Shown here: piece by piece, positions 1 through 64,000 of the stretch | Numbering within the stretch: position 1 is the first letter of the stretch | Layout of the letters: the number at the start of each line of letters is the position of its first letter | Assembly (NCBI RefSeq): GCF_900115345.1 | Contig: NZ_FOWC01000004.1 | Coordinates: 62,001-126,000, forward strand | Origin: Amycolatopsis rubida | Lineage (GTDB): Bacteria; Actinomycetota; Actinomycetes; Mycobacteriales; Pseudonocardiaceae | Reading direction: 5' to 3' | Length of the DNA stretch: 64,000 nt | Program-made: the position numbers and the translations under genes | The notes under the pieces: generated by a model | Database searches by the model: none | What the model saw: the letters and a program-made list of their open reading frames with translations, nothing else | Told to the model about the DNA's origin: nothing

Positions 1-2
1 GC

Positions 3-3000
3 GTTTCGGCCGAACTGACCGAGCTGGTCAAGAAGGATCTGCAGGACTGGAACGGCGAAGCGGCCGACACCTACCGCAAAAAGGCCGAGGACACCTCCGC
101 GCTGATCGCCAGCGCGCAGAAGGGCAGTGCGGGCGCGGCCAGCGGCGTCAAGACGGCGGGCGAGATCGTCGCGGCGGTCCGGTCGCTGGTGCGGGACACG
201 ATCGCGGACCTGGTGGGGCACCTGATCTCCTGGGCGTTGCAGGTGCTGTTCACCGCCGGGATCGGGATGGCCTGGGTGGTGCCGCAGGTCGTCACCGCCG
301 TCGCCAAGACCGCGTCGACCATCGCGAAGGTCACCTCGAAGCTGGTCAAGGCGCTCAAGGCGCTGGTCCCGCTGCTGAAAAAGGCGGGCGTGCTGTTCGA
401 AGACGCCGGCAAGGCGTTGAAGGGGCTCAAGGGCGGCAAGGGAGCGCCGACGCACACTCCCCAGGACATCAACGTCAAGTCCGGGAACGGCACGAGGTCC
501 CACCCCGGCGAGGACGAAGGCACGCACGCCTCCAGCGCCGGGGGAGACAGCGGGCACCACGGCACCACCCAGCCGAGCGGCAACCACGAGAGCGGCGGCG
601 AGCACGGCGGCAGCGGAGGATCGGGCGGTCACACGTCGGCCGCCGGCAGTTCCTCCGCGGGAGGGGCCAGGGGAAACGGGGGCGACTCGCGCTCGCTCGA
701 CAAACAGGGCGAGAACTCGCGCTCCCTCGACAACATCTGCACCACCGGCGACCCGATCGACGTCGCGAGCGGCCAGATGGTCATGGCCGAGACCGACGCG
801 ACCTTCCTCAGCGCGTTGCCGATGGTTTTCGAGCGCACGCACTTCTCGTCGTTCCGCGCGGGCGGCTGGCTCGGCCCCGCCTGGGTGTCCACTTTGGACG
901 AGCGGATCGAGGTGTACGAGGACCAGGTGTGGTTCGCCGGCGCGGACGGGATCGTCCAGGTGTTCCCCCGGCCCCGCGGCGACCAGTGGGTCGCCGCCGA
1001 GCACGGGCCCGCGCGGTATCTCGCCGAGGAGCCCGGCGGCGGATTCGTCCTCGAGGACCGCGAGGGCGAGCGGGTGCTGACCTTCGAACGAGGCACCAGC
1101 CCGGTCCGGCCGATCCGTTCGATCAGCGGCCGGGGCAAGGAGCACATCTTCTTCCAGCGCGACCAGCGCGGCACGCCGACCGCGATGCGGCACAGCGGAG
1201 GCCACCTGATCCAGATCGCCACCGAGGGCGGGCTCGTGACCGGGCTGTCCACCGTCACCAAGGACGGGGCCGAAGTGCCGCTGGTCCGCTACGGCTATAC
1301 CGACGGCAATCTCACCGAGATCACGAACGAATCCGGCCTCCCGTTCCGCTACGCCTACGACAGCATGGGGCGGATCGTCGGATGGACGGACCGCAACGGC
1401 GAGTGGTACCGCTTCCACTACGACCGCGAGGGCCGGGTCGTGCGCACCGAAGGCTCCGGCGACTGCCTCACCGTCACCATGGAATACGACCTGGCCGCCC
1501 GGATCACCCACGTCGTCGACTCGCTGGGCCGGCACAATGCCTACCACCTGAACGAAACCGGCCGGGTCGTGCGCGAGGTCGACCCGACGGGCGCGGCACG
1601 CGCCTACGAATGGGACGCGCTGGACCGCCTGGTCGGCGAAACCGACGAACTGGGCAGGCGGCGGATCTACCGCTACGACGACAGGAACAACCTGGTCGCC
1701 CTCCAGCGGGCGGACGGCACGGGATTGACCATCGAGCGCAACGACTTCGGCCAGGCCGTCCGCATGGTCGAGGCGCCGGGTGTCGAAACCCGGTGGGAAT
1801 ACGACGAACGCGGCAACGTGACCCGCGTAGTCGAACCGGGCGGCGGGACCACCAGCTACACCTACGACGAGTGGGGGCACGTCGCGTCGGTCACCGGTCC
1901 GAACGGCTCGACCCTGACCGTAGTGTCCGACGACGCCGGAAACCCGATCACCGTCACCGACCCCAGCGGCGCGACGACCGCCTACACCTACGACTGCTTC
2001 GGCAGGGTCACCGCGATCGTCGATCCGAACGGCGCGGCCGAGGAGTTCGGCTACACCGTCGACGGCGCGCTCGCCTGGCACCGCCTTCCGGACGGATCGA
2101 CGGAGGAATGGCTCTACGACGGAGAAGGCAACAACCGCCTGCACGCCGACGCCTCCTCGGCGATCACCCAGCAGGAGGTGACCCACTTCGACCTGGTAGC
2201 GGCCGAGATCCGGCCGGACGGCACCCGGCTCGAATACTCCTACGACACCGAACTCCGGCTCACCGCGGTGACCAACGAACAAGGCCAGGTCTGGCGCTAC
2301 GAGTACGACCTGGCGGGCAACCTCTCCCGCGAGACCGATTTCGGCGGCGCCAGTTCGTCCTACGGCTACAACGCCGCCGGCGAGCTGACCGAAATCCGCA
2401 ACCAGGAAGGCGACGTCGTCACCCTGCGCCGCGACGTGCGCGGCAACATCGTCGAGGAGATCGTCGAAGGACCGTCCGGGACTCTGCGCACCCGCTTCGA
2501 GTACGACGTCCTCGGCGAACTCGTCGCCCTCGACGACGGGACGACCCGCGTCGAGTACACCCGGGACGCGGCGAGCCGGATCGTCGAGGAAACGGTCAAC
2601 GGGCGCACCGTCCGCTCCGAATTCGACTCCGCGGGCAACCAGGTCCGGCGGCAGACGCCGTCCGGAGCGGAAAGCGTCTGGGAATACAGCGAAGCCGGAG
2701 TCCCGGCCGCGGTGCGCGCCGCGGGCCGCACCACCCGGTTCGAGTACGACCGGGCGGGCCGCGAAACCCTCCGCGCGTTCGGCCAGGACGCGGCGATCGT
2801 CCGCTCCTGGACCCCGGCCGGACGGCTCGCCCGGCAGGCGGTGCGGTCCGCGACCGGCGAATTCGGCCAGGACCGCCAGTACCACTACCGGCCCGACGGC
2901 CTGCCCGACCGGATCGACGACGGGACGGCCGGGTCGCGCTGGCTCGCGATGGACGTCCGGGGCCGGGTGACCTCGGTGCGCGCCCGGGACTGGAACGAGC

Positions 3001-4841
3001 AGTACGCCTACGACCCGACCGGACGGCTCGTCGACGCCGACTGGCCCGCGCCCGAGGGAGAGGACCGGCGCGGCAGGCGGACCGGCCCCGCCTCGGTGAT
3101 CACCGAGGCGGGCGGCGTCCGCTACACCTACGACCAGTCCGGCCGGATGCGCACCCGGCGGCACGAGGACGGACGGACCTGGACCTACACCTGGGGCCCG
3201 CTGAACCGGCTGGTCGCGGTCGAGGTCCCGGACGCCACGACCTGGCGCTACACCTACGATCCGCTGGGCCGCCGCATCCGCAAGGAGCACTTCGCCTCCG
3301 ACGGGACGACTCCGCTCGAACGCGTCGACTTCGCGTGGGACGGCGAAACGCTGGCCGAGGCGACCAGGTCCGGCCCGGGCGCCGCCGAAACCGCGGTGTG
3401 GGACTACGAACCGGGAACCTTCGTGCCGCTGCTGCAGCGCCGGCGCAGCGGTTCCGCGGACCAGAAGCGCATCGACGAACAGTTCTTCGCCATCGTGGCC
3501 GAACCGTCCGGCACGCCGACCGAACTGCTGGACGACCGCGGCGAGATCGCCTGGCAGGCCCGCAGCAGCCTGTTCGGCGTCGTGCTCGCCGAGTCCGGCG
3601 GCTCCGGGACCCCGCTGCGGTTCCAGGGCCAGTATTTCGACGAGGAAACCGGGCTGCACTACAACTTCCACCGGTACTACGACCCGGTGCTCGCCCGGTA
3701 CCTCAGCCCGGACCCGCTCGGGCTCGGCGGCGGACTGGACCCGCACGCCTACGTCAGCAACCCGCACGTCTCGGTCGACCCGCTCGGCCTCACCGGGCGG
3801 CCCTGCCGCAAACTCGGCGGGGGCTCCGGCAGCGGACAGGGCTCCGGCAGCGGACAGGGCTCCGGTGGCTCTCAGCGCGGCCGGGGCCTCTCCCGCGACC
3901 CGAGCCCCGGCCCGAACGGCGAGCGGCGGATGCGGTCACCCGGCGGGCGGGTGTACCAGGAGGGACCGCCGACAGTCGCGGCCGGCGCGCGCAGGCGCGA
4001 GCACTACGGCTACAAGAACCTCTCGCACAAGCACTCCAAGATGCGGCCGCTGTTCGAGCGCAACGCGGTGTCGCCGCCGCCGAAGTTCCGCAAGCGCGGG
4101 GACGACACCAAGTGGTACATGGACCCGAACCGGCGCTACCGGACCCACGACTACCAGGGCAATCCCACCGGTATCGTCCGCGGCCACAGCAATGTCGTGA
4201 TGGGCCACAACCCGTCGGCCGGCACCCACTTCAACCAGACGGGCATCCACCAGACGCCCGGCCAGAACTTCGCGCACAACTCCGACGTGAGGATCTTCAA
4301 GCACCTCGAACCGGCGAAAGACTCCGCCGCGAGCGGGTCCAAGGAACCCGGTTACGACGCTCCGACCCCGCGGCGCGGCAACCGGGTTTACTGGGACCAG
4401 AACCAACCCGGCTACGTCGGCAACCCGGATGCCGACTGGGACCTGGTGCGGCCTAAGCCGAGCACGTCCTCCGGCGGCCACGGCGGATACAGCGGCGGAT
4501 ACAGCGGCGGCGGTTCCAGCAGCCACGGCGGCGGGTACGGAGGCGGCTCCAGCAGCTACAGGGGAGGCTCCAGCGCCAGCTACGGCGGGTACAGCGGTGG
4601 GTACAGCGGCGGCAGTTCCAGCCACGGCGGGTACAGCGGCAGCTACGGCGGCGGCGGATACAGCGGCGGGTACAGCGGCGGCGGATACAGCAGTAGCAGC
4701 CATGGCGGATACAGCGGCGGCGGCAGCAGCAGCCATGGCGGCGGGTACGGCAGCGGCGGATACGGAGGTAGTTACGGCGGCGGCAGCAGCAGCCGCAGGA
4801 ACCACGGCTACGACTCCGACGACGACATCTACGACGCCTGA
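3..4841 (+). CDS. RHS-repeat polymorphic toxin-like protein with WXG100-type N-terminus, 5' truncated by window edge
   Basis: The reading frame is open from base 3, so the true start lies upstream; the GTG at 189 is internal. The first visible residues contain a W-x-G motif (codons at 48-56) in a helical context, as in WXG100/ESX secretion partners. A hydrophobic helix follows (about 210-330), then a Ser/Gly/His-rich linker, a DUF6531-like RHS entry domain (about 740-920), and more than 20 YD/RHS repeats (about 1280-3480). The RHS core closes with the usual motif YLSPDPLGLGG and DPLGLTG near 3700-3800. After it comes a variable C-terminal domain (about 3800-4450) rich in His and Asn, including RGHSNVVMGH, loosely like nuclease-toxin H/N motifs but not assignable by eye. 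The last 115 residues are Gly/Ser/Tyr-rich, then an acidic end. The family is typically exported by type VII or related systems for contact-dependent antagonism. No immunity gene follows before the convergent recG. Confidence 0.9.
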   Translation, partial: VSAELTELVKKDLQDWNGEAADTYRKKAEDTSALIASAQKGSAGAASGVKTAGEIVAAVRSLVRDTIADLVGHLISWALQVLFTAGIGMAWVVPQVVTAVAKTASTIAKVTSKLVKALKALVPLLKKAGVLFEDAGKALKGLKGGKGAPTHTPQDINVKSGNGTRSHPGEDEGTHASSAGGDSGHHGTTQPSGNHESGGEHGGSGGSGGHTSAAGSSSAGGARGNGGDSRSLDKQGENSRSLDNICTTGDPIDVASGQMVMAETDATFLSALPMVFERTHFSSFRAGGWLGPAWVSTLDERIEVYEDQVWFAGADGIVQVFPRPRGDQWVAAEHGPARYLAEEPGGGFVLEDREGERVLTFERGTSPVRPIRSISGRGKEHIFFQRDQRGTPTAMRHSGGHLIQIATEGGLVTGLSTVTKDGAEVPLVRYGYTDGNLTEITNESGLPFRYAYDSMGRIVGWTDRNGEWYRFHYDREGRVVRTEGSGDCLTVTMEYDLAARITHVVDSLGRHNAYHLNETGRVVREVDPTGAARAYEWDALDRLVGETDELGRRRIYRYDDRNNLVALQRADGTGLTIERNDFGQAVRMVEAPGVETRWEYDERGNVTRVVEPGGGTTSYTYDEWGHVASVTGPNGSTLTVVSDDAGNPITVTDPSGATTAYTYDCFGRVTAIVDPNGAAEEFGYTVDGALAWHRLPDGSTEEWLYDGEGNNRLHADASSAITQQEVTHFDLVAAEIRPDGTRLEYSYDTELRLTAVTNEQGQVWRYEYDLAGNLSRETDFGGASSSYGYNAAGELTEIRNQEGDVVTLRRDVRGNIVEEIVEGPSGTLRTRFEYDVLGELVALDDGTTRVEYTRDAASRIVEETVNGRTVRSEFDSAGNQVRRQTPSGAESVWEYSEAGVPAAVRAAGRTTRFEYDRAGRETLRAFGQDAAIVRSWTPAGRLARQAVRSATGEFGQDRQYHYRPDGLPDRIDDGTAGSRWLAMDVRGRVTSVRARDWNEQYAYDPTGRLVDADWPAPEGEDRRGRRTGPASVITEAGGVRYTYDQSGRMRTRRHEDGRTWTYTWGPLNRLVAVEVPDATTWRYTYDPLGRRIRKEHFASDGTTPLERVDFAWDGETLAEATRSGPGAAETAVWDYEPGTFVPLLQRRRSGSADQKRIDEQFFAIVAEPSGTPTELLDDRGEIAWQARSSLFGVVLAESGGSGTPLRFQGQYFDEETGLHYNFHRYYDPVLARYLSPDPLGLGGGLDPHAYVSNPHVSVDPLGLTGRPCRKLGGGSGSGQGSGSGQGSGGSQRGRGLSRDPSPGPNGERRMRSPGGRVYQEGPPTVAAGARRREHYGYKNLSHKHSKMRPLFERNAVSPPPKFRKRGDDTKWYMDPNRRYRTHDYQGNPTGIVRGHSNVVMGHNPSAGTHFNQTGIHQTPGQNFAHNSDVRIFKHLEPAKDSAASGSKEPGYDAPTPRRGNRVYWDQNQPGYVGNPDADWDLVRPKPSTSSGGHGGYSGGYSGGGSSSHGGGYGGGSSSYRGGSSASYGGYSGGYSGGSSSHGGYSGSYGGGGYSGGYSGGGYSSSSHGGYSGGGSSSHGGGYGSGGYGGSYGGGSSSRRNHGYDSDDDIYDA

Positions 4842-4875
4842 CGCCCCGCGAAAACCCGCAGCGACTCAGCTAAAA

Positions 4876-4907
4876 AGGCGTGGCCCGGGAAACCCCGGGC
4901 CACGCCT
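4876..4907. terminator. Bidirectional hairpin terminator between RHS gene and recG
   Basis: A perfect 14-bp inverted repeat (4876-4889 with 4894-4907, loop of 4) sits between two converging genes. An A-run precedes it on the plus strand, which is a U-run for recG transcripts arriving on the minus strand. Confidence 0.85.
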
Positions 4908-4934
4908 CGACACACTCAGCCGAACGAAGGCAGA

Positions 4935-7088
4935 TCAGCTCTTCTCCAGGTACTCCGCCCGCTCCAGATCGACCACATCGGCGACCATCTGCGCCAGCCC
5001 CGGCAGCGAAGCCAGCTCCGGATCGCCCGTCACGATCTCCTGCGCCTGTGCTCGCGCCTCAGTGATCACGTCCTCGTCCCGCAGCAACGACAGCAGCTTC
5101 AGCCCAGACCGCTTGCCTGACTGGGCCGCACCCAGAATGTCGCCTTCCCGGCGCAGTTCCAGGTCCAACCGGGACAGTTCGAAACCGTCCGTTGTGGACT
5201 CGACCGCCGCGAGCCGTTCGCGCGTGGCCGTACCGTCCAAGGTTTCCGTTACCAGCAAGCACAATCCGGGCACGCTCCCCCGCCCGACCCGGCCGCGCAG
5301 CTGGTGCAGCTGGCTCACGCCGAAGCGGTCGGCGTCGAGGATGACCATCGCCGTCGCGTTGGGGACGTTCACGCCGACCTCGACCACGGTCGTCGCGACC
5401 AGGACATCGACCTTCCCCGCGCCGAACGCCTGCATGACGGCGTCCTTTTCGTCCGTCGGCATCCGGCCGTGCAGGGCGGCGACCTTCAAGCCCTTCAACG
5501 CGCCGTTGGCGAGATCCGGCGCGACGTCCAGCACCGCGAGCGGCGGCCGCTTGTCGCTCTTGTCCGACGGCGGTTCGTCGCCGATGCGCGGGCACACGAC
5601 GTAGGCCTGGTGTCCCTTGCCGACTTCCTCGCTGACCCGCTGCCACACCCGGTCGAACCACGCCGGTTTCTCCGCGACCGGCACGACCGTCGTCTTGATC
5701 GGCGAGCGGCCGACCGGCATTTCGCGCAGTGCCGAGATTTCCAGGTCGCCGTAGACGGTCATGGCGACCGTGCGCGGGATCGGCGTCGCCGTCATGACCA
5801 GCACGTGCGGGCTCGTCGAATCGGCCCCGCGCGAGCGCAACGCGTCCCGTTGCTCGACGCCGAACCGGTGCTGCTCGTCCACGACCACGAGCCCGAGATC
5901 GGCGAACTGCACAGTGTCCTGGATCAGCGCGTGCGTGCCGACGATGATGCCTGCCTCGCCGCTTACCGTCTCCAGCAACGCTTTCTTGCGTTCCTTCGCG
6001 CCCATCGACCCGGTGAGCAGCGTGATCCGGGTGGAATTCTCGGCCGCGCCCAGTTCGCCCGCCATCCCGAGGTCGCCGAGCATTTCGCGCAGCGAGCGCG
6101 CGTGCTGCGCGGCCAGGACCTCGGTGGGCGCGAGCATCGCCGCCTGCCGTCCGGAATCGACGACCTGGAGCATCGCCCGCAGCGCGACCACCGTCTTGCC
6201 GGAACCGACCTCGCCCTGCAGCAGCCGGTTCATCGGATGCTCGGTCGACAGATCGGCCGCGATCTCGTCGCCGATCGCGCGCTGGCCCGCGGTGAGGTCG
6301 AACGGCAGCCGCTTGTCGAACGCGTCCAGCAGGCCGCCGTCGACGTGCGGGCTCGCCTTCGCCGGACGCGACACCGCGGAATGCCGCCGCTGCGCGAAAA
6401 TCAGCTGCACGGCCATCGCTTCGTCCCACTTGAGCCGGTGCCGCGAGGTCTCCAGGTGCGCCCAGTCCTCCGGGCGGTGGATGCCGCGCAGCGCGCGCTC
6501 AAGGCCGGGCAGCCCGTGCCGTTGGCGCAGTTCCCCGGGCATCGGGTCGTCGCCGACCTCCAGCACGTCCAGCACCTGCCGCACGCATTTGGCGATCGAC
6601 CAGGTCGGCATGCCCTGCGCCGCCGGGTAAACCGGGATGATCTCGGCGAGGAAATTGTCGACCGCCTCGGCCTCGCGTTCGGCGTCGAGCAGTTCGTACT
6701 CCGGGTTGGCCAGCTGCAGCGTGTCCCGGAACGCGGTGACCTTGCCCGCGAACAGCCCGGTCTTGCCGGGGGCCAGCTCCTTCTCGCGCCACGCCTGGTT
6801 GAAGAACGCGCACGCGAGCCGCCGCTTGCCGTCGGTGATCACCATGTCGAGGATGGTGCCGTTGCGGGATTTCATCCGGCGCTTGCTGATCTTCTCGATC
6901 CGCGCCAGCACGGTCGCGTGCTCCCCGAGTTCCAGCCCCGCGATGTCGGTCAGCTCGCCGCGTTCGGCATAACGACGCGGATAGTGGCGCAGCAGGTCGG
7001 AAACCGTCTCGATGTCGAGCGCACTCGACAGCGCCTTCGCCGTTTTCGCGCCCAGCAGCAGCGGGAGCTTGTCGCGAAGCCCGGCCAT
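4935..7088 (-). CDS. recG: ATP-dependent DNA helicase RecG
   Basis: 717 residues, close to actinobacterial RecG length. RecG remodels stalled replication forks and Holliday junctions. An N-terminal OB/wedge region (about residues 1-170) precedes the SF2 motor: Walker A GEVGSGKT near 289, DEQH box (VVDEQHRFGVEQR) near 402, MTATPIPRT motif, and the C-terminal helicase lobe with QLRGRVGRG. The same frame is open far upstream, but the ATG at 7088 gives the family N-terminus and lies 2 bases after the stop of the DAK2 gene, so the two are translationally linked. The start codon sits directly behind the upstream stop without a strong separate Shine-Dalgarno, which suggests reinitiation. Confidence 0.96.
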   Translation of the reverse strand: MAGLRDKLPLLLGAKTAKALSSALDIETVSDLLRHYPRRYAERGELTDIAGLELGEHATVLARIEKISKRRMKSRNGTILDMVITDGKRRLACAFFNQAWREKELAPGKTGLFAGKVTAFRDTLQLANPEYELLDAEREAEAVDNFLAEIIPVYPAAQGMPTWSIAKCVRQVLDVLEVGDDPMPGELRQRHGLPGLERALRGIHRPEDWAHLETSRHRLKWDEAMAVQLIFAQRRHSAVSRPAKASPHVDGGLLDAFDKRLPFDLTAGQRAIGDEIAADLSTEHPMNRLLQGEVGSGKTVVALRAMLQVVDSGRQAAMLAPTEVLAAQHARSLREMLGDLGMAGELGAAENSTRITLLTGSMGAKERKKALLETVSGEAGIIVGTHALIQDTVQFADLGLVVVDEQHRFGVEQRDALRSRGADSTSPHVLVMTATPIPRTVAMTVYGDLEISALREMPVGRSPIKTTVVPVAEKPAWFDRVWQRVSEEVGKGHQAYVVCPRIGDEPPSDKSDKRPPLAVLDVAPDLANGALKGLKVAALHGRMPTDEKDAVMQAFGAGKVDVLVATTVVEVGVNVPNATAMVILDADRFGVSQLHQLRGRVGRGSVPGLCLLVTETLDGTATRERLAAVESTTDGFELSRLDLELRREGDILGAAQSGKRSGLKLLSLLRDEDVITEARAQAQEIVTGDPELASLPGLAQMVADVVDLERAEYLEKS

Positions 7089-7090
7089 GA

Positions 7091-8677
7091 TTATTCGACC
7101 CCCATCAGCAGCACAGCGTCGCTTTGACCGCCGGCGTAACTCGTCAACTCCACCTCGGGGTGCTCCAGCCGCAGTTGTTCGGCGAGTTCGGCGGCCACCC
7201 TCGGCGGAGCGTCCGCCCCGCTCAGGACGGTGACCAGCTCGCCGCCGAGCGCCAGCATCCGGTTGAGCACGCTGACCGCGGCCGCGACGAGATTCGTCGC
7301 CGACGCCGGGGCGGGCTCGATCAGCACCACCTCGTCGTCGACCAGGCCGATCACGTCGCCGGACTGGGCCCGGCCCACCCAGGTTAGCGACTCCTCGTCC
7401 GCGATCCGCAGCTCGCCACGCCTGGTCGCGGCCGCCGCCTCGGCCATCGCGACCACGTCGTCGTTGACCCGGCGCTCGCTGTCGTGCACCGCGAGCGCGG
7501 CCAGCACCTGCACCGGCGACGCGCACGGGATCACCACGACGTCGCGCTCGCCCGCCATCGGATGCCCGGCGGCGGCGTCGGCGGCCGCAGTCAGGTCCGG
7601 CCCGCCCGGCAGCACGCTCAGGTGCTGTCCGGCCGCCTCGTTGAACAACCCGATCATGTCCTCGACGCTGGGCGTCTCGCCCTCGGGCACCGCCAGCACG
7701 GCGACGCCCTCGGCCCGCAGCAGTTCGGCCAGGCCGCCGCCGCGCACCACCGCGACCACGGACCGGTCGATCGATGTGTCCCATTCGATCGGCGTCGGGG
7801 TGATCAGCGGTTCGACCCGGATCTTGCGCGGCCTGCCCAGTTGCAGCCCGGCTTCGATGGCCGCGCCGATGTCCGCGCAGTGGACGTGCACCGCGTGGCT
7901 GCCCGAACCGTCGCCCGCCACCGTCACACTGTCGCCGAACCCGCTCAGTTCCTTCCGCAACGCGGGCAGCCGGGCCTCGTCGATCTCGTCCAGCAAGTAC
8001 ATGACCTCCCACGCGTAGGGGACCTGCTCCGGCAGCGAAGCGACCGCCTTCAGGTCGTGCCCGGGGTCCTCGGGTTCACCGGTGATCACCCCCGCCAGCG
8101 CGTCGAGCACCGCGACCAGCCCGCGGCCCCCGGCGTCGACGACTCCCGCCTTGGCCAGCGCGGGCAACTGCTTGGGCGTCTCCTCCAGCGCTTTCGCGGC
8201 CACGGTGACGACCTCGCGCGCAACCTCGGGCAACGTCCGCGTCGTGCCTCGAACCGCGGCGGCCACGGCGTGCAGGACAGTCAGCATCGTCCCGGCGACC
8301 GGCCTGCTGACCGCGCCCGTGGCGGCCTGGTCCGCCTGCCCCAGCGCAGCGGCGAGACCAGGTCCGTCCAGGTCCCCGCCGGTGGCCGCCCAGCCGGCCA
8401 TCCCCCGCACGACCTGGGACAGGATCACGCCCGAATTGCCCCGCGCGTGCGCCACCGCCCCGCGCGCCAGTACCGCCAGCGCCTCAGCCGCGTCGGCCGG
8501 TTCCGCATCGGCGAGCGTCTCGTGCGCGCCGGTCATCGTGTACAGCAGGTTGGAGCCGGTGTCGGAGTCCGCGACCGGATAGACGTTGATCCCGTCGATG
8601 GCCGTGCGCAGCCTGTCCAAGCTGCGCACAGAGGCCGCCGCCCAGCCCGACACCGCCGCCGCGTCCAGCACCCGCAC
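7091..8677 (-). CDS. DAK2-domain (FakA/YloV-like) kinase family protein
   Basis: 528 residues. The N-terminal DAK2 domain carries the metal/nucleotide motif [14 protein letters not shown] (about residues 25-40) and [12 protein letters not shown] (about 95-110), the signature of dihydroxyacetone-kinase-like and fatty-acid kinase FakA proteins. The C-terminal half matches the FakA middle/C domains. FakA phosphorylates fatty acids held by FakB; no fakB is seen here, so the substrate is inferred only. The GTG at 8677 is chosen because AGGAGG lies 7 bases upstream; the frame extends 21 codons further without a comparable site. It is co-transcribed with recG (2-base gap), an arrangement I recall as conserved in actinobacteria. 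Confidence 0.88.
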
Positions 8678-8811
8678 CCCGTAACCTCCTAGCCGGTCCC
8701 CGCGAGGGTAACGACCCCGCGGCAAGGCCACCCAGACCACTCGTTACTATGGTGGAGTTGCCCGGCACGTTCGGGCGCGCATTCTTTGTCCCATATCCAG
8801 AGGAGTTCGAC

Positions 8812-9003
8812 GTGGCTGCCGTGTGCGACGTCTGTGGCAAGGGACCCGGCTTCGGCAAGTCGGTCTCGCACTCCCACCGGCGTACCAACCGCCGGTGGAA
8901 CCCGAACATCCAGGTTGTGCACGCGAAGGTCGGCGTGTCCCAGCGCAAGCGCCTGAACGCCTGCACCTCGTGCATCAAGGCCGGCAAGGTCGTGCGAGGC
9001 TGA
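8812..9003 (+). CDS. rpmB: 50S ribosomal protein L28
   Basis: 63 residues, full length for L28. It reads [20 protein letters not shown] followed by the conserved RTNRRWNPN block, and ends [13 protein letters not shown]. Two Cys pairs (CDVC near the N-terminus, CTSC near the C-terminus) make it the zinc-binding C+ form. L28 is a large-subunit protein needed for 70S assembly. The GTG start at 8812 follows AGAGGAG; the frame stays open 21 codons upstream but that part is not L28-like. It is monocistronic, divergent from the DAK2-recG operon, with a possible -10 (TACTAT, 8745-8750) and a strong terminator downstream. A second, zinc-free L28 paralogue elsewhere in the genome would be typical. Confidence 0.97.
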
Positions 9004-9021
9004 GTTCAGCAGCTTTCGGAA

Positions 9022-9054
9022 AGGGGCGAGTGCTTGAAGCACCCGCCCCTTTTT
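9022..9054. terminator. Intrinsic terminator after rpmB
   Basis: A 14-bp inverted repeat (9022-9035 with 9037-9050, one mismatch) is followed by a T-run at 9050-9054. It can serve rpmB and, in the other direction, the convergent hydrolase gene. Confidence 0.88.
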
Positions 9055-9056
9055 CG

Positions 9057-9845
9057 TCACCGCAGGAAGTTCGCCAGCACGTCCCGCAGGGACTCCGGCG
9101 CGTTCAGCACCCCGTGATCCTGCCCCGGGACCTCCTCGTGCCGCCCGTGCGCGACCGCGGCCGCGACAGCCTTGGCCGACGACGTCATCCACGCCTCCCC
9201 CGCACCGCCGGACAGCGACAGCACCGGGACGGTGATCGCCGCCAGCCGGTCCGTCGGCAGGTAGTTGCCGCGGCCGCAGACAGTCAGGTCGTACGGCAGC
9301 GTGTGCGCCAGTCCGACGAACCAGCCCCACACCGGCGCGGACTTCATCGAGTCCACGATCTCCGCCGGGGTCCCGGTGCCCTCGACCAGGAACAACTCGA
9401 CCGCCCTGTCCCGGTCGCCGTCGGCGAGGCAGGTGCTGACCCGGTCCACCAGGTCTTCCGCCGGACGCGGCCGGTCGTCGCCGATGAACGGCGGCTCGTA
9501 CACCGCCGCCTTCGTGATCGTCAGCCCGCGCGCCGCCGCTTCCAGGGCCAGGATCGCGCCGGACGAGTGCCCGAACACCGCGGCCGAGCCGCCGACGGCC
9601 TCGATCAGCACTTCCAGGTCGTCGATCTCGCGCTCGACCGCGTAGACCGGCGCGTCGCCGCTGTCGCCGCGGCCTCTCCGGTCGTAGGCGATCGCGGTGA
9701 AACCGGCGTCGGCCAGCACCGCGGCGAGCCCGGCGACGGTCGTGCGGTCGTTCACCGCGCCGCCGACCAGCAGCACCGGAGAACCCGAGCCGTAGGTGTC
9801 GAAGGCGATCGGGGTGCCGTCGGCGGACTTGACGGTGGCGGTCAT
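9057..9845 (-). CDS. Alpha/beta hydrolase
   Basis: 262 residues, typical for single-domain alpha/beta hydrolases. The nucleophile elbow GHSSG lies near residue 93, the strand-helix motif DRRGRGDSG near 56-64, and the catalytic His is in GQDHGVLN near the C-terminus. There is no signal peptide, so it is cytoplasmic. The start is ATG with GGAGGG 7 bases upstream. It is the last gene of the minus-strand run from thiL through ung, separated from ung by about 70 bases. The substrate cannot be read from the sequence; lactone, ester or epoxide hydrolysis are all possible. Confidence 0.85.
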   Translation of the reverse strand: MTATVKSADGTPIAFDTYGSGSPVLLVGGAVNDRTTVAGLAAVLADAGFTAIAYDRRGRGDSGDAPVYAVEREIDDLEVLIEAVGGSAAVFGHSSGAILALEAAARGLTITKAAVYEPPFIGDDRPRPAEDLVDRVSTCLADGDRDRAVELFLVEGTGTPAEIVDSMKSAPVWGWFVGLAHTLPYDLTVCGRGNYLPTDRLAAITVPVLSLSGGAGEAWMTSSAKAVAAAVAHGRHEEVPGQDHGVLNAPESLRDVLANFLR

Positions 9846-9918
9846 CGCTTCCCTCCAGGGTTTCAGTCGGCGCCTACCCTGGTGGTCGGCGCCGATCGCC
9901 GGAACTGGACACGCCGCG

Positions 9919-10596
9919 TCAGGGAAGTTTCCAGTCGAGCGGTTCCGCGCCCTGCTGGACCAGCAGCTGGTTCGCCCGGCTGAACGGACGCGACCCGAAG
10001 AAGCCGTTGCGCGCCGACAGCGGGCTCGGGTGCGCCGATTCGAGGCACGGCACCTCGCCGAGCATCGGCCGCAGGTTCCGCGCGTTGCGGCCCCACAGGA
10101 TCGCCACCAGCGGTCCGCCGCGCGCGGCGAGCGCCTTGATCGCCTGCTCGGTGACCTGCTCCCAGCCCTTGCCCTGATGCGAGTTCGACTTGTGCGGCTG
10201 CACGGTGAGCGACCGGTTCAGCAGGAGCACGCCCTGCTCCGCCCACGGGGTCAGGTCTCCGTTGGACGGGGCCGGGTGCCCCAGGTCCTCGCAGTACTCC
10301 TGGTAGATGTTGATCAGGCTTTTCGGGATCGGCCGCACGTCCGGGGCCACCGAGAAGCTCAGGCCGACCGCGTGCCCCGGGGTCGGGTACGGGTCCTGGC
10401 CCACGATCAGCACGCGGACGGCGTCGAACGGCTGCTTGAACGCGCGCAGCACGTGCTCGCCCGCGGGGAGATAGGTGCGGCCCGCGGCGATCTCGGCGCG
10501 GAGGAACTCCCCCATCGCGGCGACCTGCGGCGCCACTGGTTCAAGGGCTTTCGCCCAGCCGGCTTCGACGATTTCGTCCAGCGGTCGTCCAGTCAC
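9919..10596 (-). CDS. ung: Uracil-DNA glycosylase, family 1
   Basis: 225 residues. Ung removes uracil from DNA to start base-excision repair. The catalytic loop reads [16 protein letters not shown], the uracil-binding Asn lies in LLLNRSLTV, and the minor-groove loop is HPSPLSA followed by [12 protein letters not shown]. The loop has Pro where the enterobacterial enzyme has His (GQDPYH), a form I recall from actinobacterial Ung. The GTG at 10596 is chosen because it gives the N-terminus VTGRPLDE, matching the mycobacterial start; a further GTG lies 7 codons upstream (10617). It follows the gamma-carbonic anhydrase gene by 31 bases in a probable operon. Confidence 0.96.
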
Positions 10597-10627
10597 GGCC
10601 CGCGAGCCTAGCGCCACGTGCCCGAGG

Positions 10628-11158
10628 TCACTGTGGCGGGTCCAGCCTGCGCAACTCGGCCCGGAACCGGGCTCCGCGCCGAACGTAGGAATCCACGACC
10701 GCGGCGATCTGGTCTTCGGAGAACGACTTGTTCGGCCGCGTTTTCGCCGGAACTCCCAATGCGATCTCGCCAGTGCCGACCGTCGATTCGTAGGACAGCA
10801 CCGCGCCCGCGCCGACCATGCCGCCGTCCTCGATCACGCTTCCGTTCAGCACCACCGAACCCGACGCGATCAGGCAGCCGGTGCCGATCTTCGCGCCCTC
10901 GATGTGCACCGCGTGCCCGACCGCCGAGGACGGGCCCACGATCGTCGGATGCCGCGCGGTGCAGTGGACGACGCAACCGTCCTGCACGTTCGAGCGTTCG
11001 CCGATCTCGATGTACCCGTGGTCGCCGCGCAGCACCGTCTGCGGCCAGACCGAGGCGCGCGCTCCGATCCGGACGTCGCCGATCACGGTGGCGTCGGGAT
11101 GGACGTAGGCGTCCGGGTGGATGGCCGGGACCAGGTCGCCGAGCGCGTAGATGGCCAA
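10628..11158 (-). CDS. Gamma-carbonic anhydrase family protein (left-handed beta-helix)
   Basis: 176 residues, made almost entirely of hexapeptide repeats of the left-handed beta-helix fold. Three His in the positions of the zinc ligands of gamma-carbonic anhydrases are visible in VQDGCVVHC and [11 protein letters not shown]. The protein may hydrate CO2 or may be a YrdA/PaaY-like relative with another activity; the acidic loop of the archaeal Cam prototype is not evident. The TTG at 11158 is chosen because GGAGG lies 5 bases upstream and it gives the family start (AIYALGD). It is 17 bases downstream of the GNAT gene. Confidence 0.88.
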
Positions 11159-11175
11159 TGCCGCCTCCGAATCGT

Positions 11176-11664
11176 TCAGTGTCGTCGGTCGTGGACGAGA
11201 GCCTTGCCGTAATACCGGCTTTCGGGCATATCGCCGTAATAGCCGAAAGCCGGTATCTCGGCGTAGCCCGACGAACGGTAGAGGGCGATGGCTTCCGGCT
11301 GCTCGGTGCCCGTCTCCAGCACGACGCGGCGGCGTCCGGCGGCGACCGCGGTGCGTTCCAGTTCGGCGAGCATCGCGCGGGCGAACCCGCGGCCTCGCGC
11401 GGATTCGATCACGTACATCCGTTTCAGCTCGACGTCGCCGGGCCGGAACGTCGGCTCGGGACCGTCGTGCGCGCGCCACGCGCCGGACGCCACCGGCACG
11501 CGGTCCAGGTACCCGACCAGGAACAGGCCCCGCGGCGGCGCGAACTCCGCGGGGTCCATCGGGGTCTCGTCCTCGGTGCCGTAGCGGCGCACGTACTCCA
11601 GCTGAACCTCGGCCATCAGTTTGGCGGCGTCGGGATGGTCGAAGGCGACGACGCGGATGTCCAC
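11176..11664 (-). CDS. GNAT-family N-acetyltransferase
   Basis: 162 residues. The acetyl-CoA binding motif A is visible as LKRMYVIESARGRGFARAML (near residues 85-105), and motif B follows with ETGTEQPEAIALYRSSGY. The fold is the standard GCN5-related acetyltransferase; the acceptor is unknown. The GTG at 11664 begins the first beta strand (VDIRVVAFDHPD) and lies 20 bases after the thiL stop, so it is probably cotranscribed with thiL and the carbonic anhydrase gene. The ribosome binding site is weak. Confidence 0.85.
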   Translation of the reverse strand: MDIRVVAFDHPDAAKLMAEVQLEYVRRYGTEDETPMDPAEFAPPRGLFLVGYLDRVPVASGAWRAHDGPEPTFRPGDVELKRMYVIESARGRGFARAMLAELERTAVAAGRRRVVLETGTEQPEAIALYRSSGYAEIPAFGYYGDMPESRYYGKALVHDRRH

Positions 11665-11684
11665 GCCGTCAGCCTGATGATGAA

Positions 11685-12644
11685 TCACTGCTGCCAGTGC
11701 TCCCAACCGCCCTGCTGGTCGTACGCCTCGCCGTCCACGGTGACCCCGGAGCCGGGCATGGTGACCACGCCGATCTTGCGCCAGCCCTCGGGAAGGTCGT
11801 CGAACGGCGGGAACGTCGCGACCAGCGCGTGGTCCTCGCCGCCGGTCAGCACCCACTGCACCGGGTCCGCGCCGAGCGCGCTGCCGACCTCCTTCAGCCG
11901 CGTCGACACCTCAAGCAACGCGGTCTGCACGTCGAGCCCGACCTCGGAAGCCGCGGCCAGGTGCGCGAGGTCGGCCAGCAGCCCGTCCGAGACGTCCATC
12001 ATCGCGGTAGCGCCGGCGAGCGCGGCCTGCGGCCCGGCCGCGTACGGCGGTTCCGGGCAGCGCTGCGCGTTCACCACCCCGACCGGCGACCGGAATCCGC
12101 GGCGCAGCACCGCGAGCCCGGCCGCGGCCCAGCCGAGCCGCCCGCACACCGCGAGCACGTCGCCGGGGCGCGCGCCGGAACGGGTCACCGGTTCGCGGTC
12201 TTCGAGGTCGCCCAATGCGGTGACGCTGATCACGAGCTGGTCCGCGCTCACGAGGTCGCCGCCGGACACCCCGATGCCTACCGCACGCGCCTCAGCCCAC
12301 ATCCCGTCCATGATCTCGGTCACGACCCGCGCCGGGGTATCCGCCGGGCACGCGAGCCCGGCGACCACCGAGGTCGGTTTCGCTCCCATCGCCGCGATGT
12401 CGGACAGATTCACCGCGACCGCCTTGCGCCCGGCCTGCTCCGGGCTCGACCAGTCGAGCCGGAAGTGCACACCGTGGACCAGCACGTCGGTCGTCACGAC
12501 CACGCGGCCGTCCGGCGCGGCGAGAACCGCCGCGTCGTCGCCCGGGCCCAGCAGTGTCGACGGCGGCTGCGCGCGTCCTTCGGTGACCCGCTGGATCAGG
12601 CCGAACTCGCCTGTCGCGGCCACCGAGTGCTCGTCCGGTGACAC
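11685..12644 (-). CDS. thiL: Thiamine-monophosphate kinase
   Basis: 319 residues. ThiL phosphorylates thiamine monophosphate to thiamine diphosphate, the last step of cofactor synthesis. Family motifs seen are LGPGDDAAVL near 32-41, TTDVLVHGVHFR, NLSDIAAMGA, SGGDLVSAD, and MMDVSDGLLADL near 215. The start is GTG at 12644 with GGGAGG 7 bases upstream. It heads the minus-strand operon thiL - GNAT - gamma-CA - ung - hydrolase. It is divergent from the small Lrp-type gene, with about 137 bases between the two starts for both promoters. Confidence 0.96.
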   Translation of the reverse strand: MSPDEHSVAATGEFGLIQRVTEGRAQPPSTLLGPGDDAAVLAAPDGRVVVTTDVLVHGVHFRLDWSSPEQAGRKAVAVNLSDIAAMGAKPTSVVAGLACPADTPARVVTEIMDGMWAEARAVGIGVSGGDLVSADQLVISVTALGDLEDREPVTRSGARPGDVLAVCGRLGWAAAGLAVLRRGFRSPVGVVNAQRCPEPPYAAGPQAALAGATAMMDVSDGLLADLAHLAAASEVGLDVQTALLEVSTRLKEVGSALGADPVQWVLTGGEDHALVATFPPFDDLPEGWRKIGVVTMPGSGVTVDGEAYDQQGGWEHWQQ

Positions 12645-12781
12645 CGGTCACCTCCCGTTTCCCTTGCCTGTGTCGGATCGGCCACCGACTATCGGATCCC
12701 CTAGGTTTTTCCCAGGGCTGGCGCTACGTTGCCTACACCGTTCCTACCTCGACTCGATCGCCACCGACGAAAGGGCACGCC

Positions 12782-13015
12782 GTGGTCCACGCATACATCC
12801 TCATCCAGACCGAGGTCGGCAAGGCGGCCGCGGTGGCTGCGGAGATCGCCGGGGTCCCGGGCGTGACCAGCTCCGAGGACGTCACCGGCCCGTACGACGT
12901 GATCGTGCGCGCCGCCGCGGACACAGTGGACCAGCTCGGCCAGCTCGTCGTCGCCCGCGTGCAGAACGTGGAAGGGATCACGCGCACGCTGACCTGCCCG
13001 GTCGTGCATCTCTGA
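12782..13015 (+). CDS. Stand-alone Lrp/AsnC ligand-binding (RAM) domain protein
   Basis: 77 residues forming only the alpha-beta RAM/ACT-like domain of Lrp/AsnC regulators (VHAYILIQTEVGKAAAVA, GPYDVIVRAAA, GITRTLTCPVVHL). There is no helix-turn-helix, so it cannot bind DNA alone. It may sense an amino acid and pair with a full-length Lrp protein, as described for stand-alone RAM proteins. The GTG at 12782 gives this compact domain; the open frame upstream is not family-like. It is followed by the DUF3515 gene after 19 bases. Confidence 0.88.
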   Translation: MVHAYILIQTEVGKAAAVAAEIAGVPGVTSSEDVTGPYDVIVRAAADTVDQLGQLVVARVQNVEGITRTLTCPVVHL

Positions 13016-13034
13016 GCCGTGGTCCACTGAGGCG

Positions 13035-13574
13035 GTGGCAGACACCGACACCGGGGCTCCGCCGAAGGTCGTCCTCGTCACCGCGTCGTTGCTCGTGGCC
13101 GCGCTGGCGGTCGCGGTCGCGGTCGTCGCGCTGACGAAGAGCTCCTCCGGACAGCCCGATCCGAACCAGCCGCTCGCGCTCGTGTCCGTTCCCGCGCCGC
13201 GGGCCGGGTCGGCGGACTGCGCGAAGGTGATCGCCGGGGTCCCGGCCACGCTCACGTCGAACGGCAAGGAACTGTCGCCGCGCACGCTCGCCGAGCCCGC
13301 GCCGAAGGCCACCGTCGCGTGGGGCGAACCGGATCCGGTCGTGCTGCGCTGCGGCCTCGAACGCCCGCCCGAGCTCACCCCGACCGCGCAGCTGCGCGTG
13401 GTCGACAAGGTGCAGTGGCTGCAGATCGAGCAGGGCGGTTCGGCCACCTGGTACGCCGTCGACCGGCCGGTCTACCTGGCGCTGACCGTTCCGGCGAACG
13501 CGGGAACCGGTCCGCTTCAGGCCGTTTCGGACGCGATCGCGGCGAAGCTGCCGGTCAAGCCTTTGCAGTTCTAG
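13035..13574 (+). CDS. DUF3515 membrane-anchored protein
   Basis: 179 residues. An N-terminal hydrophobic segment (about 11-34) anchors the protein, followed by an extracytoplasmic domain with two Cys (about 62 and 107) that could form a disulfide. The pattern matches the actinobacterial DUF3515 family, usually found next to ddl and thiL, as here. The function is unknown. The start is GTG. The 3' end overlaps the convergent MFS gene by 20 bases, so the two transcripts are antisense at their ends. Confidence 0.85.
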   Translation: MADTDTGAPPKVVLVTASLLVAALAVAVAVVALTKSSSGQPDPNQPLALVSVPAPRAGSADCAKVIAGVPATLTSNGKELSPRTLAEPAPKATVAWGEPDPVVLRCGLERPPELTPTAQLRVVDKVQWLQIEQGGSATWYAVDRPVYLALTVPANAGTGPLQAVSDAIAAKLPVKPLQF

Positions 13575-14895
13575 CCGCGATCGTTTCCAGCGATTCGCCG
13601 GTGGTGCGCGGGCCGAGCACGGCCACGTCGATCATCAGCAGCACCATCGCGCCCGCGACCACGGCGAACATCGTCGTCGCGCCCGCCGATTGCAGGACCG
13701 GCAGCAGGATGAACGGCATCGCGGCCGTCGCCAGCCGGGACAGCGCGTAGGCCGAACCGGCGGCGGTGCCGCGCAGCGACGTCGGGAACAGCTCGCCCTG
13801 GTAGGTGTGGAAGGCGTTGGAGAAGACGTTGCTCACGGCGGTGTAGCAGAAGCCGAACACCGCGATCAGCACGCCGGAAGTCGCGTAGCCGAAGGCCAGC
13901 CCGAACACCGCCATCGCCGCCGCGCTCGCGACGATCAGCCATTTGCGTTCCAGCCGTTCGATGATCGGGATGGACAGCGCGGAGCCGATCGGATAGCCGA
14001 GGAAGGTGAGCGCGCTGAACGTCAGCGAGCTGACGAGGCCGAAACCCTTGGCGGCCAGCACAATCGGCACCAGCGAGCCGAAACCGTAGTAGCCGAACGA
14101 CTGCAGCAGCTGGAAGACGTACAGCATCGCCGTGCGACGGAACCACGGCGGACGCAGCAACGCCGACGCACGCACCGGTTCGGGCGCGGGCGGTTCCGGC
14201 TCCGGTTCGGGCAATGGCTGCGGCGCACTCTCTTCGAGTTTGCGCACGATCTCGTCCGCTTCGCCGGTTCTTCCTTGTGCCGCAAGCCAACGCGGCGATT
14301 CCGGCAGCGTGAACCGCAGCGCCCACACCACCGCCGCACCCAGCGCGCCGATCACGAACAGCCAGCGCCAGCCGTCGATGCCGAGCGGCGCGTGGCCGAC
14401 GAGCGCGCGGGCGAGGAATCCGGCGGCGGGGACGCCGCAGAAACCGATCGTGTAAGCCCAGGCTGTCGCGCGACCGCGCGCTCGGGCGGGCAGCAGGTCA
14501 GCGAGATAGGCGTCCGCGACCGGCAGCTCCGCGCCGATGCCGATCCCGGCGATGAACCGGCAGATCACCAGCATCCACACATCGGTGCTGAACGCGCCGA
14601 GCAGTGTGAACACCGAGTACAGGCCCAGGGTGAGCAGGAACGCGCGCCGTCGGCCGAGCCGGTCGGCCAGCCTGCCGAGGAACACCGCGCCCACGAACGC
14701 GCCGACGAACGCCGACGCCAGGACGTACTTCAGCGTCGTCGGGGTGACGCCGAACTCCTTGGTGAGGACGGTGCTGATGGTCGCGGCGAGGAACAGGTCG
14801 TAGAGGTCGAAGAAGGTCGCGATGCCGACCACTGCCACGAAGTACCGGTGCCTCCGGGTGACCGGGAGCCGGTCGAGGCGGGATGCGATCTGCAC
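13555..14895 (-). CDS. MFS transporter, sugar-porter-like family
   Basis: 446 residues with 12 predicted membrane helices in two halves joined by a Pro/Glu-rich cytoplasmic loop (about 225-245). The MFS motif A appears as GRLADRLGRRRAF (about 75-87), and ELPVADAYLADLLPARARGR and PESPRWL match the sugar/aromatic-acid porter branch (as in niacin or benzoate transporters). The substrate is unknown. The gene stands alone between ddl and DUF3515, interrupting the ancestral ddl-DUF3515 neighbourhood, and its 3' end overlaps the DUF3515 gene. Confidence 0.86.
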   Translation of the reverse strand: MQIASRLDRLPVTRRHRYFVAVVGIATFFDLYDLFLAATISTVLTKEFGVTPTTLKYVLASAFVGAFVGAVFLGRLADRLGRRRAFLLTLGLYSVFTLLGAFSTDVWMLVICRFIAGIGIGAELPVADAYLADLLPARARGRATAWAYTIGFCGVPAAGFLARALVGHAPLGIDGWRWLFVIGALGAAVVWALRFTLPESPRWLAAQGRTGEADEIVRKLEESAPQPLPEPEPEPPAPEPVRASALLRPPWFRRTAMLYVFQLLQSFGYYGFGSLVPIVLAAKGFGLVSSLTFSALTFLGYPIGSALSIPIIERLERKWLIVASAAAMAVFGLAFGYATSGVLIAVFGFCYTAVSNVFSNAFHTYQGELFPTSLRGTAAGSAYALSRLATAAMPFILLPVLQSAGATTMFAVVAGAMVLLMIDVAVLGPRTTGESLETIAARTAKA

Positions 14896-15012
14896 GCGCT
14901 GTTTTCCTTACGGTGGGGACGTGCCGTCTGTTCGAGGGCCATCGTAAGGTCGTCCCGCCTCGTCTGTCCGGCCTGCGGCGCTTCGCCGGCGAGGAGTTCC
15001 CGGGTCCGCTCG

Positions 15013-16110
15013 TCAGCGCAGGCCGGTGCCCCGGGCGAGCGCGGTGTCGATCAGCGTCGACAGGAGCGTCGGGTAGTCCACCCCGGTGACCTCCCACATC
15101 TTCGGGTAGGCGGACTTCGTGGTGAAGCCGGGCATCGTGTTGACCTCGTTGATCACCAGGTCGCCGTCCTCGGTCACGAAGAAGTCGACGCGGGCGAGGC
15201 CCTGGCAGTCGAGCGCGCGGAACGCCTCGACGGCCATCGCGCGCAGCCGGTCGGTGAGCGCGTCGTCCAGTTTGGCCGGGATGTCCAGCTCGGCGTCCTC
15301 GCCGAGGTACTTGGTTTCGAAGTCGTACCAGGCGTCCTCGCCCTCGGCGAGCACCCGGATCTCCGCCGGGAGCGACGCCTCGACGCGGCCGTCCGGGAAT
15401 TCCAGCACGCCGCATTCGACCTCGCGCCCGCGCACCGCGGCCTCGACGAGCACCTTCGGGTCGGTACGCCGGGCCAGCTCGATCGCCGCGTCCAGCTCCG
15501 CCCAGCCGGAGACCCGGGAGATCCCGACCGACGAACCGGCGCGCGAGGGCTTCACGAACACCGGCAGGCCAAGACGTTCCCGGTCTTGTCCGGCCAAAGT
15601 GGACTGTCCGCGGCGCAGCGCGGCGTAGGTGCCCACCGGCAGCCCCTCCGCGGCGAGCAGCTTCTTCGCGTATTCCTTGTCCATCGCCGCCGCGCTGGCG
15701 AGCACGCCGGGGCCGACGTAGGGGATGTCGGCGAGTTCGAGCAGGCCCTGGATGGTGCCGTCCTCGCCGAAGGCGCCGTGCAGCACCGGGAAGACGACGT
15801 CGACGGTGCCGAGCACCTCGGTGGCCTGGCCGGGGTCGACCGTGCGCAGCTCGCGGCTGGTCGGGTCGCCGGCGAGCACGAGCGCGCGGCCGGACTCGAC
15901 CGACGGCAGCTCGCGGCCCTGGATGCTGAGCTGCTCCGGGTCGCCGGTGCCGAGCACCCAGCCGCCGCTGGGCGTGACGCCGACCGGGAGCACCTCGAAG
16001 CGATCCGGATCCAGGTTCGAGATCACACTGCCCGCGGACAGGCACGAGATGGTGTGCTCGCTGCTGCGGCCACCGAACACGACCGCGACCCGGATCTTTT
16101 CAGCGCTCAT
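15013..16110 (-). CDS. ddl: D-alanine--D-alanine ligase
   Basis: 365 residues. Ddl joins two D-Ala in an ATP-dependent reaction for peptidoglycan precursor synthesis. ATP-grasp motifs are visible: [13 protein letters not shown] at the N-terminus, [12 protein letters not shown] near 113, [14 protein letters not shown] near 190, and the metal-binding end [11 protein letters not shown] near 318-328. The start is ATG at 16110. The active-site omega-loop reads [12 protein letters not shown], the D-Ala-D-Ala type rather than an obvious D-Ala-D-Lac (vancomycin-resistance) enzyme, though this cannot be settled by eye. Confidence 0.96.
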
Positions 16111-16241
16111 AGCCGGTCACGGTACCGGGTGAGCATCGCCGACAGCGCGCGCCGGGGGTGTCTGCGCTGGTCGCGAGGGTCGAGCCGCTGGTCGGCGAGT
16201 GCGCGCGGAGGCCAGCGCGAACCACGTCGCCCCGCGCACCG

Positions 16242-17528
16242 TCAGGAAGGCCATTCCGGCCAGGACGAAAACGGTGAAAGTCCGGCAGCGTCTGGAACGC
16301 CACGTCCACCGGCAGCCAGCGGGCGCACCGCGACCCGGCCGAAGCCCTTGTCCCGCAAGAGCTCCGGCAGCTTTCGTGCGCGACGGATCTGTCGGCGGGT
16401 CGCCAAGACCATCGCGGCGAGGACCAGGAGGGCGACGCCGCAGGTCAGCAGGAAGCCGTTGCCGGTTTCCGGGGCCGGTGCGCCCGCGAGGGTGCGGCGG
16501 AACGGCGCGCCGCTGTCCAGCAGGACCGGGTCGCGCGAGGTCAGCACCACCAGGCCGACCCGCTGATCCGGCAGGTTGGCGTGGTAGCGGGTCAGATCGC
16601 CGTCGTGCTGGACGACCGGCTGGCCGTGGAGAGTGCCGGTCCCCCAGCCGGATCCGTAGTGGTCGTCGCCGGTCGGGACTGCCGCGCCGTGCAGCAGACG
16701 CAGGCTTTCGGCGGACAGCGGACGGACGCCGTGGTAGGTGCCAGTCATCTGGAAGGCCAGGTAGTGGCTGAGGTCCTCGGCGGTCGAGACCAGGTAGCCC
16801 TCGGGCAGCGCACCGGGGGAATCCGGCGTTTCCATCGGCACGCTCAGGCCGAACAGCACCGACGGACCCTCGATCAGGCCCGCGCGACGGGTATCGGCGA
16901 GGTTGGTGAAGGTGCGGTTCATGCCGAGCGGGGCGAGGATGTGGGCTTTGCGGTAGGCGGCGTAGCTCTGGCCGGAAACCTGCTCGACCATCAGGCACAG
17001 CGTCGCGTAGTTCTTGTTGCAGTAGTGGAAAGCTGTGCCGGGGCGAGCGACCGGGACGACGTCGGCGAGTGCGCGGACGCGCTGCTCCAGCGTGGTTTCC
17101 GGTTCGTAGAGGTCGACGGTGCCCGCTTCGGTCGGCAGGCCGCTGGTCTGGTTCAGCAACTGCCGCACGGTGATCGGATCAGGGGTTCCGGCGGTGCGGA
17201 ACCACGGCGGGTACGCGGTGATCGGGGTGTCCAGGCCGACTTTGCCCGCGTCGACGAGCTGCATGACTGCCATGGCGGTGAACGATTTGCTCAGCGAGCC
17301 AAGCAGAAACGGCGACTGCGGCGGCACGTCGGAGCCGACCGCGCCGGTCGTCGCCTTGCCGTTCGCGGACACCACCGCGTAGGACGAGGACGGTCCGCTC
17401 GCCAGTTCTTCGCGCAGGTGCGCGACCGCAGCGTCTGATGGCCGGTCCGGTGGCTGCGCCGAGCCCGGCGCGGCGAACACCGCCAGCAGCGCGGTCGCTG
17501 TCGCCGCCGCCCGGATCCGCCGAGTCAT
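16242..17528 (-). CDS. Serine hydrolase of the beta-lactamase/PBP4* family, probable C-terminal frameshift
   Basis: 428 residues. A signal peptide (1-24, ending GSAQ) is followed by a penicillin-binding-like serine hydrolase domain: SxxK as SLSK near 82, YxN as YCN near 178, and HDGD in the place of the third motif. These proteins act outside the membrane as esterases, peptidases or D-Ala carboxypeptidases. A membrane helix follows near 365-385. The last 20 residues are not family-like. In another frame of the same DNA (about 16200-16285, minus strand) a second hydrophobic helix (FTVFVLAGMAFLTVRG) continues to 16117, so an indel near 16270-16300 may have truncated the protein. Confidence 0.82.
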   Translation of the reverse strand: MTRRIRAAATATALLAVFAAPGSAQPPDRPSDAAVAHLREELASGPSSSYAVVSANGKATTGAVGSDVPPQSPFLLGSLSKSFTAMAVMQLVDAGKVGLDTPITAYPPWFRTAGTPDPITVRQLLNQTSGLPTEAGTVDLYEPETTLEQRVRALADVVPVARPGTAFHYCNKNYATLCLMVEQVSGQSYAAYRKAHILAPLGMNRTFTNLADTRRAGLIEGPSVLFGLSVPMETPDSPGALPEGYLVSTAEDLSHYLAFQMTGTYHGVRPLSAESLRLLHGAAVPTGDDHYGSGWGTGTLHGQPVVQHDGDLTRYHANLPDQRVGLVVLTSRDPVLLDSGAPFRRTLAGAPAPETGNGFLLTCGVALLVLAAMVLATRRQIRRARKLPELLRDKGFGRVAVRPLAAGGRGVPDAAGLSPFSSWPEWPS

Positions 17529-17633
17529 CCCGCGCTCCTCCGCCCGCCGAACCGATCGGCAAAAACCTCGCGGAGCAGCGGATCCAGCACCATGAAGCTG
17601 ACCGGCGGACCGGAGGCAGGGCTGACCCCGTAC

Positions 17634-19004
17634 TCAGCGGAGGAGGTCGACCAGCGTCGGCACCGCGGCCGTCAACGCTTCCCGTGAGCAGCCCGCGTAT
17701 CCCAGCGCGATGCCGTGCACCGTCGGCGTTCCGGCGAAATGCCGCGCCAGCCCGTCGAGGCGGATCGAATGCCGTTCCGCCGCGGCGATCAGCTCGGCCT
17801 CGGCCTCGGCGCTTCCCGTCCGCACCACCAGATGCGCACCGGCGTCGTCGCCGACGAACGGGATTCCGGCGTTCGACAGCGCGGTCACCAGCACCGTCCG
17901 GCGTTCGGCCATTTCCCGGCGCAGCTTCCGCAGGTGCCGTCCCAGATCGCCGGTCCGGGCGAGTTCGACCAGCACCCGCTGCCCCGCCGGCGACGGACGG
18001 GTGCCGGTGAGATCCCGGTAGGCCAGAATGGCATCGGCCACCGCGGCGGGCGCGACGAGCCAGCCCGCGCCGAGGGTCGGGGTGAGGATTTTGCTGGTGG
18101 TCCCGAGGTGCACGACGACGTCCGGGGCGAGCGCGGCCAGCATCGGCAGCGGAGCGACATCGAAGCGCAGCTCGCCGTCGTAGTCGTCCTCGATGACCAG
18201 CATGCCTTCCGCGCGAGCGCGTTCCACGAGCTGCACGCGCCGGGCCGCGCTCATCCGGCTGCCCATCGGGTACTGATGCGCGGGCGAGCAGTAAACCGCG
18301 CGCGCCCCGGCGGGAATCGCGTCCGGACGCAGGCCTTCCTCGTCCACCGGCACGCCGACGACGGTGAGCCCGGCCTGCCGGAACGCTTGCACCGCACGCT
18401 GATAACCCGGTTCCTCGAAGGCGACGACCGCACCTCGGCGCAGCACGGCCGCGGCGAGTTCCACGGCAGCCGCGGTCGTGCCGCCGGTCGCGAGCACCGA
18501 GCCCGCGGCCAGACCGCGGTGGCGCAGCAGGTGTTCCGACACAGTCGCGCGGTATTCCGGCAACCCGGCGCGGTGCGCGCGCGTGAGCGGCTCGGGATCG
18601 GCGGCGGCCCGCCATGCCCGTCGCCAGGCCGCGCGGTCGAGACCGTCCGCCCACGGCGTACCCGGCGCGAGGTCCAGCAACGGGGCTTGTTCGGCCTCGG
18701 CGAGCAGCGAACCGGGTGCCGTGACGGACGCGGCGGCGCGGGTCGGCGGAGTGGTCACGTAGGTGCCGGAACCGTGCCGGCCAGCGATCCAGCCCTCCGC
18801 GTGAAGTTGCTCGTACGCAGCGGAAGTGACCGTGCGCGAGACACCGAGCCGTTCGGCCAGCGCGCGCGTGGACGGCAGCCGGTCGCCGCCGCGGAGATGT
18901 CCGCCGGCCGCGGCTTCGCGCAGCGCGTCGGCCAGCTGCACGGCCAGCGGGGTGGCCGCTTCGCGGTCGAGACTGACCGGCAGGGCGGTGTCGGCGTAGG
19001 ACAC
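17634..19004 (-). CDS. MocR/PdxR-type GntR regulator with aminotransferase domain
   Basis: 456 residues. An N-terminal winged helix (GDRLPSTRALAERLGVSRTV, about 40-60) is fused to a fold-type I aminotransferase domain. The PLP lysine lies in GTTSKILTP, and the cofactor Asp in IEDDYDGELR. MocR proteins sense PLP or an amino compound and often control vitamin B6 genes. It is divergent from a pyridoxamine-oxidase-like gene, and two direct repeats lie between the starts, so it very likely controls that gene and itself. Confidence 0.93.
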   Translation of the reverse strand: MSYADTALPVSLDREAATPLAVQLADALREAAAGGHLRGGDRLPSTRALAERLGVSRTVTSAAYEQLHAEGWIAGRHGSGTYVTTPPTRAAASVTAPGSLLAEAEQAPLLDLAPGTPWADGLDRAAWRRAWRAAADPEPLTRAHRAGLPEYRATVSEHLLRHRGLAAGSVLATGGTTAAAVELAAAVLRRGAVVAFEEPGYQRAVQAFRQAGLTVVGVPVDEEGLRPDAIPAGARAVYCSPAHQYPMGSRMSAARRVQLVERARAEGMLVIEDDYDGELRFDVAPLPMLAALAPDVVVHLGTTSKILTPTLGAGWLVAPAAVADAILAYRDLTGTRPSPAGQRVLVELARTGDLGRHLRKLRREMAERRTVLVTALSNAGIPFVGDDAGAHLVVRTGSAEAEAELIAAAERHSIRLDGLARHFAGTPTVHGIALGYAGCSREALTAAVPTLVDLLR

Positions 19005-19023
19005 AGCGGACCTCCGTTACAGC

Positions 19024-19073
19024 GAAGTGGACTTCTCAAGTGTAGAAGAAGTGGACATTCAACGTAGCCACTT
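19024..19073. promoter_or_regulatory. Probable MocR operator: direct repeats GAAGTGGAC
   Basis: The 9-bp sequence GAAGTGGAC occurs at 19024-19032 and 19048-19056, 24 bases apart (about two helical turns). A shorter inverted copy (CCACTT) lies at 19068-19073. They sit in the 89-base gap between the divergent MocR regulator and its target; paired direct repeats are the usual MocR binding pattern. Confidence 0.65.
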
Positions 19074-19093
19074 GCCCGCCGCACACTGAACGC

Positions 19094-19768
19094 ATGAGCA
19101 GCCTTTCGCCCACCGAACGCACCACGCTCGGCCGCAAACGCCACCGCGCCGCCAGCGAGCGCGCGGCACTGCACGCCGTGCTCGACGAGGCGCTGATCTG
19201 CCACCTCGGTGTGGTCCGCGACGGCGTCCCGTTGGTGCTGCCCACCGGATACGGCCGCGACGGCGACACCCTGTACCTGCATGGTTCCACGGGCGCGGCC
19301 AGTCTGCGAGCCGCGACCGGGGGAACCGACGTGTGCGTGACGGTCACCCTGCTCGACGGGATCGTCTACTGCCGCTCGGTGAACAACCACTCGGTCAACT
19401 ACCGCAGCGCGGTGATCCTCGGCAAGGCGCGGCTGGTGACCGACCCGGACGAGAAGATGCGCGGCCTGCACGTGCTCACCGACCACCTCTCCCCCGGTTC
19501 CTGGGAGCACGCCCGGGCGGTGAACAAGAAGGAATTCGCCGCGGTGTCGGTCATCGCGCTCGACCTCGCCGAAGCGTCGGTGAAACTCCGCGCCGAAGGA
19601 CCGGACGACGAACCCGAAGACGTCACCGCGAACGCCGCCTGGGCCGGGGTGCTGCCGGTGCACACGGTGTTCGGCGAACCGGAGCCGTCCGCCGACCTGC
19701 CGCCGGGCTGGACCGTCCCCGAACACGTCGCCACACGCGTCACGAAGGCAGCGGCAACCGCACGGTGA
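19094..19768 (+). CDS. Pyridoxamine 5'-phosphate oxidase-like FMN-binding protein
   Basis: 224 residues with the split-barrel FMN-binding fold. ICHLGVVRDGVPLVLPTGYG and LYLHGSTGAASLR (about 37-75) match the PNPOx-like group whose members include F420/FMN/heme-binding proteins. It is not a classical PdxH. Divergent pairing with a MocR regulator suggests a role in B6 or amine metabolism. The start is ATG at 19094. The 3' end overlaps the convergent histidine kinase gene by 29 bases. Confidence 0.85.
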   Translation: MSSLSPTERTTLGRKRHRAASERAALHAVLDEALICHLGVVRDGVPLVLPTGYGRDGDTLYLHGSTGAASLRAATGGTDVCVTVTLLDGIVYCRSVNNHSVNYRSAVILGKARLVTDPDEKMRGLHVLTDHLSPGSWEHARAVNKKEFAAVSVIALDLAEASVKLRAEGPDDEPEDVTANAAWAGVLPVHTVFGEPEPSADLPPGWTVPEHVATRVTKAAATAR

Positions 19769-21191
19769 ACACCGTCCGCCCGGGGCGGCTGTCCAGCGAG
19801 ACCGTCCCGCCGTGCTCCGCCACCAGCGAATGCACCACCGACAACCCCAATCCGGTGCCGCCGGCGGCCCGGGTCCGGGAGTTGTCGACGCGATAGAACC
19901 GGTCGAAAATCCGCTGCTGATCCTCCGCGGAGATCCCCGGCCCGGCATCGGTGACGGCAGCGACAGCCATCCCGTCCGCCGCCGTCACCGCCAGCTCCAC
20001 CGGAGTTCCCTCCGCGGTGTGCACGGCGGCGTTCGCGAGCAGGTTGTCCAGTACTTGCCGCAGCCGCGCCGGATCCGCGTGCAGCAGCACCGGTTCCTCC
20101 GGAATCGAGACCGTCAGCGGATGTCCTGGCCGACCGGCCCGGAACGCGTCCGCGGCAGCCGCGGCGATCTCGGTGAGGTCCATCCGCCGCGGGCGCACCG
20201 GCGGTTCGACATCACGCGCGTCCAGCCGCGCGAGCAGCAGCAAATCGTCGACCAGCACGCTCATCCGCGCGGTCTCGGCCCGGATCTTCTCCAGGTGTGC
20301 CTCGCGTTCCTCGGGTTCGTTCGCAGCGGCGTAGCGGAAAAGATCGGCGTAGCCGCGGATCGAGGTCAACGGTGTCCGCAGCTCGTGCGAAGCATCGGCG
20401 ACAAACCGGCGCAGCCGATCATTCGCCTCGGTGCGCGCGGCCAGCGAAGATTCGATGTGGCTCACCATCAAGTTGAACGCCGTCCGCAGCTCCTCGACCT
20501 CCGCGCCGCCGCCCGTGCCGGACGCGCGCACCGGCAAGTCCGCTGTGGCCGTGAGATCGTGCGAAGCGATGTCGTGCGCGGTGCCAGCCATGTCCGACAA
20601 CGGTCGCAGTCCGCGCCGCAGCACCATCCGGCCCACGACGACGAGAATCGCCAACGCGATCAGGAATGCGATCACTTCGATCAACATCAGCTGCTGCACG
20701 GTGTTGTCGAGATCGGCCTGCGGGGCAGCACTCAGCAACACGGTGCCGGTCCCGTTCTGCGAAGTCTCCACCGGACACGCCCGCACGCGATAAGAACCCT
20801 GGCCGGGCAAACCGATCGTGCGGAAAAGGTCGCCGCTGGTCGCCTCTTCGGCGATCCGCGCCAACGGCCGCACGTCGTCCGGCAACGTGCTGCCCGGCTG
20901 CGGGACGGCGTGCCCCTCCCGCACCGCGAAGACCGCGGAGTACCAGGAGTAGACGACTTCCGGACTGTCCTTCGACTCGCGCAGGTGCGGCACCTGCGCG
21001 ACCTGGCTGGTCTTGAGCTGCTCGTCGAGCCGCCGGTTGAGGTAGTCGTGCATCAGCTCGACCGTCAGCGCGCCGACGATCGCGAACACCACCAGCGACA
21101 ACGCGCCCAGCCCGAACGCCAGCCGCGTGCCGAGCCGGGAAGCGCGCCAAGCCCGGTACCACCGCCGAGCCCAGCGCCCGATCCGGTTCAC
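19740..21191 (-). CDS. Two-component sensor histidine kinase
   Basis: 483 residues. Two membrane helices (about 22-48 and 155-180) bracket an extracytoplasmic sensor domain; a HAMP linker follows. The phosphorylated His lies in FVADASHELRTPLTS near 272, the N-box in LDNLLANAAVH, and G-boxes in DAGPGIS and GGTGLGLSVV. The GTG at 21191 overlaps the regulator's TGA stop (GTGA), showing translational coupling; the frame is open upstream but there it runs inside the regulator gene. The stimulus is unknown. Confidence 0.93.
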   Translation of the reverse strand: MNRIGRWARRWYRAWRASRLGTRLAFGLGALSLVVFAIVGALTVELMHDYLNRRLDEQLKTSQVAQVPHLRESKDSPEVVYSWYSAVFAVREGHAVPQPGSTLPDDVRPLARIAEEATSGDLFRTIGLPGQGSYRVRACPVETSQNGTGTVLLSAAPQADLDNTVQQLMLIEVIAFLIALAILVVVGRMVLRRGLRPLSDMAGTAHDIASHDLTATADLPVRASGTGGGAEVEELRTAFNLMVSHIESSLAARTEANDRLRRFVADASHELRTPLTSIRGYADLFRYAAANEPEEREAHLEKIRAETARMSVLVDDLLLLARLDARDVEPPVRPRRMDLTEIAAAAADAFRAGRPGHPLTVSIPEEPVLLHADPARLRQVLDNLLANAAVHTAEGTPVELAVTAADGMAVAAVTDAGPGISAEDQQRIFDRFYRVDNSRTRAAGGTGLGLSVVHSLVAEHGGTVSLDSRPGRTVFTVRLPLPS

Positions 21192-21889
21192 CGGCCCGCC
21201 CGCCGCACGGAATACCCGACGCCGCGCACGGTGTGGATCAGCGGTTCGGCCTCGGTGTCGAGCTTGCGCCGCAGCCGCGAGATCGCGAGTTCGACCACAT
21301 TGGACCGTCCGCCGAAGTCGTACTCCCACACGTGGTCGAGGATCTGCGCCTTCGTGAGCACCGCGGGCGAGCGCCGCATGAGGTAGCGCAGCAGCTCGTA
21401 CTCGGTGGGCGTCAGCTCGGCGAGCCGGCCGCCGCGGCGGACTTCGTGCGTTTCCTCGTCCAGGGTGAGATCACCCACCTGCAGCAGCACTGTGCGGGTA
21501 TCCGGCTTCTCCGACGTCCGCCGCAGCACCGCACGCAGCCGCGCCATCAACTCCTCGACGGAGAACGGCTTGACGAGGTAATCGTCACCCCCGCGGGTGA
21601 GGCCGGCGATGCGGTCGGCGGTCGCGTCCTTGGCGGTCAGGAAAACCACCGGCACCGCGTCGTGCTTCTCGCGCAGCTTGTCGAGCACGGTGAATCCGTC
21701 GAAATCGGGCAGCATGAGGTCGAGCACGACGATGTCGGGAGCGAACTCCGCGGCGCGCGCGAGAGCGTCGGCGCCGCAGCCGGCCGTCACGGCCTGCCAG
21801 CCCTCGTAACGGGCGACGGTCGCGACCAGGTCGGCGATGTGCGGCTCGTCGTCGACGACGAGCAGCCGCACCGGGTTCGGGTTCTCCAC
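21188..21889 (-). CDS. OmpR/PhoB-family response regulator
   Basis: 233 residues. The receiver domain has the acidic pair in VVDDEPH, the phospho-acceptor Asp in VLDLMLPD (near 55), and the Lys in YLVKPFSVEEL. A winged-helix DNA-binding domain (about 135-230) ends in HTVRGVGYSVRRAG. The GTG at 21889 begins the receiver domain and has GAGGAT upstream. It forms a two-gene operon with the downstream histidine kinase. Confidence 0.95.
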   Translation of the reverse strand: MENPNPVRLLVVDDEPHIADLVATVARYEGWQAVTAGCGADALARAAEFAPDIVVLDLMLPDFDGFTVLDKLREKHDAVPVVFLTAKDATADRIAGLTRGGDDYLVKPFSVEELMARLRAVLRRTSEKPDTRTVLLQVGDLTLDEETHEVRRGGRLAELTPTEYELLRYLMRRSPAVLTKAQILDHVWEYDFGGRSNVVELAISRLRRKLDTEAEPLIHTVRGVGYSVRRAGR

Positions 21890-22027
21890 CCCGCCATCCT
21901 CCGCGACGGCCGCGCGGGCGCGCGAGCCGAACCCCCGGCTGACAGCGACTCGACAGGAAACCTCTCGCGTGCATCGGGCATTCCGGGCAGACTCCGGACC
22001 GACAGCGACCCTGGCCCGAGGAGCCCG

Positions 22028-22402
22028 ATGACTTCCGTTGTGGACAACATCACCGTCGACTGCGCCGACCCGTGGGAACTGGCCCAGTTCTGGACCAAGG
22101 TGACCGGCCGCCCGGTCGGCGAGGACGACAAACCGGGCGAGGAGGAGATCGGCATCACGCTCGACTCCGGCCTCACCCTCCTGTTCATCGCCGTCCCCGA
22201 GCCCAAGACGATCAAGAACCGGCTGCACGTCTGCCTGAAGCCGGACGACGGGACCCGCGACGAAGAGGTGGAGCGGTTGCTCAAGCTGGGCGCGACGCTG
22301 CATTCCGACCATCGCCGCGAGGACGGCAGCGGCTGGGCGGTCTTGCGGGATCCGGAAGGCAACGAGTTCTGCGTCCTGCGCAGCGCGGCGGAGAAGGCGT
22401 GA
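22028..22402 (+). CDS. VOC-superfamily (glyoxalase/bleomycin-resistance-like) protein
   Basis: 124 residues, one vicinal-oxygen-chelate domain pair. It shows DCADPWELAQFWTKVTGRPV and the C-terminal strand WAVLRDPEGNEFCVLR. Such proteins are metal-dependent isomerases, dioxygenases or drug-binding proteins; the exact role is not readable. ATG at 22028 follows GAGGAG. Its TGA overlaps the GTG of the methyltransferase gene, so the two are cotranslated. Confidence 0.87.
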   Translation: MTSVVDNITVDCADPWELAQFWTKVTGRPVGEDDKPGEEEIGITLDSGLTLLFIAVPEPKTIKNRLHVCLKPDDGTRDEEVERLLKLGATLHSDHRREDGSGWAVLRDPEGNEFCVLRSAAEKA

Positions 22403-23220
22403 CCGATTCGTTCGAGATCAACCGCGCCAACTGGGACGACCGGGCCCCGATCCACGCGCGCTCGCCGTACTACGAGTTCGACAAGTTCAAGGCCGATCCG
22501 TCGCACCTGAGCCAGATCGTGCGCTTCGACCAGCCGCGCCTCGGCGACGTTTCCGGGCTGCGCGCCGTGCACCTGCAATGCCACATCGGCACGGACACGC
22601 TGTCGCTGCACCGGCTCGGGGCCAAGGTTTCTGGTCTGGACCTTTCCCCGGCGTCGCTCGCCGAGGCGCGGAAGCTCGCCGACGCCACCGGCGCGGACAT
22701 CGACTACCACGAGGCGAACGTCTACGACGCGGTGGAAGTCTTCGGCGAGAACACGTTCGACCTGGTGTACACCGGGATCGGCGCGCTCTGCTGGCTGCCG
22801 AAGATCGCGCCGTGGGCCGAGGTGGTCGCGCGGCTGCTGCGGCCCGGCGGACGGCTGTTCCTGCGCGAAGGCCATCCGATGTTGTGGACGCTCGACGACG
22901 AATCCGAACGCGCGTGGCCGAAGTACGACTACTTCGAGCACGACGAGCCACTCGTCTTCAGCGAACCGGCGACCTATGTCGAAACCTCCGAAACGCTGCG
23001 CGCCACCACGTCGCACAGCTGGAATCATTCGCTCGGCGAGATCGTGACCGCACTGCTCGGCCAGGGCCTGATCCTGACCGGGCTGACCGAGCACGACACC
23101 ACGGCGTGGAACGCGTTGCCGCACGAGATGGAAGAGGCCGGGGGCGGCGAATGGCGGCTGCGGGACAACCCGCGCCGGATCGCCGCGAGCTACACCCTCC
23201 AGGCACAGCGCCCCGCATAG
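22399..23220 (+). CDS. Class I SAM-dependent methyltransferase
   Basis: 273 residues. The SAM-binding motif I appears as AVHLQCHIGTDTLSLHRLGA (near 60-80) followed by the acidic motif GLDLSPASL. The N-terminus reads NRANWDDRAPIHA, characteristic of a family of small-molecule methyltransferases annotated in actinobacteria. The substrate is unknown. The GTG overlaps the VOC stop codon by 4 bases; asparaginase follows within 11 bases, so VOC - methyltransferase - asparaginase looks like one transcription unit. Confidence 0.87.
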   Translation: MTDSFEINRANWDDRAPIHARSPYYEFDKFKADPSHLSQIVRFDQPRLGDVSGLRAVHLQCHIGTDTLSLHRLGAKVSGLDLSPASLAEARKLADATGADIDYHEANVYDAVEVFGENTFDLVYTGIGALCWLPKIAPWAEVVARLLRPGGRLFLREGHPMLWTLDDESERAWPKYDYFEHDEPLVFSEPATYVETSETLRATTSHSWNHSLGEIVTALLGQGLILTGLTEHDTTAWNALPHEMEEAGGGEWRLRDNPRRIAASYTLQAQRPA

Positions 23221-23230
23221 AGTGCGGGGC

Positions 23231-24217
23231 ATGACTCGCATCGCCGTCGCCGCGCTGGGCGGCACCATCTCGATGGCTCCCGGACGTTCGATCGAAGACG
23301 GCGTGGTGCCGCGGCTGAGCGCCGAGGACCTGCTGGGAGAACTGGGTTCCCGGCTGCCCATGGAGATCACCGCGGCGACGCTCGCCGGGCTGTCGAGTTC
23401 GTCGATGGACTACGCGACGCTCGCGCGGACCCGGCAGTGGGGCATCGAGCAGATCGAGGCGGGCGCGGACGGTCTCGTGGTGGTGCAGGGCACGGACACG
23501 CTGGAGGAAACGGCGTACCTGTTCGACCTCACGTGGCCGTCCGACGCGCCGGTGGTGATCACCGGCGCGATGCGGAACCCGAGCCTGCCCAGTCCGGACG
23601 GGCAGGCGAACATCCTCGCCGCGCTCGCCGTCGCCGCCGATCCGCGCAGCCGCGGCCGGGGCGCGCTGGTGGCGTTCAACGACGACGTGCACGCGGCGCG
23701 CTGGGTGCGGAAGACGCATTCCAGCCACGTCGAAACGTTTTCGTCGCGACCGGCGGGTCCGCTGGGCATGCTCGCCGAGGGCGCGGTGCATTACTTCCAC
23801 CCGTCGCCGCCGCGGCTGCCGGTGCTGCCGGGAGCCGAAACCGTCGATCTCGTTCCGCTGCTGGAATCGGGCCTCGAGGATTCGGGCGAATTGCTGTCGC
23901 TGGTCCTCAAGGGCGGCGCGCGCGGCGTGGTGGTGGCCGCCAACGGCGTCGGACACGTCTCGACCGGGACGGCGGAGGTGATCGCGGCCGCGGAGGTGCC
24001 GGTTGTCGTCGCGTCCCGGACCGGCGCGGGCCCGACTTTCCGCGGCACTTACGGGTTCCCCGGGTCCGAATCGAGCTTGATCCGGATGGGCGCGACGATG
24101 GCCGGATGGCTGTGCCCGCGGAAATCGCGGATCCTGCTGCAGGTTCTGCTCGCGGCGGGGGTCGGCCGGGAGGAGATCGAGCGGCAGTTCAGGTTGCGCG
24201 GCGATCTTGACTCGTGA
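23231..24217 (+). CDS. L-asparaginase, type I/II family
   Basis: 328 residues. It hydrolyses L-asparagine to aspartate and ammonia. The first catalytic Thr lies in ALGGTISMAPG (near 8-18) and the second in VVVQGTDTLEETAY (near 83-96), both diagnostic. There is no signal peptide, so it is probably cytoplasmic. The ATG at 23231 is preferred; a GTG three codons upstream (23222) is also possible. The TGA stop is embedded in the left arm of a palindromic element. Confidence 0.92.
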   Translation: MTRIAVAALGGTISMAPGRSIEDGVVPRLSAEDLLGELGSRLPMEITAATLAGLSSSSMDYATLARTRQWGIEQIEAGADGLVVVQGTDTLEETAYLFDLTWPSDAPVVITGAMRNPSLPSPDGQANILAALAVAADPRSRGRGALVAFNDDVHAARWVRKTHSSHVETFSSRPAGPLGMLAEGAVHYFHPSPPRLPVLPGAETVDLVPLLESGLEDSGELLSLVLKGGARGVVVAANGVGHVSTGTAEVIAAAEVPVVVASRTGAGPTFRGTYGFPGSESSLIRMGATMAGWLCPRKSRILLQVLLAAGVGREEIERQFRLRGDLDS

Positions 24218-24253
24218 GTGTCATCCCGGTTCTCACCGCGATGACACTCACGA
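24212..24253. repeat. Palindromic element (family B) joining two convergent stop codons
   Basis: A perfect 13-bp inverted repeat (TCGTGAGTGTCAT at 24212-24224 with its complement at 24241-24253) surrounds a 16-base loop containing CCCGGTTCTCACC. The asparaginase stop TGA (24215-24217) lies in the left arm and the cysteine dioxygenase stop (24248-24250, minus strand) in the right arm. It may act as a two-way terminator. Related copies lie at 24970 and 25066. Confidence 0.85.
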
Positions 24254-24730
24254 CCGCGGTGCCGGCCCGTCCACCGGGTTCGCCTGGTACGACCGCATCT
24301 GCCTGCCGCCCTGGCGGTAGACGTGCACGCTGACCGCCGGATCCGGGCCGTCGTTGCGCACCTCGTGCACGTAGCCGGGCCCGAACACGCGCGACTGCCC
24401 TGCGGACAGCCCGTGCACCTCGGTCACCGCGCGCCCGCCCGGGGCGCGCCGCGCGACGGTTTCGGTCAGCCGCCCGGACACGACGGTGAACGCGCCGGTC
24501 GAGAAGACGTGGTCGTGCAGGTCGGTGTGCTGCCCGGGAAGCCAGCTGAGCAGCCAGATCTCCTGGTCCGCAGTGCGTTCGACGAGGGCGGAGAACCGCT
24601 CGTCGGGGTCGTAGCGCAGCAGGCTGCCCCAGCGTTCCCGGTCGGCGGCCACGTCGACGGCGACGCGGACCGGGTGGCGCAGGGCGGGGTTCTCGGGACG
24701 CAGCAGGGTGTTGTCCGGAACGGCGAACAT
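24248..24730 (-). CDS. Cysteine dioxygenase type I family (cupin)
   Basis: 160 residues, one cupin domain. Iron ligands of the three-His type are visible: HxH in GQHTDLHDHVFS (near 67-78) and a third His in GPGYVHEVRN (near 122). The family oxidises cysteine to cysteine sulfinate, or related thiols such as 3-mercaptopropionate. The ATG at 24730 has GAGGA about 10 bases upstream. It is convergent with asparaginase and their stop codons are within the same palindrome. The thiol substrate is inferred only. Confidence 0.85.
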   Translation of the reverse strand: MFAVPDNTLLRPENPALRHPVRVAVDVAADRERWGSLLRYDPDERFSALVERTADQEIWLLSWLPGQHTDLHDHVFSTGAFTVVSGRLTETVARRAPGGRAVTEVHGLSAGQSRVFGPGYVHEVRNDGPDPAVSVHVYRQGGRQMRSYQANPVDGPAPRS

Positions 24731-24969
24731 GAAAAGAAGTCCTCACGGGAAGAAGATGGGTGTCGAACTGGGCCGGGGCTAGATTCACCGACAACAGCGA
24801 CACGACATGCCCATGACGGGGCGGAGGTCAGCAGACCCCGGCCGCATCGTCATCTCGCACGTCAGCATGCGGCCCAGCGAACCAGCCCCGGACTGCCCGG
24901 TCAACCCGTCTCACCCCCTGGACCGCCCTGGTGAGCGCGGATTCACACGCACGAACCCGCCGCGCCGCC

Positions 24970-24993
24970 TCGTGAGCGGCAATCCCGGTTCTC
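24970..24993 (+). repeat. Family B repeat, partial copy
   Basis: The sequence starting TCGTGAGCGGCAATCCCGG repeats the left arm and loop of the 24212 element but lacks the right arm. It lies in the 408-base gene-free gap 24731-25138, which otherwise shows only the cysteine dioxygenase upstream region. Confidence 0.7.
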
Positions 24994-25065
24994 CGCGCGC
25001 CGGCAGGCGACAGCACGGGCGGCGAGGCGGTGCCCGGGCCGCCGCTGAGCCTCGCGCGCACGACC

Positions 25066-25109
25066 TCGTGAGCGGCAATCCCGGTGCTCACCGGCGCCGC
25101 CACTCACGA
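25066..25109. repeat. Family B repeat, near-complete copy
   Basis: It starts with the same 19 bases as the 24970 copy and closes with CTCACGA (25103-25109), complementary to TCGTGAG (25066-25072). It lies 30 bases beyond the gpsA stop and may act as the gpsA terminator. Confidence 0.72.
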
Positions 25110-25138
25110 CCCCGCCGCCCGGCCGCCGCGCACGAGCC

Positions 25139-26164
25139 TCAGCGCCACTCCGGCTTCCGCGACCGTCCGAGCAGCTCCGCGCCCGCCTGCCGCGGGTCGA
25201 CGCCCTCGTGGCACACCCGGTACATCGCGTCCGTGATCGGCATGTCGGCCCCGTGCCGCTGCGCCAGTTCGCGGATCGACGAGCACGACGCGACGCCCTC
25301 CGCGACCTGCCCACCGGTCGCCGCCTGTGCCTGCGCCAGCGTCTCGCCGCGGCCGAGCCGTTCGCCGAAGGTGCGGTTGCGCGACAACGGCGACGAGCAC
25401 GTCGCGACCAGGTCGCCGAGCCCGGCGAGACCGGCGAAGGTCAGCGGGTCCGCGCCGAGTTTCGCGCCGAGCCGGGCCATTTCGGCGAGACCGCGCGTGA
25501 TGAGTGTCGCCGTCGTGTTCGCGCCCAAGCCCATCCCGGCGGCCATCCCGCAGCTGAGCGCGATCACGTTCTTGCACGCGCCGCCCAGCTCGCAGCCGAC
25601 CACGTCGGTGTTGGTGTAGGGCCGGAAATACTGGTTCGACGTCGCCTGCTGCACCGCTTTCGCCCGCTCGTGGTCGGCGCACGCGAGCACCGCGGCGGCG
25701 GGCTGCCCGTCGGCGATCTCGCGGGCCAGGTTCGGCCCGGACACCACGACGATCTCGCCCGGATCGACGCCGGCGAGTTCGGCGATCACCTCGCTCATCC
25801 GCTTGAGCGTGCCCAGTTCCACGCCCTTGGCGAGGCTGACCAGGATCGCCTCGGGCGGCAGCAGCGGCCGCCAGCCGGCGAGATTCGCGCGCAGGCTCTG
25901 GCTCGGCACCCCGACCATCACCGCTTGCGCGCCGTCCAGCGCCTCGGCCGCGTCGGCCGTCGCGGTGATCCGTTCCGGCAACGACGTTCCCGGCAGATAC
26001 GACTCGTTGGTGTGCCGCTCCCGGATCTCCTCCGCGACGCTTTCCCGGCGCGCCCACATCGTCACGTCCCGGCCCGCGTCGCCGAGCACCTTCGCGAACG
26101 CGGTGCCCCACGAACCCGCGCCGAGCACGGTGACCCGCTGCACGTCGGCGGCGAAACCCGCCAT
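25139..26164 (-). CDS. gpsA: NAD(P)-dependent glycerol-3-phosphate dehydrogenase
   Basis: 341 residues. GpsA reduces dihydroxyacetone phosphate to sn-glycerol-3-phosphate, the backbone of phospholipids. The nucleotide motif [17 protein letters not shown] is at 11-27. [21 protein letters not shown] and [19 protein letters not shown] (with the catalytic Lys) follow. The ATG overlaps the stop of the upstream acyltransferase by one base (TGATG). This couples glycerol-3-phosphate supply to its first acylations. Confidence 0.96.
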
Positions 26165-26901
26165 CAGGCACCGTCCTGCGGCTTCTCGGTCTCCGCCGCC
26201 GCGTCCGTTTCCGGCTTCTTCGCCGGCGGTTCCTCCTGCCGGATCTCGGCCAGCAGCCGGGTCACCTCGTCCATCAGCTCCGCGGTGACCTCGCGCAGCA
26301 GCGAGGCGCTGCGCGGATTCCCGCCCCGGTACGCCGACAGGTCGATCGGGTCGCCGACCAGGTGCGTCACCGTCTTGCGCGGGAACGGGGTGAACTTCTT
26401 GGTGTAACCGTTGAAGATCTGGTTCGTGCCCCAGCGCGCGATCGGGATCACCGGCACGTCGTTCTGCAGCGCCAGCCGCGCCGCGCCGCTGTAGGCCTCC
26501 TTCGGCCAGCCCAGCGGGTCCTTCGTGATGGTGCCCTCCGGGTAGATCACGATGACCTTGCCCTCTTCGAGCGCCTGGTGCGCGGCCTTGAGGCTGTCGC
26601 CGGCCGCGCTCGACCCGCGCGCCACCGGGATCTGCCCGGACCCGGTCACGATCCGGCCGAAGACCGGCACGTCCTTGAGGCTCGCCTTGAGGAAGAACCG
26701 CGGCACCCGCTTCTGCCGGTGCACGAACACCGCGTCGACCGGCGGGTCCAGGTGCGAGATGTGGTTCATCACCAGCACCGCGGGCCCCTGCCGGGGGATT
26801 TTCTCCGCCCCGAGGTACACCCGCTTGCCGATCGCGGTCAGCGGGTAGAACGCGGCGGCGGCCAGCCCCACCCAGAATCCGCCCTTCTCACGCCGTGCCA
26901 C
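26164..26901 (-). CDS. 1-acyl-sn-glycerol-3-phosphate acyltransferase-like protein (PlsC family)
   Basis: 245 residues. The acyltransferase motif I NHISHLDP (near 46) gives the catalytic His/Asp, and motif [13 protein letters not shown] (near 125) the PEG/T loop. It transfers an acyl chain in phosphatidic acid synthesis at the membrane; an N-terminal hydrophobic stretch (about 8-25) supports membrane association. The C-terminus is a Lys/Glu/Pro-rich tail. The GTG at 26901 has GAGGAG 7 bases upstream. It shares a promoter region with divergent fbiD (116-base gap). Confidence 0.92.
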
Positions 26902-27017
26902 AGTTCTCCTCCTCGGGTCGCCTCTGCTCCGGGTGATCCTGCCGCGCGCCGGTTCGCGCAGTCCAGGGAGGGTGCGCTCACGCACGCGCGCGAGCGGTTT
27001 CGGGTAAAGATGGACAG

Positions 27018-27650
27018 GTGGACGCAGACCTGGTCATGCCGCTGAAACCGCCGGGCGCGGGCAAGTCCCGGCTGCGCGGCGCGGTCGCCGCGCACCGGCA
27101 CGCCGAGCTGGTGCTGGCGCTGGCCTGCGACACGCTGGCCGCGGTCACGTCGGTCGCCAGGGTCCGGCGCGTGCTCGTCGTCACCTCCGATCCGGCCGCG
27201 CTGTCCGAATTGGCCGGTCTCGGCGTCGAGCTGGTCGCCGAGCCGGCGGGCGGCGGGCTCAACGAAGCGTTGCGCCACGGTGCGGAGCTGCTGCGCGCGG
27301 ACGCGCCGGAGGGCGTAGTCGGCGCGCTCCAAGCGGATCTTCCGGCGTTGCGCGCGGTGGATCTGGAGCAGGCGCTGACCGAAGCCGCGGGCCGCCGCGC
27401 GGCGGTGTTCGACCGGCAGGGCACCGGGACCACGCTGTTGCTGTCCGCGCCGGGGAAACCGCTCGACCCGCACTTCGGCACCGGCTCCGCGGAACTGCAT
27501 CGGACGTCCGGGGCGATTCCGCTCACCCAGGCATTGCCGTCGCTGCGCGGCGACGTCGACACCGAAGATGATCTGCGCCACGCCGCGCAGCTCGGTCTCG
27601 GCAAGCGCACCGCGGCATTGCTCCCGGCCGAACGGGCGCAATCGCGCTGA
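27018..27650 (+). CDS. fbiD: Phosphoenolpyruvate / 2-phospholactate guanylyltransferase of coenzyme F420 synthesis
   Basis: 210 residues, the CofC/FbiD family. In actinobacteria the enzyme activates phosphoenolpyruvate with GTP for FbiA-dependent formation of dehydro-F420-0. Visible motifs are VMPLKPPGAGKSRL at the N-terminus (nucleotide loop), GALQADLPAL near 95, and PHFGTGSAELH near 155. The start is GTG at 27018. Its place next to gpsA and ppk repeats the order I recall for mycobacteria (Rv2983). fbiA and fbiB are not in this window. Confidence 0.9.
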   Translation: MDADLVMPLKPPGAGKSRLRGAVAAHRHAELVLALACDTLAAVTSVARVRRVLVVTSDPAALSELAGLGVELVAEPAGGGLNEALRHGAELLRADAPEGVVGALQADLPALRAVDLEQALTEAAGRRAAVFDRQGTGTTLLLSAPGKPLDPHFGTGSAELHRTSGAIPLTQALPSLRGDVDTEDDLRHAAQLGLGKRTAALLPAERAQSR

Positions 27651-27705
27651 CGTGTTCACTCGACCTTCATCGCGGCCTGCGCAAACCGCGGCTTCGTAGT
27701 GAACA

Positions 27706-30093
27706 ATGGGCAGTGTGAGCACAGACGACGGCAGCACTCCGGCCCGGCGGCGCGTGAAGAGCGGCAGCAGCGCATCCCCCTCGTCCCCGGCCCCGCGCAC
27801 CGCGGGCGGGAAGGCGGCCTCGCGCCGGAACGCCGACGCCGCGGCGGCCCGTCGGGCGAAACCCAAGGCGGCTCCGGCCGAAGACAACGCCAAACCGGCC
27901 AAGCGCAAAACCGCCGCACCGCCCGCTGCCGCCAAGGCCGCCGCGCGGCCGCGCCGGACCACGACCGAGAGCGGCGAGGAATTCCGCTCCGTTCCCTCGG
28001 CCCCGCCCGCCGTCACGTCCGCGCCCACCGCTGTCGAGTCGCTTCCCGACGACCGTTATTTCAACCGCGAGCTGTCCTGGCTCGACTTCAACGCCCGTGT
28101 GCTCGCGCTGGCCGAGGACGAATCGCAGCCGCTGCTCGAACGGGCCAAGTTCCTCGCCATTTTCGCGTCCAATTTGGACGAGTTCTACATGGTCCGGGTC
28201 GCCGGGCTGAAACGGCGCGACGGCACCGGCCTCTCGGTGCGCAGCGCGGACGGGCTCACCCCGCGCGAGCAGCTGGACTACATCGCCAAGCGCAACCAGG
28301 ACCTGGTCGAGCGGCACACCGCCGCGTTCAAGGAGCACCTGCGCCCGCAGCTGGCCGAGCAGGACATCCGGATCGTCGACTGGGCCGACCTGTCCGGGGC
28401 CGACCAGCTGCGGCTGTCGAGCTACTTCTCCGAGCAGATCTTCCCGGTGCTCACGCCGCTCGCGGTCGACCCGGCGCATCCGTTCCCGTACATCTCGGGG
28501 CTGTCGCTGAACCTCGCGGTGACGGTGCGGGATCCGCAGGGCGGGCTCGAACGGTTCGCCCGCGTGAAGGTGCCGAGCAACGTGCCGCGGCTGATGCGCG
28601 TGGAAACCGAACGCGGCAACCGGTCCGCGACCTTCCTGCCGCTCGAGGAGCTGATCTCCGCGCACCTGAGCGATCTGTTCACCGGCATGGAGGTGACCGA
28701 GCACCACGTCTTCCGCGTCACCCGCAACGCCGACTTCGAGGTCGAGGAAGACCGCGACGAGGACCTGCTGCAGGCATTGGAACGCGAGCTGGCGCAGCGC
28801 CGGTTCGGCCCGCCGGTGCGGCTGGAGGTCGCGCAGGACATGAGCGAGCACATGCTCGAACTGCTGCTGCGCGAGCTGGAAGTCGACCCCGAGGACGTCG
28901 TCGAGGTGCCCGGGCTGCTCGACCTCACCTGCCTGTTCCAGCTGTCGGCGGTGGACCGCAAGGAGTTGAAGGACCGGCCGTTCGTGCCCGCCACGCATCC
29001 GGCGTTCGGCGAACGCGAGACGCCCAAGAGCGTGTTCGCGACGCTGCGCGAGGGCGACGTCCTGGTGCACCACCCGTACGACTCGTTCTCCACGAGCGTG
29101 CAGCGGTTCATCGAACAGGCCGCGGCCGACTCGAAGGTGCTGGCGATCAAGCAGACGCTGTACCGGACGTCGGGTGATTCGCCGATCGTGGACGCGCTGA
29201 TCGACGCCGCCGAGGCGGGCAAGCAGGTCGTGGCGCTGGTGGAGATCAAGGCGCGGTTCGACGAGCAGGCCAACATCACCTGGGCGCGCACGCTGGAGCG
29301 CGCGGGCGTGCACGTCGTGTACGGCTTGGTGGGCCTCAAAACGCACTGCAAGGTGTCGATGGTGGTGCGGCAGGAGGGCTCGACCATCCGCCGCTACTGC
29401 CACATCGGCACCGGCAACTACAACCCGAAGACCGCGCGGCTGTACGAAGACCTCGGCCTGCTCACCGCGGACCCGAGCATCGGCGCGGACATCACCGACC
29501 TGTTCAACGTCCTCACCGGCTACTCGCGCCAGGACACCTACCGCACGATCCTCACGTCGCCGCACGGCATCCGCCGCGGCATCGTGCGCGCGATCGGCGA
29601 GGAGATCGAACTCGCCCGCGCCGGGCTCGACGCGGGCATCCGGATCAAGTGCAACTCGCTCGTGGACGAGCAGGTGATCGACGCGCTGTACCACGCTTCG
29701 CAGGCAGGCGTTCCGGTCGACGTGGTGGTGCGCGGGATCTGCTCGCTGAAGCCGGGCGTCGAAGGGTTGAGCGAGAACATCCGCGTCCGCTCGATCCTCG
29801 GCCGGTTCCTGGAGCATTCGCGGGTGTTCAACTTCCGGGCGGGCGGGACGCACTGGATCGGCAGTGCGGACATGATGCACCGCAACCTGGACCGCCGGAT
29901 CGAGGCGCTGGTGCGGGTCAAGGACCCGCGGCTGACGCGGCAGCTGGACGAGGTGTTCGATTCGGCGCTCGACCCGCACACGCGCTGCTGGGTGCTCAGT
30001 TCCTCGGGCGAATGGCAGCCGTTCCCGGCCGCCGGTTCGCAGGTGCGCGACCACCAGCTCGAACTCGCGAAGCTGCACGGGGCCGTCGGATGA
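27706..30093 (+). CDS. ppk: Polyphosphate kinase 1
   Basis: 795 residues, longer than the usual ~690 because of a ~110-residue Lys/Ala/Pro-rich N-terminal extension before the PPK N domain ([18 protein letters not shown]). PPK1 reversibly makes polyphosphate from ATP. The autophosphorylated His is in [11 protein letters not shown] near 546, and [20 protein letters not shown] follows near 565. The ATG at 27706 is used; a GTG three codons downstream (27715) is equally possible. The stop codon overlaps the start of the Nudix gene (ATGA). Confidence 0.95.
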
Positions 30094-31037
30094 GCGCGGA
30101 CGTCCGGGCCGCCGGCGCGGTGCTCTGGCGCCGTGCCGGGGCGGGGATCGAGGTCGCCCTCGTGCACCGGCCCCGCTACGACGATTGGTCGCTGCCGAAG
30201 GGAAAGGTCGATCCCGGCGAGACGATCGCGGCCACCGCGGTGCGCGAGATCGCCGAGGAGACCGGTTTCCGCGCGGTGCTGGGTCGCTATGTCGCGCAGA
30301 CGAGGTACGAGGTGCCCGCGAAGAACAACGGGCGGCTGCTGCGCAAGAGCGTCGACTACTTCAGCGGCGAAGCCGTTTCAGGAGCCTTTGCGCCCAACGA
30401 AGAGGTCGACGAACTGCGCTGGCTGGACCCGATCGCGGCCGAGCAGCTGCTCACCCGGCCGGCGGATGTCCGGGTGCTGCGCGAGTTCTGCGCCCTCCCG
30501 CCCGCGCCGACGACGGTGTTGCTGGTGCGGCACGCCAAGGCGGGCAAACGCGAGGACTGGACCGGCGACGACGACCTCCGCCCGCTGTCGGAGGCCGGTC
30601 AACGCCAGGCGGCCGCACTGCGAGACCTGCTGCCGCTCTTCGGCCCCGACCGGGTGTTCTCCGCGCCGCGGCTGCGGTGCGTGCAGACCGTCGGCGGCGT
30701 CGCGGACGCACTCGGCGTCGAGGTGCGGCACGAGCCGTTGCTGTCGGAGGAGGGCTACTGGCCCGACCCGCTGCTCGGAATCCGCCGCCTGCTGGCGATC
30801 GCGGCCGACGGGGGCACCCCGCTGATCAGCAGCCAGGGCGGGGTGATCCCGGACCTGGTGAGCGCGCTGGCGGACCGGGACGGCCTGGAACTGCCCGCCG
30901 CCCGCGACGGGGTGGTGCCGAGCAAGAAGGGCTCGCTGTGGGTCCTGTCGTTCTGCCCCGGCGACGACGGACCGGTTCTGGCGGGAGCGGATTACTACCC
31001 GAGCCCGCTGCCCGCTCCGGTGCCTACGGCAGGCTGA
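30090..31037 (+). CDS. mutT1: MutT1-type Nudix hydrolase fused to histidine phosphatase domain
   Basis: 315 residues. The N-terminal Nudix box is [20 protein letters not shown] (near 40-60). The C-terminal histidine-phosphatase domain starts with the RHG motif [10 protein letters not shown] near 148. The fusion is known from mycobacterial MutT1, which cleans 8-oxo-GTP/dGTP and diadenosine polyphosphates. ATG overlaps the ppk stop by 4 bases, so the two are translationally coupled. Confidence 0.93.
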
Positions 31038-31735
31038 TCTTTTGCCCGGTCCTGGCGTCGCTTCGGCGCGCCGGGCCCTTCTCGTCTCCATTCGGCGGGC
31101 CGCGGATTCTATAGAGACCGGTATTGCTCAGCGCTTATCCCCGCTCCCGGCATAACCGACGTCCGAGACAGCCGCGCGGGGTTTAATTACCCGCGGCGGG
31201 GATTTATCTCCGAGCGTCGGATTAGCCCTCCCGGACGGTGCGGCCGGGAATCCGACTGCCTTCCCGGACTGCCGCGAATCTGTTGTCTTATCAGCAATCC
31301 GGCGGGTTCTTTCCGGAGCCCGAACAGCCCGCCGACCTCGGGAAACGCCGCCTTCCCACGGCCCCGGCGCCATCCGGCCAGCAACCTCCGGAGAGGCTCG
31401 CCTGCCCCGCTGCCTCGCCTCGCCCGGAAACCCTGCGACCGCAACGGGGCCGGCCGCTCCACCGCTCGCCCAGCCTCGAAACCCGCTCGCCTGCTGCCGC
31501 TCGGCAGGTCGACGCCGCAATCGCCCCCGCAGCGCCGCCCTCCGCCGCAGCCCGTCCGCTAATCCGGGCGCGCCCCTCAGCCACCCACAACCCACCGTGC
31601 CAGCACCACGACCCCGCCCCTGCTCACCGCCAGCCGAAACCCCAGCCCCCGCAACACCGCACCGCTCCCCCCGCCAGCCAACCCCTGCCCACCGCACTCG
31701 CTCCGCCCGTTCAGCCGATCAAGCTCAGGAAACGC
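31038..31735. other. Gene-free interval between mutT1 and hupB
   Basis: About 700 bases without a credible gene. Frames here on both strands give only Pro/Arg/Ala-rich low-complexity translations without family features. The first 180 bases contain AT-richer islands (31108-31210, with TCTATAGAGA and TTTAATTA). No convincing promoter-gene pair or RNA structure was recognised. Confidence 0.6.
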
Positions 31736-31773
31736 GGCAGGGCCCCGACCTCGGGTGAGGTCGGGGCCCTGCC
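31736..31773. terminator. Terminator of the minus-strand hupB gene
   Basis: A perfect 17-bp inverted repeat (31736-31752 with 31757-31773, loop of 4) lies 21 bases past the hupB stop. Confidence 0.88.
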
Positions 31774-31794
31774 GCGAAGCAACGAATACCGGGG

Positions 31795-32436
31795 CTACTT
31801 CTTCTTGGCCGCCGAGGTGCGCTTCGCCGGGGCCTTCTTGGCCGCGGCCGTGGTCTTCTTCGCTGCCGCAGCGGTCTTGGCGGCAGGCTTGGCGGCGGCC
31901 TTCGCCCGCGTGGTGGTGGCCTTCGGGGCCGCCTTGGCGCGGGTGGTGGTCGACTTCGCGGCCGTCGCGCGCGTCGTCGTCTTGGCCGCGGCGGCCTTGG
32001 CGGGAGCCTTGGCCGCGGTGGCGCGAGTGCGCGTGGCAGCGGGCTTCGCCGCCGTGGCACGGGTGCTGCGCGTGGCGGTCGTCGAGGCGGCGCGGGTGGT
32101 CGTGGCGCGCGCGGTGGTGCCGGTGGCCCGCTTCGCCGCCGTGGCCTTCGGCAGCTTCTTCGAACCGGAAATCACGTCCTTGAACGTGGTGCCCGCGCGG
32201 AACGCCGGAACGTTCGTCTTCTTCACCCGCACGGCTTCGCCGGTGCGCGGGTTGCGCGCGGTGCGGGCGGCACGAGCGCGCTTCTCGAACACCCCGAAGC
32301 CGGTGATGTTCACCTTTTCGCCCTTGTTGACCGTCCGGATGATGATGTCGACGAGACCGTCGACGGCCTCCGAAGCAACCTTTTTGTCGCCCAGACGCTC
32401 CGACAGCGCCTCGATCAGCTGGGCCTTGTTGGCCAT
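31795..32436 (-). CDS. hupB: HU-family nucleoid protein with Lys/Ala-rich tail, copy 1
   Basis: 213 residues. The first ~92 residues are a classical HU domain ([50 protein letters not shown]). It is followed by a ~120-residue Ala/Lys/Thr/Arg histone H1-like tail ending KRTSAAKKK, the long HupB/HupS architecture of actinobacteria. It binds and compacts DNA. The ATG at 32436 follows GGAGGGACTGGA. By position between mutT1 and leuD this is the ancestral copy (as Rv2986c). A second, inverted copy lies at 36359; 110 bases (32174-32283) are identical to it. Confidence 0.95.
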   Translation of the reverse strand: MANKAQLIEALSERLGDKKVASEAVDGLVDIIIRTVNKGEKVNITGFGVFEKRARAARTARNPRTGEAVRVKKTNVPAFRAGTTFKDVISGSKKLPKATAAKRATGTTARATTTRAASTTATRSTRATAAKPAATRTRATAAKAPAKAAAAKTTTRATAAKSTTTRAKAAPKATTTRAKAAAKPAAKTAAAAKKTTAAAKKAPAKRTSAAKKK

Positions 32437-32495
32437 TCCAGTCCCTCCAAGAAGAACTCTTCGTCCACGGCCAGGTCGGCCGACTAACGCACACG

Positions 32496-32523
32496 GTATT
32501 ACCAACACAGCACAAATTCCAAA
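32496..32523 (-). promoter_or_regulatory. Candidate hupB promoter
   Basis: On the minus strand TTTGGA (32518-32523) and TAATAC (32496-32501) are separated by 16 bases, about 60 bases upstream of the hupB ATG. This fits a housekeeping sigma factor. Confidence 0.5.
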
Positions 32524-32630
32524 CGGCACGCGAAATTTCCCTTGCGGCGGGAACGGTTCCGCCCTCCCGAAGGACCCGTTTCCGGGTTCGGGAGGTGCCG
32601 TTTGGCGTGGGCGAAGACGGGGCCCGCCAG

Positions 32631-32664
32631 GGCCGGATTCCCTTTCTGAGCAGGGAATCCGGCC
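32631..32664. terminator. leuCD terminator
   Basis: A 13-bp perfect inverted repeat (32631-32643 with 32652-32664) ends 13 bases past the leuD stop. A second, weaker hairpin (CCTCCCGAA at 32563-32571 with TTCGGGAGG at 32587-32595) follows downstream. Confidence 0.8.
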
Positions 32665-32677
32665 CCGGCGGTGCGGG

Positions 32678-33280
32678 TCAGGAGGTCGCGGCGGGAAGCG
32701 TCGCGGGCTTCCACGAAGGGCGCTGGGACTCGAACGAGCCGATGTCCCCCGCGTGGCGCAGAGTCAGCGCGATGTCGTCGAGTCCTTCGAGCAGCCGCCA
32801 GCGGACGTAGTCGTCGATCTGGAAGGGCGCGGTGAAGTCCTTGGCCCGCACGGTCTTGGCTTCGAGGTCCACTGACACCTCGGTGCCGGGCTCGTTCTCC
32901 AGCAGCTTCCAGAGCAGTTCGACATCCGACTGCTCGCACTGCGCGGCGACGAGGCCGCCCTTGCCGGAGTTGCCGCGGAAGATGTCGGCGAAGCGGGACG
33001 AGATGACGACCCGGAAGCCGTAGTCCAGCAACGCCCACACGGCGTGCTCGCGCGACGAGCCGGTGCCGAAGTCGGGCCCGGCGACGAGCACCGAGCCGCT
33101 GCTGAACGGTTCCTGATTGAGGATGAAGTCCTCCTGGCCGCGCCAGGCGGCGAACAGCCCGTCCTCGAATCCGGTGCGGGTCACGCGCTTGAGGTAGACG
33201 GCCGGGATGATCTGGTCAGTGTCCACGTTGGACCTGCGCAGCGGGACCCCGATCCCGGTGTGCTGGGTGAACGGTTCCAT
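32678..33280 (-). CDS. leuD: 3-isopropylmalate dehydratase small subunit
   Basis: 200 residues. With LeuC it isomerises 2-isopropylmalate to 3-isopropylmalate in leucine synthesis, and can handle citramalate in the citramalate route. Family motifs: [17 protein letters not shown] near 15-32 and [17 protein letters not shown] near 68-84. The ATG at 33280 has GAGGAG 9 bases upstream. It starts 23 bases after the leuC stop, forming the leuCD operon. Confidence 0.96.
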
Positions 33281-33303
33281 GGTGGGAGCTCCTCTCGGGG
33301 CGG

Positions 33304-34728
<1,425 letters not shown>

Positions 34729-34841
34729 CTCCGGCTCCTTCCACGGGATCGGCCGGGAGCACGGAACCCGGACGGTGCCGGTGAGGAGGGGGCAGCCGCG
34801 GCTGTCCGCGGCCCCGGGTTTCGTTTTTCCCAGATTCTGGA

Positions 34842-34867
34842 CTTCCCACAGTTCGGGAAGATAGTAT
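34842..34867 (+). promoter_or_regulatory. iclR promoter with inverted-repeat operator; probably leaderless start
   Basis: CTTCCC-N7-GGGAAG (34842-34860) is a perfect inverted repeat immediately upstream of a -10-like TAGTAT (34862-34867). The GTG of the regulator begins at 34874, 7 bases after the -10, so the transcript should start at or within a base of the start codon. The operator also lies upstream of divergent leuC, suiting control of leuCD and autoregulation. Confidence 0.55.
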
Positions 34868-34873
34868 CGCGTC

Positions 34874-35575
34874 GTGGGACAGCATAGCGGTATCGGAGTA
34901 CTGGACAAAGCCGTGGCCGTGCTGCAGGCCGTCGCCGAGGACCCGTGCGGGCTGGCGGAACTCTGCACGCGCACCGGGCTTCCTCGCGCGACCGCGCACC
35001 GGCTCGCGGTCGGGCTCGAAGTGCATCGCCTGTTGCGGCGAGGGCCGGACGGGCGCTGGCGGCCGGGCACCGCGCTCGCCGAACTCGCGGGCGGCTCGAC
35101 CGACCCGTTGCTCGACGCGGCGAGTTCGGTGCTGCCGAAGCTTCGGGACATCACCGGCGAAAGCGTTCAGCTTTACCGGCGCGACGGTGTGCAGCGCGTG
35201 TGCGTTTCGACCGCGGAACCGCCGAGCGGTTTGCGCGACACGGTTCCGATCGGTTCGCGCCTGCCGATGACGGCGGGCTCGGGCGCGAAGGTCCTTGCCG
35301 CGTGGTCGGATCCGCACACGCAGCGGACGATCCTCGCCGACGCGGTCTACGGCGAACGCACCCTGCTCGAAGTGCGCCGCCGCGGCTGGGCGCAAAGCGT
35401 CGCCGAACGCGAGCCCGGCGTCGCGAGCGTTTCCGCCCCGGTGCGCGATTCCTCCGGCACGGTCGTCGCCGCGGTATCGGTCTCCGGCCCGATCGAACGC
35501 ATAGGGCGCAAGCCCGGCGCCCGGTGGGCGGCGGATCTCCTCGCCGCCGCCGACGCGCTCCAGGAACGCCTCTGA
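34874..35575 (+). CDS. IclR-family regulator of leuCD (NdgR/LtbR-like)
   Basis: 233 residues. An N-terminal winged helix ([19 protein letters not shown], about 28-46) precedes the IclR effector domain ([55 protein letters not shown]). Divergence from leuCD is the conserved context of LtbR of Corynebacterium and NdgR of Streptomyces, regulators of leucine and other amino acid genes. The GTG start follows a -10 box directly, suggesting a leaderless mRNA. A decayed copy of its 3' end follows downstream. Confidence 0.92.
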
Positions 35576-35605
35576 CGCCCGCCTCCCACCACGCGCCAAC
35601 CCCCA

Positions 35606-35645
35606 GCCGCCTCTCCGCCGCCCCGGCGGGAGGCGGCCTTTTTTC
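35606..35645 (+). terminator. iclR terminator
   Basis: A long hairpin (outer arms 35606-35613 with 35630-35637, inner arms 35615-35620 with 35624-35629) is followed by a T-run (35639-35644). Confidence 0.88.
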
Positions 35646-35663
35646 GCATCGCGCCGCTCACCT

Positions 35664-35976
35664 GACGCGAACGCAATCGCCTCGACGCACGCGGCGGCTG
35701 GCCCCAAAGCGCCCGTCCCCACTGCCGCTTCACCGCACCGGGGAAGGCGGCCGTTCGCACAAACGATCCCCGCCGACGGGGCATACCGCGAACCCACTCC
35801 GCTCAACGCACCCCGCGACTGAGCCCAAAGCGCCGTCGAACGCGAAGCCGGGCGAAGGCCTTCACCCGGCGCGCGATTCCTCCGGCACAGCCGTCGCCGC
35901 GACAGCGGCCCGATCGAACGCACCGGACGCAAGCCCGCCCGGCGGACCTCCTCGCCGCCGACGCGCCCCGGGAACG
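35664..35976 (+). pseudogene. Decayed partial duplicate of the IclR gene 3' end
   Basis: From 35761 to about 35976 the DNA aligns by eye, with indels, to iclR 35326-35570. Exact blocks include GCGCGATTCCTCCGGCAC (iclR 35442-35459) and CGGCCCGATCGAACGCA (iclR 35485-35501). A GGCGGA-CTCCTCGCCGCC block matches the last codons. The reading frame is broken. A shorter block at 35664-35716 (GCGAACGCA..., ...GGCTGG, CAAAGCG) resembles iclR 35352-35400 and may be a second remnant. The rest of the 783-base interval 35576-36358 holds only the iclR terminator and the next promoter. Confidence 0.72.
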
Positions 35977-36274
35977 TCGTTGCCGCCCGGCCCCCGCTCC
36001 GCCACGCCCGTGCGGGACAGTCTTTTTCGCGTGGTTTTCGATCGTCCTCAGTAGACCGTCCGGCCGCCGCAGGGGTCGTCCGAGCGGCCGCCCGCCACCC
36101 GGCCACGGAACCTCAAGAAATGGCAAAACCGCAGGACAGCGGGTGTCTACATGCGACTTTGCCGGTGCCGCAAGCACTCTCGCGGGTCTTCCGGCCAGTG
36201 AAAGAATCCGGCGCTCCGGGCCGCTCGCCCGCCGTCCGGTTACCCGACACGGCAACGAAAAAGGCAGGTCCCGA

Positions 36275-36303
36275 TTGGACTTGCGAAGTCTATGGGTGAT
36301 AAT
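36275..36303 (+). promoter_or_regulatory. Promoter of the second HU gene
   Basis: TTGGAC (36275-36280) and GATAAT (36298-36303) are separated by 17 bases, a near-consensus housekeeping promoter, 55 bases upstream of the ATG. Confidence 0.72.
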
Positions 36304-36358
36304 GACTGCGTTCGGCCTGTATGGCCGTATAAAACAAGTTCTGGTTGGAGGAACTGGA

Positions 36359-36979
36359 ATGGCCAACAAGGCCCAGCTGATCGAAGCTCTGTCGGAGCGC
36401 ATCGGCGACAAGAAGGCAGCCGCGGAAGCCGTCGACGGTCTCGTCGACATCATCATCCGCACCGTCCACAAGGGCGAAAAGGTCACCATCACCGGCTTCG
36501 GTGTCTTCGAAAAGCGCGCTCGTGCCGCCCGCACCGCGCGCAACCCGCGCACCGGCGAAGCCGTGCGGGTGAAGAAGACGAACGTTCCGGCGTTCCGCGC
36601 GGGCACCACGTTCAAGGACGTCATCTCCGGCTCCAAGAAGCTGCCGAAGGCGACTGCCGTGAAGCGTGCGACCGCCAGCACCGCGAAGGCGACCGCCACC
36701 CGCGCCACGGCGACGACCACCACTCGCGCCAAGGCCACCGCCGCCAAGCCGGCCGCCACCCGCACCCGCGCCGCCGCGGCCAAGGCTCCCGCCAAGGCCA
36801 CCGCCGCGAAGGCCACCACCCGCGCCAAGGCGACCGCCACCAAGGCCACCGCGGCCAAGGCGGCTCCGAAGGCCACCACCACGCGGGCGAAGGCCGCCGC
36901 CAAGCCGGCCGCCAAGAAGACCACGGCGACCGCGAAGAAGGCTCCGGCCAAGCGCACCTCGGCCGCGAAGAAGAAGTAA
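36359..36979 (+). CDS. HU-family nucleoid protein with Lys/Ala-rich tail, copy 2
   Basis: 206 residues with the same plan as the 31795 copy: HU domain of ~92 residues then an Ala/Lys/Thr/Arg-rich tail ending KRTSAAKKK. It differs from copy 1 at several positions ([13 protein letters not shown] versus [22 protein letters not shown] versus VNKGEKVNI) yet is identical over 110 bases (36512-36621 with 32174-32283 inverted). ATG at 36359 follows GGAGGAACTGGA, almost the same leader as copy 1. The gene has its own strong promoter and terminator. Two HU copies could be specialised for growth phase or stress. Confidence 0.94.
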
Positions 36980-37000
36980 CTCCGGTTCTCCGGAATCTGA

Positions 37001-37041
37001 CGGCAAGCCCCGCCCGGCTTCTCCCCGGGCGGGGCTTGCCG
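37001..37041. terminator. Terminator of HU copy 2
   Basis: Perfect 17-bp inverted repeat 37001-37017 with 37025-37041, 22 bases past the stop, with TTTTTT at 37053. Confidence 0.88.
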
Positions 37042-37741
37042 CATCTCTGCCCTTTTTTCCCGCGCCGCATGCGCTGCCCGGCATTCGGGGCAACCAGCGC
37101 GCCGGGGAAGACCCCCGCGCCGATTCCGAAGCGGCAGCGGAGCGTCCGGCCGACCGCCGCCAAGATCCGTTGGCACGCTTGCCCGCCCGGATCTCGCCGA
37201 CCGCGAAGGGGCAGCCAGCACGGCCGCCGGGCCTCGACGGCGGCATTGTCCCCGCCGGACCACACCCGCGCAGCGCGAAGGAAATCGAGGAAACACCGCA
37301 GCGTTTTCCCGATCACACCGGCCATCTAGCAGCCGTCTCCAGTCGATCATCTGTTCCCCCAGGCAACTGCGAACACCCGCGCGAAGCAGGCTCCGGGGTT
37401 TCCTTGCTGTGTCCGGCCCGGCACCATGAGTGGCCGGCAGGTGTCCGCGATCACCCAGGCCACGCAGGGTCCACAACAGACTTTCGGGTTGTTATGCGAA
37501 CGTGACAACCACGCACTGTCGCCACCGGTAATCCAGTCGGGCGAACCGGCGAATCCGGACTGGTTTCGCCAGCGCACACCGGCTTTCCCCGCTGCCGCAC
37601 CGGTGTCTCGCGAGCGCGCGCACCGTGCCGGCGAAAGTGGGTGCCGGGCCACGAAAACCGGCTGTCGCCGGTGAACCGGTCGCGCGATCGGCTCCGATCA
37701 GTGTTGGTCTATGCAATCATGTCGCCCGGCAAGGACCCCGA
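37042..37741. other. Gene-free interval upstream of the osmolyte ABC operon
   Basis: About 700 bases without a credible gene. A perfect 6-bp inverted repeat GGTTGT-N12-ACAACC (37486-37509) lies in an AT-richer patch about 230 bases upstream of the transporter and could be an operator, but no clear -35/-10 pair was identified. Confidence 0.5.
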
Positions 37742-38968
37742 ATGCGAGAACATGAGACGACTGTGCCGATAGTTCGTGTGGAGAAGCTGTACAAAGTGTT
37801 CGGCCGGCGGGCGGAAGAAGCGGTCGGCAAGCTGGAGAACGGAGCCGACCGCGCCGAATTGGAGCTGCCCGGCGTGACCGCGGCGGTGATCGACGCCTCC
37901 TTCACCGTGGAGCGCGGTGAGATTTTCGTGGTGATGGGACTGTCCGGTTCGGGCAAGTCGACCCTGCTGCGCACGCTGAACGGATTGCTCCCGGCCACCT
38001 CCGGGCAGGTGCTGGTGGACGACATCGACCTGACCGACAAGTCCGCGGCGGAAGTTCGCGAGCTGCGCCAGCGGCGGATGAGCATGGTGTTCCAGCACTT
38101 CGCGCTCTTCCCGCACCGCACGGTCGCGGAGAACGTCGCCTACGGGCTGAGCGTGCAGAACGCTCCGCGCGAGCGGCAGCGCAAACGCACCGCCGAAGCG
38201 CTGGAGATGGTCGGGCTCACCGGATGGGAGGACCGGTTGCCCGGTCAGCTTTCCGGCGGGATGCGCCAGCGCGTCGGCCTCGCCCGCGCGCTGGCCGCGG
38301 ACACCGAGATCCTGCTGATGGACGAGGCGTTCAGCGCGCTGGACCCGTTGATCCGCAAGGAGATGCAGGACCAGCTCCTGATGCTGCAGCGGCAGCTGGG
38401 CAAAACGATCGTGTTCATCACCCACGACCTCAACGAGGCGATGCGCCTCGGCGACCGGATCGCGATGATGCGCGACGGCCGGATCGTGCAGGTCGCGACC
38501 GCGCAGGAGATGCTCACCGAACCGGCCGACGAATACGTCGCGAAGTTCGTGCGCGACGTCGACCGCAGCCGGGTCCTCGCCGCGTCCGCCGTGATGGCGC
38601 CCGCGGAAATCTCGTTCACCCCGGCCACGACCGTCGCCGAAGCGCTGGAAACGATGCGCCGGAACGAACTCTCCGGCGTGCTGGTGACCGAAGACGGCAA
38701 GTTCGCCGGCGCGGTCGACCGCCGCACGGTGCGCGAGGCCGCCGACCGCGGCACGGAAACGATCGCCGGAATCGTCGACCGTTCCGCCGCGCGCACCAGC
38801 CCGGAAACCCAGATGGCCGAGCTGTTCGGCCACGCCGCTTCCGCGCCCGCGCCGCTCGCGGTGGTCGACGCCGAGGGCGCGCTGCTCGGCGCGGTGACCC
38901 GCGAGGCGCTGCTGAACGCGCTGAGCACAGGAGAAAACGACGCACAGGAGGTGAGCGCCCGTGTCTGA
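37742..38968 (+). CDS. Glycine betaine/choline-type ABC transporter ATP-binding protein with CBS domains
   Basis: 408 residues, the OpuAA/ProV architecture. Walker A GLSGSGKST is near 65, the Q-loop in FQHFALFPHRT, the signature LSGGMRQRVGLARAL near 170, and Walker B ILLMDEAFSALDP. Two CBS motifs (about 290-405) form the osmotic/ionic-strength sensor known from OpuA. The ATG at 37742 has AAGGA 8 bases upstream; the open frame extends further but is not family-like. It overlaps the permease gene by 8 bases. Confidence 0.93.
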   Translation: MREHETTVPIVRVEKLYKVFGRRAEEAVGKLENGADRAELELPGVTAAVIDASFTVERGEIFVVMGLSGSGKSTLLRTLNGLLPATSGQVLVDDIDLTDKSAAEVRELRQRRMSMVFQHFALFPHRTVAENVAYGLSVQNAPRERQRKRTAEALEMVGLTGWEDRLPGQLSGGMRQRVGLARALAADTEILLMDEAFSALDPLIRKEMQDQLLMLQRQLGKTIVFITHDLNEAMRLGDRIAMMRDGRIVQVATAQEMLTEPADEYVAKFVRDVDRSRVLAASAVMAPAEISFTPATTVAEALETMRRNELSGVLVTEDGKFAGAVDRRTVREAADRGTETIAGIVDRSAARTSPETQMAELFGHAASAPAPLAVVDAEGALLGAVTREALLNALSTGENDAQEVSARV

Positions 38969-39845
38969 CAACGTCCTCGTCGGCGATCTGCCGCAGATTC
39001 CCGTCGGCACCTGGTTCAAGGCGATCATCGACTGGCTGCAGGGCAACATCGGCCCGTTCTTCGACTTCGTCGAAACCGTCGTCAACGGTGCGATCACCGG
39101 GCTTTCCTCAGCGCTGACCTGGGCGCCGTGGCCGGTGCTGCTCGTGCTTTTCGCGGCACTCGGCTGGTGGCTGCGCGGCTGGAAGTTCGGCCTCGGCTCG
39201 GCGATCGGGTTCGCGCTCATCGACAGCCTGCGCGAATTCCCCTCCGCGATGCAGACGCTGTCGCAGGTGCTGATTTCCGGCGTGGTCGCGGTGGCGATCG
39301 CGGTGCCGGTCGGGATCGCGGCCGCGCGCAACGAAACGGTGAGCCGGATCGTGAAGCCGGTCCTCGACTTCATGCAGACGCTGCCCGCGTTCGTGTACCT
39401 GATCCCGGTCATCTTCTTCTTCTCGATCGGCGCGGTGCCGGGAGTGGTGGCGACCGTCGTGTTCTCGCTGCCGCCGGGCGTGCGGCTGACCGAACTCGGC
39501 ATCCGCCAGGTCGACCCGGAAATGGTCGAGGCGGGCGAGGCGTTCGGCTCGCCGCCGCGGCGGATCCTGCGGGAGATCCAGATCCCGCTCGCGATGCCCT
39601 CGATCATGGCCGGGATCAACCAGATCATCATGCTGTCGCTGTCGATGGTCGTGATCTCCGGCATGGTCGGCGCGCCGGGACTCGGCGCCGAGGTCTACGC
39701 CGCGGTCACGAGCCTCAAGCTGGACCTCGGATTCAACGCCGGAATCAGTGTCGTGGTGCTCGCCATCTACCTCGACCGGCTCACCTCCTCGCTCGGGGCG
39801 CGCTCGGCGGTGGGCCGCGCCCTCCGCCGGGCCGACGCGGCCTGA
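38961..39845 (+). CDS. Glycine betaine/choline-type ABC transporter permease
   Basis: 294 residues with about 6-7 membrane helices, the OpuAB/ProW type. The ABC-coupling (EAA) loop is visible as EAGEAFGSPPRRILREIQIP (near 193-212). Two hydrophobic blocks around QTLPAFVYLIPVIFFFSIG match ProW. The GTG at 38961 lies inside the 3' end of the ATPase gene. It is followed by the binding protein after 33 bases. Confidence 0.93.
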   Translation: MSDNVLVGDLPQIPVGTWFKAIIDWLQGNIGPFFDFVETVVNGAITGLSSALTWAPWPVLLVLFAALGWWLRGWKFGLGSAIGFALIDSLREFPSAMQTLSQVLISGVVAVAIAVPVGIAAARNETVSRIVKPVLDFMQTLPAFVYLIPVIFFFSIGAVPGVVATVVFSLPPGVRLTELGIRQVDPEMVEAGEAFGSPPRRILREIQIPLAMPSIMAGINQIIMLSLSMVVISGMVGAPGLGAEVYAAVTSLKLDLGFNAGISVVVLAIYLDRLTSSLGARSAVGRALRRADAA

Positions 39846-39878
39846 TCCCCCTCCACCGCAACGAGAAAGGACGAACGA

Positions 39879-40787
39879 GTGCGCACATCGAAACGCTTCG
39901 GCCGGATCATCGCCATGGGCGCCGCCGTGACGGCCCTGGTCGGCCTCACCGCGGCGTGCGGCGGCCGGGAGTCCCAGTCGGGCAACAGCCAGGAAGCCAA
40001 GAGCGTCACGATCGGCTACATCAACTGGGACGAGGACGTCGCCCTCACCAACCTGTACCAGGCGGTGCTGGAGGACAAGGGCTACCAGGTCAAGACGCAG
40101 ATGCTCGACGTCGGCCCGATCTACGCGGGCCTCGCGAAGGGCGACGTCGACCTGTTCCTCGACTCGTGGCTGCCCGCGACGCACAAGCAGTACTGGGACC
40201 AGTACCACAACCAGCTCGAAGACCTCGGCGTCTGGTACGACAAAGCGACGCTCAACCTCGCCGTGCCGGACTACGTGAGCGACGTCAACAGCATCGCCGA
40301 CCTCAAGGACAAGGCGAGCATGTTCGGCGGCAAGATCACCGGCATCGAGGCGAGCGCGGGCGAGACGGGCATCGTGCAGAAGGACGCGATCCCGCAGTAC
40401 GGCCTCGACGGCGCGATGACCCTGCAGAACTCGTCGACCACCGCGATGCTGGCCGCGCTCGACAGCTCGATCAAGGCGAAGAAGCCGATCGTCGTGACGC
40501 TGTGGCACCCGCACTGGGCGTACTCGCGCTACCAGCTCAAGGATCTGCAGGACCCGAAGGGCGCGATGGGCAAGGGCGAGCAGATCCACGCGCTGGGCCG
40601 CAAGGGCTTCGAGAAGGACTTCCCGGCGCTCGCCGGCGCGGCCAAGAAGCTGAAGATGTCCGACGAGGACCTCGGTTCGCTCGAGGACGCGATCCAGAAG
40701 GCCCCGAAGGGCCAGGAAAAAGCCGCCGCCAAGCAGTGGGCGGATCAGCACAAGCAGTTCGTGGACCAGGCTTTCGCCGGTCTCTGA
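39879..40787 (+). CDS. Glycine betaine/choline-type substrate-binding lipoprotein
   Basis: 302 residues. A lipoprotein signal ends in GLTAAC (lipobox, Cys near 27). The OpuAC fold follows, with SVTIGYINWDEDVALTN and DLFLDSWLPATHKQYW; the Trp residues (including TLWHPHWAYSRY) would form the aromatic cage for a trimethylammonium group. It captures the osmolyte outside the membrane for the two preceding genes. Start GTG. Confidence 0.93.
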   Translation: MRTSKRFGRIIAMGAAVTALVGLTAACGGRESQSGNSQEAKSVTIGYINWDEDVALTNLYQAVLEDKGYQVKTQMLDVGPIYAGLAKGDVDLFLDSWLPATHKQYWDQYHNQLEDLGVWYDKATLNLAVPDYVSDVNSIADLKDKASMFGGKITGIEASAGETGIVQKDAIPQYGLDGAMTLQNSSTTAMLAALDSSIKAKKPIVVTLWHPHWAYSRYQLKDLQDPKGAMGKGEQIHALGRKGFEKDFPALAGAAKKLKMSDEDLGSLEDAIQKAPKGQEKAAAKQWADQHKQFVDQAFAGL

Positions 40788-40798
40788 GCAAGCAGCGG

Positions 40799-40846
40799 AA
40801 CGACCCCGCCTCCCGTTCGCCGGGAGGGCGGGGTCGTTTCTTTTTC
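40799..40846 (+). terminator. Terminator of the osmolyte ABC operon
   Basis: A 17-bp inverted repeat with a one-base bulge (40799-40815 with 40821-40838) is followed by a T-run (40837-40846, with one interrupting C). Confidence 0.9.
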
Positions 40847-40943
40847 CCCCGGCGGGGCAGTCGGGGTGGCCCGATTCCCCTTGATTCGTTGCCCAGCACC
40901 GTTATCGAGCGGAATCCACCGCACGATGCGGCACACTGGACAC

Positions 40944-41444
40944 ATGTCTCGCGCGCCGATCTCTGCCCGCACCGACGTACCCGACGACGTCGACGCGGTC
41001 ACCGAAGCCGTGCTCACCGCTTCCCGGCTGCTCGTCGCGATGTCCGCGCGGTCCATCGCCTCCGTGGGCGACCTCGTCACGGTGCCGCAATTCCGGCTGC
41101 TGGTGGTGCTGCATTCCCGCGGCCCGCTGAAACAGGCCGCGCTCGCCGACCATCTCGGCGTCACGCCGTCCACCGCGAGCCGGATGATCGACCGCCTGGT
41201 CGCCGTCGCGCTGGTCGCCCGGCTGGGCAATCCGTCGTCCCGGCGCGAGGTCGTCATCGAACTCACCCGGGAAGGCGACCGGATCGTCCGCGTCGTCACT
41301 CAGCGGCGACGTCGCGAAATCGCCGCCATCGTGGAGAAAATGCCCGAATCGGCCCGCCGCGGCCTGGTCGGCGCGCTGACCGCGTTCGCCGAAGCCGGCG
41401 GCGAACCGCCTGCCGGAAGCCCGGCCGACGCCGTCTGGGTCTAG
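40944..41444 (+). CDS. MarR-family transcriptional regulator
   Basis: 166 residues. The winged helix-turn-helix is VPQFRLLVVLHSRGPLKQAALADHLGV-type (about 48-75), followed by TPSTASRMIDRL and the wing. The ATG at 40944 is chosen; an ATG six codons upstream (40926) is also possible. It stands alone; its 3' end overlaps the convergent TetR gene by 4 bases. Ligand and targets unknown. Confidence 0.88.
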   Translation: MSRAPISARTDVPDDVDAVTEAVLTASRLLVAMSARSIASVGDLVTVPQFRLLVVLHSRGPLKQAALADHLGVTPSTASRMIDRLVAVALVARLGNPSSRREVVIELTREGDRIVRVVTQRRRREIAAIVEKMPESARRGLVGALTAFAEAGGEPPAGSPADAVWV

Positions 41445-41929
41445 ATCTCCGCCGCCACCGCGCGCATCCCGGCGGTCACTTCTTCCGCCGACGGGGCCTC
41501 CTCCGGGTCGAGCAGCCACTGCACCATGAGCCCGATCACCAACGCGCTCTGCACCGCCCCGCCGACCCCGGCCCGCGCCTCCCGCAGCCCCCGCACGAGA
41601 TGCCTGCGCACGTCCGGTGACCGCTCGGCCCGCACGAGCGCTTCAAGCTGCGCGACCCACAGCGCCCGGTGCTCGCCGAAGCTGCCGATCAGCCGTTTCA
41701 GCCCCTGCTCGGACAGGTCGAACGACGAATCCGCGACCTGACCGCCCAGTTCGTCGACCGCCGCGACCAGCGCCTGCGTCAGCAACGCGTCCCGCGACCC
41801 GAAGTGGTAGCCGATCGCCGCGTGACTGACCCCCGCCGCGGCCGCGATGTCGCGCACCGTCGTGTTGCCCCAGCCCCGCTCGATCAGGCAGCGCTTCGCC
41901 CCGGCCAGCAGATCCTCGCGATTACCCAT
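41441..41929 (-). CDS. TetR-family repressor of the adjacent FAD monooxygenase
   Basis: 162 residues. The N-terminal helix-turn-helix (TTVRDIAAAAGVSHAAIGYH, about 23-42) is typical; the C-terminal domain is ligand-binding. The ATG at 41929 starts the canonical TetR N-terminus. It is divergent from the monooxygenase gene with an 85-base gap carrying overlapping repeats, the classical arrangement of a TetR repressor and its target. Confidence 0.9.
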   Translation of the reverse strand: MGNREDLLAGAKRCLIERGWGNTTVRDIAAAAGVSHAAIGYHFGSRDALLTQALVAAVDELGGQVADSSFDLSEQGLKRLIGSFGEHRALWVAQLEALVRAERSPDVRRHLVRGLREARAGVGGAVQSALVIGLMVQWLLDPEEAPSAEEVTAGMRAVAAEI

Positions 41930-41951
41930 GGCGCACAGCCTAGCCGATCTC

Positions 41952-41993
41952 TTGTCCAGATGGTTTATCCAGATGGTTTGACCAAATGGACAA
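41952..41993. promoter_or_regulatory. Operator/promoter region between TetR and FAD monooxygenase
   Basis: TCCAGATGGTTT occurs twice in tandem (41955-41966 and 41968-41979). The second copy plus 41981-41990 forms a palindrome TCCAGATGGT-TTG-ACCAAATGGA (8 of 10 pairs). TTGTCCA/TGGACAA (41952-41958 and 41987-41993) enclose the whole. A -35-like TTGACC (41978-41983) lies inside it, so repressor binding would block the monooxygenase promoter. Confidence 0.7.
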
Positions 41994-42014
41994 ACCTCGG
42001 CTACGGTCTCTCCC

Positions 42015-43070
42015 ATGACCTCCTCGAACGTCCTGATCTCCGGTGCCGGCGTGGCCGGCACCACCCTCGCCGAACTCCTCACCCGCTCCGGCCACCGCGT
42101 GACGATCGTCGAACGCGCCCCCGCCCTCCGGCACACCGGTTACGCCGTGGATTTCCGCGGCGCCGCTTTCGATGTCCTGTCTGAGCTGGGCATCCTCGAC
42201 GACGTCCGCCGTCACGACACGAAGATGACCGGCACCGCCATCGTCGACCGCGACGGCGTCCAGGTAGACCTGCTTCCCGCTGAAGCTTTCGCGGGCGAGC
42301 TGGAGGTGCCGAAGCACGTCCTGAACGAGCTGCTGTACGACCTGACTGCCGATCATGTCGAGTACCGCTTCGACACCTCGATCACGTCGCTGACGCAAAC
42401 TGAGGCCGCCGTAACCGCCGAACTGACCGATGGTTCCACGGAGACCTACGACCTGGTCTTCGGCGCGGACGGCGTGTACTCGAAGGTCCGCCAGCTGGCC
42501 TTCGCCCCGCACTCAGATGTGTTGCAGCACCTGGGCCTCTCCGGCGCGGGCTTCACCATGCCGAACTTCCTGGACCTGGACCACAGCGGTCTCCTCCGCG
42601 CCGCCGACGGCACCGCGGTCTACCTGTTCAGCTCAGCGGACCCAGACCGTCTCACCGTGAGCCTGTCCTTCGGAACGACTTCGGGAGCCCTGGACCGTCT
42701 CCCCCGCGCCGACCAGGAAGCAGCGACACGCGCCGCCTTCGCCGGTGACGCTTGGCACACGCCTCGCCTGCTGGAGGCGATGTCGGAGGCTTCGGATTTC
42801 TACTTCAGCTCAAGCACGCAGGTACAGCTGGACCGCTGGTCGACTGGCCGGATCGCCCTGGTGGGAGACGCCGGGTACTGCGCCGCGCCCACGGCGGGCA
42901 TGGGCACCTCGCAGGCCCTGCTCGGCGCCCGTTCGCTGGCCCGGCACCTGACGGACGCCGCTTACCCGGAGGCGTTCGCCGAGTACGAGGCCGAACTCCG
43001 GCCGTACGTGACCGAAAACCAGGCGAATGGCCGTTCGGCGGCAGCGATGTTCGGCGGCGCGCGGGATTGA
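42015..43070 (+). CDS. FAD-dependent monooxygenase (TetX/PHBH-like)
   Basis: 351 residues. The N-terminal FAD motif is VLISGAGVAGTTLAELL (6-22) with ERAPALRHTG following. The DG motif is VFGADGVYSKVRQL near 148, and the GD motif is RIALVGDAGYCAAPTAGMGTS near 278. The sequence is closest in style to TetX-like and actinobacterial antibiotic/aromatic hydroxylases. Repression by the divergent TetR gene suggests induction by its substrate. Confidence 0.9.
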   Translation: MTSSNVLISGAGVAGTTLAELLTRSGHRVTIVERAPALRHTGYAVDFRGAAFDVLSELGILDDVRRHDTKMTGTAIVDRDGVQVDLLPAEAFAGELEVPKHVLNELLYDLTADHVEYRFDTSITSLTQTEAAVTAELTDGSTETYDLVFGADGVYSKVRQLAFAPHSDVLQHLGLSGAGFTMPNFLDLDHSGLLRAADGTAVYLFSSADPDRLTVSLSFGTTSGALDRLPRADQEAATRAAFAGDAWHTPRLLEAMSEASDFYFSSSTQVQLDRWSTGRIALVGDAGYCAAPTAGMGTSQALLGARSLARHLTDAAYPEAFAEYEAELRPYVTENQANGRSAAAMFGGARD

Positions 43071-43137
43071 TCTCGGCTTTGCGCTCACCGCCGCCGGTTT
43101 ACCGCACGGCACTTCGGGTTTCCCGGCAAATACACCA

Positions 43138-43171
43138 AAGCCCGGTTGATCTGTGATGATCAACCGGGCTT
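43138..43171. terminator. Bidirectional terminator between monooxygenase and tRNA genes
   Basis: Perfect 13-bp inverted repeat 43138-43150 with 43159-43171. It sits 5 bases past the 3' end of tRNA-Glu (minus strand) and 68 bases past the monooxygenase stop. Confidence 0.82.
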
Positions 43172-43175
43172 GCTG

Positions 43176-43248
43176 TACCCCCGATGGGATTCGAACCCAC
43201 GCTACCGGCGTGAGAGGCCGGCGTCCTAGGCCGCTAGACGACGGGGGC
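43176..43248 (-). tRNA. tRNA-Glu (anticodon CTC)
   Basis: 73 bases on the minus strand folding into a cloverleaf. The acceptor begins GCCCCCG and ends CGGGGGT plus discriminator A. The anticodon stem CCGGC/GCCGG encloses the loop CTCTCAC, giving anticodon CTC. The T-arm has GGTTCGAATCC. CCA is not encoded. Confidence 0.96.
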
Positions 43249-43336
43249 TTAGGAACTTCCCCGTTTCCGGGGCTTTTCTTGCGAGAGAACTTACCAGAAG
43301 CGATTTCGCACTTCCGAGAGGGGGTCCTCTCCGCAG

Positions 43337-43408
43337 CTGGGGTACCAGGACTCGAACCTAGACTAACTGGACCAGAACCAGTCGTGCTGCCAATTACACC
43401 ATACCCCA
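43337..43408 (-). tRNA. tRNA-Gln (anticodon CTG)
   Basis: 72 bases on the minus strand. The acceptor is TGGGGTA / TACCCCA with discriminator G. The anticodon loop TTCTGGT between ACTGG and CCAGT gives CTG. The T-arm has GGTTCGAGTCC. CCA is not encoded. It lies 88 bases upstream of tRNA-Glu on the same strand, probably one transcript. Confidence 0.96.
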
Positions 43409-43457
43409 GTGAGGTACTTTCCCGGTTGCCCAGGTCAGTGCCGCACGAGAAGAAATA

Positions 43458-44294
43458 CTAGAACATCCCGCCGCGGACCGTCGCAGCGGGGGTCCCCGCC
43501 GCCCGCGGGGCAGGCACGCCGACCGTCGTGTACTCCGAAACGAGCAGCTCAGGAAGCTCGTCGAGCCCGGCCACGGTGTGCACCCCCTCCGGAGCCCGCT
43601 CGCCGGTGCGGCTGGTCCCGTCGCGGTCGAGCCAGATCGCGCCGAGCCCGGCGTCGAACGCGCCGATCGCGTCGGTGTCGAGCTTGTCCCCGACATGCAC
43701 CGTGCGCTCCGGCGGGCAGTCCAGCGCCAGGCACACCGAACCGAACATGACCGGATCGGGTTTCGCGACCCCGACCTCGCCCGCGATCGCGACATGATCG
43801 AAAAACGGCGCGAGCCCGAGTTCCGCGATTTTCCGCCGCTGATGGACCCCTGAGGCGTTCGTCACCGCGGCCAGCCGAAGCCCCGCGGCACGCAGCCATT
43901 CCAGGCAAGGAAGAACGTCGTCGAACAACCGCCAGGACCGCGCCAGAATCTCCCGCCGGCGCGCCTCGAACGCGCTCACTTGCGCGGAGTCGCCGAAGAT
44001 CCCCAACTCGGCGAGGAAACATTCAGTACGCCGGTGATGCATGACGTCGTAACCGAGTTTCCCGGCGACAACGAGCGCGACGTGCTCCTCGGTGATCAAA
44101 TCCCACAACGGCCAAAGGTCGTCGCGCCCGGTGAGCGCGTGCAGCGTGCGCCGGATCGCGGCGGTGCAGTCGATCAACGTGTCATCGATGTCGAGGCAAA
44201 CCAGACTCAACTCAGGAGGCGCCCACGGTTCGCGACCGGCAGCGGCCGGCGGGGCAGGACGAGCACGCGACAGAGCGGCCGGGGCGAAATCCAC
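43458..44294 (-). CDS. HAD-superfamily phosphatase
   Basis: 278 residues. HAD motif I is LVCLDIDDTLID (near 31-42, nucleophile Asp), motif II Thr/Asn is in AAVTNASGVHQ, the Lys motif in GVAKPDPVMFG, and motif IV in VHVGDKLDTDAIGA. It is a cytoplasmic phosphatase of the phosphoglycolate/pyrimidine-nucleotidase-like subclass; the substrate is unknown. Start GTG at 44294, with a ~30-residue Ala/Pro-rich N-terminal stretch that may not all be translated. It lies upstream of the tRNA-Gln gene on the same strand. Confidence 0.88.
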   Translation of the reverse strand: MDFAPAALSRARPAPPAAAGREPWAPPELSLVCLDIDDTLIDCTAAIRRTLHALTGRDDLWPLWDLITEEHVALVVAGKLGYDVMHHRRTECFLAELGIFGDSAQVSAFEARRREILARSWRLFDDVLPCLEWLRAAGLRLAAVTNASGVHQRRKIAELGLAPFFDHVAIAGEVGVAKPDPVMFGSVCLALDCPPERTVHVGDKLDTDAIGAFDAGLGAIWLDRDGTSRTGERAPEGVHTVAGLDELPELLVSEYTTVGVPAPRAAGTPAATVRGGMF

Positions 44295-45449
44295 CCCGTG
44301 AGGCTAGGGCACTCGCCGCGTTCGCAACGCGGCCAAAAAGGTGATTACCCCAGAGCCGTTGCCGCTGACCGGCTCTACCCCCGGTGCGCAAAGTACCCAC
44401 CCGGTGACGTTCACCACCGCCCCGGAGGGCCGAGCGGGTGAAACCCGCTTACTCCACACTCCCCCGAAACCCAGCCAATTCCCAACGACCCCCACCGCGG
44501 CCCGCACCGCCGCCACCCCGTGTCCCCGCCGAGAAACCTTTTAGCCACAACCCTTTCCCCACCACAGAGTCGATGCCCCCCCGCAGCCCCGGCCGTCCTC
44601 AAAGCACCAACAATCACTCATAAGTTCCACGACCGAACCAACCACCCGAAATCCTTTCCGGAAATACCGCCGCCCCACCCTTTCCGACCAGATGGCGACG
44701 TCCCCTCATCCCGCCGGAGATCCACCTGCGTGCACTACGTGCCGTTACGCAAACTCCCCCACATTCTGGTCTCCCGCGGACTACATCAACTCGGCTGTCG
44801 GCACCAGCCAGTGGAACTTCCCGTCTCTTCCCTTCTCTTCCCATCCCTTCCCGTCTCTTCCGAAAGCACCACACCCGCCGATCCTCACCACGATCCGCAG
44901 TGGGCAAACATGCTCGCGGTCCCGCCTTCGCTGCCTATCACCCCTGAAGCACCCCTTTCCCGCTCTCCGCTCCTTGTTCCGCGCTCCGGCTTCCCGCCTC
45001 CATCTCCGGTTCCCCCGCCTCACCTCGCATTGGCCCCCTTCTCTCGTCCGCCCCTTCCCCGTCCGTCCTCGCTGCCCCGTCCTCTCTGCCCCGCCCTCTC
45101 CTTCTCTGCTCGCCCTCTCCTCGGCCCGCCTCCCTGTCCCCGTTGCCCTCCCTCGCTCTCCTTTCCCCGACCTCGCCCGCCCTTTCCCCGTTCTCCCCTG
45201 CCCCCGCCGTCCCCCGTTCCCGCTTCTCTCGCCAAGCCGAAACCGCCCCAACCACCCCAGACCTCAATGCCACAGCCACTCCCCGCCACCCCTTGACAGG
45301 CCGCCCACCGCACCCCGCAAAGCCCCTCCCGAAGACTCCGCCAACTCCGACCTCGACTGCCGCTCCCCCAAACACGCACCCAGTCCAGGGCCGCAAACCC
45401 ACCCCATCGGCCGACTTGACGCACCCTCCGCCCACGGTGCATCCTCACC
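44295..45449. other. Gene-free interval with a long pyrimidine-rich tract
   Basis: About 1.15 kb without a credible gene. From about 44816 to 45240 the plus strand is overwhelmingly C and T (runs such as CCCTTCCCGTCTCTTCC), with very few purines. Frames through it give Pro/Ser/Leu/Arg low-complexity translations and their complements; none has a family feature or a good ribosome binding site. Confidence 0.75.
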
Positions 45450-45471
45450 TTATTCAACAGATGATGAATAA
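45450..45471. promoter_or_regulatory. Palindromic operator upstream of FAD monooxygenase 2
   Basis: TTATTCA-N8-TGAATAA is a perfect 7-bp inverted repeat in otherwise GC-rich DNA, ending 17 bases before the ATG. It would overlap the transcription start or -10 region. Such AT-rich palindromes are typical repressor sites; the regulator is not adjacent. Confidence 0.6.
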
Positions 45472-45488
45472 AAGGGGAGCTGGAGAAA

Positions 45489-46727
45489 ATGACCGAGCAC
45501 ACGGGCTGCGTCATCGTCGGCGGCGGACCGGCAGGCATGGTGACGGGACTGCTCCTGGCCCGAGCAGGCGTAGAGGTAACCGTGCTGGAGAAGCACGCAG
45601 ACTTCCTCCGCGATTTCCGCGGCGACACCGTCCACCCGTCCACCCTCAGGCTCCTGGACGAACTGGGCCTGGGCGAGAAATTCGAAGCGCTGCCGCACAC
45701 CAAGGTGAGCACGGTCGGAATCCCCACCCCCGACGGCGACACGCTGACCCTCGCCGACATGTCGCTGCTGAACGTCCCCCGCCCCTACGTAGCGATGGTC
45801 CCCCAATGGGATTTCCTGGACCTGCTCGCCGAGACAGCGCAAAAAGAGCCGACCTTCACCCTGCGGCTCGAAACCGAAATGACCGGCTTGCTCCGTTCGG
45901 GCCGCCGAGTCACCGGAGTCCGCTACCGCACCGCCGACGGCACCGAAGGCGAACTCGAAGCCAACCTGGTCATCGCCGCCGACGGCCGCTGGTCCCTGGC
46001 CCGCCGCTCAGCCGGCCTCACCCCGCGCGAGTACTACACCCCGTTCGACGCCTGGTGGTTCCGCCTCTCCCGGAAGGCCGAAGAACAGCAGGCCACGCTC
46101 ACACCGAGGATGCGCAACCACCGCTTCGCAGTGCCGTTGCCGCGCAAGGGCTACTACCAGATCGCCTACCTCGCGACGAAGGGCAAAGACCTGAAAGAAG
46201 CCGGCATCGACAGCTTCCGCCGCGACGTCGCCGAGGTCTGCCCGGAATTCGCCGACCGAGTACACGAACTGAAGTCCATGGACGACGTCAAGTTCCTCAA
46301 CGTCCGCCTCAACCGCCTGCACCGCTGGCACGTCGACGGCCTGCTGTGCATAGGAGACGCCGCCCACGCGATGTCCCCGGTCGGCGGCGTCGGAATCAAC
46401 CTGGCGGTGCAAGACGCCGTCGCCGCCGCGAGGCTACTGGCCGAGCCGCTCCTCCGAGGCAACCCGACCGAGAAGGACCTCACCGCCGTCCGCCGCCGTC
46501 GCCTCCTGCCGACCGTCGCCGTCCAAGGGCTGCAACGCCTTCTCCACCGCCGCGTGATGGGCCCTGTAATGACCGGCCGAGCCGACGGTCCCCCGCCGGA
46601 ATTGATCGCCCTGCTCAAGCGTTTCCCGAAACTCTCTCGAGTTCCGGCATACCTCATCGGCGTAGGCATCCGGCGGGAATCTGCTCCGGCCTTCGCCCGC
46701 CGCCCAGCAGAACCGGCCAGTCGCTAA
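45489..46727 (+). CDS. FAD-dependent aromatic hydroxylase-like monooxygenase
   Basis: 412 residues. FAD motif CVIVGGGPAGMVTGLLLARAG at 7-27 (GxGxxG), DG motif LVIAADGRWSLARRSAG near 158, and GD motif GLLCIGDAAHAMSPVGGVGI near 280. It is the PHBH-like group that hydroxylates or oxidises aromatics and polyketides. The ATG at 45489 has GGAG 5 bases upstream. The final ~25 residues are Arg/Pro-rich and run towards the repeat-rich intergenic DNA. Confidence 0.9.
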   Translation: MTEHTGCVIVGGGPAGMVTGLLLARAGVEVTVLEKHADFLRDFRGDTVHPSTLRLLDELGLGEKFEALPHTKVSTVGIPTPDGDTLTLADMSLLNVPRPYVAMVPQWDFLDLLAETAQKEPTFTLRLETEMTGLLRSGRRVTGVRYRTADGTEGELEANLVIAADGRWSLARRSAGLTPREYYTPFDAWWFRLSRKAEEQQATLTPRMRNHRFAVPLPRKGYYQIAYLATKGKDLKEAGIDSFRRDVAEVCPEFADRVHELKSMDDVKFLNVRLNRLHRWHVDGLLCIGDAAHAMSPVGGVGINLAVQDAVAAARLLAEPLLRGNPTEKDLTAVRRRRLLPTVAVQGLQRLLHRRVMGPVMTGRADGPPPELIALLKRFPKLSRVPAYLIGVGIRRESAPAFARRPAEPASR

Positions 46728-46739
46728 GCCGCCACCGGA

Positions 46740-47261
46740 TTCGCCACCAAACGGCAACGCCGAGCACCTCGCGCCTGCGCCAACGCACCCGCCCACCGGC
46801 AATCACCCGCCGGTGGGCCGAGGCCAGACAACGGCGACGCGTTTTCGCCACCCAGCGGCAACAGCGCCACCGACTCGCCACCTGACCATCAGCTGCGCTC
46901 TCGCCACCAACCGGCAACAGCGCCGACTCCTAGCTGACTCAAGCACCGATCGTCGTTCGCCGCTCCGAGGCAACAACGCCGACCACTCACCAAACGAAGC
47001 GCCAGCCACCATTCGCCACTCAACGGCAACAGAGCCCGCCGCCCCCACCCGGGCAACGATCACCTCTCGCCGTTCAACGGCAACGGCAACGGCTGCCACC
47101 AACCTCGGCACTAGCCACCCGGTCGCCCCCGAGCGGCTACAGCCCAAGCCTCCGCAGCATCACCCCGGCGGCCAGAAAACAGCCCCGACCAGGGATTCGC
47201 CACTAAACGGCAACGCCCGAACCGACCCTGCCAAGCCGCTGTCGCCACAAAACGGCGACAG
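46740..47261. repeat. Cluster of short palindromic repeats (family A), gene-free
   Basis: At least eight imperfect copies of TTCGCCACTMAACGGCAAC lie between two genes at 46740, 46844, 46901, 46956, 47012, 47067, 47196 and 47242 (a ninth, poorer one near 47122). Spacings are irregular (46-130 bases). The core is TCGCC-N7/8-GGCRA. The last copy is a perfect hairpin CTGTCGCC/GGCGACAG (47239-47261) ending 6 bases before the FAH stop, so it could terminate that gene. No coding potential was recognised. Confidence 0.85.
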
Positions 47262-47266
47262 CCAGC

Positions 47267-48037
47267 TCAGAGGTCCTGAACCGGGTTCGTCAGAGTCCCG
47301 ATGCCGTCGATCGTGATGGACACCGACTGCCCGTTGACGATCGGTCCGACTCCCTCCGGCGTGCCGGTGAGGATCACGTCACCGGGAAGGAGCGTCATCA
47401 CCCGCGACACGAACTCGACCAGTTCGGGCACCTTGTGCACAAGGTCCGAAGTCCGGCCGTCCTGCTTGAGCTCGCCGTCGACCTCGCTGCGGAGCGCCAG
47501 GTCGGACGGGTCGATCGACGTGTCGATCCACGGACCAAGCGGGCAGAACGTGTCGAACCCCTTCGCCCGGCCCCACTGTCCGTCGGACTTCTGCAGGTCG
47601 CGCGCGCTCACGTCGTTCGCGACCGTGTAGCCGAGGATCGCACTGGCCGCGCGGGCCGCGGGCACGTTCTTGACCGGCTGTCCGATGACGACCGCGAGTT
47701 CGCCCTCGAAGTCGACGCGCCCGACGTCCGACGGGCGGCGGATCGGAGCGTTCGGCCCGACCACCGTCGTCGACGGCTTGATGAACAGCATCGGCGCGGA
47801 CGGCACCTCGTTGCCGAACTCCGCCGCGTGCTTCGCGTAGTTCCGGCCGACCGCGATCACCTTCGACGGCAGGATCGGCGCGAGCAGCCGGACGTCGGCC
47901 AGCGGCCAGCGCTTGCCGGTGAAGTTCGGCTGGCCGAACGGATGTTCCGCGATCTCCAGGACCTCGGCATCGTCGCCGTTCCCCTCGATCGAAGCGAACG
48001 CGACACCACTGGGATGAGCAATACGAGCTAGACGCAC
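47267..48037 (-). CDS. Fumarylacetoacetate hydrolase (FAH) family protein
   Basis: 256 residues. The FAH C-terminal-type catalytic domain shows VIAVGRNYAKHAAEFG, the metal-binding VDFEGELAVVIG near 109-120 (Glu pair), and GYTVANDVSARDLQ. LTGTPEGVGP closes the site. Members hydrolyse or decarboxylate acylpyruvates or tautomerise oxo acids. In mycobacteria an FAH gene (Rv2993c) stands at the corresponding place near leuB-serA. Start GTG at 48037. The 278-base gap to cimA contains two similar 18-base blocks (48114 and 48160) and no gene. Confidence 0.9.
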   Translation of the reverse strand: MRLARIAHPSGVAFASIEGNGDDAEVLEIAEHPFGQPNFTGKRWPLADVRLLAPILPSKVIAVGRNYAKHAAEFGNEVPSAPMLFIKPSTTVVGPNAPIRRPSDVGRVDFEGELAVVIGQPVKNVPAARAASAILGYTVANDVSARDLQKSDGQWGRAKGFDTFCPLGPWIDTSIDPSDLALRSEVDGELKQDGRTSDLVHKVPELVEFVSRVMTLLPGDVILTGTPEGVGPIVNGQSVSITIDGIGTLTNPVQDL

Positions 48038-48315
48038 GCCACCAGTCTACGTACCCCCACCGACTGTCGCGCACCCCGCGCGCGCACGACAGTCCCCCTC
48101 GCTCTATTCCGCACGAATGGACCCCTCGCACCAGCTGACCGGCCGTGCCACAACTGGCGCGAACGGACCCTTCGCACCCGCAAGAAACCACCACACGAGC
48201 ACCCAGTCGCAGCACCAGCGCGAACCGCCGACGGCGACCGCGATTGTGAGCCGTAATACCCACCACACGAAGGCCGGACGCGAAAGCCCAACGCCGCACG
48301 CCCGGAAAGCCGGAA

Positions 48316-49980
48316 TCACCCGCCCACAGCAACCACCCCCAGCTCGGGCACCGACTGTACCGACGCGACCGCCAGGCTCTTGTGGACCAACGCGTCGCAC
48401 AACGCCAGCCAGCTCGCCTCGACGATGTTGCCGTGCACGCCCACCGTCGTCCATTCGTGTTCGCCGTCACTAGTTTCGAGAAGGACCCGCGTGACGGCGT
48501 CCGTACCTGGATTCGACGGCAGAATCCGTACCTTGTAATCAGCCAGCTCCATGCTGTCCAACCAGGACAGATACGGCGTCAACGCCTGGCGCAGCGCCGC
48601 GTCGAGGGCGTGCACCGGGCCGTTCCCTTCGGCGGTCGCGATGACTCGCTCGCCCGCGACGTGCACCTTCACCGTCGCCTCGGAAACGACTTCGCCGTCC
48701 GGGCGGTGGTCCAGCACCACCCGGTACGACTCCAGCTCGAACGGCGGCGGATCCGACTTTTCGCCGGAAACCTCCTCGACCTCGCGGCGCAGCAACAGCC
48801 CCAGCGACGCGTCGGCCGCCTCGAACGACCAGCCTTCCGATTCGAGTTCTTTCACCTTCCGCACCGCGTTCGTGAGTGCGTCGGGCCGGCCGGCAAGGTC
48901 GACCCCGAGTTCACGTCCCTTGAGCTCGAGACTGGCCCTGCCGGCCATCTCAGTGACCAGTACTCGCATGCCGTTGCCGACGGAAGACGGATCGATGTGG
49001 TTGTACAACAACGGATCCACCTTGATCGCACTCGCGTGCAGCCCCGCCTTGTGAGCGAAAGCGGACGACCCGACGTAAGCCTGGTGGGTGTCGGGTGCGA
49101 GGTTGGCGATTTCGGCCAAAGCATGGGAGACGCGAGTGAGCTCGGCGGCTCCTCCGGTCGGGAGGACCTCCATTCCGAGCTTGGTCACGAGGTTTCCCGC
49201 TACGGCGAACAGGTCAGCGTTGCCTGCCCGTTCCCCGTAGCCGTTCGCGGTGCACTGCACGTGCGTCGCGCCGGCCTGTACCGCGGCGACAGAATTCGCC
49301 ACGGCACAGGAAGTGTCGTCCTGGCAATGGATTCCGAGCCGGAATCCGGTCTTTTCCTTGATCTCGCCTACGGTTTCGGCAAGTCCTAGCGGCAACTGCC
49401 CACCGTTGGTGTCGCACAGCACGAGAACGTCCGCACCAGCGTGCGCCGCCGCGTCGAGCACCCGCAGCGAGGTTTCGGGAGAGAAGGCATAGCCGTCGAA
49501 AAAGTGTTCTGCGTCAAGGAAAACGCGACGCCCTTCGCCGACGAGAAACGCGACCGTGTCGCGCACCATCGCGCATGCCTCGTCGACGTCGACCCGCAGC
49601 GCCCGCTCGATGTGCCGAAGGTCCGATTTGGCCACCAAGGTCACGACCGGGGCCGCCGAGTCCACAAGCGCGCGGACCTGCGGATCCTTGTCAGCCGAAG
49701 TTCCCGCCTTGCGCGTGGATCCGAATGCGACGAGCGCAGCGTGCTTGAGCGGCAATTCTCCCTGTGCCGCGCGGGAAAAGAACTCCGTGTCCTTCGGCAA
49801 CGCACCCGGCCAGCCGCCCTCGATGAACCCGACACCCAGCTCGTCCAACAGCCGCGCGACGGCCAGCTTGTCCGTGACGGAATAGGTGATTCCTTCGCGC
49901 TGAGCACCGTCGCGCAAAGTGGTGTCATAGAGGTGGAAGGCATCGCCGAGCGGCGTGCCGGCGGGTTCCGTGCAGGTCAC
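48316..49980 (-). CDS. cimA: (R)-citramalate synthase
   Basis: 554 residues. CimA condenses pyruvate and acetyl-CoA to citramalate, the first step of the threonine-independent route to isoleucine. The HMGL-like TIM barrel has YDTTLRDGAQREGI (19-32) and the metal/substrate block HCQDDTSCAVANSVAAV then GYGERAGNADL. The C-terminal ~130 residues are a LeuA-type dimer/allosteric domain (near 425-550), expected to bind an end product. The GTG at 49980 has AAGGAG 6 bases upstream; the open frame upstream covers the leader and attenuator and is not translated as one protein. LeuC/LeuD/LeuB in this window can carry out the next steps. Confidence 0.9.
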   Translation of the reverse strand: MTCTEPAGTPLGDAFHLYDTTLRDGAQREGITYSVTDKLAVARLLDELGVGFIEGGWPGALPKDTEFFSRAAQGELPLKHAALVAFGSTRKAGTSADKDPQVRALVDSAAPVVTLVAKSDLRHIERALRVDVDEACAMVRDTVAFLVGEGRRVFLDAEHFFDGYAFSPETSLRVLDAAAHAGADVLVLCDTNGGQLPLGLAETVGEIKEKTGFRLGIHCQDDTSCAVANSVAAVQAGATHVQCTANGYGERAGNADLFAVAGNLVTKLGMEVLPTGGAAELTRVSHALAEIANLAPDTHQAYVGSSAFAHKAGLHASAIKVDPLLYNHIDPSSVGNGMRVLVTEMAGRASLELKGRELGVDLAGRPDALTNAVRKVKELESEGWSFEAADASLGLLLRREVEEVSGEKSDPPPFELESYRVVLDHRPDGEVVSEATVKVHVAGERVIATAEGNGPVHALDAALRQALTPYLSWLDSMELADYKVRILPSNPGTDAVTRVLLETSDGEHEWTTVGVHGNIVEASWLALCDALVHKSLAVASVQSVPELGVVAVGG

Positions 49981-50021
49981 GGTGTTCTCCTTGTGGCGGG
50001 GCAGAACCTGGTCCAGGCAAC

Positions 50022-50051
50022 AAAAAAACCTCCCGCATGGGTGCGAGAGGT
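50022..50051 (-). terminator. Attenuator terminator upstream of cimA
   Basis: On the minus strand ACCTCTCGCA and TGCGGGAGGT (50042-50051 and 50028-50037) form a 10-bp stem with one G-U pair and a 4-base loop, followed by seven U (50022-50028). It lies in the cimA leader, after a leader peptide and about 40 bases before the cimA start, so full expression needs antitermination. A second helix (11 bp, 50083-50093 with 50051-50061) overlaps the Leu codon end of the peptide. Confidence 0.85.
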
Positions 50052-50078
50052 TGCGCGCCGGTAGCTCTTGTGGAGCGT

Positions 50079-50120
50079 CTATCCGGCGCGCAAGGCAATA
50101 ATGACGGAGATGGCGGTCAT
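50079..50120 (-). CDS. cimA leader peptide (branched-chain amino acid attenuator)
   Basis: 13 residues, MTAISVIIALRAG. Five of 13 codons are branched-chain (ATC, GTC, ATT, ATT, TTG), and ATT and TTG are rare in this GC-rich genome, so ribosome stalling would report Ile/Leu charging. The stop is followed by paired segments and a U-run terminator before cimA. The ATG lies 7 bases after a -10-like box, suggesting a leaderless start; ATGs at 50129 and 50132 give versions 3-4 residues longer. Role inferred by analogy with ilv/leu leaders. Confidence 0.75.
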   Translation of the reverse strand: MTAISVIIALRAG

Positions 50121-50127
50121 GTCGGCC

Positions 50128-50156
50128 ATCATGCCACAGCTTCGCCCGGCTTCCAA
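50128..50156 (-). promoter_or_regulatory. Promoter of the cimA leader
   Basis: On the minus strand TTGGAA (50151-50156) and CATGAT (50128-50133) are separated by exactly 17 bases. The predicted start is at about 50120-50121, at the A of the leader peptide ATG. Confidence 0.6.
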
Positions 50157-50170
50157 GCGCCGGGCGAAGC
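50139..50170. terminator. Perfect palindrome between binding-protein gene and cimA leader
   Basis: A 12-bp perfect inverted repeat (50139-50150 with 50159-50170, loop of 8) lies 20 bases past the stop of the substrate-binding protein gene. It has no U-run but should terminate or stabilise that mRNA. The -35 box of the cimA promoter lies in its loop. Confidence 0.65.
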
Positions 50171-50190
50171 ATCCCACCTTCTGAGAGCCG

Positions 50191-51195
50191 TCAGCCGGGC
50201 AGACTCGCCAGGTAGCGGCCGAATTCCTCGACCGCTGCCGCATTTCGAGGCCCCTCCACCAAAGCCGCATACGGCAGCGCGAAGAAGCGTCCTTTCTTCA
50301 CTGCCGGGATGTCGCGCAGGCCAGGACGCGAACGAAGGAAGTTCTCCTTGTCGGCCACGCTGCCGACCTCGCCGCCGTAGTCGTTGATGAGGATGACGTC
50401 CGGGGCGCGCTGGATCACGGCTTCCCAGCTGACACTGGTCCAGCTGTCGTTGAGGTCCGCGAAGATGTTGGCACCACCCGATTTGGTGATGATTTCGTCC
50501 GGACCCGCATTGCGTCCGGAGGTGAATGGCTGGTCACGGCCGTCGTCGTAGAGGAACACCTTGGGTTTCGGCCGTCCGGCCGGCACCGCGTTCGTGACAG
50601 CGGCGACCCGTGCGCGGTACTCTTCGACCAAACGTTCTGCACGATCACTGATCCCAAAGATTTTCCCTAGATTGCGCACATCTGTGTACAGCGCGTCGAG
50701 CGGTCGCATAATGCCCCGTTGCTTGCCATTGCCGTTGCGGCACGCCTCGGTGAGCAAGTAGCTGGAGATGCCCAGCTTCGCGAGGGAGTCCGGGGTGAAC
50801 CCGGTTCCTTCGGAGAAGCCGTAGTTCCAGCCCGCGAACACGAGATCCGCTCCCGCGCCCTGCACCACCTCGCGGTTGATCTTCTCCGCGAGCTTGGGCA
50901 CCTTGGCGAAATCGGTTTTCCATGGCGACGAGGCCACGCCGCCGGACTGTCCTTTGTCGACCACGTAACCGGCCATCCGGTCGCCCAGGCCGAGCGCGAA
51001 CATCAGCTCGGTGATGCCGATGTCATTCGTCACGACCCGGGAAGGAGGTTTGGACACGGTCAATGACGAACCGCAGTTGGTCACCGTTACGGGAAACCCG
51101 GCCGGGGCAGCTCCGCCCTCCCCTTCCGGCACTTGAGCGCCGCATCCGGTGGCGACGAGGGCGACCGTCACGATCAACGCGACTGTCCTACGCAT
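50191..51195 (-). CDS. FecB/BtuF-type ABC transporter substrate-binding lipoprotein
   Basis: 334 residues. The lipoprotein signal ends VATGC (Cys near 18). The class III binding-protein fold shows SRVVTNDIGITELMFALGLG and VLINDYGGE, with PFTSGRNAGPDEIITKSGG. The ligand is probably an iron-siderophore, heme or cobalamin; a related group has been proposed to bind F420-0, and fbiD is in the same window, but this cannot be decided here. The ATG at 51195 lies 8 bases inside the ATPase gene. It is the last gene of a permease - ATPase - binding protein operon. Confidence 0.88.
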   Translation of the reverse strand: MRRTVALIVTVALVATGCGAQVPEGEGGAAPAGFPVTVTNCGSSLTVSKPPSRVVTNDIGITELMFALGLGDRMAGYVVDKGQSGGVASSPWKTDFAKVPKLAEKINREVVQGAGADLVFAGWNYGFSEGTGFTPDSLAKLGISSYLLTEACRNGNGKQRGIMRPLDALYTDVRNLGKIFGISDRAERLVEEYRARVAAVTNAVPAGRPKPKVFLYDDGRDQPFTSGRNAGPDEIITKSGGANIFADLNDSWTSVSWEAVIQRAPDVILINDYGGEVGSVADKENFLRSRPGLRDIPAVKKGRFFALPYAALVEGPRNAAAVEEFGRYLASLPG

Positions 51196-51976
51196 GACTG
51201 TCCTCCTGGGACTCGAGCAGGTCGAACAACAACTGCGGGCGGCCCGTGGCGGGGTGTCGCACCACATGCCCGCGCACCCCGAACACGTCGGCGAGCAGCG
51301 CAGGCGTGAGCACCTCAGCCGGGGTTCCGCTCGCGACGAGGCGGCCGTGGTCGAGCACGTGCACCATGTCGCAGACGGCGGCGGCCAGGTTCAAGTCGTG
51401 AAGCGCGGCCAGCACTGTCGGTCCGCTGGTGCGAGCGAGTGCGAGGACTTCGAGCTGGTGCCGGACGTCGAGATGGTTGGTCGGCTCGTCGAGCACGAGG
51501 ATCCGGGGCTGCTGCGCGAGTGCGCGCGCGATCAGCACACGTTGCCGTTCGCCGCCGGACAAGGTGAGCACGCCTCGCTCGGCCAGGTGCGCCAGGCCCA
51601 CTTGAGCCAGCGCGTCGGCGCACAACTGGTGGTCGGCTGCGCTCATGCGGTCGAGCAGGCCGTGATGCGGCATCCGACCCATCGCCACCACTTCGGCGAC
51701 GGTGAAGTCGAACTCCGCGTGCGATTCCTGCGCAACCGCGGCGATCGCGCGCGCCCGCTTCCGCGGTGCCATGCCGTCCACCGGCCGGCCGTCGACCAGA
51801 ACAGCCCCGGCTGACGGCTTGAGCACTTGGTACACGGCGCGCAAGGTCGTCGACTTTCCACTGCCGTTCGGGCCGAGCAGTCCGACGAACTGGCCTTGCC
51901 GAGCTTCGAGGGTCACGTCGTCGACCAGCTTGCGACCGGCCGCGGTCACGCTGACACCGTTGAGCGAGAGGTCCAT
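51188..51976 (-). CDS. FecE/BtuD-type ABC transporter ATP-binding protein
   Basis: 262 residues. Walker A GLLGPNGSGKSTTLRAV near 33, Q-loop in VAQESHAEF, signature LSGGERQRVLIARALAQQ near 140, Walker B ILVLDEPTNHLD, and switch His in LAALHDLNLAAAVCD. It powers uptake through the FecCD permease. Its ATG directly abuts the permease stop, and its end overlaps the binding-protein start by 8 bases. Confidence 0.94.
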   Translation of the reverse strand: MDLSLNGVSVTAAGRKLVDDVTLEARQGQFVGLLGPNGSGKSTTLRAVYQVLKPSAGAVLVDGRPVDGMAPRKRARAIAAVAQESHAEFDFTVAEVVAMGRMPHHGLLDRMSAADHQLCADALAQVGLAHLAERGVLTLSGGERQRVLIARALAQQPRILVLDEPTNHLDVRHQLEVLALARTSGPTVLAALHDLNLAAAVCDMVHVLDHGRLVASGTPAEVLTPALLADVFGVRGHVVRHPATGRPQLLFDLLESQEDSHA

Positions 51977-53653
51977 TCACGCACCTCCGAACACATATGC
52001 GCGACGACGCATCAAGAGCAGGAAGGCCGGTACCCCGACCGCCGCGGTCAGCACCCCGATCGGCAACTCCTCGGGTGCGGCGAGCACCCGCGCCGCGACG
52101 TCCACCCACACCAGGAAAACCGCGCCGGCAAGCGGTGCCACGGCAAGCACCCGGCGATGGTCGGCACCGACGACCAGCCGTACCAGATGCGGAAGGACCA
52201 GCCCGACAAATCCGATCGCCCCGCTCACCGCGACCAGAACACCCGTCATGGCAGCGCAAACGATGAACAGGAGGACCCGCAGTTTCCCGACGTCGACGCC
52301 GAGAGTGGTCGCCGCTTCGTCGCCCATGGCGAGCGCGTTGAGCCGGCCGGACAGCGCCAGCAACAACAAAACGCCGCCGACCACCACGATCGCGGCGATT
52401 GGCAGCGTGCCCCAGTTCGCGCCGGCGAGACTGCCGAGAAGCCAAAACAGCGCCGACCGCGCGGCCTCTCCGTTCGGCGCTTGGAAGACGATCACCGTGG
52501 TGATCGCGAAGAACCCATAGGACAACGTTGTTCCGGTGAGCACCAGACGCAGCGGTGTAAGCCCTTGCCGCGTTCGGGCGACGAGATAAACGATCAAAGT
52601 CGCGGCGAGCGCGGCCACGAACGCACCGGCCGACAACGCGTAGATCCCGAGCGACGCGAAGACGCCGAACAACGTCACCGCTGTCGCGCCGACGGACGCG
52701 CCAGAAGAAATTCCCAGCACGTACGGCTCGGCGAGCGCGTTGCGCACCATCGCTTGAATCGCGACGCCGACTGTCGACAACCCAGCACCGACGACCACCG
52801 CGAGCAGAACGCGAGGAAGCCGGAGGTCCCAAATGATCCGGTACTCCCCGATCTCATCCGGACTGATCGTCCCGCCGAACAACCCAGCGCGGAGAAAGGC
52901 CCACGTGTGAGTGACCGGCACCGCCACCGTCCCGATCCCGACCGCGATGACGATCGACCCGAGCAAAGCCACCCCAAGCCCGAGCAGCACCGGTGTCAAC
53001 GGCCGTCGCCGCTGAACGGCGACGGTCCCGACCTGGGGTTCGCCACTCAACGGCGACGCAGCCTGCTGCCTCGGGGACTCGCCGATGCGCGGCGACGCAG
53101 TCCGCTCACTCAGAGATTCGCCAGTCCGCGGCAACACAGCCTGCTGGCTCTCGGGCTCGCCGAACCGCGGCAACACAACCCGCTCACTCACGGAATCGCC
53201 GTTCAACGGCGACGTAACCCGCTGCCTCAGAGATTCGCCAGTCCGCGGCGACACAACCCGCTGGCTCTGGGGTTCGCCGACGCGTGGCGACACAACCTGC
53301 TGGCTCTCGGGCTCGCCGAACCGCGGCGAGACCTGCCCCTCACCCAAGGATTGGTCATCCAACGGCGAGACAACGCGAGCGCCGGAGCTGGTCAGATCAC
53401 GGTCAGCCGAGCTGTCGGCCTGCAACTCGTCGGCCGTCGGGTCGCCGCGATGCCCCGAGTTGCCGCGAACTGGCGAATCCGTCGCAGCCGAAGAACCACT
53501 CTGGGGGCTCGAGTCGCGCGTACCGCCGTCGCCGTTGGATGGCGAAAGACCAGAACCGCCGTCACCAGAAACCGGCGAACCCCCACCCCCGCCGGCCACG
53601 GATCCGGGTAACGGAGAACGTCCTTCGGAAGAAGGCGAAGACGAAGACACCAC
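51977..53653 (-). CDS. FecCD/BtuC-type ABC permease with a repeat-expanded N-terminal extension
   Basis: 558 residues if started at 53653, against about 330-360 for the family. The membrane core (about residues 215-558; LRLPRVLLAVVVGAGLSTVG, EPYVLGISSGASVG, GFVGLVLPHLVRL) is complete with about 9-10 helices. Upstream are ~200 residues of low-complexity sequence: a Gly/Ser-rich part then nine units of about 13 residues with consensus VxSPRxGEPxSQR, encoded by tandem 39-bp repeats. No good internal GTG/ATG start was found just before the core (a TTG is possible), so the extension may be translated, or the true start may be internal. It is the first gene of the operon. Confidence 0.85.
   Translation of the reverse strand: MVSSSSPSSEGRSPLPGSVAGGGGGSPVSGDGGSGLSPSNGDGGTRDSSPQSGSSAATDSPVRGNSGHRGDPTADELQADSSADRDLTSSGARVVSPLDDQSLGEGQVSPRFGEPESQQVVSPRVGEPQSQRVVSPRTGESLRQRVTSPLNGDSVSERVVLPRFGEPESQQAVLPRTGESLSERTASPRIGESPRQQAASPLSGEPQVGTVAVQRRRPLTPVLLGLGVALLGSIVIAVGIGTVAVPVTHTWAFLRAGLFGGTISPDEIGEYRIIWDLRLPRVLLAVVVGAGLSTVGVAIQAMVRNALAEPYVLGISSGASVGATAVTLFGVFASLGIYALSAGAFVAALAATLIVYLVARTRQGLTPLRLVLTGTTLSYGFFAITTVIVFQAPNGEAARSALFWLLGSLAGANWGTLPIAAIVVVGGVLLLLALSGRLNALAMGDEAATTLGVDVGKLRVLLFIVCAAMTGVLVAVSGAIGFVGLVLPHLVRLVVGADHRRVLAVAPLAGAVFLVWVDVAARVLAAPEELPIGVLTAAVGVPAFLLLMRRRAYVFGGA
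53005..53351. repeat. 39-bp tandem repeats inside the permease gene (family A core)
   Basis: Units begin (plus strand TCGCC) at 53040, 53079, 53118, 53157, 53196, 53235, 53274 and 53313, exactly 39 bases apart, with a ninth, offset unit at 53005. Each contains TCGCC-N8-GGCGA or a one-base variant, the same core as the intergenic cluster at 46740-47261. Because 39 is a multiple of 3, copy number can change without breaking the frame. Confidence 0.9.
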
Positions 53654-53780
53654 CGGCGACGACCCAATCGAGACATTGGGCCCGCAAAAGACGGCAGCCG
53701 CCGGCGGCGGGAGTGTCGTCTCCCGCAGACCACGACGGGAGGGGACGAGGTTCGAGGAACCTCCGCCGGTATCGGGCTCG

Positions 53781-53810
53781 CCTTCGGCTCCGCGGAGATG
53801 GAGCCGAAGG
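53781..53810 (-). terminator. leuB terminator
   Basis: An 11-bp perfect inverted repeat (53781-53791 with 53800-53810) lies about 70 bases past the leuB stop, in the 227-base gap to the ABC operon, which holds no gene. Confidence 0.7.
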
Positions 53811-53880
53811 CCTACCGTTGCGGGTCAGCGCCGGATTTCGACCGGCTTCCGCGGCGGGGGTCCGAAAACTCAGGACAGGG

Positions 53881-54921
53881 TCAGCCAGCCTGACGCGCGT
53901 TGGACGAGACCAGCGCCGCGAGGCGGTCGCCGATGGCCTGGGTCGCGCCAGGGGATGACTGGTCGCGCGTGGCGAGATCGAACGCCACCGAGGCCTCGAT
54001 CCGCCGCGCCGCTTCCTTATGGCCCAGGTGGTCCAGCAGGAGCGACACCGACAGCACCGCGGCGGTCGGGTCCGCGAGGCCCTGGCCGGCGATGTCCGGC
54101 GCGCTGCCGTGCACCGGCTCGAACATGCTCGGGTTCCGGCGCGTGATGTCGAGGTTTCCGCTGGCCGCGAGGCCGATGCCGCCGGTCACCGCGGCCGCGA
54201 GGTCGGTGATGATGTCGCCGAAGAGGTTGTCGGTGACCATCACGTCGAACCGCGACGGGTCGGTGACCAGGTGGATCGTGGCGGCGTCCACGTGCGAGTA
54301 CGCGACGGTGACGTCCGGGTGCTCCAGCGAAACCTCTTCGACGATCCGCGACCACAGCGAACCGGCGTGCTCCAGCACGTTGGTCTTGTGCACGAGCGTG
54401 AGGTGTTTGCGCGGGCGCTCTTCGGCGCGGTTGAACGCGTCCGCGACCACGCGTCGCACGCCGAAGGCCGTGTTGACGCTGACCTCGGTGGCGATCTCGT
54501 GCTCGGTGTCCTTGCGCAGCAGGCCGCCGTTGCCCGCGTACGGGCCTTCGGTGCCTTCGCGCACCACGACCATGTCGACGTCACCGGCGTCGGCCAGCGG
54601 GCCGCGCACTCCGGGGTACAGCCGCGCCGGGCGCAGGTTCACGTGGTGGTCCAGTTCGAACCGCAGCCGCAGCAGCAGGCCGCGCTCAAGGATGCCGCTG
54701 GGCACCGTCGGGTCGCCGACCGCGCCGAGCAGGATCGCGTCGTGCTGGCGCAGTTCGCCGAGCACCGACTCCGGGAGCAGCTCCCCGGTGGCGTGCCACC
54801 GCGAGGCGCCGAGGTCGTAGTTCGTGATCTCCGCCGCCGGTGCTACCTCACCGAGCACCTTGAGCGCTTCGGAGACCACCTCGGGCCCGATCCCGTCCCC
54901 TGGGATCACCGCGAGCCGCAT
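53881..54921 (-). CDS. leuB: 3-isopropylmalate dehydrogenase
   Basis: 346 residues. LeuB oxidatively decarboxylates 3-isopropylmalate in leucine synthesis, and beta-methylmalate in the citramalate route. Motifs: [18 protein letters not shown] (6-23), [15 protein letters not shown] with the catalytic Tyr, LVHKTNVLE with the catalytic Lys, and [20 protein letters not shown] with the metal Asp. The ATG at 54921 has GGAGG 8 bases upstream. Transcribed on its own, in the same direction as cimA and serA. Confidence 0.96.
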
Positions 54922-55086
54922 CCACACACCTCCGTAGCCCAGGCCACCGGGCGCACCGATGGCCCATTCGCACAAAAACGCCAGCAGCGGAAGGTTACCG
55001 GCCGTAGACAAGGTGCCGTAGCCGCACCACCCTTATGCCGCATCCTCCCACAGGGTGAGACACCCGTTCGGGTGAACGGAAACGGG

Positions 55087-55118
55087 GGCTTGCCCAGGCC
55101 GGACAGCCTGGGCAAGCC
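55087..55118. terminator. Terminator of the subtilisin gene
   Basis: A perfect 13-bp inverted repeat (55087-55099 with 55106-55118) lies 67 bases past the protease stop and upstream of leuB. Confidence 0.78.
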
Positions 55119-55184
55119 TCCACGTCCCGCGATGCGGCCGCTTCCGCGGCACACCTCAAGTTCCCCTCAAAGGGTGAACCAAGG

Positions 55185-58100
55185 TCAGCCGCGCGGGATC
55201 TCCGATTCGATCCGCACGACTGAGGCGCGCTGCCCGGTCGCGTTGTGGTGCTCGATCGCCAGCAGGCCCTTCGCCTTGTCCCCGGCGACGGCGGCCTTGT
55301 TGCGGTTGACCACCAGAGCCGTGCCCGGCTTGGCGACGTAGCCCAGCGCCGCGTCGCCGCCGCCCTGGACCGAGTACGCCGGCGCGAGCGCGTCGAACGA
55401 GATCGGAGTGCTGACCTGGTCGATCAACCCGTTCGAGGTGCCCGGCGCGACGTAGTACCCGGCGGTGCCGACGGTGTAGCTGATCCGGTGCGACGCCTCC
55501 TTCGGGTCGATGCCGAGCGCGGCGATGCTGACCGGCAGCACCATCACGTTCGAGTCGAACACGTTGGTGTCGACGTCGCCGAGCTGCCCGTTGATCGCCT
55601 GGAGGTCCACCGACGGGTTGCCCGGCTTGGTCAGCGACACCGTGTTGACGAGCAGCACGTCCGAACCCGTCGCCTTCGTCACGAAGGTTTCGAAGTCCGG
55701 TTTGCCGTCGCCGTTGGTGTCGATGTCCACGAACGGCACCGTGTTGCTGCCGAGGTTCGCGAAATCGCTCCAGGTCGTGATGCCGAACGCCAGCGTCGCG
55801 TTCTCCGGCTCCCCCTGTGCCTTGGCGAGCGGGGCCGTCGACGCCGCGCCGATGTAGCGCAGGTCGCCGCCCTTCGCGGTGCGGTTGAGGGTGCAGTCGG
55901 ACGTGACGTGCGAGTCGCATTCCGGCAGCTGCGGCGATTCGGCCTGCAGTTCGAGGACGCTGATCAGCGAGCGGTACCGCTGGGAGCCGCTGCCCTGGTC
56001 GATGCCCTTGCCGCCGAGGTTCAGCACGGCCTGGTCGGCGTTCGCGCCGAAGCGCACGCCGCCCGGGGTGGTGATCGCCGAAACCGGCTTCGGCGACGAG
56101 TACACGGCCACTCGCAGCGGAACGGTCGCGCCGTTCTTCGGGGTGAACGCGACGCGGCCCGAAGCGTCGGCCACGAACTGCCGGGCGAGCCCGGCCTGCG
56201 ACGCCGCCATGGTCGGGTCGAGCACCTTGCGCAGCGCCTTCGGGTCGGCGATCTTCAGCGTCACCTTCACCGTCGCGACCCCGCGCGGGTTCAGCTTCAC
56301 CGAGCTCTTGTCCACTGTGTACTCAACGCCGGGCAGGCCGTTGACCGCCTCGTAACCCACCGAGTACTCAGCAGCCTTGACGCCCTTGTTGACCACCTTG
56401 ATCGTCTTGCTCAAGGTGACCGGACCAGCCGCCTCGACGGTGCCGAAGGTGACGCTCACCGCGCCGGGGTCGTCCTGCACATACGCGAGGACCTGGTTGT
56501 CCAGCGCGGCTTTCGCGTCGATCCGGCCTGCCCCGACCCGCTGCGGGCCGTAGGTGTGGCCAGCGCCGTCGGTGATGTCGTGCACCGCGGTGCCCACGAC
56601 GTCGGCCTTGACCTCTTCGACGCTCCAGTCCGGGTGCGCCTGGCGGACCAGCGCCGTGATGCCCGACGTGTGCGGCGCGGCCATCGACGTGCCCGAGATG
56701 ACCAGCCGCTCGTTGCCGCTGCCGCGGAACGCCGAGGTGATCGTGTCGCCGGGCGCGGCGACGTCCGGCTTCACCGACGGACCGCGTCCGCCGCGCGAGG
56801 TGAACGAGCTGGGCGTGTCCACAATGGACTGGTCATACGTCTGCAGCGTGGTCCGGCCGGCACCGTAGAGCCGCACGGTCAGCGTGCCCCCGGTCAGGCC
56901 CGCCCGCACGGACTGGGTGGCCTTGCCGGTGAGCTGGAACATCGGAACGGCCGCGTTGCCCGCGATACCCGCGCCGAAATGCTCCACCGCGGACGAAAGC
57001 AGCACGCCCTTGGCGCCCGCTGCCTGCGCGTTGTTGGCCCGCGCGGCGGAACCGCACGCCCGGGTCGCGTCGTTGTCGTCCCACTCCAGCCACGCGATCT
57101 TGCCCGCGACCTTTGCCTTGTCCTCAGCGGAATAGACGTCGCAACCGGCATTGTTGCCCGCCGAAAGCGGGACCACCGGCGCGGTGAGGTCGAGGGTGTC
57201 GTAGCCGGTGTACTCCTGGCTGTACTGACCCGGCTGCTGCCCGGCGGTCGGCGTCTTGACCTCGACCGCGTCTCGCAGTTCGCCCGCGTCGCGGCTGCTG
57301 GCCACGGTGAGCGCTTCCGGGGTGTTGCCCGGCGAACCGGCGATGTCGTTGATGTCGCCGCCGTTGCCCGCCGAGATCACCGGAAGCACGTTGTTCTGCG
57401 CGAGCTTGCGCACGAACAGCGAGTCCGGGTCGTCCGGCGCGCCGAAGTCGCTGCCCAGCGACAGGTTCACGACGTCGAGGTGATCGGTGAAGTCGCCGTC
57501 GCCGTCCGGGTCGAGCGCCCAGTCCAGCGCCTGCGAGGTGACGTTCGTGGAACCCTTGCAGCCGAACACCTTGATCGCGTAGAGCAGCGCCTTCGGCGCG
57601 GTGCCCGGCCCGATCCGCATGGCGTCGAGCTTCTTCTTGTTCAGCTTCTTGTAGTCGCCGGTGAACGTGCTCCCGTCGGCGTTCACGCCGAAGCCGCCGA
57701 TCGTGCCCGCGACGTGCGTGCCGTGCTCGCCGCACGCGATCGGGTTGGGGTCCGGCACCGGCGTCGGCGAACCGGTCTTGCCCGCCGAGTCGTAGTCGTC
57801 GCCGACGAGGTCAGTGCCGCCGACCACCTTGGCGCTCGGGAACAGCGGCGACGGCTTGGCGCGGTCGACCGCCTTGTACGCCTCGGGCGTGCCCGGACCG
57901 CCGAAGTCAGCGTGGGTGTAGTCGATGCCGTCGTCGATCACGCCGACGCGGATGTTGTCACCGAACTTGCCGGTTTTCTGCCAGCTGACAAGCGTGTTGG
58001 TGAGCTGCTCGGCGCTGGCGTTGGTGCGGTTCTTCGGCACGACCGTGCGCACCGAGACGACGTCCGGCCGTTCCGCGAGCTGGCGGATTTTGGCCGCGTC

Positions 58101-58517
58101 AGCGGTGACGACAGCGCCGGGCACCGCGTTGGCCGTCTGCGTGACCAGCTTCGTGCCCGCGTCCGCGGACCGCAGCTGCCCGACGACGGAGCTGACCGCC
58201 GCGGCGACGTCGGCCTTAGCCGCCTTCGCCGCCTGCTTGGCCTTCTCCTTGCCCTTGCCCTGCTCCTCCTTGAACGCGTCCACTGCGGGTTTCTTGGCCA
58301 GCTCGACGAACGCGGTGATCTGCCCCTGAGCCGCGCTCAGCCGGGGAGAAAGCTTGCCCTGGAGCTTGCTCGCGTCGACCTTCGCCGGAGCGACCGGCTC
58401 GGCCAGCGGCGCACCCTGCGCGGACGCCGCGGGCACAGCGACAGCCGCCGCCAGCATCACCGCGGAACCCACGACCACCGAGCGGGCAGCCCACCCGGGC
58501 AACCGGGTCCTGCTCAT
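55185..58517 (-). CDS. Secreted subtilisin-like (S8) serine protease with PA domain
   Basis: 1110 residues. A signal peptide (1-33, ending PAASAQG) is followed by an inhibitor-I9-like propeptide with a Lys/Ala-rich insert (about 80-100). The catalytic triad is Asp in VGVIDDGIDYTH near 191, His in HGTHVAGTIGG near 263, and Ser in ISGTSMAAPHTSGI near 606. A protease-associated domain is inserted between His and Ser (about 430-560). The C-terminal ~400 residues are beta-sandwich-like (Fn3-type then an actinobacterial domain with DTNGDGKPD). It is an extracellular peptidase. ATG at 58517 with AAGGGG upstream. Confidence 0.94.
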   Translation of the reverse strand: MSRTRLPGWAARSVVVGSAVMLAAAVAVPAASAQGAPLAEPVAPAKVDASKLQGKLSPRLSAAQGQITAFVELAKKPAVDAFKEEQGKGKEKAKQAAKAAKADVAAAVSSVVGQLRSADAGTKLVTQTANAVPGAVVTADAAKIRQLAERPDVVSVRTVVPKNRTNASAEQLTNTLVSWQKTGKFGDNIRVGVIDDGIDYTHADFGGPGTPEAYKAVDRAKPSPLFPSAKVVGGTDLVGDDYDSAGKTGSPTPVPDPNPIACGEHGTHVAGTIGGFGVNADGSTFTGDYKKLNKKKLDAMRIGPGTAPKALLYAIKVFGCKGSTNVTSQALDWALDPDGDGDFTDHLDVVNLSLGSDFGAPDDPDSLFVRKLAQNNVLPVISAGNGGDINDIAGSPGNTPEALTVASSRDAGELRDAVEVKTPTAGQQPGQYSQEYTGYDTLDLTAPVVPLSAGNNAGCDVYSAEDKAKVAGKIAWLEWDDNDATRACGSAARANNAQAAGAKGVLLSSAVEHFGAGIAGNAAVPMFQLTGKATQSVRAGLTGGTLTVRLYGAGRTTLQTYDQSIVDTPSSFTSRGGRGPSVKPDVAAPGDTITSAFRGSGNERLVISGTSMAAPHTSGITALVRQAHPDWSVEEVKADVVGTAVHDITDGAGHTYGPQRVGAGRIDAKAALDNQVLAYVQDDPGAVSVTFGTVEAAGPVTLSKTIKVVNKGVKAAEYSVGYEAVNGLPGVEYTVDKSSVKLNPRGVATVKVTLKIADPKALRKVLDPTMAASQAGLARQFVADASGRVAFTPKNGATVPLRVAVYSSPKPVSAITTPGGVRFGANADQAVLNLGGKGIDQGSGSQRYRSLISVLELQAESPQLPECDSHVTSDCTLNRTAKGGDLRYIGAASTAPLAKAQGEPENATLAFGITTWSDFANLGSNTVPFVDIDTNGDGKPDFETFVTKATGSDVLLVNTVSLTKPGNPSVDLQAINGQLGDVDTNVFDSNVMVLPVSIAALGIDPKEASHRISYTVGTAGYYVAPGTSNGLIDQVSTPISFDALAPAYSVQGGGDAALGYVAKPGTALVVNRNKAAVAGDKAKGLLAIEHHNATGQRASVVRIESEIPRG

Positions 58518-58717
58518 GAGTAACCCCTTCTCGAGGCCCGGATCACGAACCTGCCCGCGCTCTCCCTTCGCACCCCCGACGGTGAGCACCGGCGCCGCGC
58601 CGTGCTCTCACGGCGCGTGGTTCAGCCTCGCGGCAAGAACCTAACTGTCCGAAACCCCTACTTTCGTGCGGAAAAAGCTCCGTTACCCGAATGTTGCCGG
58701 TCCGGGAAGAACGACAG

Positions 58718-58754
58718 AACGGCCCCTTCCCCGGGGTCCGGGGAAGGGGCCGTT
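58718..58754. terminator. serA terminator
   Basis: A perfect 15-bp inverted repeat (58718-58732 with 58740-58754, loop of 7) lies 14 bases past the serA stop. Confidence 0.88.
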
Positions 58755-58768
58755 CGGCGAAATCGGGA

Positions 58769-60367
58769 CTAGTTGAAGTCGACGGCGCGGATGGTGTGCG
58801 CGCCGACAGTGGCTCCGATCGGCTCAAGCACGTTGGTGTCCACATGCCGGTCGACGCGCAGCAGCATGATCGAGTCGGAACCGTCGGTGCTCTGGCTGAT
58901 CTGCGCGGCCTCGATGTTGATGCCCGCCTCGCCGAGCAGCGTGCCGACGCGGCCCATGACGCCGGGGCGGTCCGGGTACTCGATCACGAGCACGTCGCCC
59001 TCGGCGCGAAGGTCGAAGTGCCTGCCCTTGACCTCGACGATCTTCTCGACCTCGTCCTTGCCGGTGACCGAACCGGACACGGTGAGCGTCGCGCCGTCGC
59101 CGTGCACCGCGCGGAGCGTGACCAGGCTGCGGAACTTCGGGCTCTCCGACTCGGAAACCAGCTCGGCCTGCACCCCGAGCTCCTCGGCCAGCCGCGGCGC
59201 GTTGACGAAGGTGACCTGGTCCTCGACCACGCCCGCGAACAGCCCGCGCAGCGCCGCCAGCTTCAGCACCGCGGTGTCTTCGCTGGAGATCTCGCCCTTG
59301 ACCTCGACGGTCAGCGACGTCGGAGCCTTCGGGTTCAGCGCGGTCAGCACCTGGCCGAGCTTCTGGGTGAGCGACAGGTACGGCCGCACGTGCTCGCCGA
59401 CCGCGCCGCCACCGGACACGTTCACCGCGTCCGGCACGAAGTCGCCGCGCAGCGCCAGCAGCACCGAACGCGCCACGTCCGTGCCCGCGCGGTCCTGCGC
59501 TTCGGCGGTGGACGCGCCGAGGTGCGGCGTGACGACGACGTTCGGCAGGTTGAACAGCGGGCTCTCGGTGGTCGGCTCGGTGACGAACACGTCGATGCCC
59601 GCGCCGCCCACGTGGCCGCTGCGCACCGCGTCGGCCAGCGCTTCCTCGACGATCAGACCGCCGCGAGCGGCGTTGACGATGATCACGCCGGGCTTCGTCT
59701 TCTTGAGCGCTTCGGCGTCGATGAGGCCCTTGGTCTCCGGCGTCTTCGGCAGGTGGATGGAGATCGCGTCGGCGCGTTCCAGCAGCTCGTCGAGGGTGAC
59801 CAGCTCGATGCCCAGCTGCCCGGCGCGCGCGGCCGAAACGTAGGGGTCGTACGCGATGAGCTTGGCCCCGAAGGCGGCGAGCCGCTGCGCGAACAGCTGG
59901 CCGATCTTGCCGAGCCCGACGACGCCGACCGTCTTGCCGTTGATCTCGACGCCGGAGAACGAGCTGCGCTTCCACTCGCCGCCGCGCAGGCTCTGGTCGG
60001 CGGCGGGAACGCGGCGGGCGACCGCGAGCAGCAGCGCGACCGCGTGCTCGGCGGCGGAGACGATGTTCGACGTCGGCGCGTTCACCACGAGCACGCCGCG
60101 CTCGGTGGCCGCCGGGACCTCGACGTTGTCCAGGCCGACGCCCGCGCGGGCGACGACCTTCAGCTGAGTGGTCGCCCCGAGCACCTCGGCGTCGACCTTG
60201 GTGGCGGATCGGACCAAGAGCGCGTCGGCGCTCTTCACCGCCTCAAGCAGAGCGGGACGGTCGGTGCCGTCCACGTGCCGGACCTCTACCTCTTCACCGA
60301 ACACACTCAGCACGGAGGGCGCGAGCTTCTCCGCGATGAGGACTACGGGTTTGCTGGGCTTGGTCAC
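58769..60367 (-). CDS. serA: D-3-phosphoglycerate dehydrogenase with ACT domain
   Basis: 532 residues, the long actinobacterial type. SerA oxidises 3-phosphoglycerate in the first step of serine synthesis. NAD motif VGVVGLGKIGQLFAQRL (about 145-162), catalytic Arg in VNAARGG, and His in VVTPHLGAST. It is followed by an intervening (ASB) domain and a C-terminal ACT domain (about 455-532; LVIEYPDRPGVMGRVGTLLG) for serine feedback. Start GTG at 60367. No serC or serB nearby. Confidence 0.96.
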   Translation of the reverse strand: MTKPSKPVVLIAEKLAPSVLSVFGEEVEVRHVDGTDRPALLEAVKSADALLVRSATKVDAEVLGATTQLKVVARAGVGLDNVEVPAATERGVLVVNAPTSNIVSAAEHAVALLLAVARRVPAADQSLRGGEWKRSSFSGVEINGKTVGVVGLGKIGQLFAQRLAAFGAKLIAYDPYVSAARAGQLGIELVTLDELLERADAISIHLPKTPETKGLIDAEALKKTKPGVIIVNAARGGLIVEEALADAVRSGHVGGAGIDVFVTEPTTESPLFNLPNVVVTPHLGASTAEAQDRAGTDVARSVLLALRGDFVPDAVNVSGGGAVGEHVRPYLSLTQKLGQVLTALNPKAPTSLTVEVKGEISSEDTAVLKLAALRGLFAGVVEDQVTFVNAPRLAEELGVQAELVSESESPKFRSLVTLRAVHGDGATLTVSGSVTGKDEVEKIVEVKGRHFDLRAEGDVLVIEYPDRPGVMGRVGTLLGEAGINIEAAQISQSTDGSDSIMLLRVDRHVDTNVLEPIGATVGAHTIRAVDFN

Positions 60368-60447
60368 GATGCGGCTCCCACTATCTGGTCACGAAATCGA
60401 GGACGCTCTCTCGCGGCGCACGTCGTTGTGCCCGGACTCGCGGGAGT

Positions 60448-61047
60448 TTAACGCGGGGCACTGACAGCCCGCTGCCCCCGCTGTTCACTTGTTCGTAATC
60501 CGCTGAAGACAAGCCCCATCAGGCGCTCTGTACCGCCTTCTCCCGGAAGGTGGGATCCGGCCCAGGAAGCGCCGTGCAGCAGCAAAAGCAGCTCTTGGAC
60601 CGTCACGTCGGCACGGAAAACGCCGGCCGCTTGCGCCCTGTCCACTAGGTGGGACGCGGCTTCCCGCATCGCTTCGCAGGACGCGTGCAGCCGCGACTCC
60701 GGATCGTCGAACGCGTCGGCCAGCATTTCGGTAAGCCCACGGTAAACGGCCGACGTCTCGCCGAGGCCGATGAGCCAGGTGTACAGCCCGTCGAGCGGGT
60801 CGTCGGCGAGCAGCAGCTCGCGTGCCTTTTCCGCCTGGGTGTCGAACCGGTCCCGCAGCAGCGTCTCGATCAGGTCTTCCCTGGTCGGGAAGTGGCGATA
60901 GAGGGTGCCGATCCCGACTCCGGCGCTGCGGGCGACGTCTTCGAGCGAGGCGTCGACGCCGCGTTCGGCGAAGGCGCGCCTCGCTTCGGCCAGCAGGCGT
61001 TCGTAGTTGCGGCGGGCGTCCGCGCGCATCGGCTTGGCGTCGGTCAT
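60448..61047 (-). CDS. TetR-family regulator
   Basis: 199 residues. HTH SLEDVARSAGVGIGTLYRHF (about 34-53), a strong TetR match; the C-terminal domain is of the common AcrR-like kind. The ATG at 61047 is chosen; an ATG six codons in (61029) and a TTG 9 codons upstream are alternatives. It is divergent from an LLM oxidoreductase with two palindromes between the genes, so it probably represses that gene. About 80 bases separate it from serA. Confidence 0.9.
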   Translation of the reverse strand: MTDAKPMRADARRNYERLLAEARRAFAERGVDASLEDVARSAGVGIGTLYRHFPTREDLIETLLRDRFDTQAEKARELLLADDPLDGLYTWLIGLGETSAVYRGLTEMLADAFDDPESRLHASCEAMREAASHLVDRAQAAGVFRADVTVQELLLLLHGASWAGSHLPGEGGTERLMGLVFSGLRTSEQRGQRAVSAPR

Positions 61048-61076
61048 GTCGGGTCCGAGTTTATCCCGTGACAAAT

Positions 61077-61119
61077 CGGAGGTCTCCTCCGTATAGTAAC
61101 CGGAGGCAGCCTCTGGTTA
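61077..61119. promoter_or_regulatory. Twin palindromic operators between TetR and LLM oxidoreductase
   Basis: CGGAGG-TCT-CCTCCG (61077-61091) is perfect. TAACCGGAGGC-A-GCCTCTGGTTA (61097-61119) pairs over 11 positions with one G-T pair. Both lie within 75 bases of the TetR start. A -10-like TATAGT (61092-61097) sits between them. Confidence 0.68.
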
Positions 61120-61254
61120 TCCGGTGCGTCCTCAGTGGACATATCGGCCCTGGCTGCACCGGGATCAACGCCGCGCTCCGCGGCCAGGAAACTCCTTGGA
61201 GTCTGTTGTGGATCTGTTCGCGAAGCTTGCCGCCGCCGTGGAAGGCGGGACGCG

Positions 61255-62088
61255 ATGACGGTCGGGATCTGGACTTTTGCCTTTGACGGCAAGAAAATCG
61301 GCGAAGTGCGCACGGCTGCGCGCGAGGTCGAGTCGCTGGGTTTCGCCGCGCTGTGGTTCGGCGAATACCGCGGCCGGGAGGCGCTCACGCAGGCCGCGCT
61401 GCTGCTCGAAGCGACCACGACGTTGACTGTGGCGACTGGGATCGCACGGTTTTCCGAACGGTCGGCGGCGGCCGCCGAGGCTGCTGGACGCACGCTGGCC
61501 GAGGCGTACCCGGGACGGTTCACGCTGGGTTTGGGCGGACATCGGCCCGGCGGCGGAGGCAGTGCGATGCAGAACTATCTCGACGCCATGGATGCGGCCG
61601 ATCTGGACGTTGCTTCTGACTCTCGACCACGCCGGCTTCTAGCCGCTCTCGGCCCGAGAATGCTGAAACTCGCGGCGACCCAGGCCGACGGCGCGCACAC
61701 GTACTTCGTCCCTCCAGAGCACACTGCATCCGCTCGGGAAACGATGGGACCCGACGCGTACCTCGCCGCCGAACAAGCCGTCGTCCTCGACACAGATCCG
61801 TTGCGGGCGCGGCGGATCGCTCGCGAACACGTCGCCGGCTACGTACGGCTGGCCGCACACCAACGAACGAATCTGCGCCGCCTCGGCTACACCGAGGAAG
61901 ACCTCGCCGACGGCGGCAGCGATCGCCTGGTCGACGCGATCGTGGCCTATCGCAGCGAGCAGGAAGTCACCGACCGAATCCGCGCACACCTCGACGCCGG
62001 TGCGGACCACGTCTGCGTTCAGGTTCTCGGCGACGGACCGGAGATTCCGGTGGACGGCTGGCGTCGCCTCGCCGCGCTGGTTCCGTGA
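61255..62088 (+). CDS. LLM-class oxidoreductase, probably F420-dependent
   Basis: 277 residues with a luciferase-like TIM barrel. N-terminus VGIWTFAFDGKKIGEVRTAA, then TLTVATGIARFSERSA, LGLGGHRPG, and AAHQRTNLRRLGYTEEDL match the actinobacterial F420-dependent LLM group. fbiD in this window shows that the host makes F420. The substrate is unknown. ATG at 61255; the open frame upstream includes the operator and is not family-like. Likely controlled by the divergent TetR regulator. Confidence 0.85.
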   Translation: MTVGIWTFAFDGKKIGEVRTAAREVESLGFAALWFGEYRGREALTQAALLLEATTTLTVATGIARFSERSAAAAEAAGRTLAEAYPGRFTLGLGGHRPGGGGSAMQNYLDAMDAADLDVASDSRPRRLLAALGPRMLKLAATQADGAHTYFVPPEHTASARETMGPDAYLAAEQAVVLDTDPLRARRIAREHVAGYVRLAAHQRTNLRRLGYTEEDLADGGSDRLVDAIVAYRSEQEVTDRIRAHLDAGADHVCVQVLGDGPEIPVDGWRRLAALVP

Positions 62089-62094
62089 TTCCGC

Positions 62095-62130
62095 GGTGGG
62101 GCTTTCGGAGCTTCCCGCGAAAGCCCCACC
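62095..62130 (+). terminator. Terminator of the LLM gene
   Basis: A perfect 13-bp inverted repeat (62095-62107 with 62118-62130) begins 7 bases past the stop. Confidence 0.82.
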
Positions 62131-62234
62131 CCCTTACGGCTTGCCCACGAGGTCTCCGCAGAATCGGGGCAACCGGGCCGCCCCGCACTCGCCGAAGCCT
62201 TCCCCGGACGCCGGAATCCCCACCTCACCACGGA

Positions 62235-62253
62235 TTCGCCACTCAACGGCGAA
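62235..62253. repeat. Isolated family A palindrome
   Basis: TTCGCCACTCAACGGCGAA: perfect arms TTCGCC/GGCGAA around ACTCAAC. It is identical in core to repeats at 47012 and 53040. It lies in the gene-free part 62131-62409. Confidence 0.85.
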
Positions 62254-62409
62254 ACCGTTCATCCCCTGCATACCGGCACTTTCCCGCTCTTCACAGACAT
62301 TCCCACGCTCCCGTGTCCGCCGCAGCGCTCCCACCGAACACTTCCCCTGAACGGGCGGTCCCGGCGGGACAGTTTCGCCGTCCAGCGGCCACCACCCGCT
62401 GTTATCTTC

Positions 62410-62991
62410 GCGAGGTGTCTCGCCCGCGTTCGCCCCGGGAGCCGCCGGCGTTCACGAACCCCGCCATCACCGCGTCCCGGACGTCGAGCTGGTCCTGCTG
62501 GCGCTGGGGGATCGCCACCTTCGTCCGGGACGACAATGTTCTGGCCCTTCTCTTCTGGGATCTGCTCACACTGATCCACCTCGGCATCCGGATCGCGCGT
62601 ATCCCGTAGCCGAAAAATCGACCACACCGACGCCCGGTGGCTGAAAGGCGTTCTAGGCCGTCGGCTGGGACTGCTGTTCACCCTGTTGACCAGCCTGGTC
62701 GGTGTCCCCGCTGTCCTGTTGGCCTGAGCGATCCTGCACTTCGGTCACGTGGAACGCCGTACTACTACAGCATCCCGACACAGCACTTCCGCTTCCCCGA
62801 AACTGAACGTCCCACGCTGGCCGATTTCACCTATTTCGCGTTCACCATCGGGACGAGCTTCGCCGTCCCGGACGTCGAAACGCGGACGACGTCGGTCCGT
62901 TCCCTCGTGCTTCGCACGCAGCGTCCTGTCGTTCATGTACAACACGGCCACGCTCGGCATCGCAGTCAGCTTCGTCACCGGCGGACGTTGA
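62410..62991 (+). pseudogene. Frameshifted DUF1345-family membrane protein remnant
   Basis: Three pieces in different frames line up as one DUF1345 protein. Piece 1 (to 62609) includes LALLFWDLLTLIHLG. Piece 2 (about 62620-62728) includes the helix LLFTLLTSLVGVPAVLLA then a stop. Piece 3 (about 62755-62910) has the family block DFTYFAFTIGTSFAVPDV, and a further frame change gives LSFMYNTATLGIAVSFVTG (to 62991). The C-terminal order and content are typical of DUF1345. At least two or three indels are needed, so it is inactive. Confidence 0.78.
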
Positions 62992-63146
62992 CCCTTCTGA
63001 GTTAGAGTTTCCTCGCGCGGCAGGGGCCGCGTCCTGTCCGCGGAAAGGGCCGAGCCCACCCCCGTACCACGAGTCGCCGAGCTTCTCCTTCTTCCCTGCC
63101 CGGTGCCGGCGGACCACGGGCGCGCAAGGGAAGGAAGGACTCCCTG

Positions 63147-64000
63147 ATGACGGCCTTACCCGCCAACCCCGACCTCGGCCAGCTCCGTAAACAGGCCAAG
63201 GAACGCGCCCGCGCCGACTCCATCGCACTGTCGGAAGCGCAGTTCCGGCTCGCTCGCCGCTACTGACTCCCCAGCTGGCCACAGCTTCAGGCCTATGTCC
63301 GCCGAATCTCCGAGCACGGACCGGACGTCCAGCACGCCTACCACCAGGACGTCAAGTACTACCGCGGCCGCGACGTCGGCCTCCTCGCCTCAGCCGAAGA
63401 CGGCACTCCCGACGCCCGCGCCGCCTTCGACCGGCACGAACAACCGCTGACCCGCACCGGCGCGCTAACCGTCATCGCCCGGGAGCACGGCTTCCCGACG
63501 TGGCGGACGCTGAAGGCCCACGTCGAGGATTTGCCGAAAAACGGCGAACCGTTCGCCCGGGCTTATCAGCTGGTAGAAGCCCGAGACTTGGAGGGCCTGA
63601 CAGCACTGCTCACCGAGGCCCCGCACCTTGCCCACGCCCGAGGCACCAACGGGAACGATCTTTTCGGCATGGCCTCAGCGACCCATGACGAACGTCTCGT
63701 CCGCATCCTGCTCGCCCACGGTGCCGATCCCGCACGAGCCAATGCACACGGTTGGGCTGCCCTGCATCAAGCGGCCTACGTCAATTTACCACTGATCGCC
63801 GACCTCTTGATCAACGCTGGCGCACCCTTGGCCGTCTCAGGCCGCGGCGACGGCGGAACCCCGCTGATTGTGGCCCTATTTTGGGGAAATCGCGCTGTTG
63901 CCGAAAAACTGGCAACGCACGAACGGTCCCCTCACAACCTGCGCGTCGCAGCCGGTCTCGGCGACGACGCACTACTGGATGAACTCGTCAGTCCAAAGGG
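63147..64000 (+). pseudogene. Ankyrin-repeat protein gene interrupted by an in-frame TGA, 3' end beyond window
   Basis: ATG at 63147 follows GGAAGGAAGGA. The first 39 codons (LRKQAKERARAD...LSEAQFRLARRY) are the standard N-terminus of a bacterial ankyrin family. TGA follows at 63264-63266, but the same frame then continues without a stop to the window end as LPSWPQLQAYV and a full set of ankyrin units (NDLFGMASATHDERLVRILL; GWAALHQAAYVNLPLIADLL; GGTPLIVALFWGN). In the family the interrupted position is usually Gly-Phe in ARxYGFPSWP, so a GGA-to-TGA change fits. Readthrough or sequencing error are alternatives. Confidence 0.8.

Follow-up and report, generated by a model that had tools for sequence, protein, structure and literature searches.

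A coding array of 39-bp units as a possible part of a family of 17-bp DNA sites in one segment of the Amycolatopsis chromosome

In our assessment, there is about an even chance that an array of eight 39-bp units inside a FecCD permease gene belongs, as its coding portion, to a family of 17-bp DNA sites (TCGCC-N7-GGCRA) marking a segment of about 88 kb in one species group of Amycolatopsis, a genus of soil bacteria. The array lies in a stretch of 64,000 nucleotides, here called the window (C23:62001-126000, C23 being the contig), of a 9.87-Mb genome in 45 contigs. The closest matches to the permease, at 95-98% identity, come from Amycolatopsis nivea, A. orientalis DSM 43388, A. dendrobii, A. 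circi and A. echigonensis. A preliminary description of the window recognized the array; it missed that the family is confined to one segment, that a second gene has an extension of the same kind, and that the palindrome arms are conserved in non-coding DNA. Coding and non-coding labels are taken from home-made gene calls based on hexamer scores, not from a published gene caller. The permease locus has the following features, in window positions.

50191..51267, minus strand: substrate-binding protein gene (PF01497, E 7.9e-23)
51188..51976, minus strand: ABC transporter ATPase gene, adjoining the permease gene (PF00005, E 2.2e-33)
51977..53653, minus strand: FecCD permease gene, an open frame of 558 codons from the GTG at 53653 (PF01032)
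52990..53653, minus strand: N-terminal extension of the permease, holding the array, in frame in ten genomes
53006..53022, minus strand: core copy at the junction where the membrane core begins, in another phase, read as VAVQRR (pattern search)
53018..53329, minus strand: eight 39-bp units of 13 residues each (pattern match, Tandem Repeats Finder and translation)
53460..53476, minus strand: further core copy in the extension, read as SPVRGN (pattern search)
53529..53545, minus strand: further core copy in the extension, read as SPSNGD (pattern search)
53620..53746, minus strand: leader from the aptamer to the coding start (predicted fold, z -3.02)
53747..53874, minus strand: cobalamin riboswitch aptamer, upstream of the permease gene (RF00174; score 36.2 bits, gathering threshold 31.5)

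The array was originally described as eight units at 39-base steps, encoding 13-residue repeats ahead of a FecCD core, and core positions and translation bear this out. The palindromic cores start at 53040, 53079, 53118, 53157, 53196, 53235, 53274 and 53313 on the plus strand, a step of exactly 39, and the units translate on the minus strand to SPRFGEPESQQVV, SPRVGEPQSQRVV and so on, with 13 residues per unit. The FecCD core matches PF01032 over residues 230-550 (E 6.2e-87; 292 bits against a cut-off of 26.5). Tandem Repeats Finder reports a period of 39 with 7.2 copies and 73% matches over 53051-53329, so the spacing is exact but the units have diverged. The description also held that the array shares a core, TCGCC-N8-GGCGA, with an intergenic family. 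The sharing is real, but the spacer is 7 rather than 8: TCGCC-N7-GGCGA has 11 matches in the window against 0.80 expected, a number reached by none of 100 shuffles, and TCGCC-N8-GGCGA has 3 against 0.63 expected, none of them inside the array. A core match placed at 62235 is likewise present, with its start at 62236. The family core is the 17-bp TCGCC-N7-GGCRA, and a copy is defined in what follows as TYGCC-N7-GGCRA, degenerate on at most one side (the working definition). The spacer is fixed: a spacer of 7 was seen 71 times, and spacers of 3-6 and 8-12 were each seen 0-7 times. Three non-coding loci in the window carry the core, as found by pattern search.

46741..47258, no strand: non-coding array between two convergent genes, with eight copies by the working definition and a weaker match at 47123
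62236..62252, no strand: single non-coding core copy
63531..63547, no strand: single core copy, non-coding by the hexamer gene calls

The shared core does occur elsewhere in the genome, and the family is restricted to a single segment. By the working definition, 71 copies lie in C23:104-192 kb, comprising 41 in non-coding DNA, 19 in the two extensions and 11 in other coding sequences, and the flanking C23:61-104 kb and 192-300 kb (43 and 108 kb) hold none. A narrow pattern, TTCGCCNNTNAACGGCRA, has 10 matches genome-wide, all in C23:109-183 kb; a looser pattern has 79, with 40 in C23:104-192 kb, 5 in C23:59-61 kb and 34 elsewhere. When spaced palindromes with 5-mer arms (gaps 3-12) were screened across 1.1 Mb, the family core ranked top, scoring 1.8e-13 and 2.8e-12 in two neighbouring 50-kb bins, with the next score at 6.0e-8. 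Copies beyond the segment are few: 8 in 580 kb on three other contigs and 7 in C23:300-500 kb by the working definition, and a patch at C23:50-61 kb, separated from the segment by 43 kb without copies. A. nivea and the relative G001 also have copies at the corresponding end. The copies in the patch, on contig C15 and at scattered sites count against the reading of the family as a regional DNA site.

Judged by sequence comparison, relatives carry the family in the syntenic segment. Relatives were searched with TTCGCCRYTVARYGGCRA, with symmetric sites counted on both strands. A single stretch accounts for 31 of the 32 matches in A. orientalis DSM 43388 (C153:15-90 kb), 29 of the 32 in A. nivea (C57:107-185 kb) and 18 of the 20 in A. 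dendrobii (C56:100-178 kb); in A. circi, 23 of the 27 fall on contig C57, and in A. echigonensis, 24 of the 25 fall on two contigs. This pattern has two matches in A. jejuensis and none in A. saalfeldensis or A. anabasis. Counted by the working definition, copies number 66 in the 117.6 kb of A. jejuensis examined and, in G001, 68 in C2:640-720 kb, around the same gatB gene. Among 79 other genomes of the genus, at least 16 have any match and at least 11 have five or more; matches in G036 and G048 lie around or adjoining gatB, and the match positions listed are those of genomes other than G080, G070 and G090.

The possibility that the segment is the replication terminus or origin was rejected. 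A dif-like site lies on C32, dnaA lies on C39, and in the five relatives with both genes compared on one contig the segment is 1.6-2.0 Mb from dnaA; among these five, only G001 carries the family. The dif-like sequence, at C32:207018-207036, is the sole match to the dif motif in this genome, and it recurs with up to 2 mismatches in 8 of the 10 Amycolatopsis genomes that were searched for it. Cumulative GC skew has a local minimum near C23:160 kb.

Outside genes, the arms of the site are conserved far better than their surroundings. The ten arm bases were compared with the flanks in those of the 41 non-coding copies that align between species without gaps. Differences at arms and flanks, respectively, number 3/230 and 104/780 for A. 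dendrobii (23 copies), 3/210 and 98/709 for A. nivea (21 copies), 1/120 and 69/406 for A. circi (12 copies), 0/80 and 48/288 for A. orientalis (8 copies), 0/70 and 44/239 (7 copies) and 1/60 and 21/204 (6 copies) for A. echigonensis, and 6/60 and 52/202 for A. jejuensis (6 copies). With gaps allowed, arms are 93-99% identical and flanks 76-84%. Bases in the core interior vary about as much as the flanks, and lone half-sites differ at 7-14%; what is kept is therefore the pair of arms at a spacing of 7. In one of the two halves, T may replace C at the second position, as it does in 27 of 40 non-coding copies with one mismatch. All that the flanks of 42 non-coding copies have in common is a weak base preference beside the core, so they are not copies of a longer element. 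The arms are rigidly spaced, symmetric and conserved, interior changes between species are not compensatory, and copies occur on both strands, in and between genes. These data argue for a DNA site that is read by a protein.

Copies prefer gaps between convergent genes. In six of the seven species mapped, such gaps contain 4.3-8.0 copies per kb, and in A. jejuensis they contain 2.75; divergent gaps contain 0-0.73, and tandem gaps are intermediate, with counts that include the two extensions. The occupied gaps tend to be the same ones from species to species, and the number of copies per gap varies strongly, as it does for freely spreading repeats, which argues against the DNA-site reading. A second point against it is that asymmetric copies are directional, with outer and inner marks concordant 18 to 1, since a simple symmetric operator does not predict such directionality. 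The favoured direction tends, with exceptions, to flip near C23:150-160 kb, where GC skew also changes sign, and a mutational strand bias could be the source of copy direction. Two further intergenic stretches of the window have their own character: the gap at 44500-45450 is pyrimidine-rich on the plus strand with little G and contains short tandem CTTCCCGTCT-type repeats, and 58717-58755, between two genes, is a perfect 18-bp inverted repeat with a 3-base loop, resembling a terminator.

As far as the sequence can tell, the permease extension is translated, most likely from the GTG directly behind the riboswitch and hence from upstream of the array. About 220 extra codons lie between riboswitch and membrane core. 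Their frame is open in ten genomes, an observation that was not used as evidence by itself, since alternative frames of this GC-rich stretch are likewise open. The permease extensions of the same ten genomes contain 98 copies; 91 of these are in phase 0, with 10 in the genome analysed, 6 each in A. dendrobii, A. orientalis and A. jejuensis, 12 each in A. nivea and A. circi, 8 each in A. echigonensis, G001 and G090, and 15 in G070. The remaining 7 copies, one each in seven genomes, sit at the membrane-core junction and read VAVQRR. The permease of G036 was matched in part (residues 111-238), and its four mixed-phase copies are outside the phase count. Steps within the extension are 21, 24, 30, 33, 39, 60, 63, 66, 69, 72, 78, 90, 147 and others, all multiples of three, a rule that exempts the step to the junction copy. 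GTG is the first codon behind the riboswitch in all seven genomes in which this anchor was found, namely the genome analysed, A. dendrobii, A. orientalis, A. nivea, A. circi, G070 and G090; the anchor was not found in A. jejuensis, G001 or the A. echigonensis pieces. Translation from the membrane core only was rejected on the strength of the multiple-of-three spacings, in contrast to the intergenic array, whose steps (56, 55, 104 and others) include all residues modulo 3, together with the GTG start behind the riboswitch. In the predicted fold of the leader, the GUGGUG at 53648-53653 is base-paired within a strong stem, which fits a model of translation control from that start. The repeat is accordingly carried in frame, as originally proposed, with a copy number that differs between species in steps of three bases. 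The G001 permease extension, on contig C2, also carries a long in-frame GS run followed by DS dipeptides.

The same reading in frame is found in a second gene, outside the window.

C23:187041-187880, strand opposite to the permease gene: NlpC/P60-family gene (PF00877, E 9.7e-25)

Its product has a hydrophobic segment near the start and an in-frame extension with 8 copies, which read as S-P or L-P-x-x-G-E/D. All 81 copies in this extension over eight genomes are in phase 0. An assignment of this gene by eye as lytic-transglycosylase-like was superseded by the Pfam match. In the outgroup G003, where gene order across the segment is largely conserved, the upstream frame of the NlpC/P60 gene has no copies, and the protein seems, from a start judged by eye, to begin shortly before the hydrophobic segment. 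A search of the genome with the 110-residue repeat stretch of the permease returned the query itself and 8 weak matches (E 0.09 to 0.69), among them the NlpC/P60 gene at E 0.13. Ordinary coding sequences of the segment hold 11 copies, in all three phases, compared with none in 130 kb of flanking coding sequence on both sides. Outside the segment, one copy in the C23:50-61 kb patch lies at the beginning of a gene of the erythromycin-esterase family (C23:58378-59595, minus strand), where it is read as SPLGGD. At C15:22397-25674, six copies lie near a frame leading into a small membrane protein, GtrA-like by eye, and are read in a phase other than that of the two arrays.

Codon choice in both extensions keeps the palindrome. 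Motif codons are TCG for 114 of 116 serines, GGC for 109 of 116 glycines and GAA for 65 of 84 glutamates, compared with 262 of 604, 199 of 551 and 53 of 168 elsewhere in the same extensions; aspartate at the motif is GAC in 27 of 32 cases and in 79 of 162 elsewhere. These figures come from 14 extensions of seven species; as the copies are related, they are to be taken as counts and do not represent independent observations. In the 39-bp units, conservation is 97-100% in the arms and 75-77% at the remaining bases; the glutamate codon's third base is not conserved in the genome's own units (0.43). Among phase-0 coding copies, 57 have one mismatch and 107 are perfect, with C4T (12), C2T (10) and G16A (9) in the spectrum. 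Coding copies thus decay more than the rule for non-coding copies predicts, which counts against the DNA-site explanation.

If the site acts as DNA, as we infer, its likeliest reader would be a dimeric DNA-binding protein that coats or organizes the segment. Copies would multiply locally by duplication, and they also occur inside ordinary genes. Where arrays grew between the riboswitch and the permease core, and ahead of the second gene, only those in frame would have survived. The outcome would be an N-terminal tail, probably disordered and cytoplasmic, with repeated S-P-x-x-G-E motifs, which the protein may tolerate or find mildly useful, and which would not be the reason for the site's existence. 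More tentatively, and with considerable doubt, the family may be the target of a putative new chromosome-domain system, in which a presumed dimeric protein binds some 70 conserved palindromes, spaced at roughly 1.2 kb on average, and turns the segment into a distinct nucleoprotein domain away from origin and terminus. The pressure to retain sites would then be strong enough for two membrane proteins to carry translated arrays and for ordinary genes to carry copies.

An alternative, which we regard as unlikely but as the strongest of the rivals, is a selfish or neutral micro-palindrome, similar to REP elements, that spreads only nearby by duplication, template switching or short-range gene conversion and is tolerated in convergent gaps and, within genes, only in frame. 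Variable copy number in the same gaps is consistent with this model, as are the roughly 56-bp steps between copies of the array in the C23:108.7 kb gap and the preference for convergent gaps, which REPs share. Gaps that hold copies here are also shorter in G003 in two of three compared cases: one gap that spans about 5 bp between protein matches in G003 is 539 bp with 8 copies in the genome analysed and 554 bp with 4 copies in G001, and a second is 267 bp in G003 and 577 bp here. However, two convergent gaps are longer in G003, at 4150 and 2935 bp with one copy each, than here, at 375 and 522 bp with three each. The model is further weakened by old orthologous copies that keep their arms far better than their flanks, by flanks without common sequence beyond the weak preference next to the core, and by copies of all phases in ordinary coding sequences.

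REP palindromes are nevertheless the closest known kind, with hallmarks (a tag, a transposase and wide spread) that this family lacks. In passages of PMC3733652, REPs of the GTAG and CGTC superfamilies are described as short palindromes with GTAG or CGTC at one end, mostly intergenic and favouring convergent and unidirectional gaps, at times clustered and at times in frame within ORFs; they are mostly genome-wide, and one clustered exception, T. roseum, is named. The present family resembles that account in its short palindromes, mostly between genes, its preference for convergent over divergent gaps, its clusters and its in-frame cases. It differs in being confined to one segment (10 of 10 narrow and 40 of 79 looser matches), and neither GTAG nor CGTC is conserved in the flanks of the 42 non-coding copies. 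A Y1 transposase of the RAYT type was sought with PF01797 (Y1_Tnp) in 13 genomes and found in none, with the control search positive in 5 of 14 named genomes; on this absence RAYT-type mobility was rejected for the 13 genomes, and it counts against REP-like spread. In a limited look at the open Amycolatopsis literature, including parts of PMC6749651, no such family was reported.

A quite improbable alternative is that the palindrome forms an RNA hairpin, acting as a transcription terminator or as a stabilizer of mRNA 3' ends for the genes of the segment. Placement in convergent gaps is consistent with this model, and several copies lie 7-20 bases past stop codons; mismatches of the wobble type also fall on one strand per copy, again 18 concordant to 1. 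However, the interior changes between species are not compensatory, and the strand with the better hairpin does not track the direction of neighbouring genes, as judged by inspection rather than by a formal count. Copies inside genes do not fit a hairpin, and confinement to 88 kb would be left unexplained. The proposal in the preliminary description that the array is a contingency locus for an uptake system, here taken to vary B12 uptake through repeat number, is very improbable: while the permease extension holds 6 to 15 phase-0 copies across species, the frame is kept in all ten genomes, the units are 73% matched rather than near-identical, and the family is mostly non-coding and occurs in an unrelated gene. 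Copy number would not switch the permease off, since spacings in the extension, except to the junction copy, are multiples of three. Equally slight is the chance that a useful S-P-x-x-G-E peptide repeat came first and is palindromic only through codon preference, for although the motif stands ahead of the membrane part in two membrane proteins, its codon choice is strongly unlike that of the rest of the same extensions, 41 copies are conserved in non-coding DNA, and copies in other coding sequences occur in other phases.

Known protein-coding palindromes offer analogies in the form of PARCELs and Rickettsia palindromic elements. The Rickettsia elements are longer and are dispersed across many genes. 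They are palindromic DNA inserted in frame in coding regions, according to passages of PMC3733652, and the present family shares in-frame palindromes with them but has a 17-bp core, a single segment and arrays within two genes. PARCELs, as portrayed in parts of PMC2996958, are tandem repeats with DNA dyad symmetry that diversify membrane-associated proteins through a 25-residue amphipathic repeat in distant taxa; here, by comparison with that portrayal, the repeat has 13 residues with no evident hydrophobic pattern, one bacterial group is involved, and most copies lie outside the repeat genes.

For confinement, sites of the MatP/matS type may serve as an analogy. Like parS, the site of ParB, matS is a short palindrome that occurs in one part of the chromosome only and is retained there across species. 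The likeness is in confinement to one domain across species and in selective conservation of non-coding sites. The differences are that the segment lies neither at dnaA nor at the dif-like site, where matS belongs to the terminus and parS to the origin region, that site density is far higher here than for matS, and that the binder here is a presumed one.

Short palindromic repeats are usually seen as widely spread and as neutral or selfish. The family described here is tied to a single segment in a species group, its arms are conserved between species outside genes, and its sites are also written into coding sequence as long extra protein tails. It may therefore provide a system for asking whether a short chromosomal stretch outside the origin and terminus regions can have its own marking protein, and for asking how a DNA signal and a protein sequence use the same bases.
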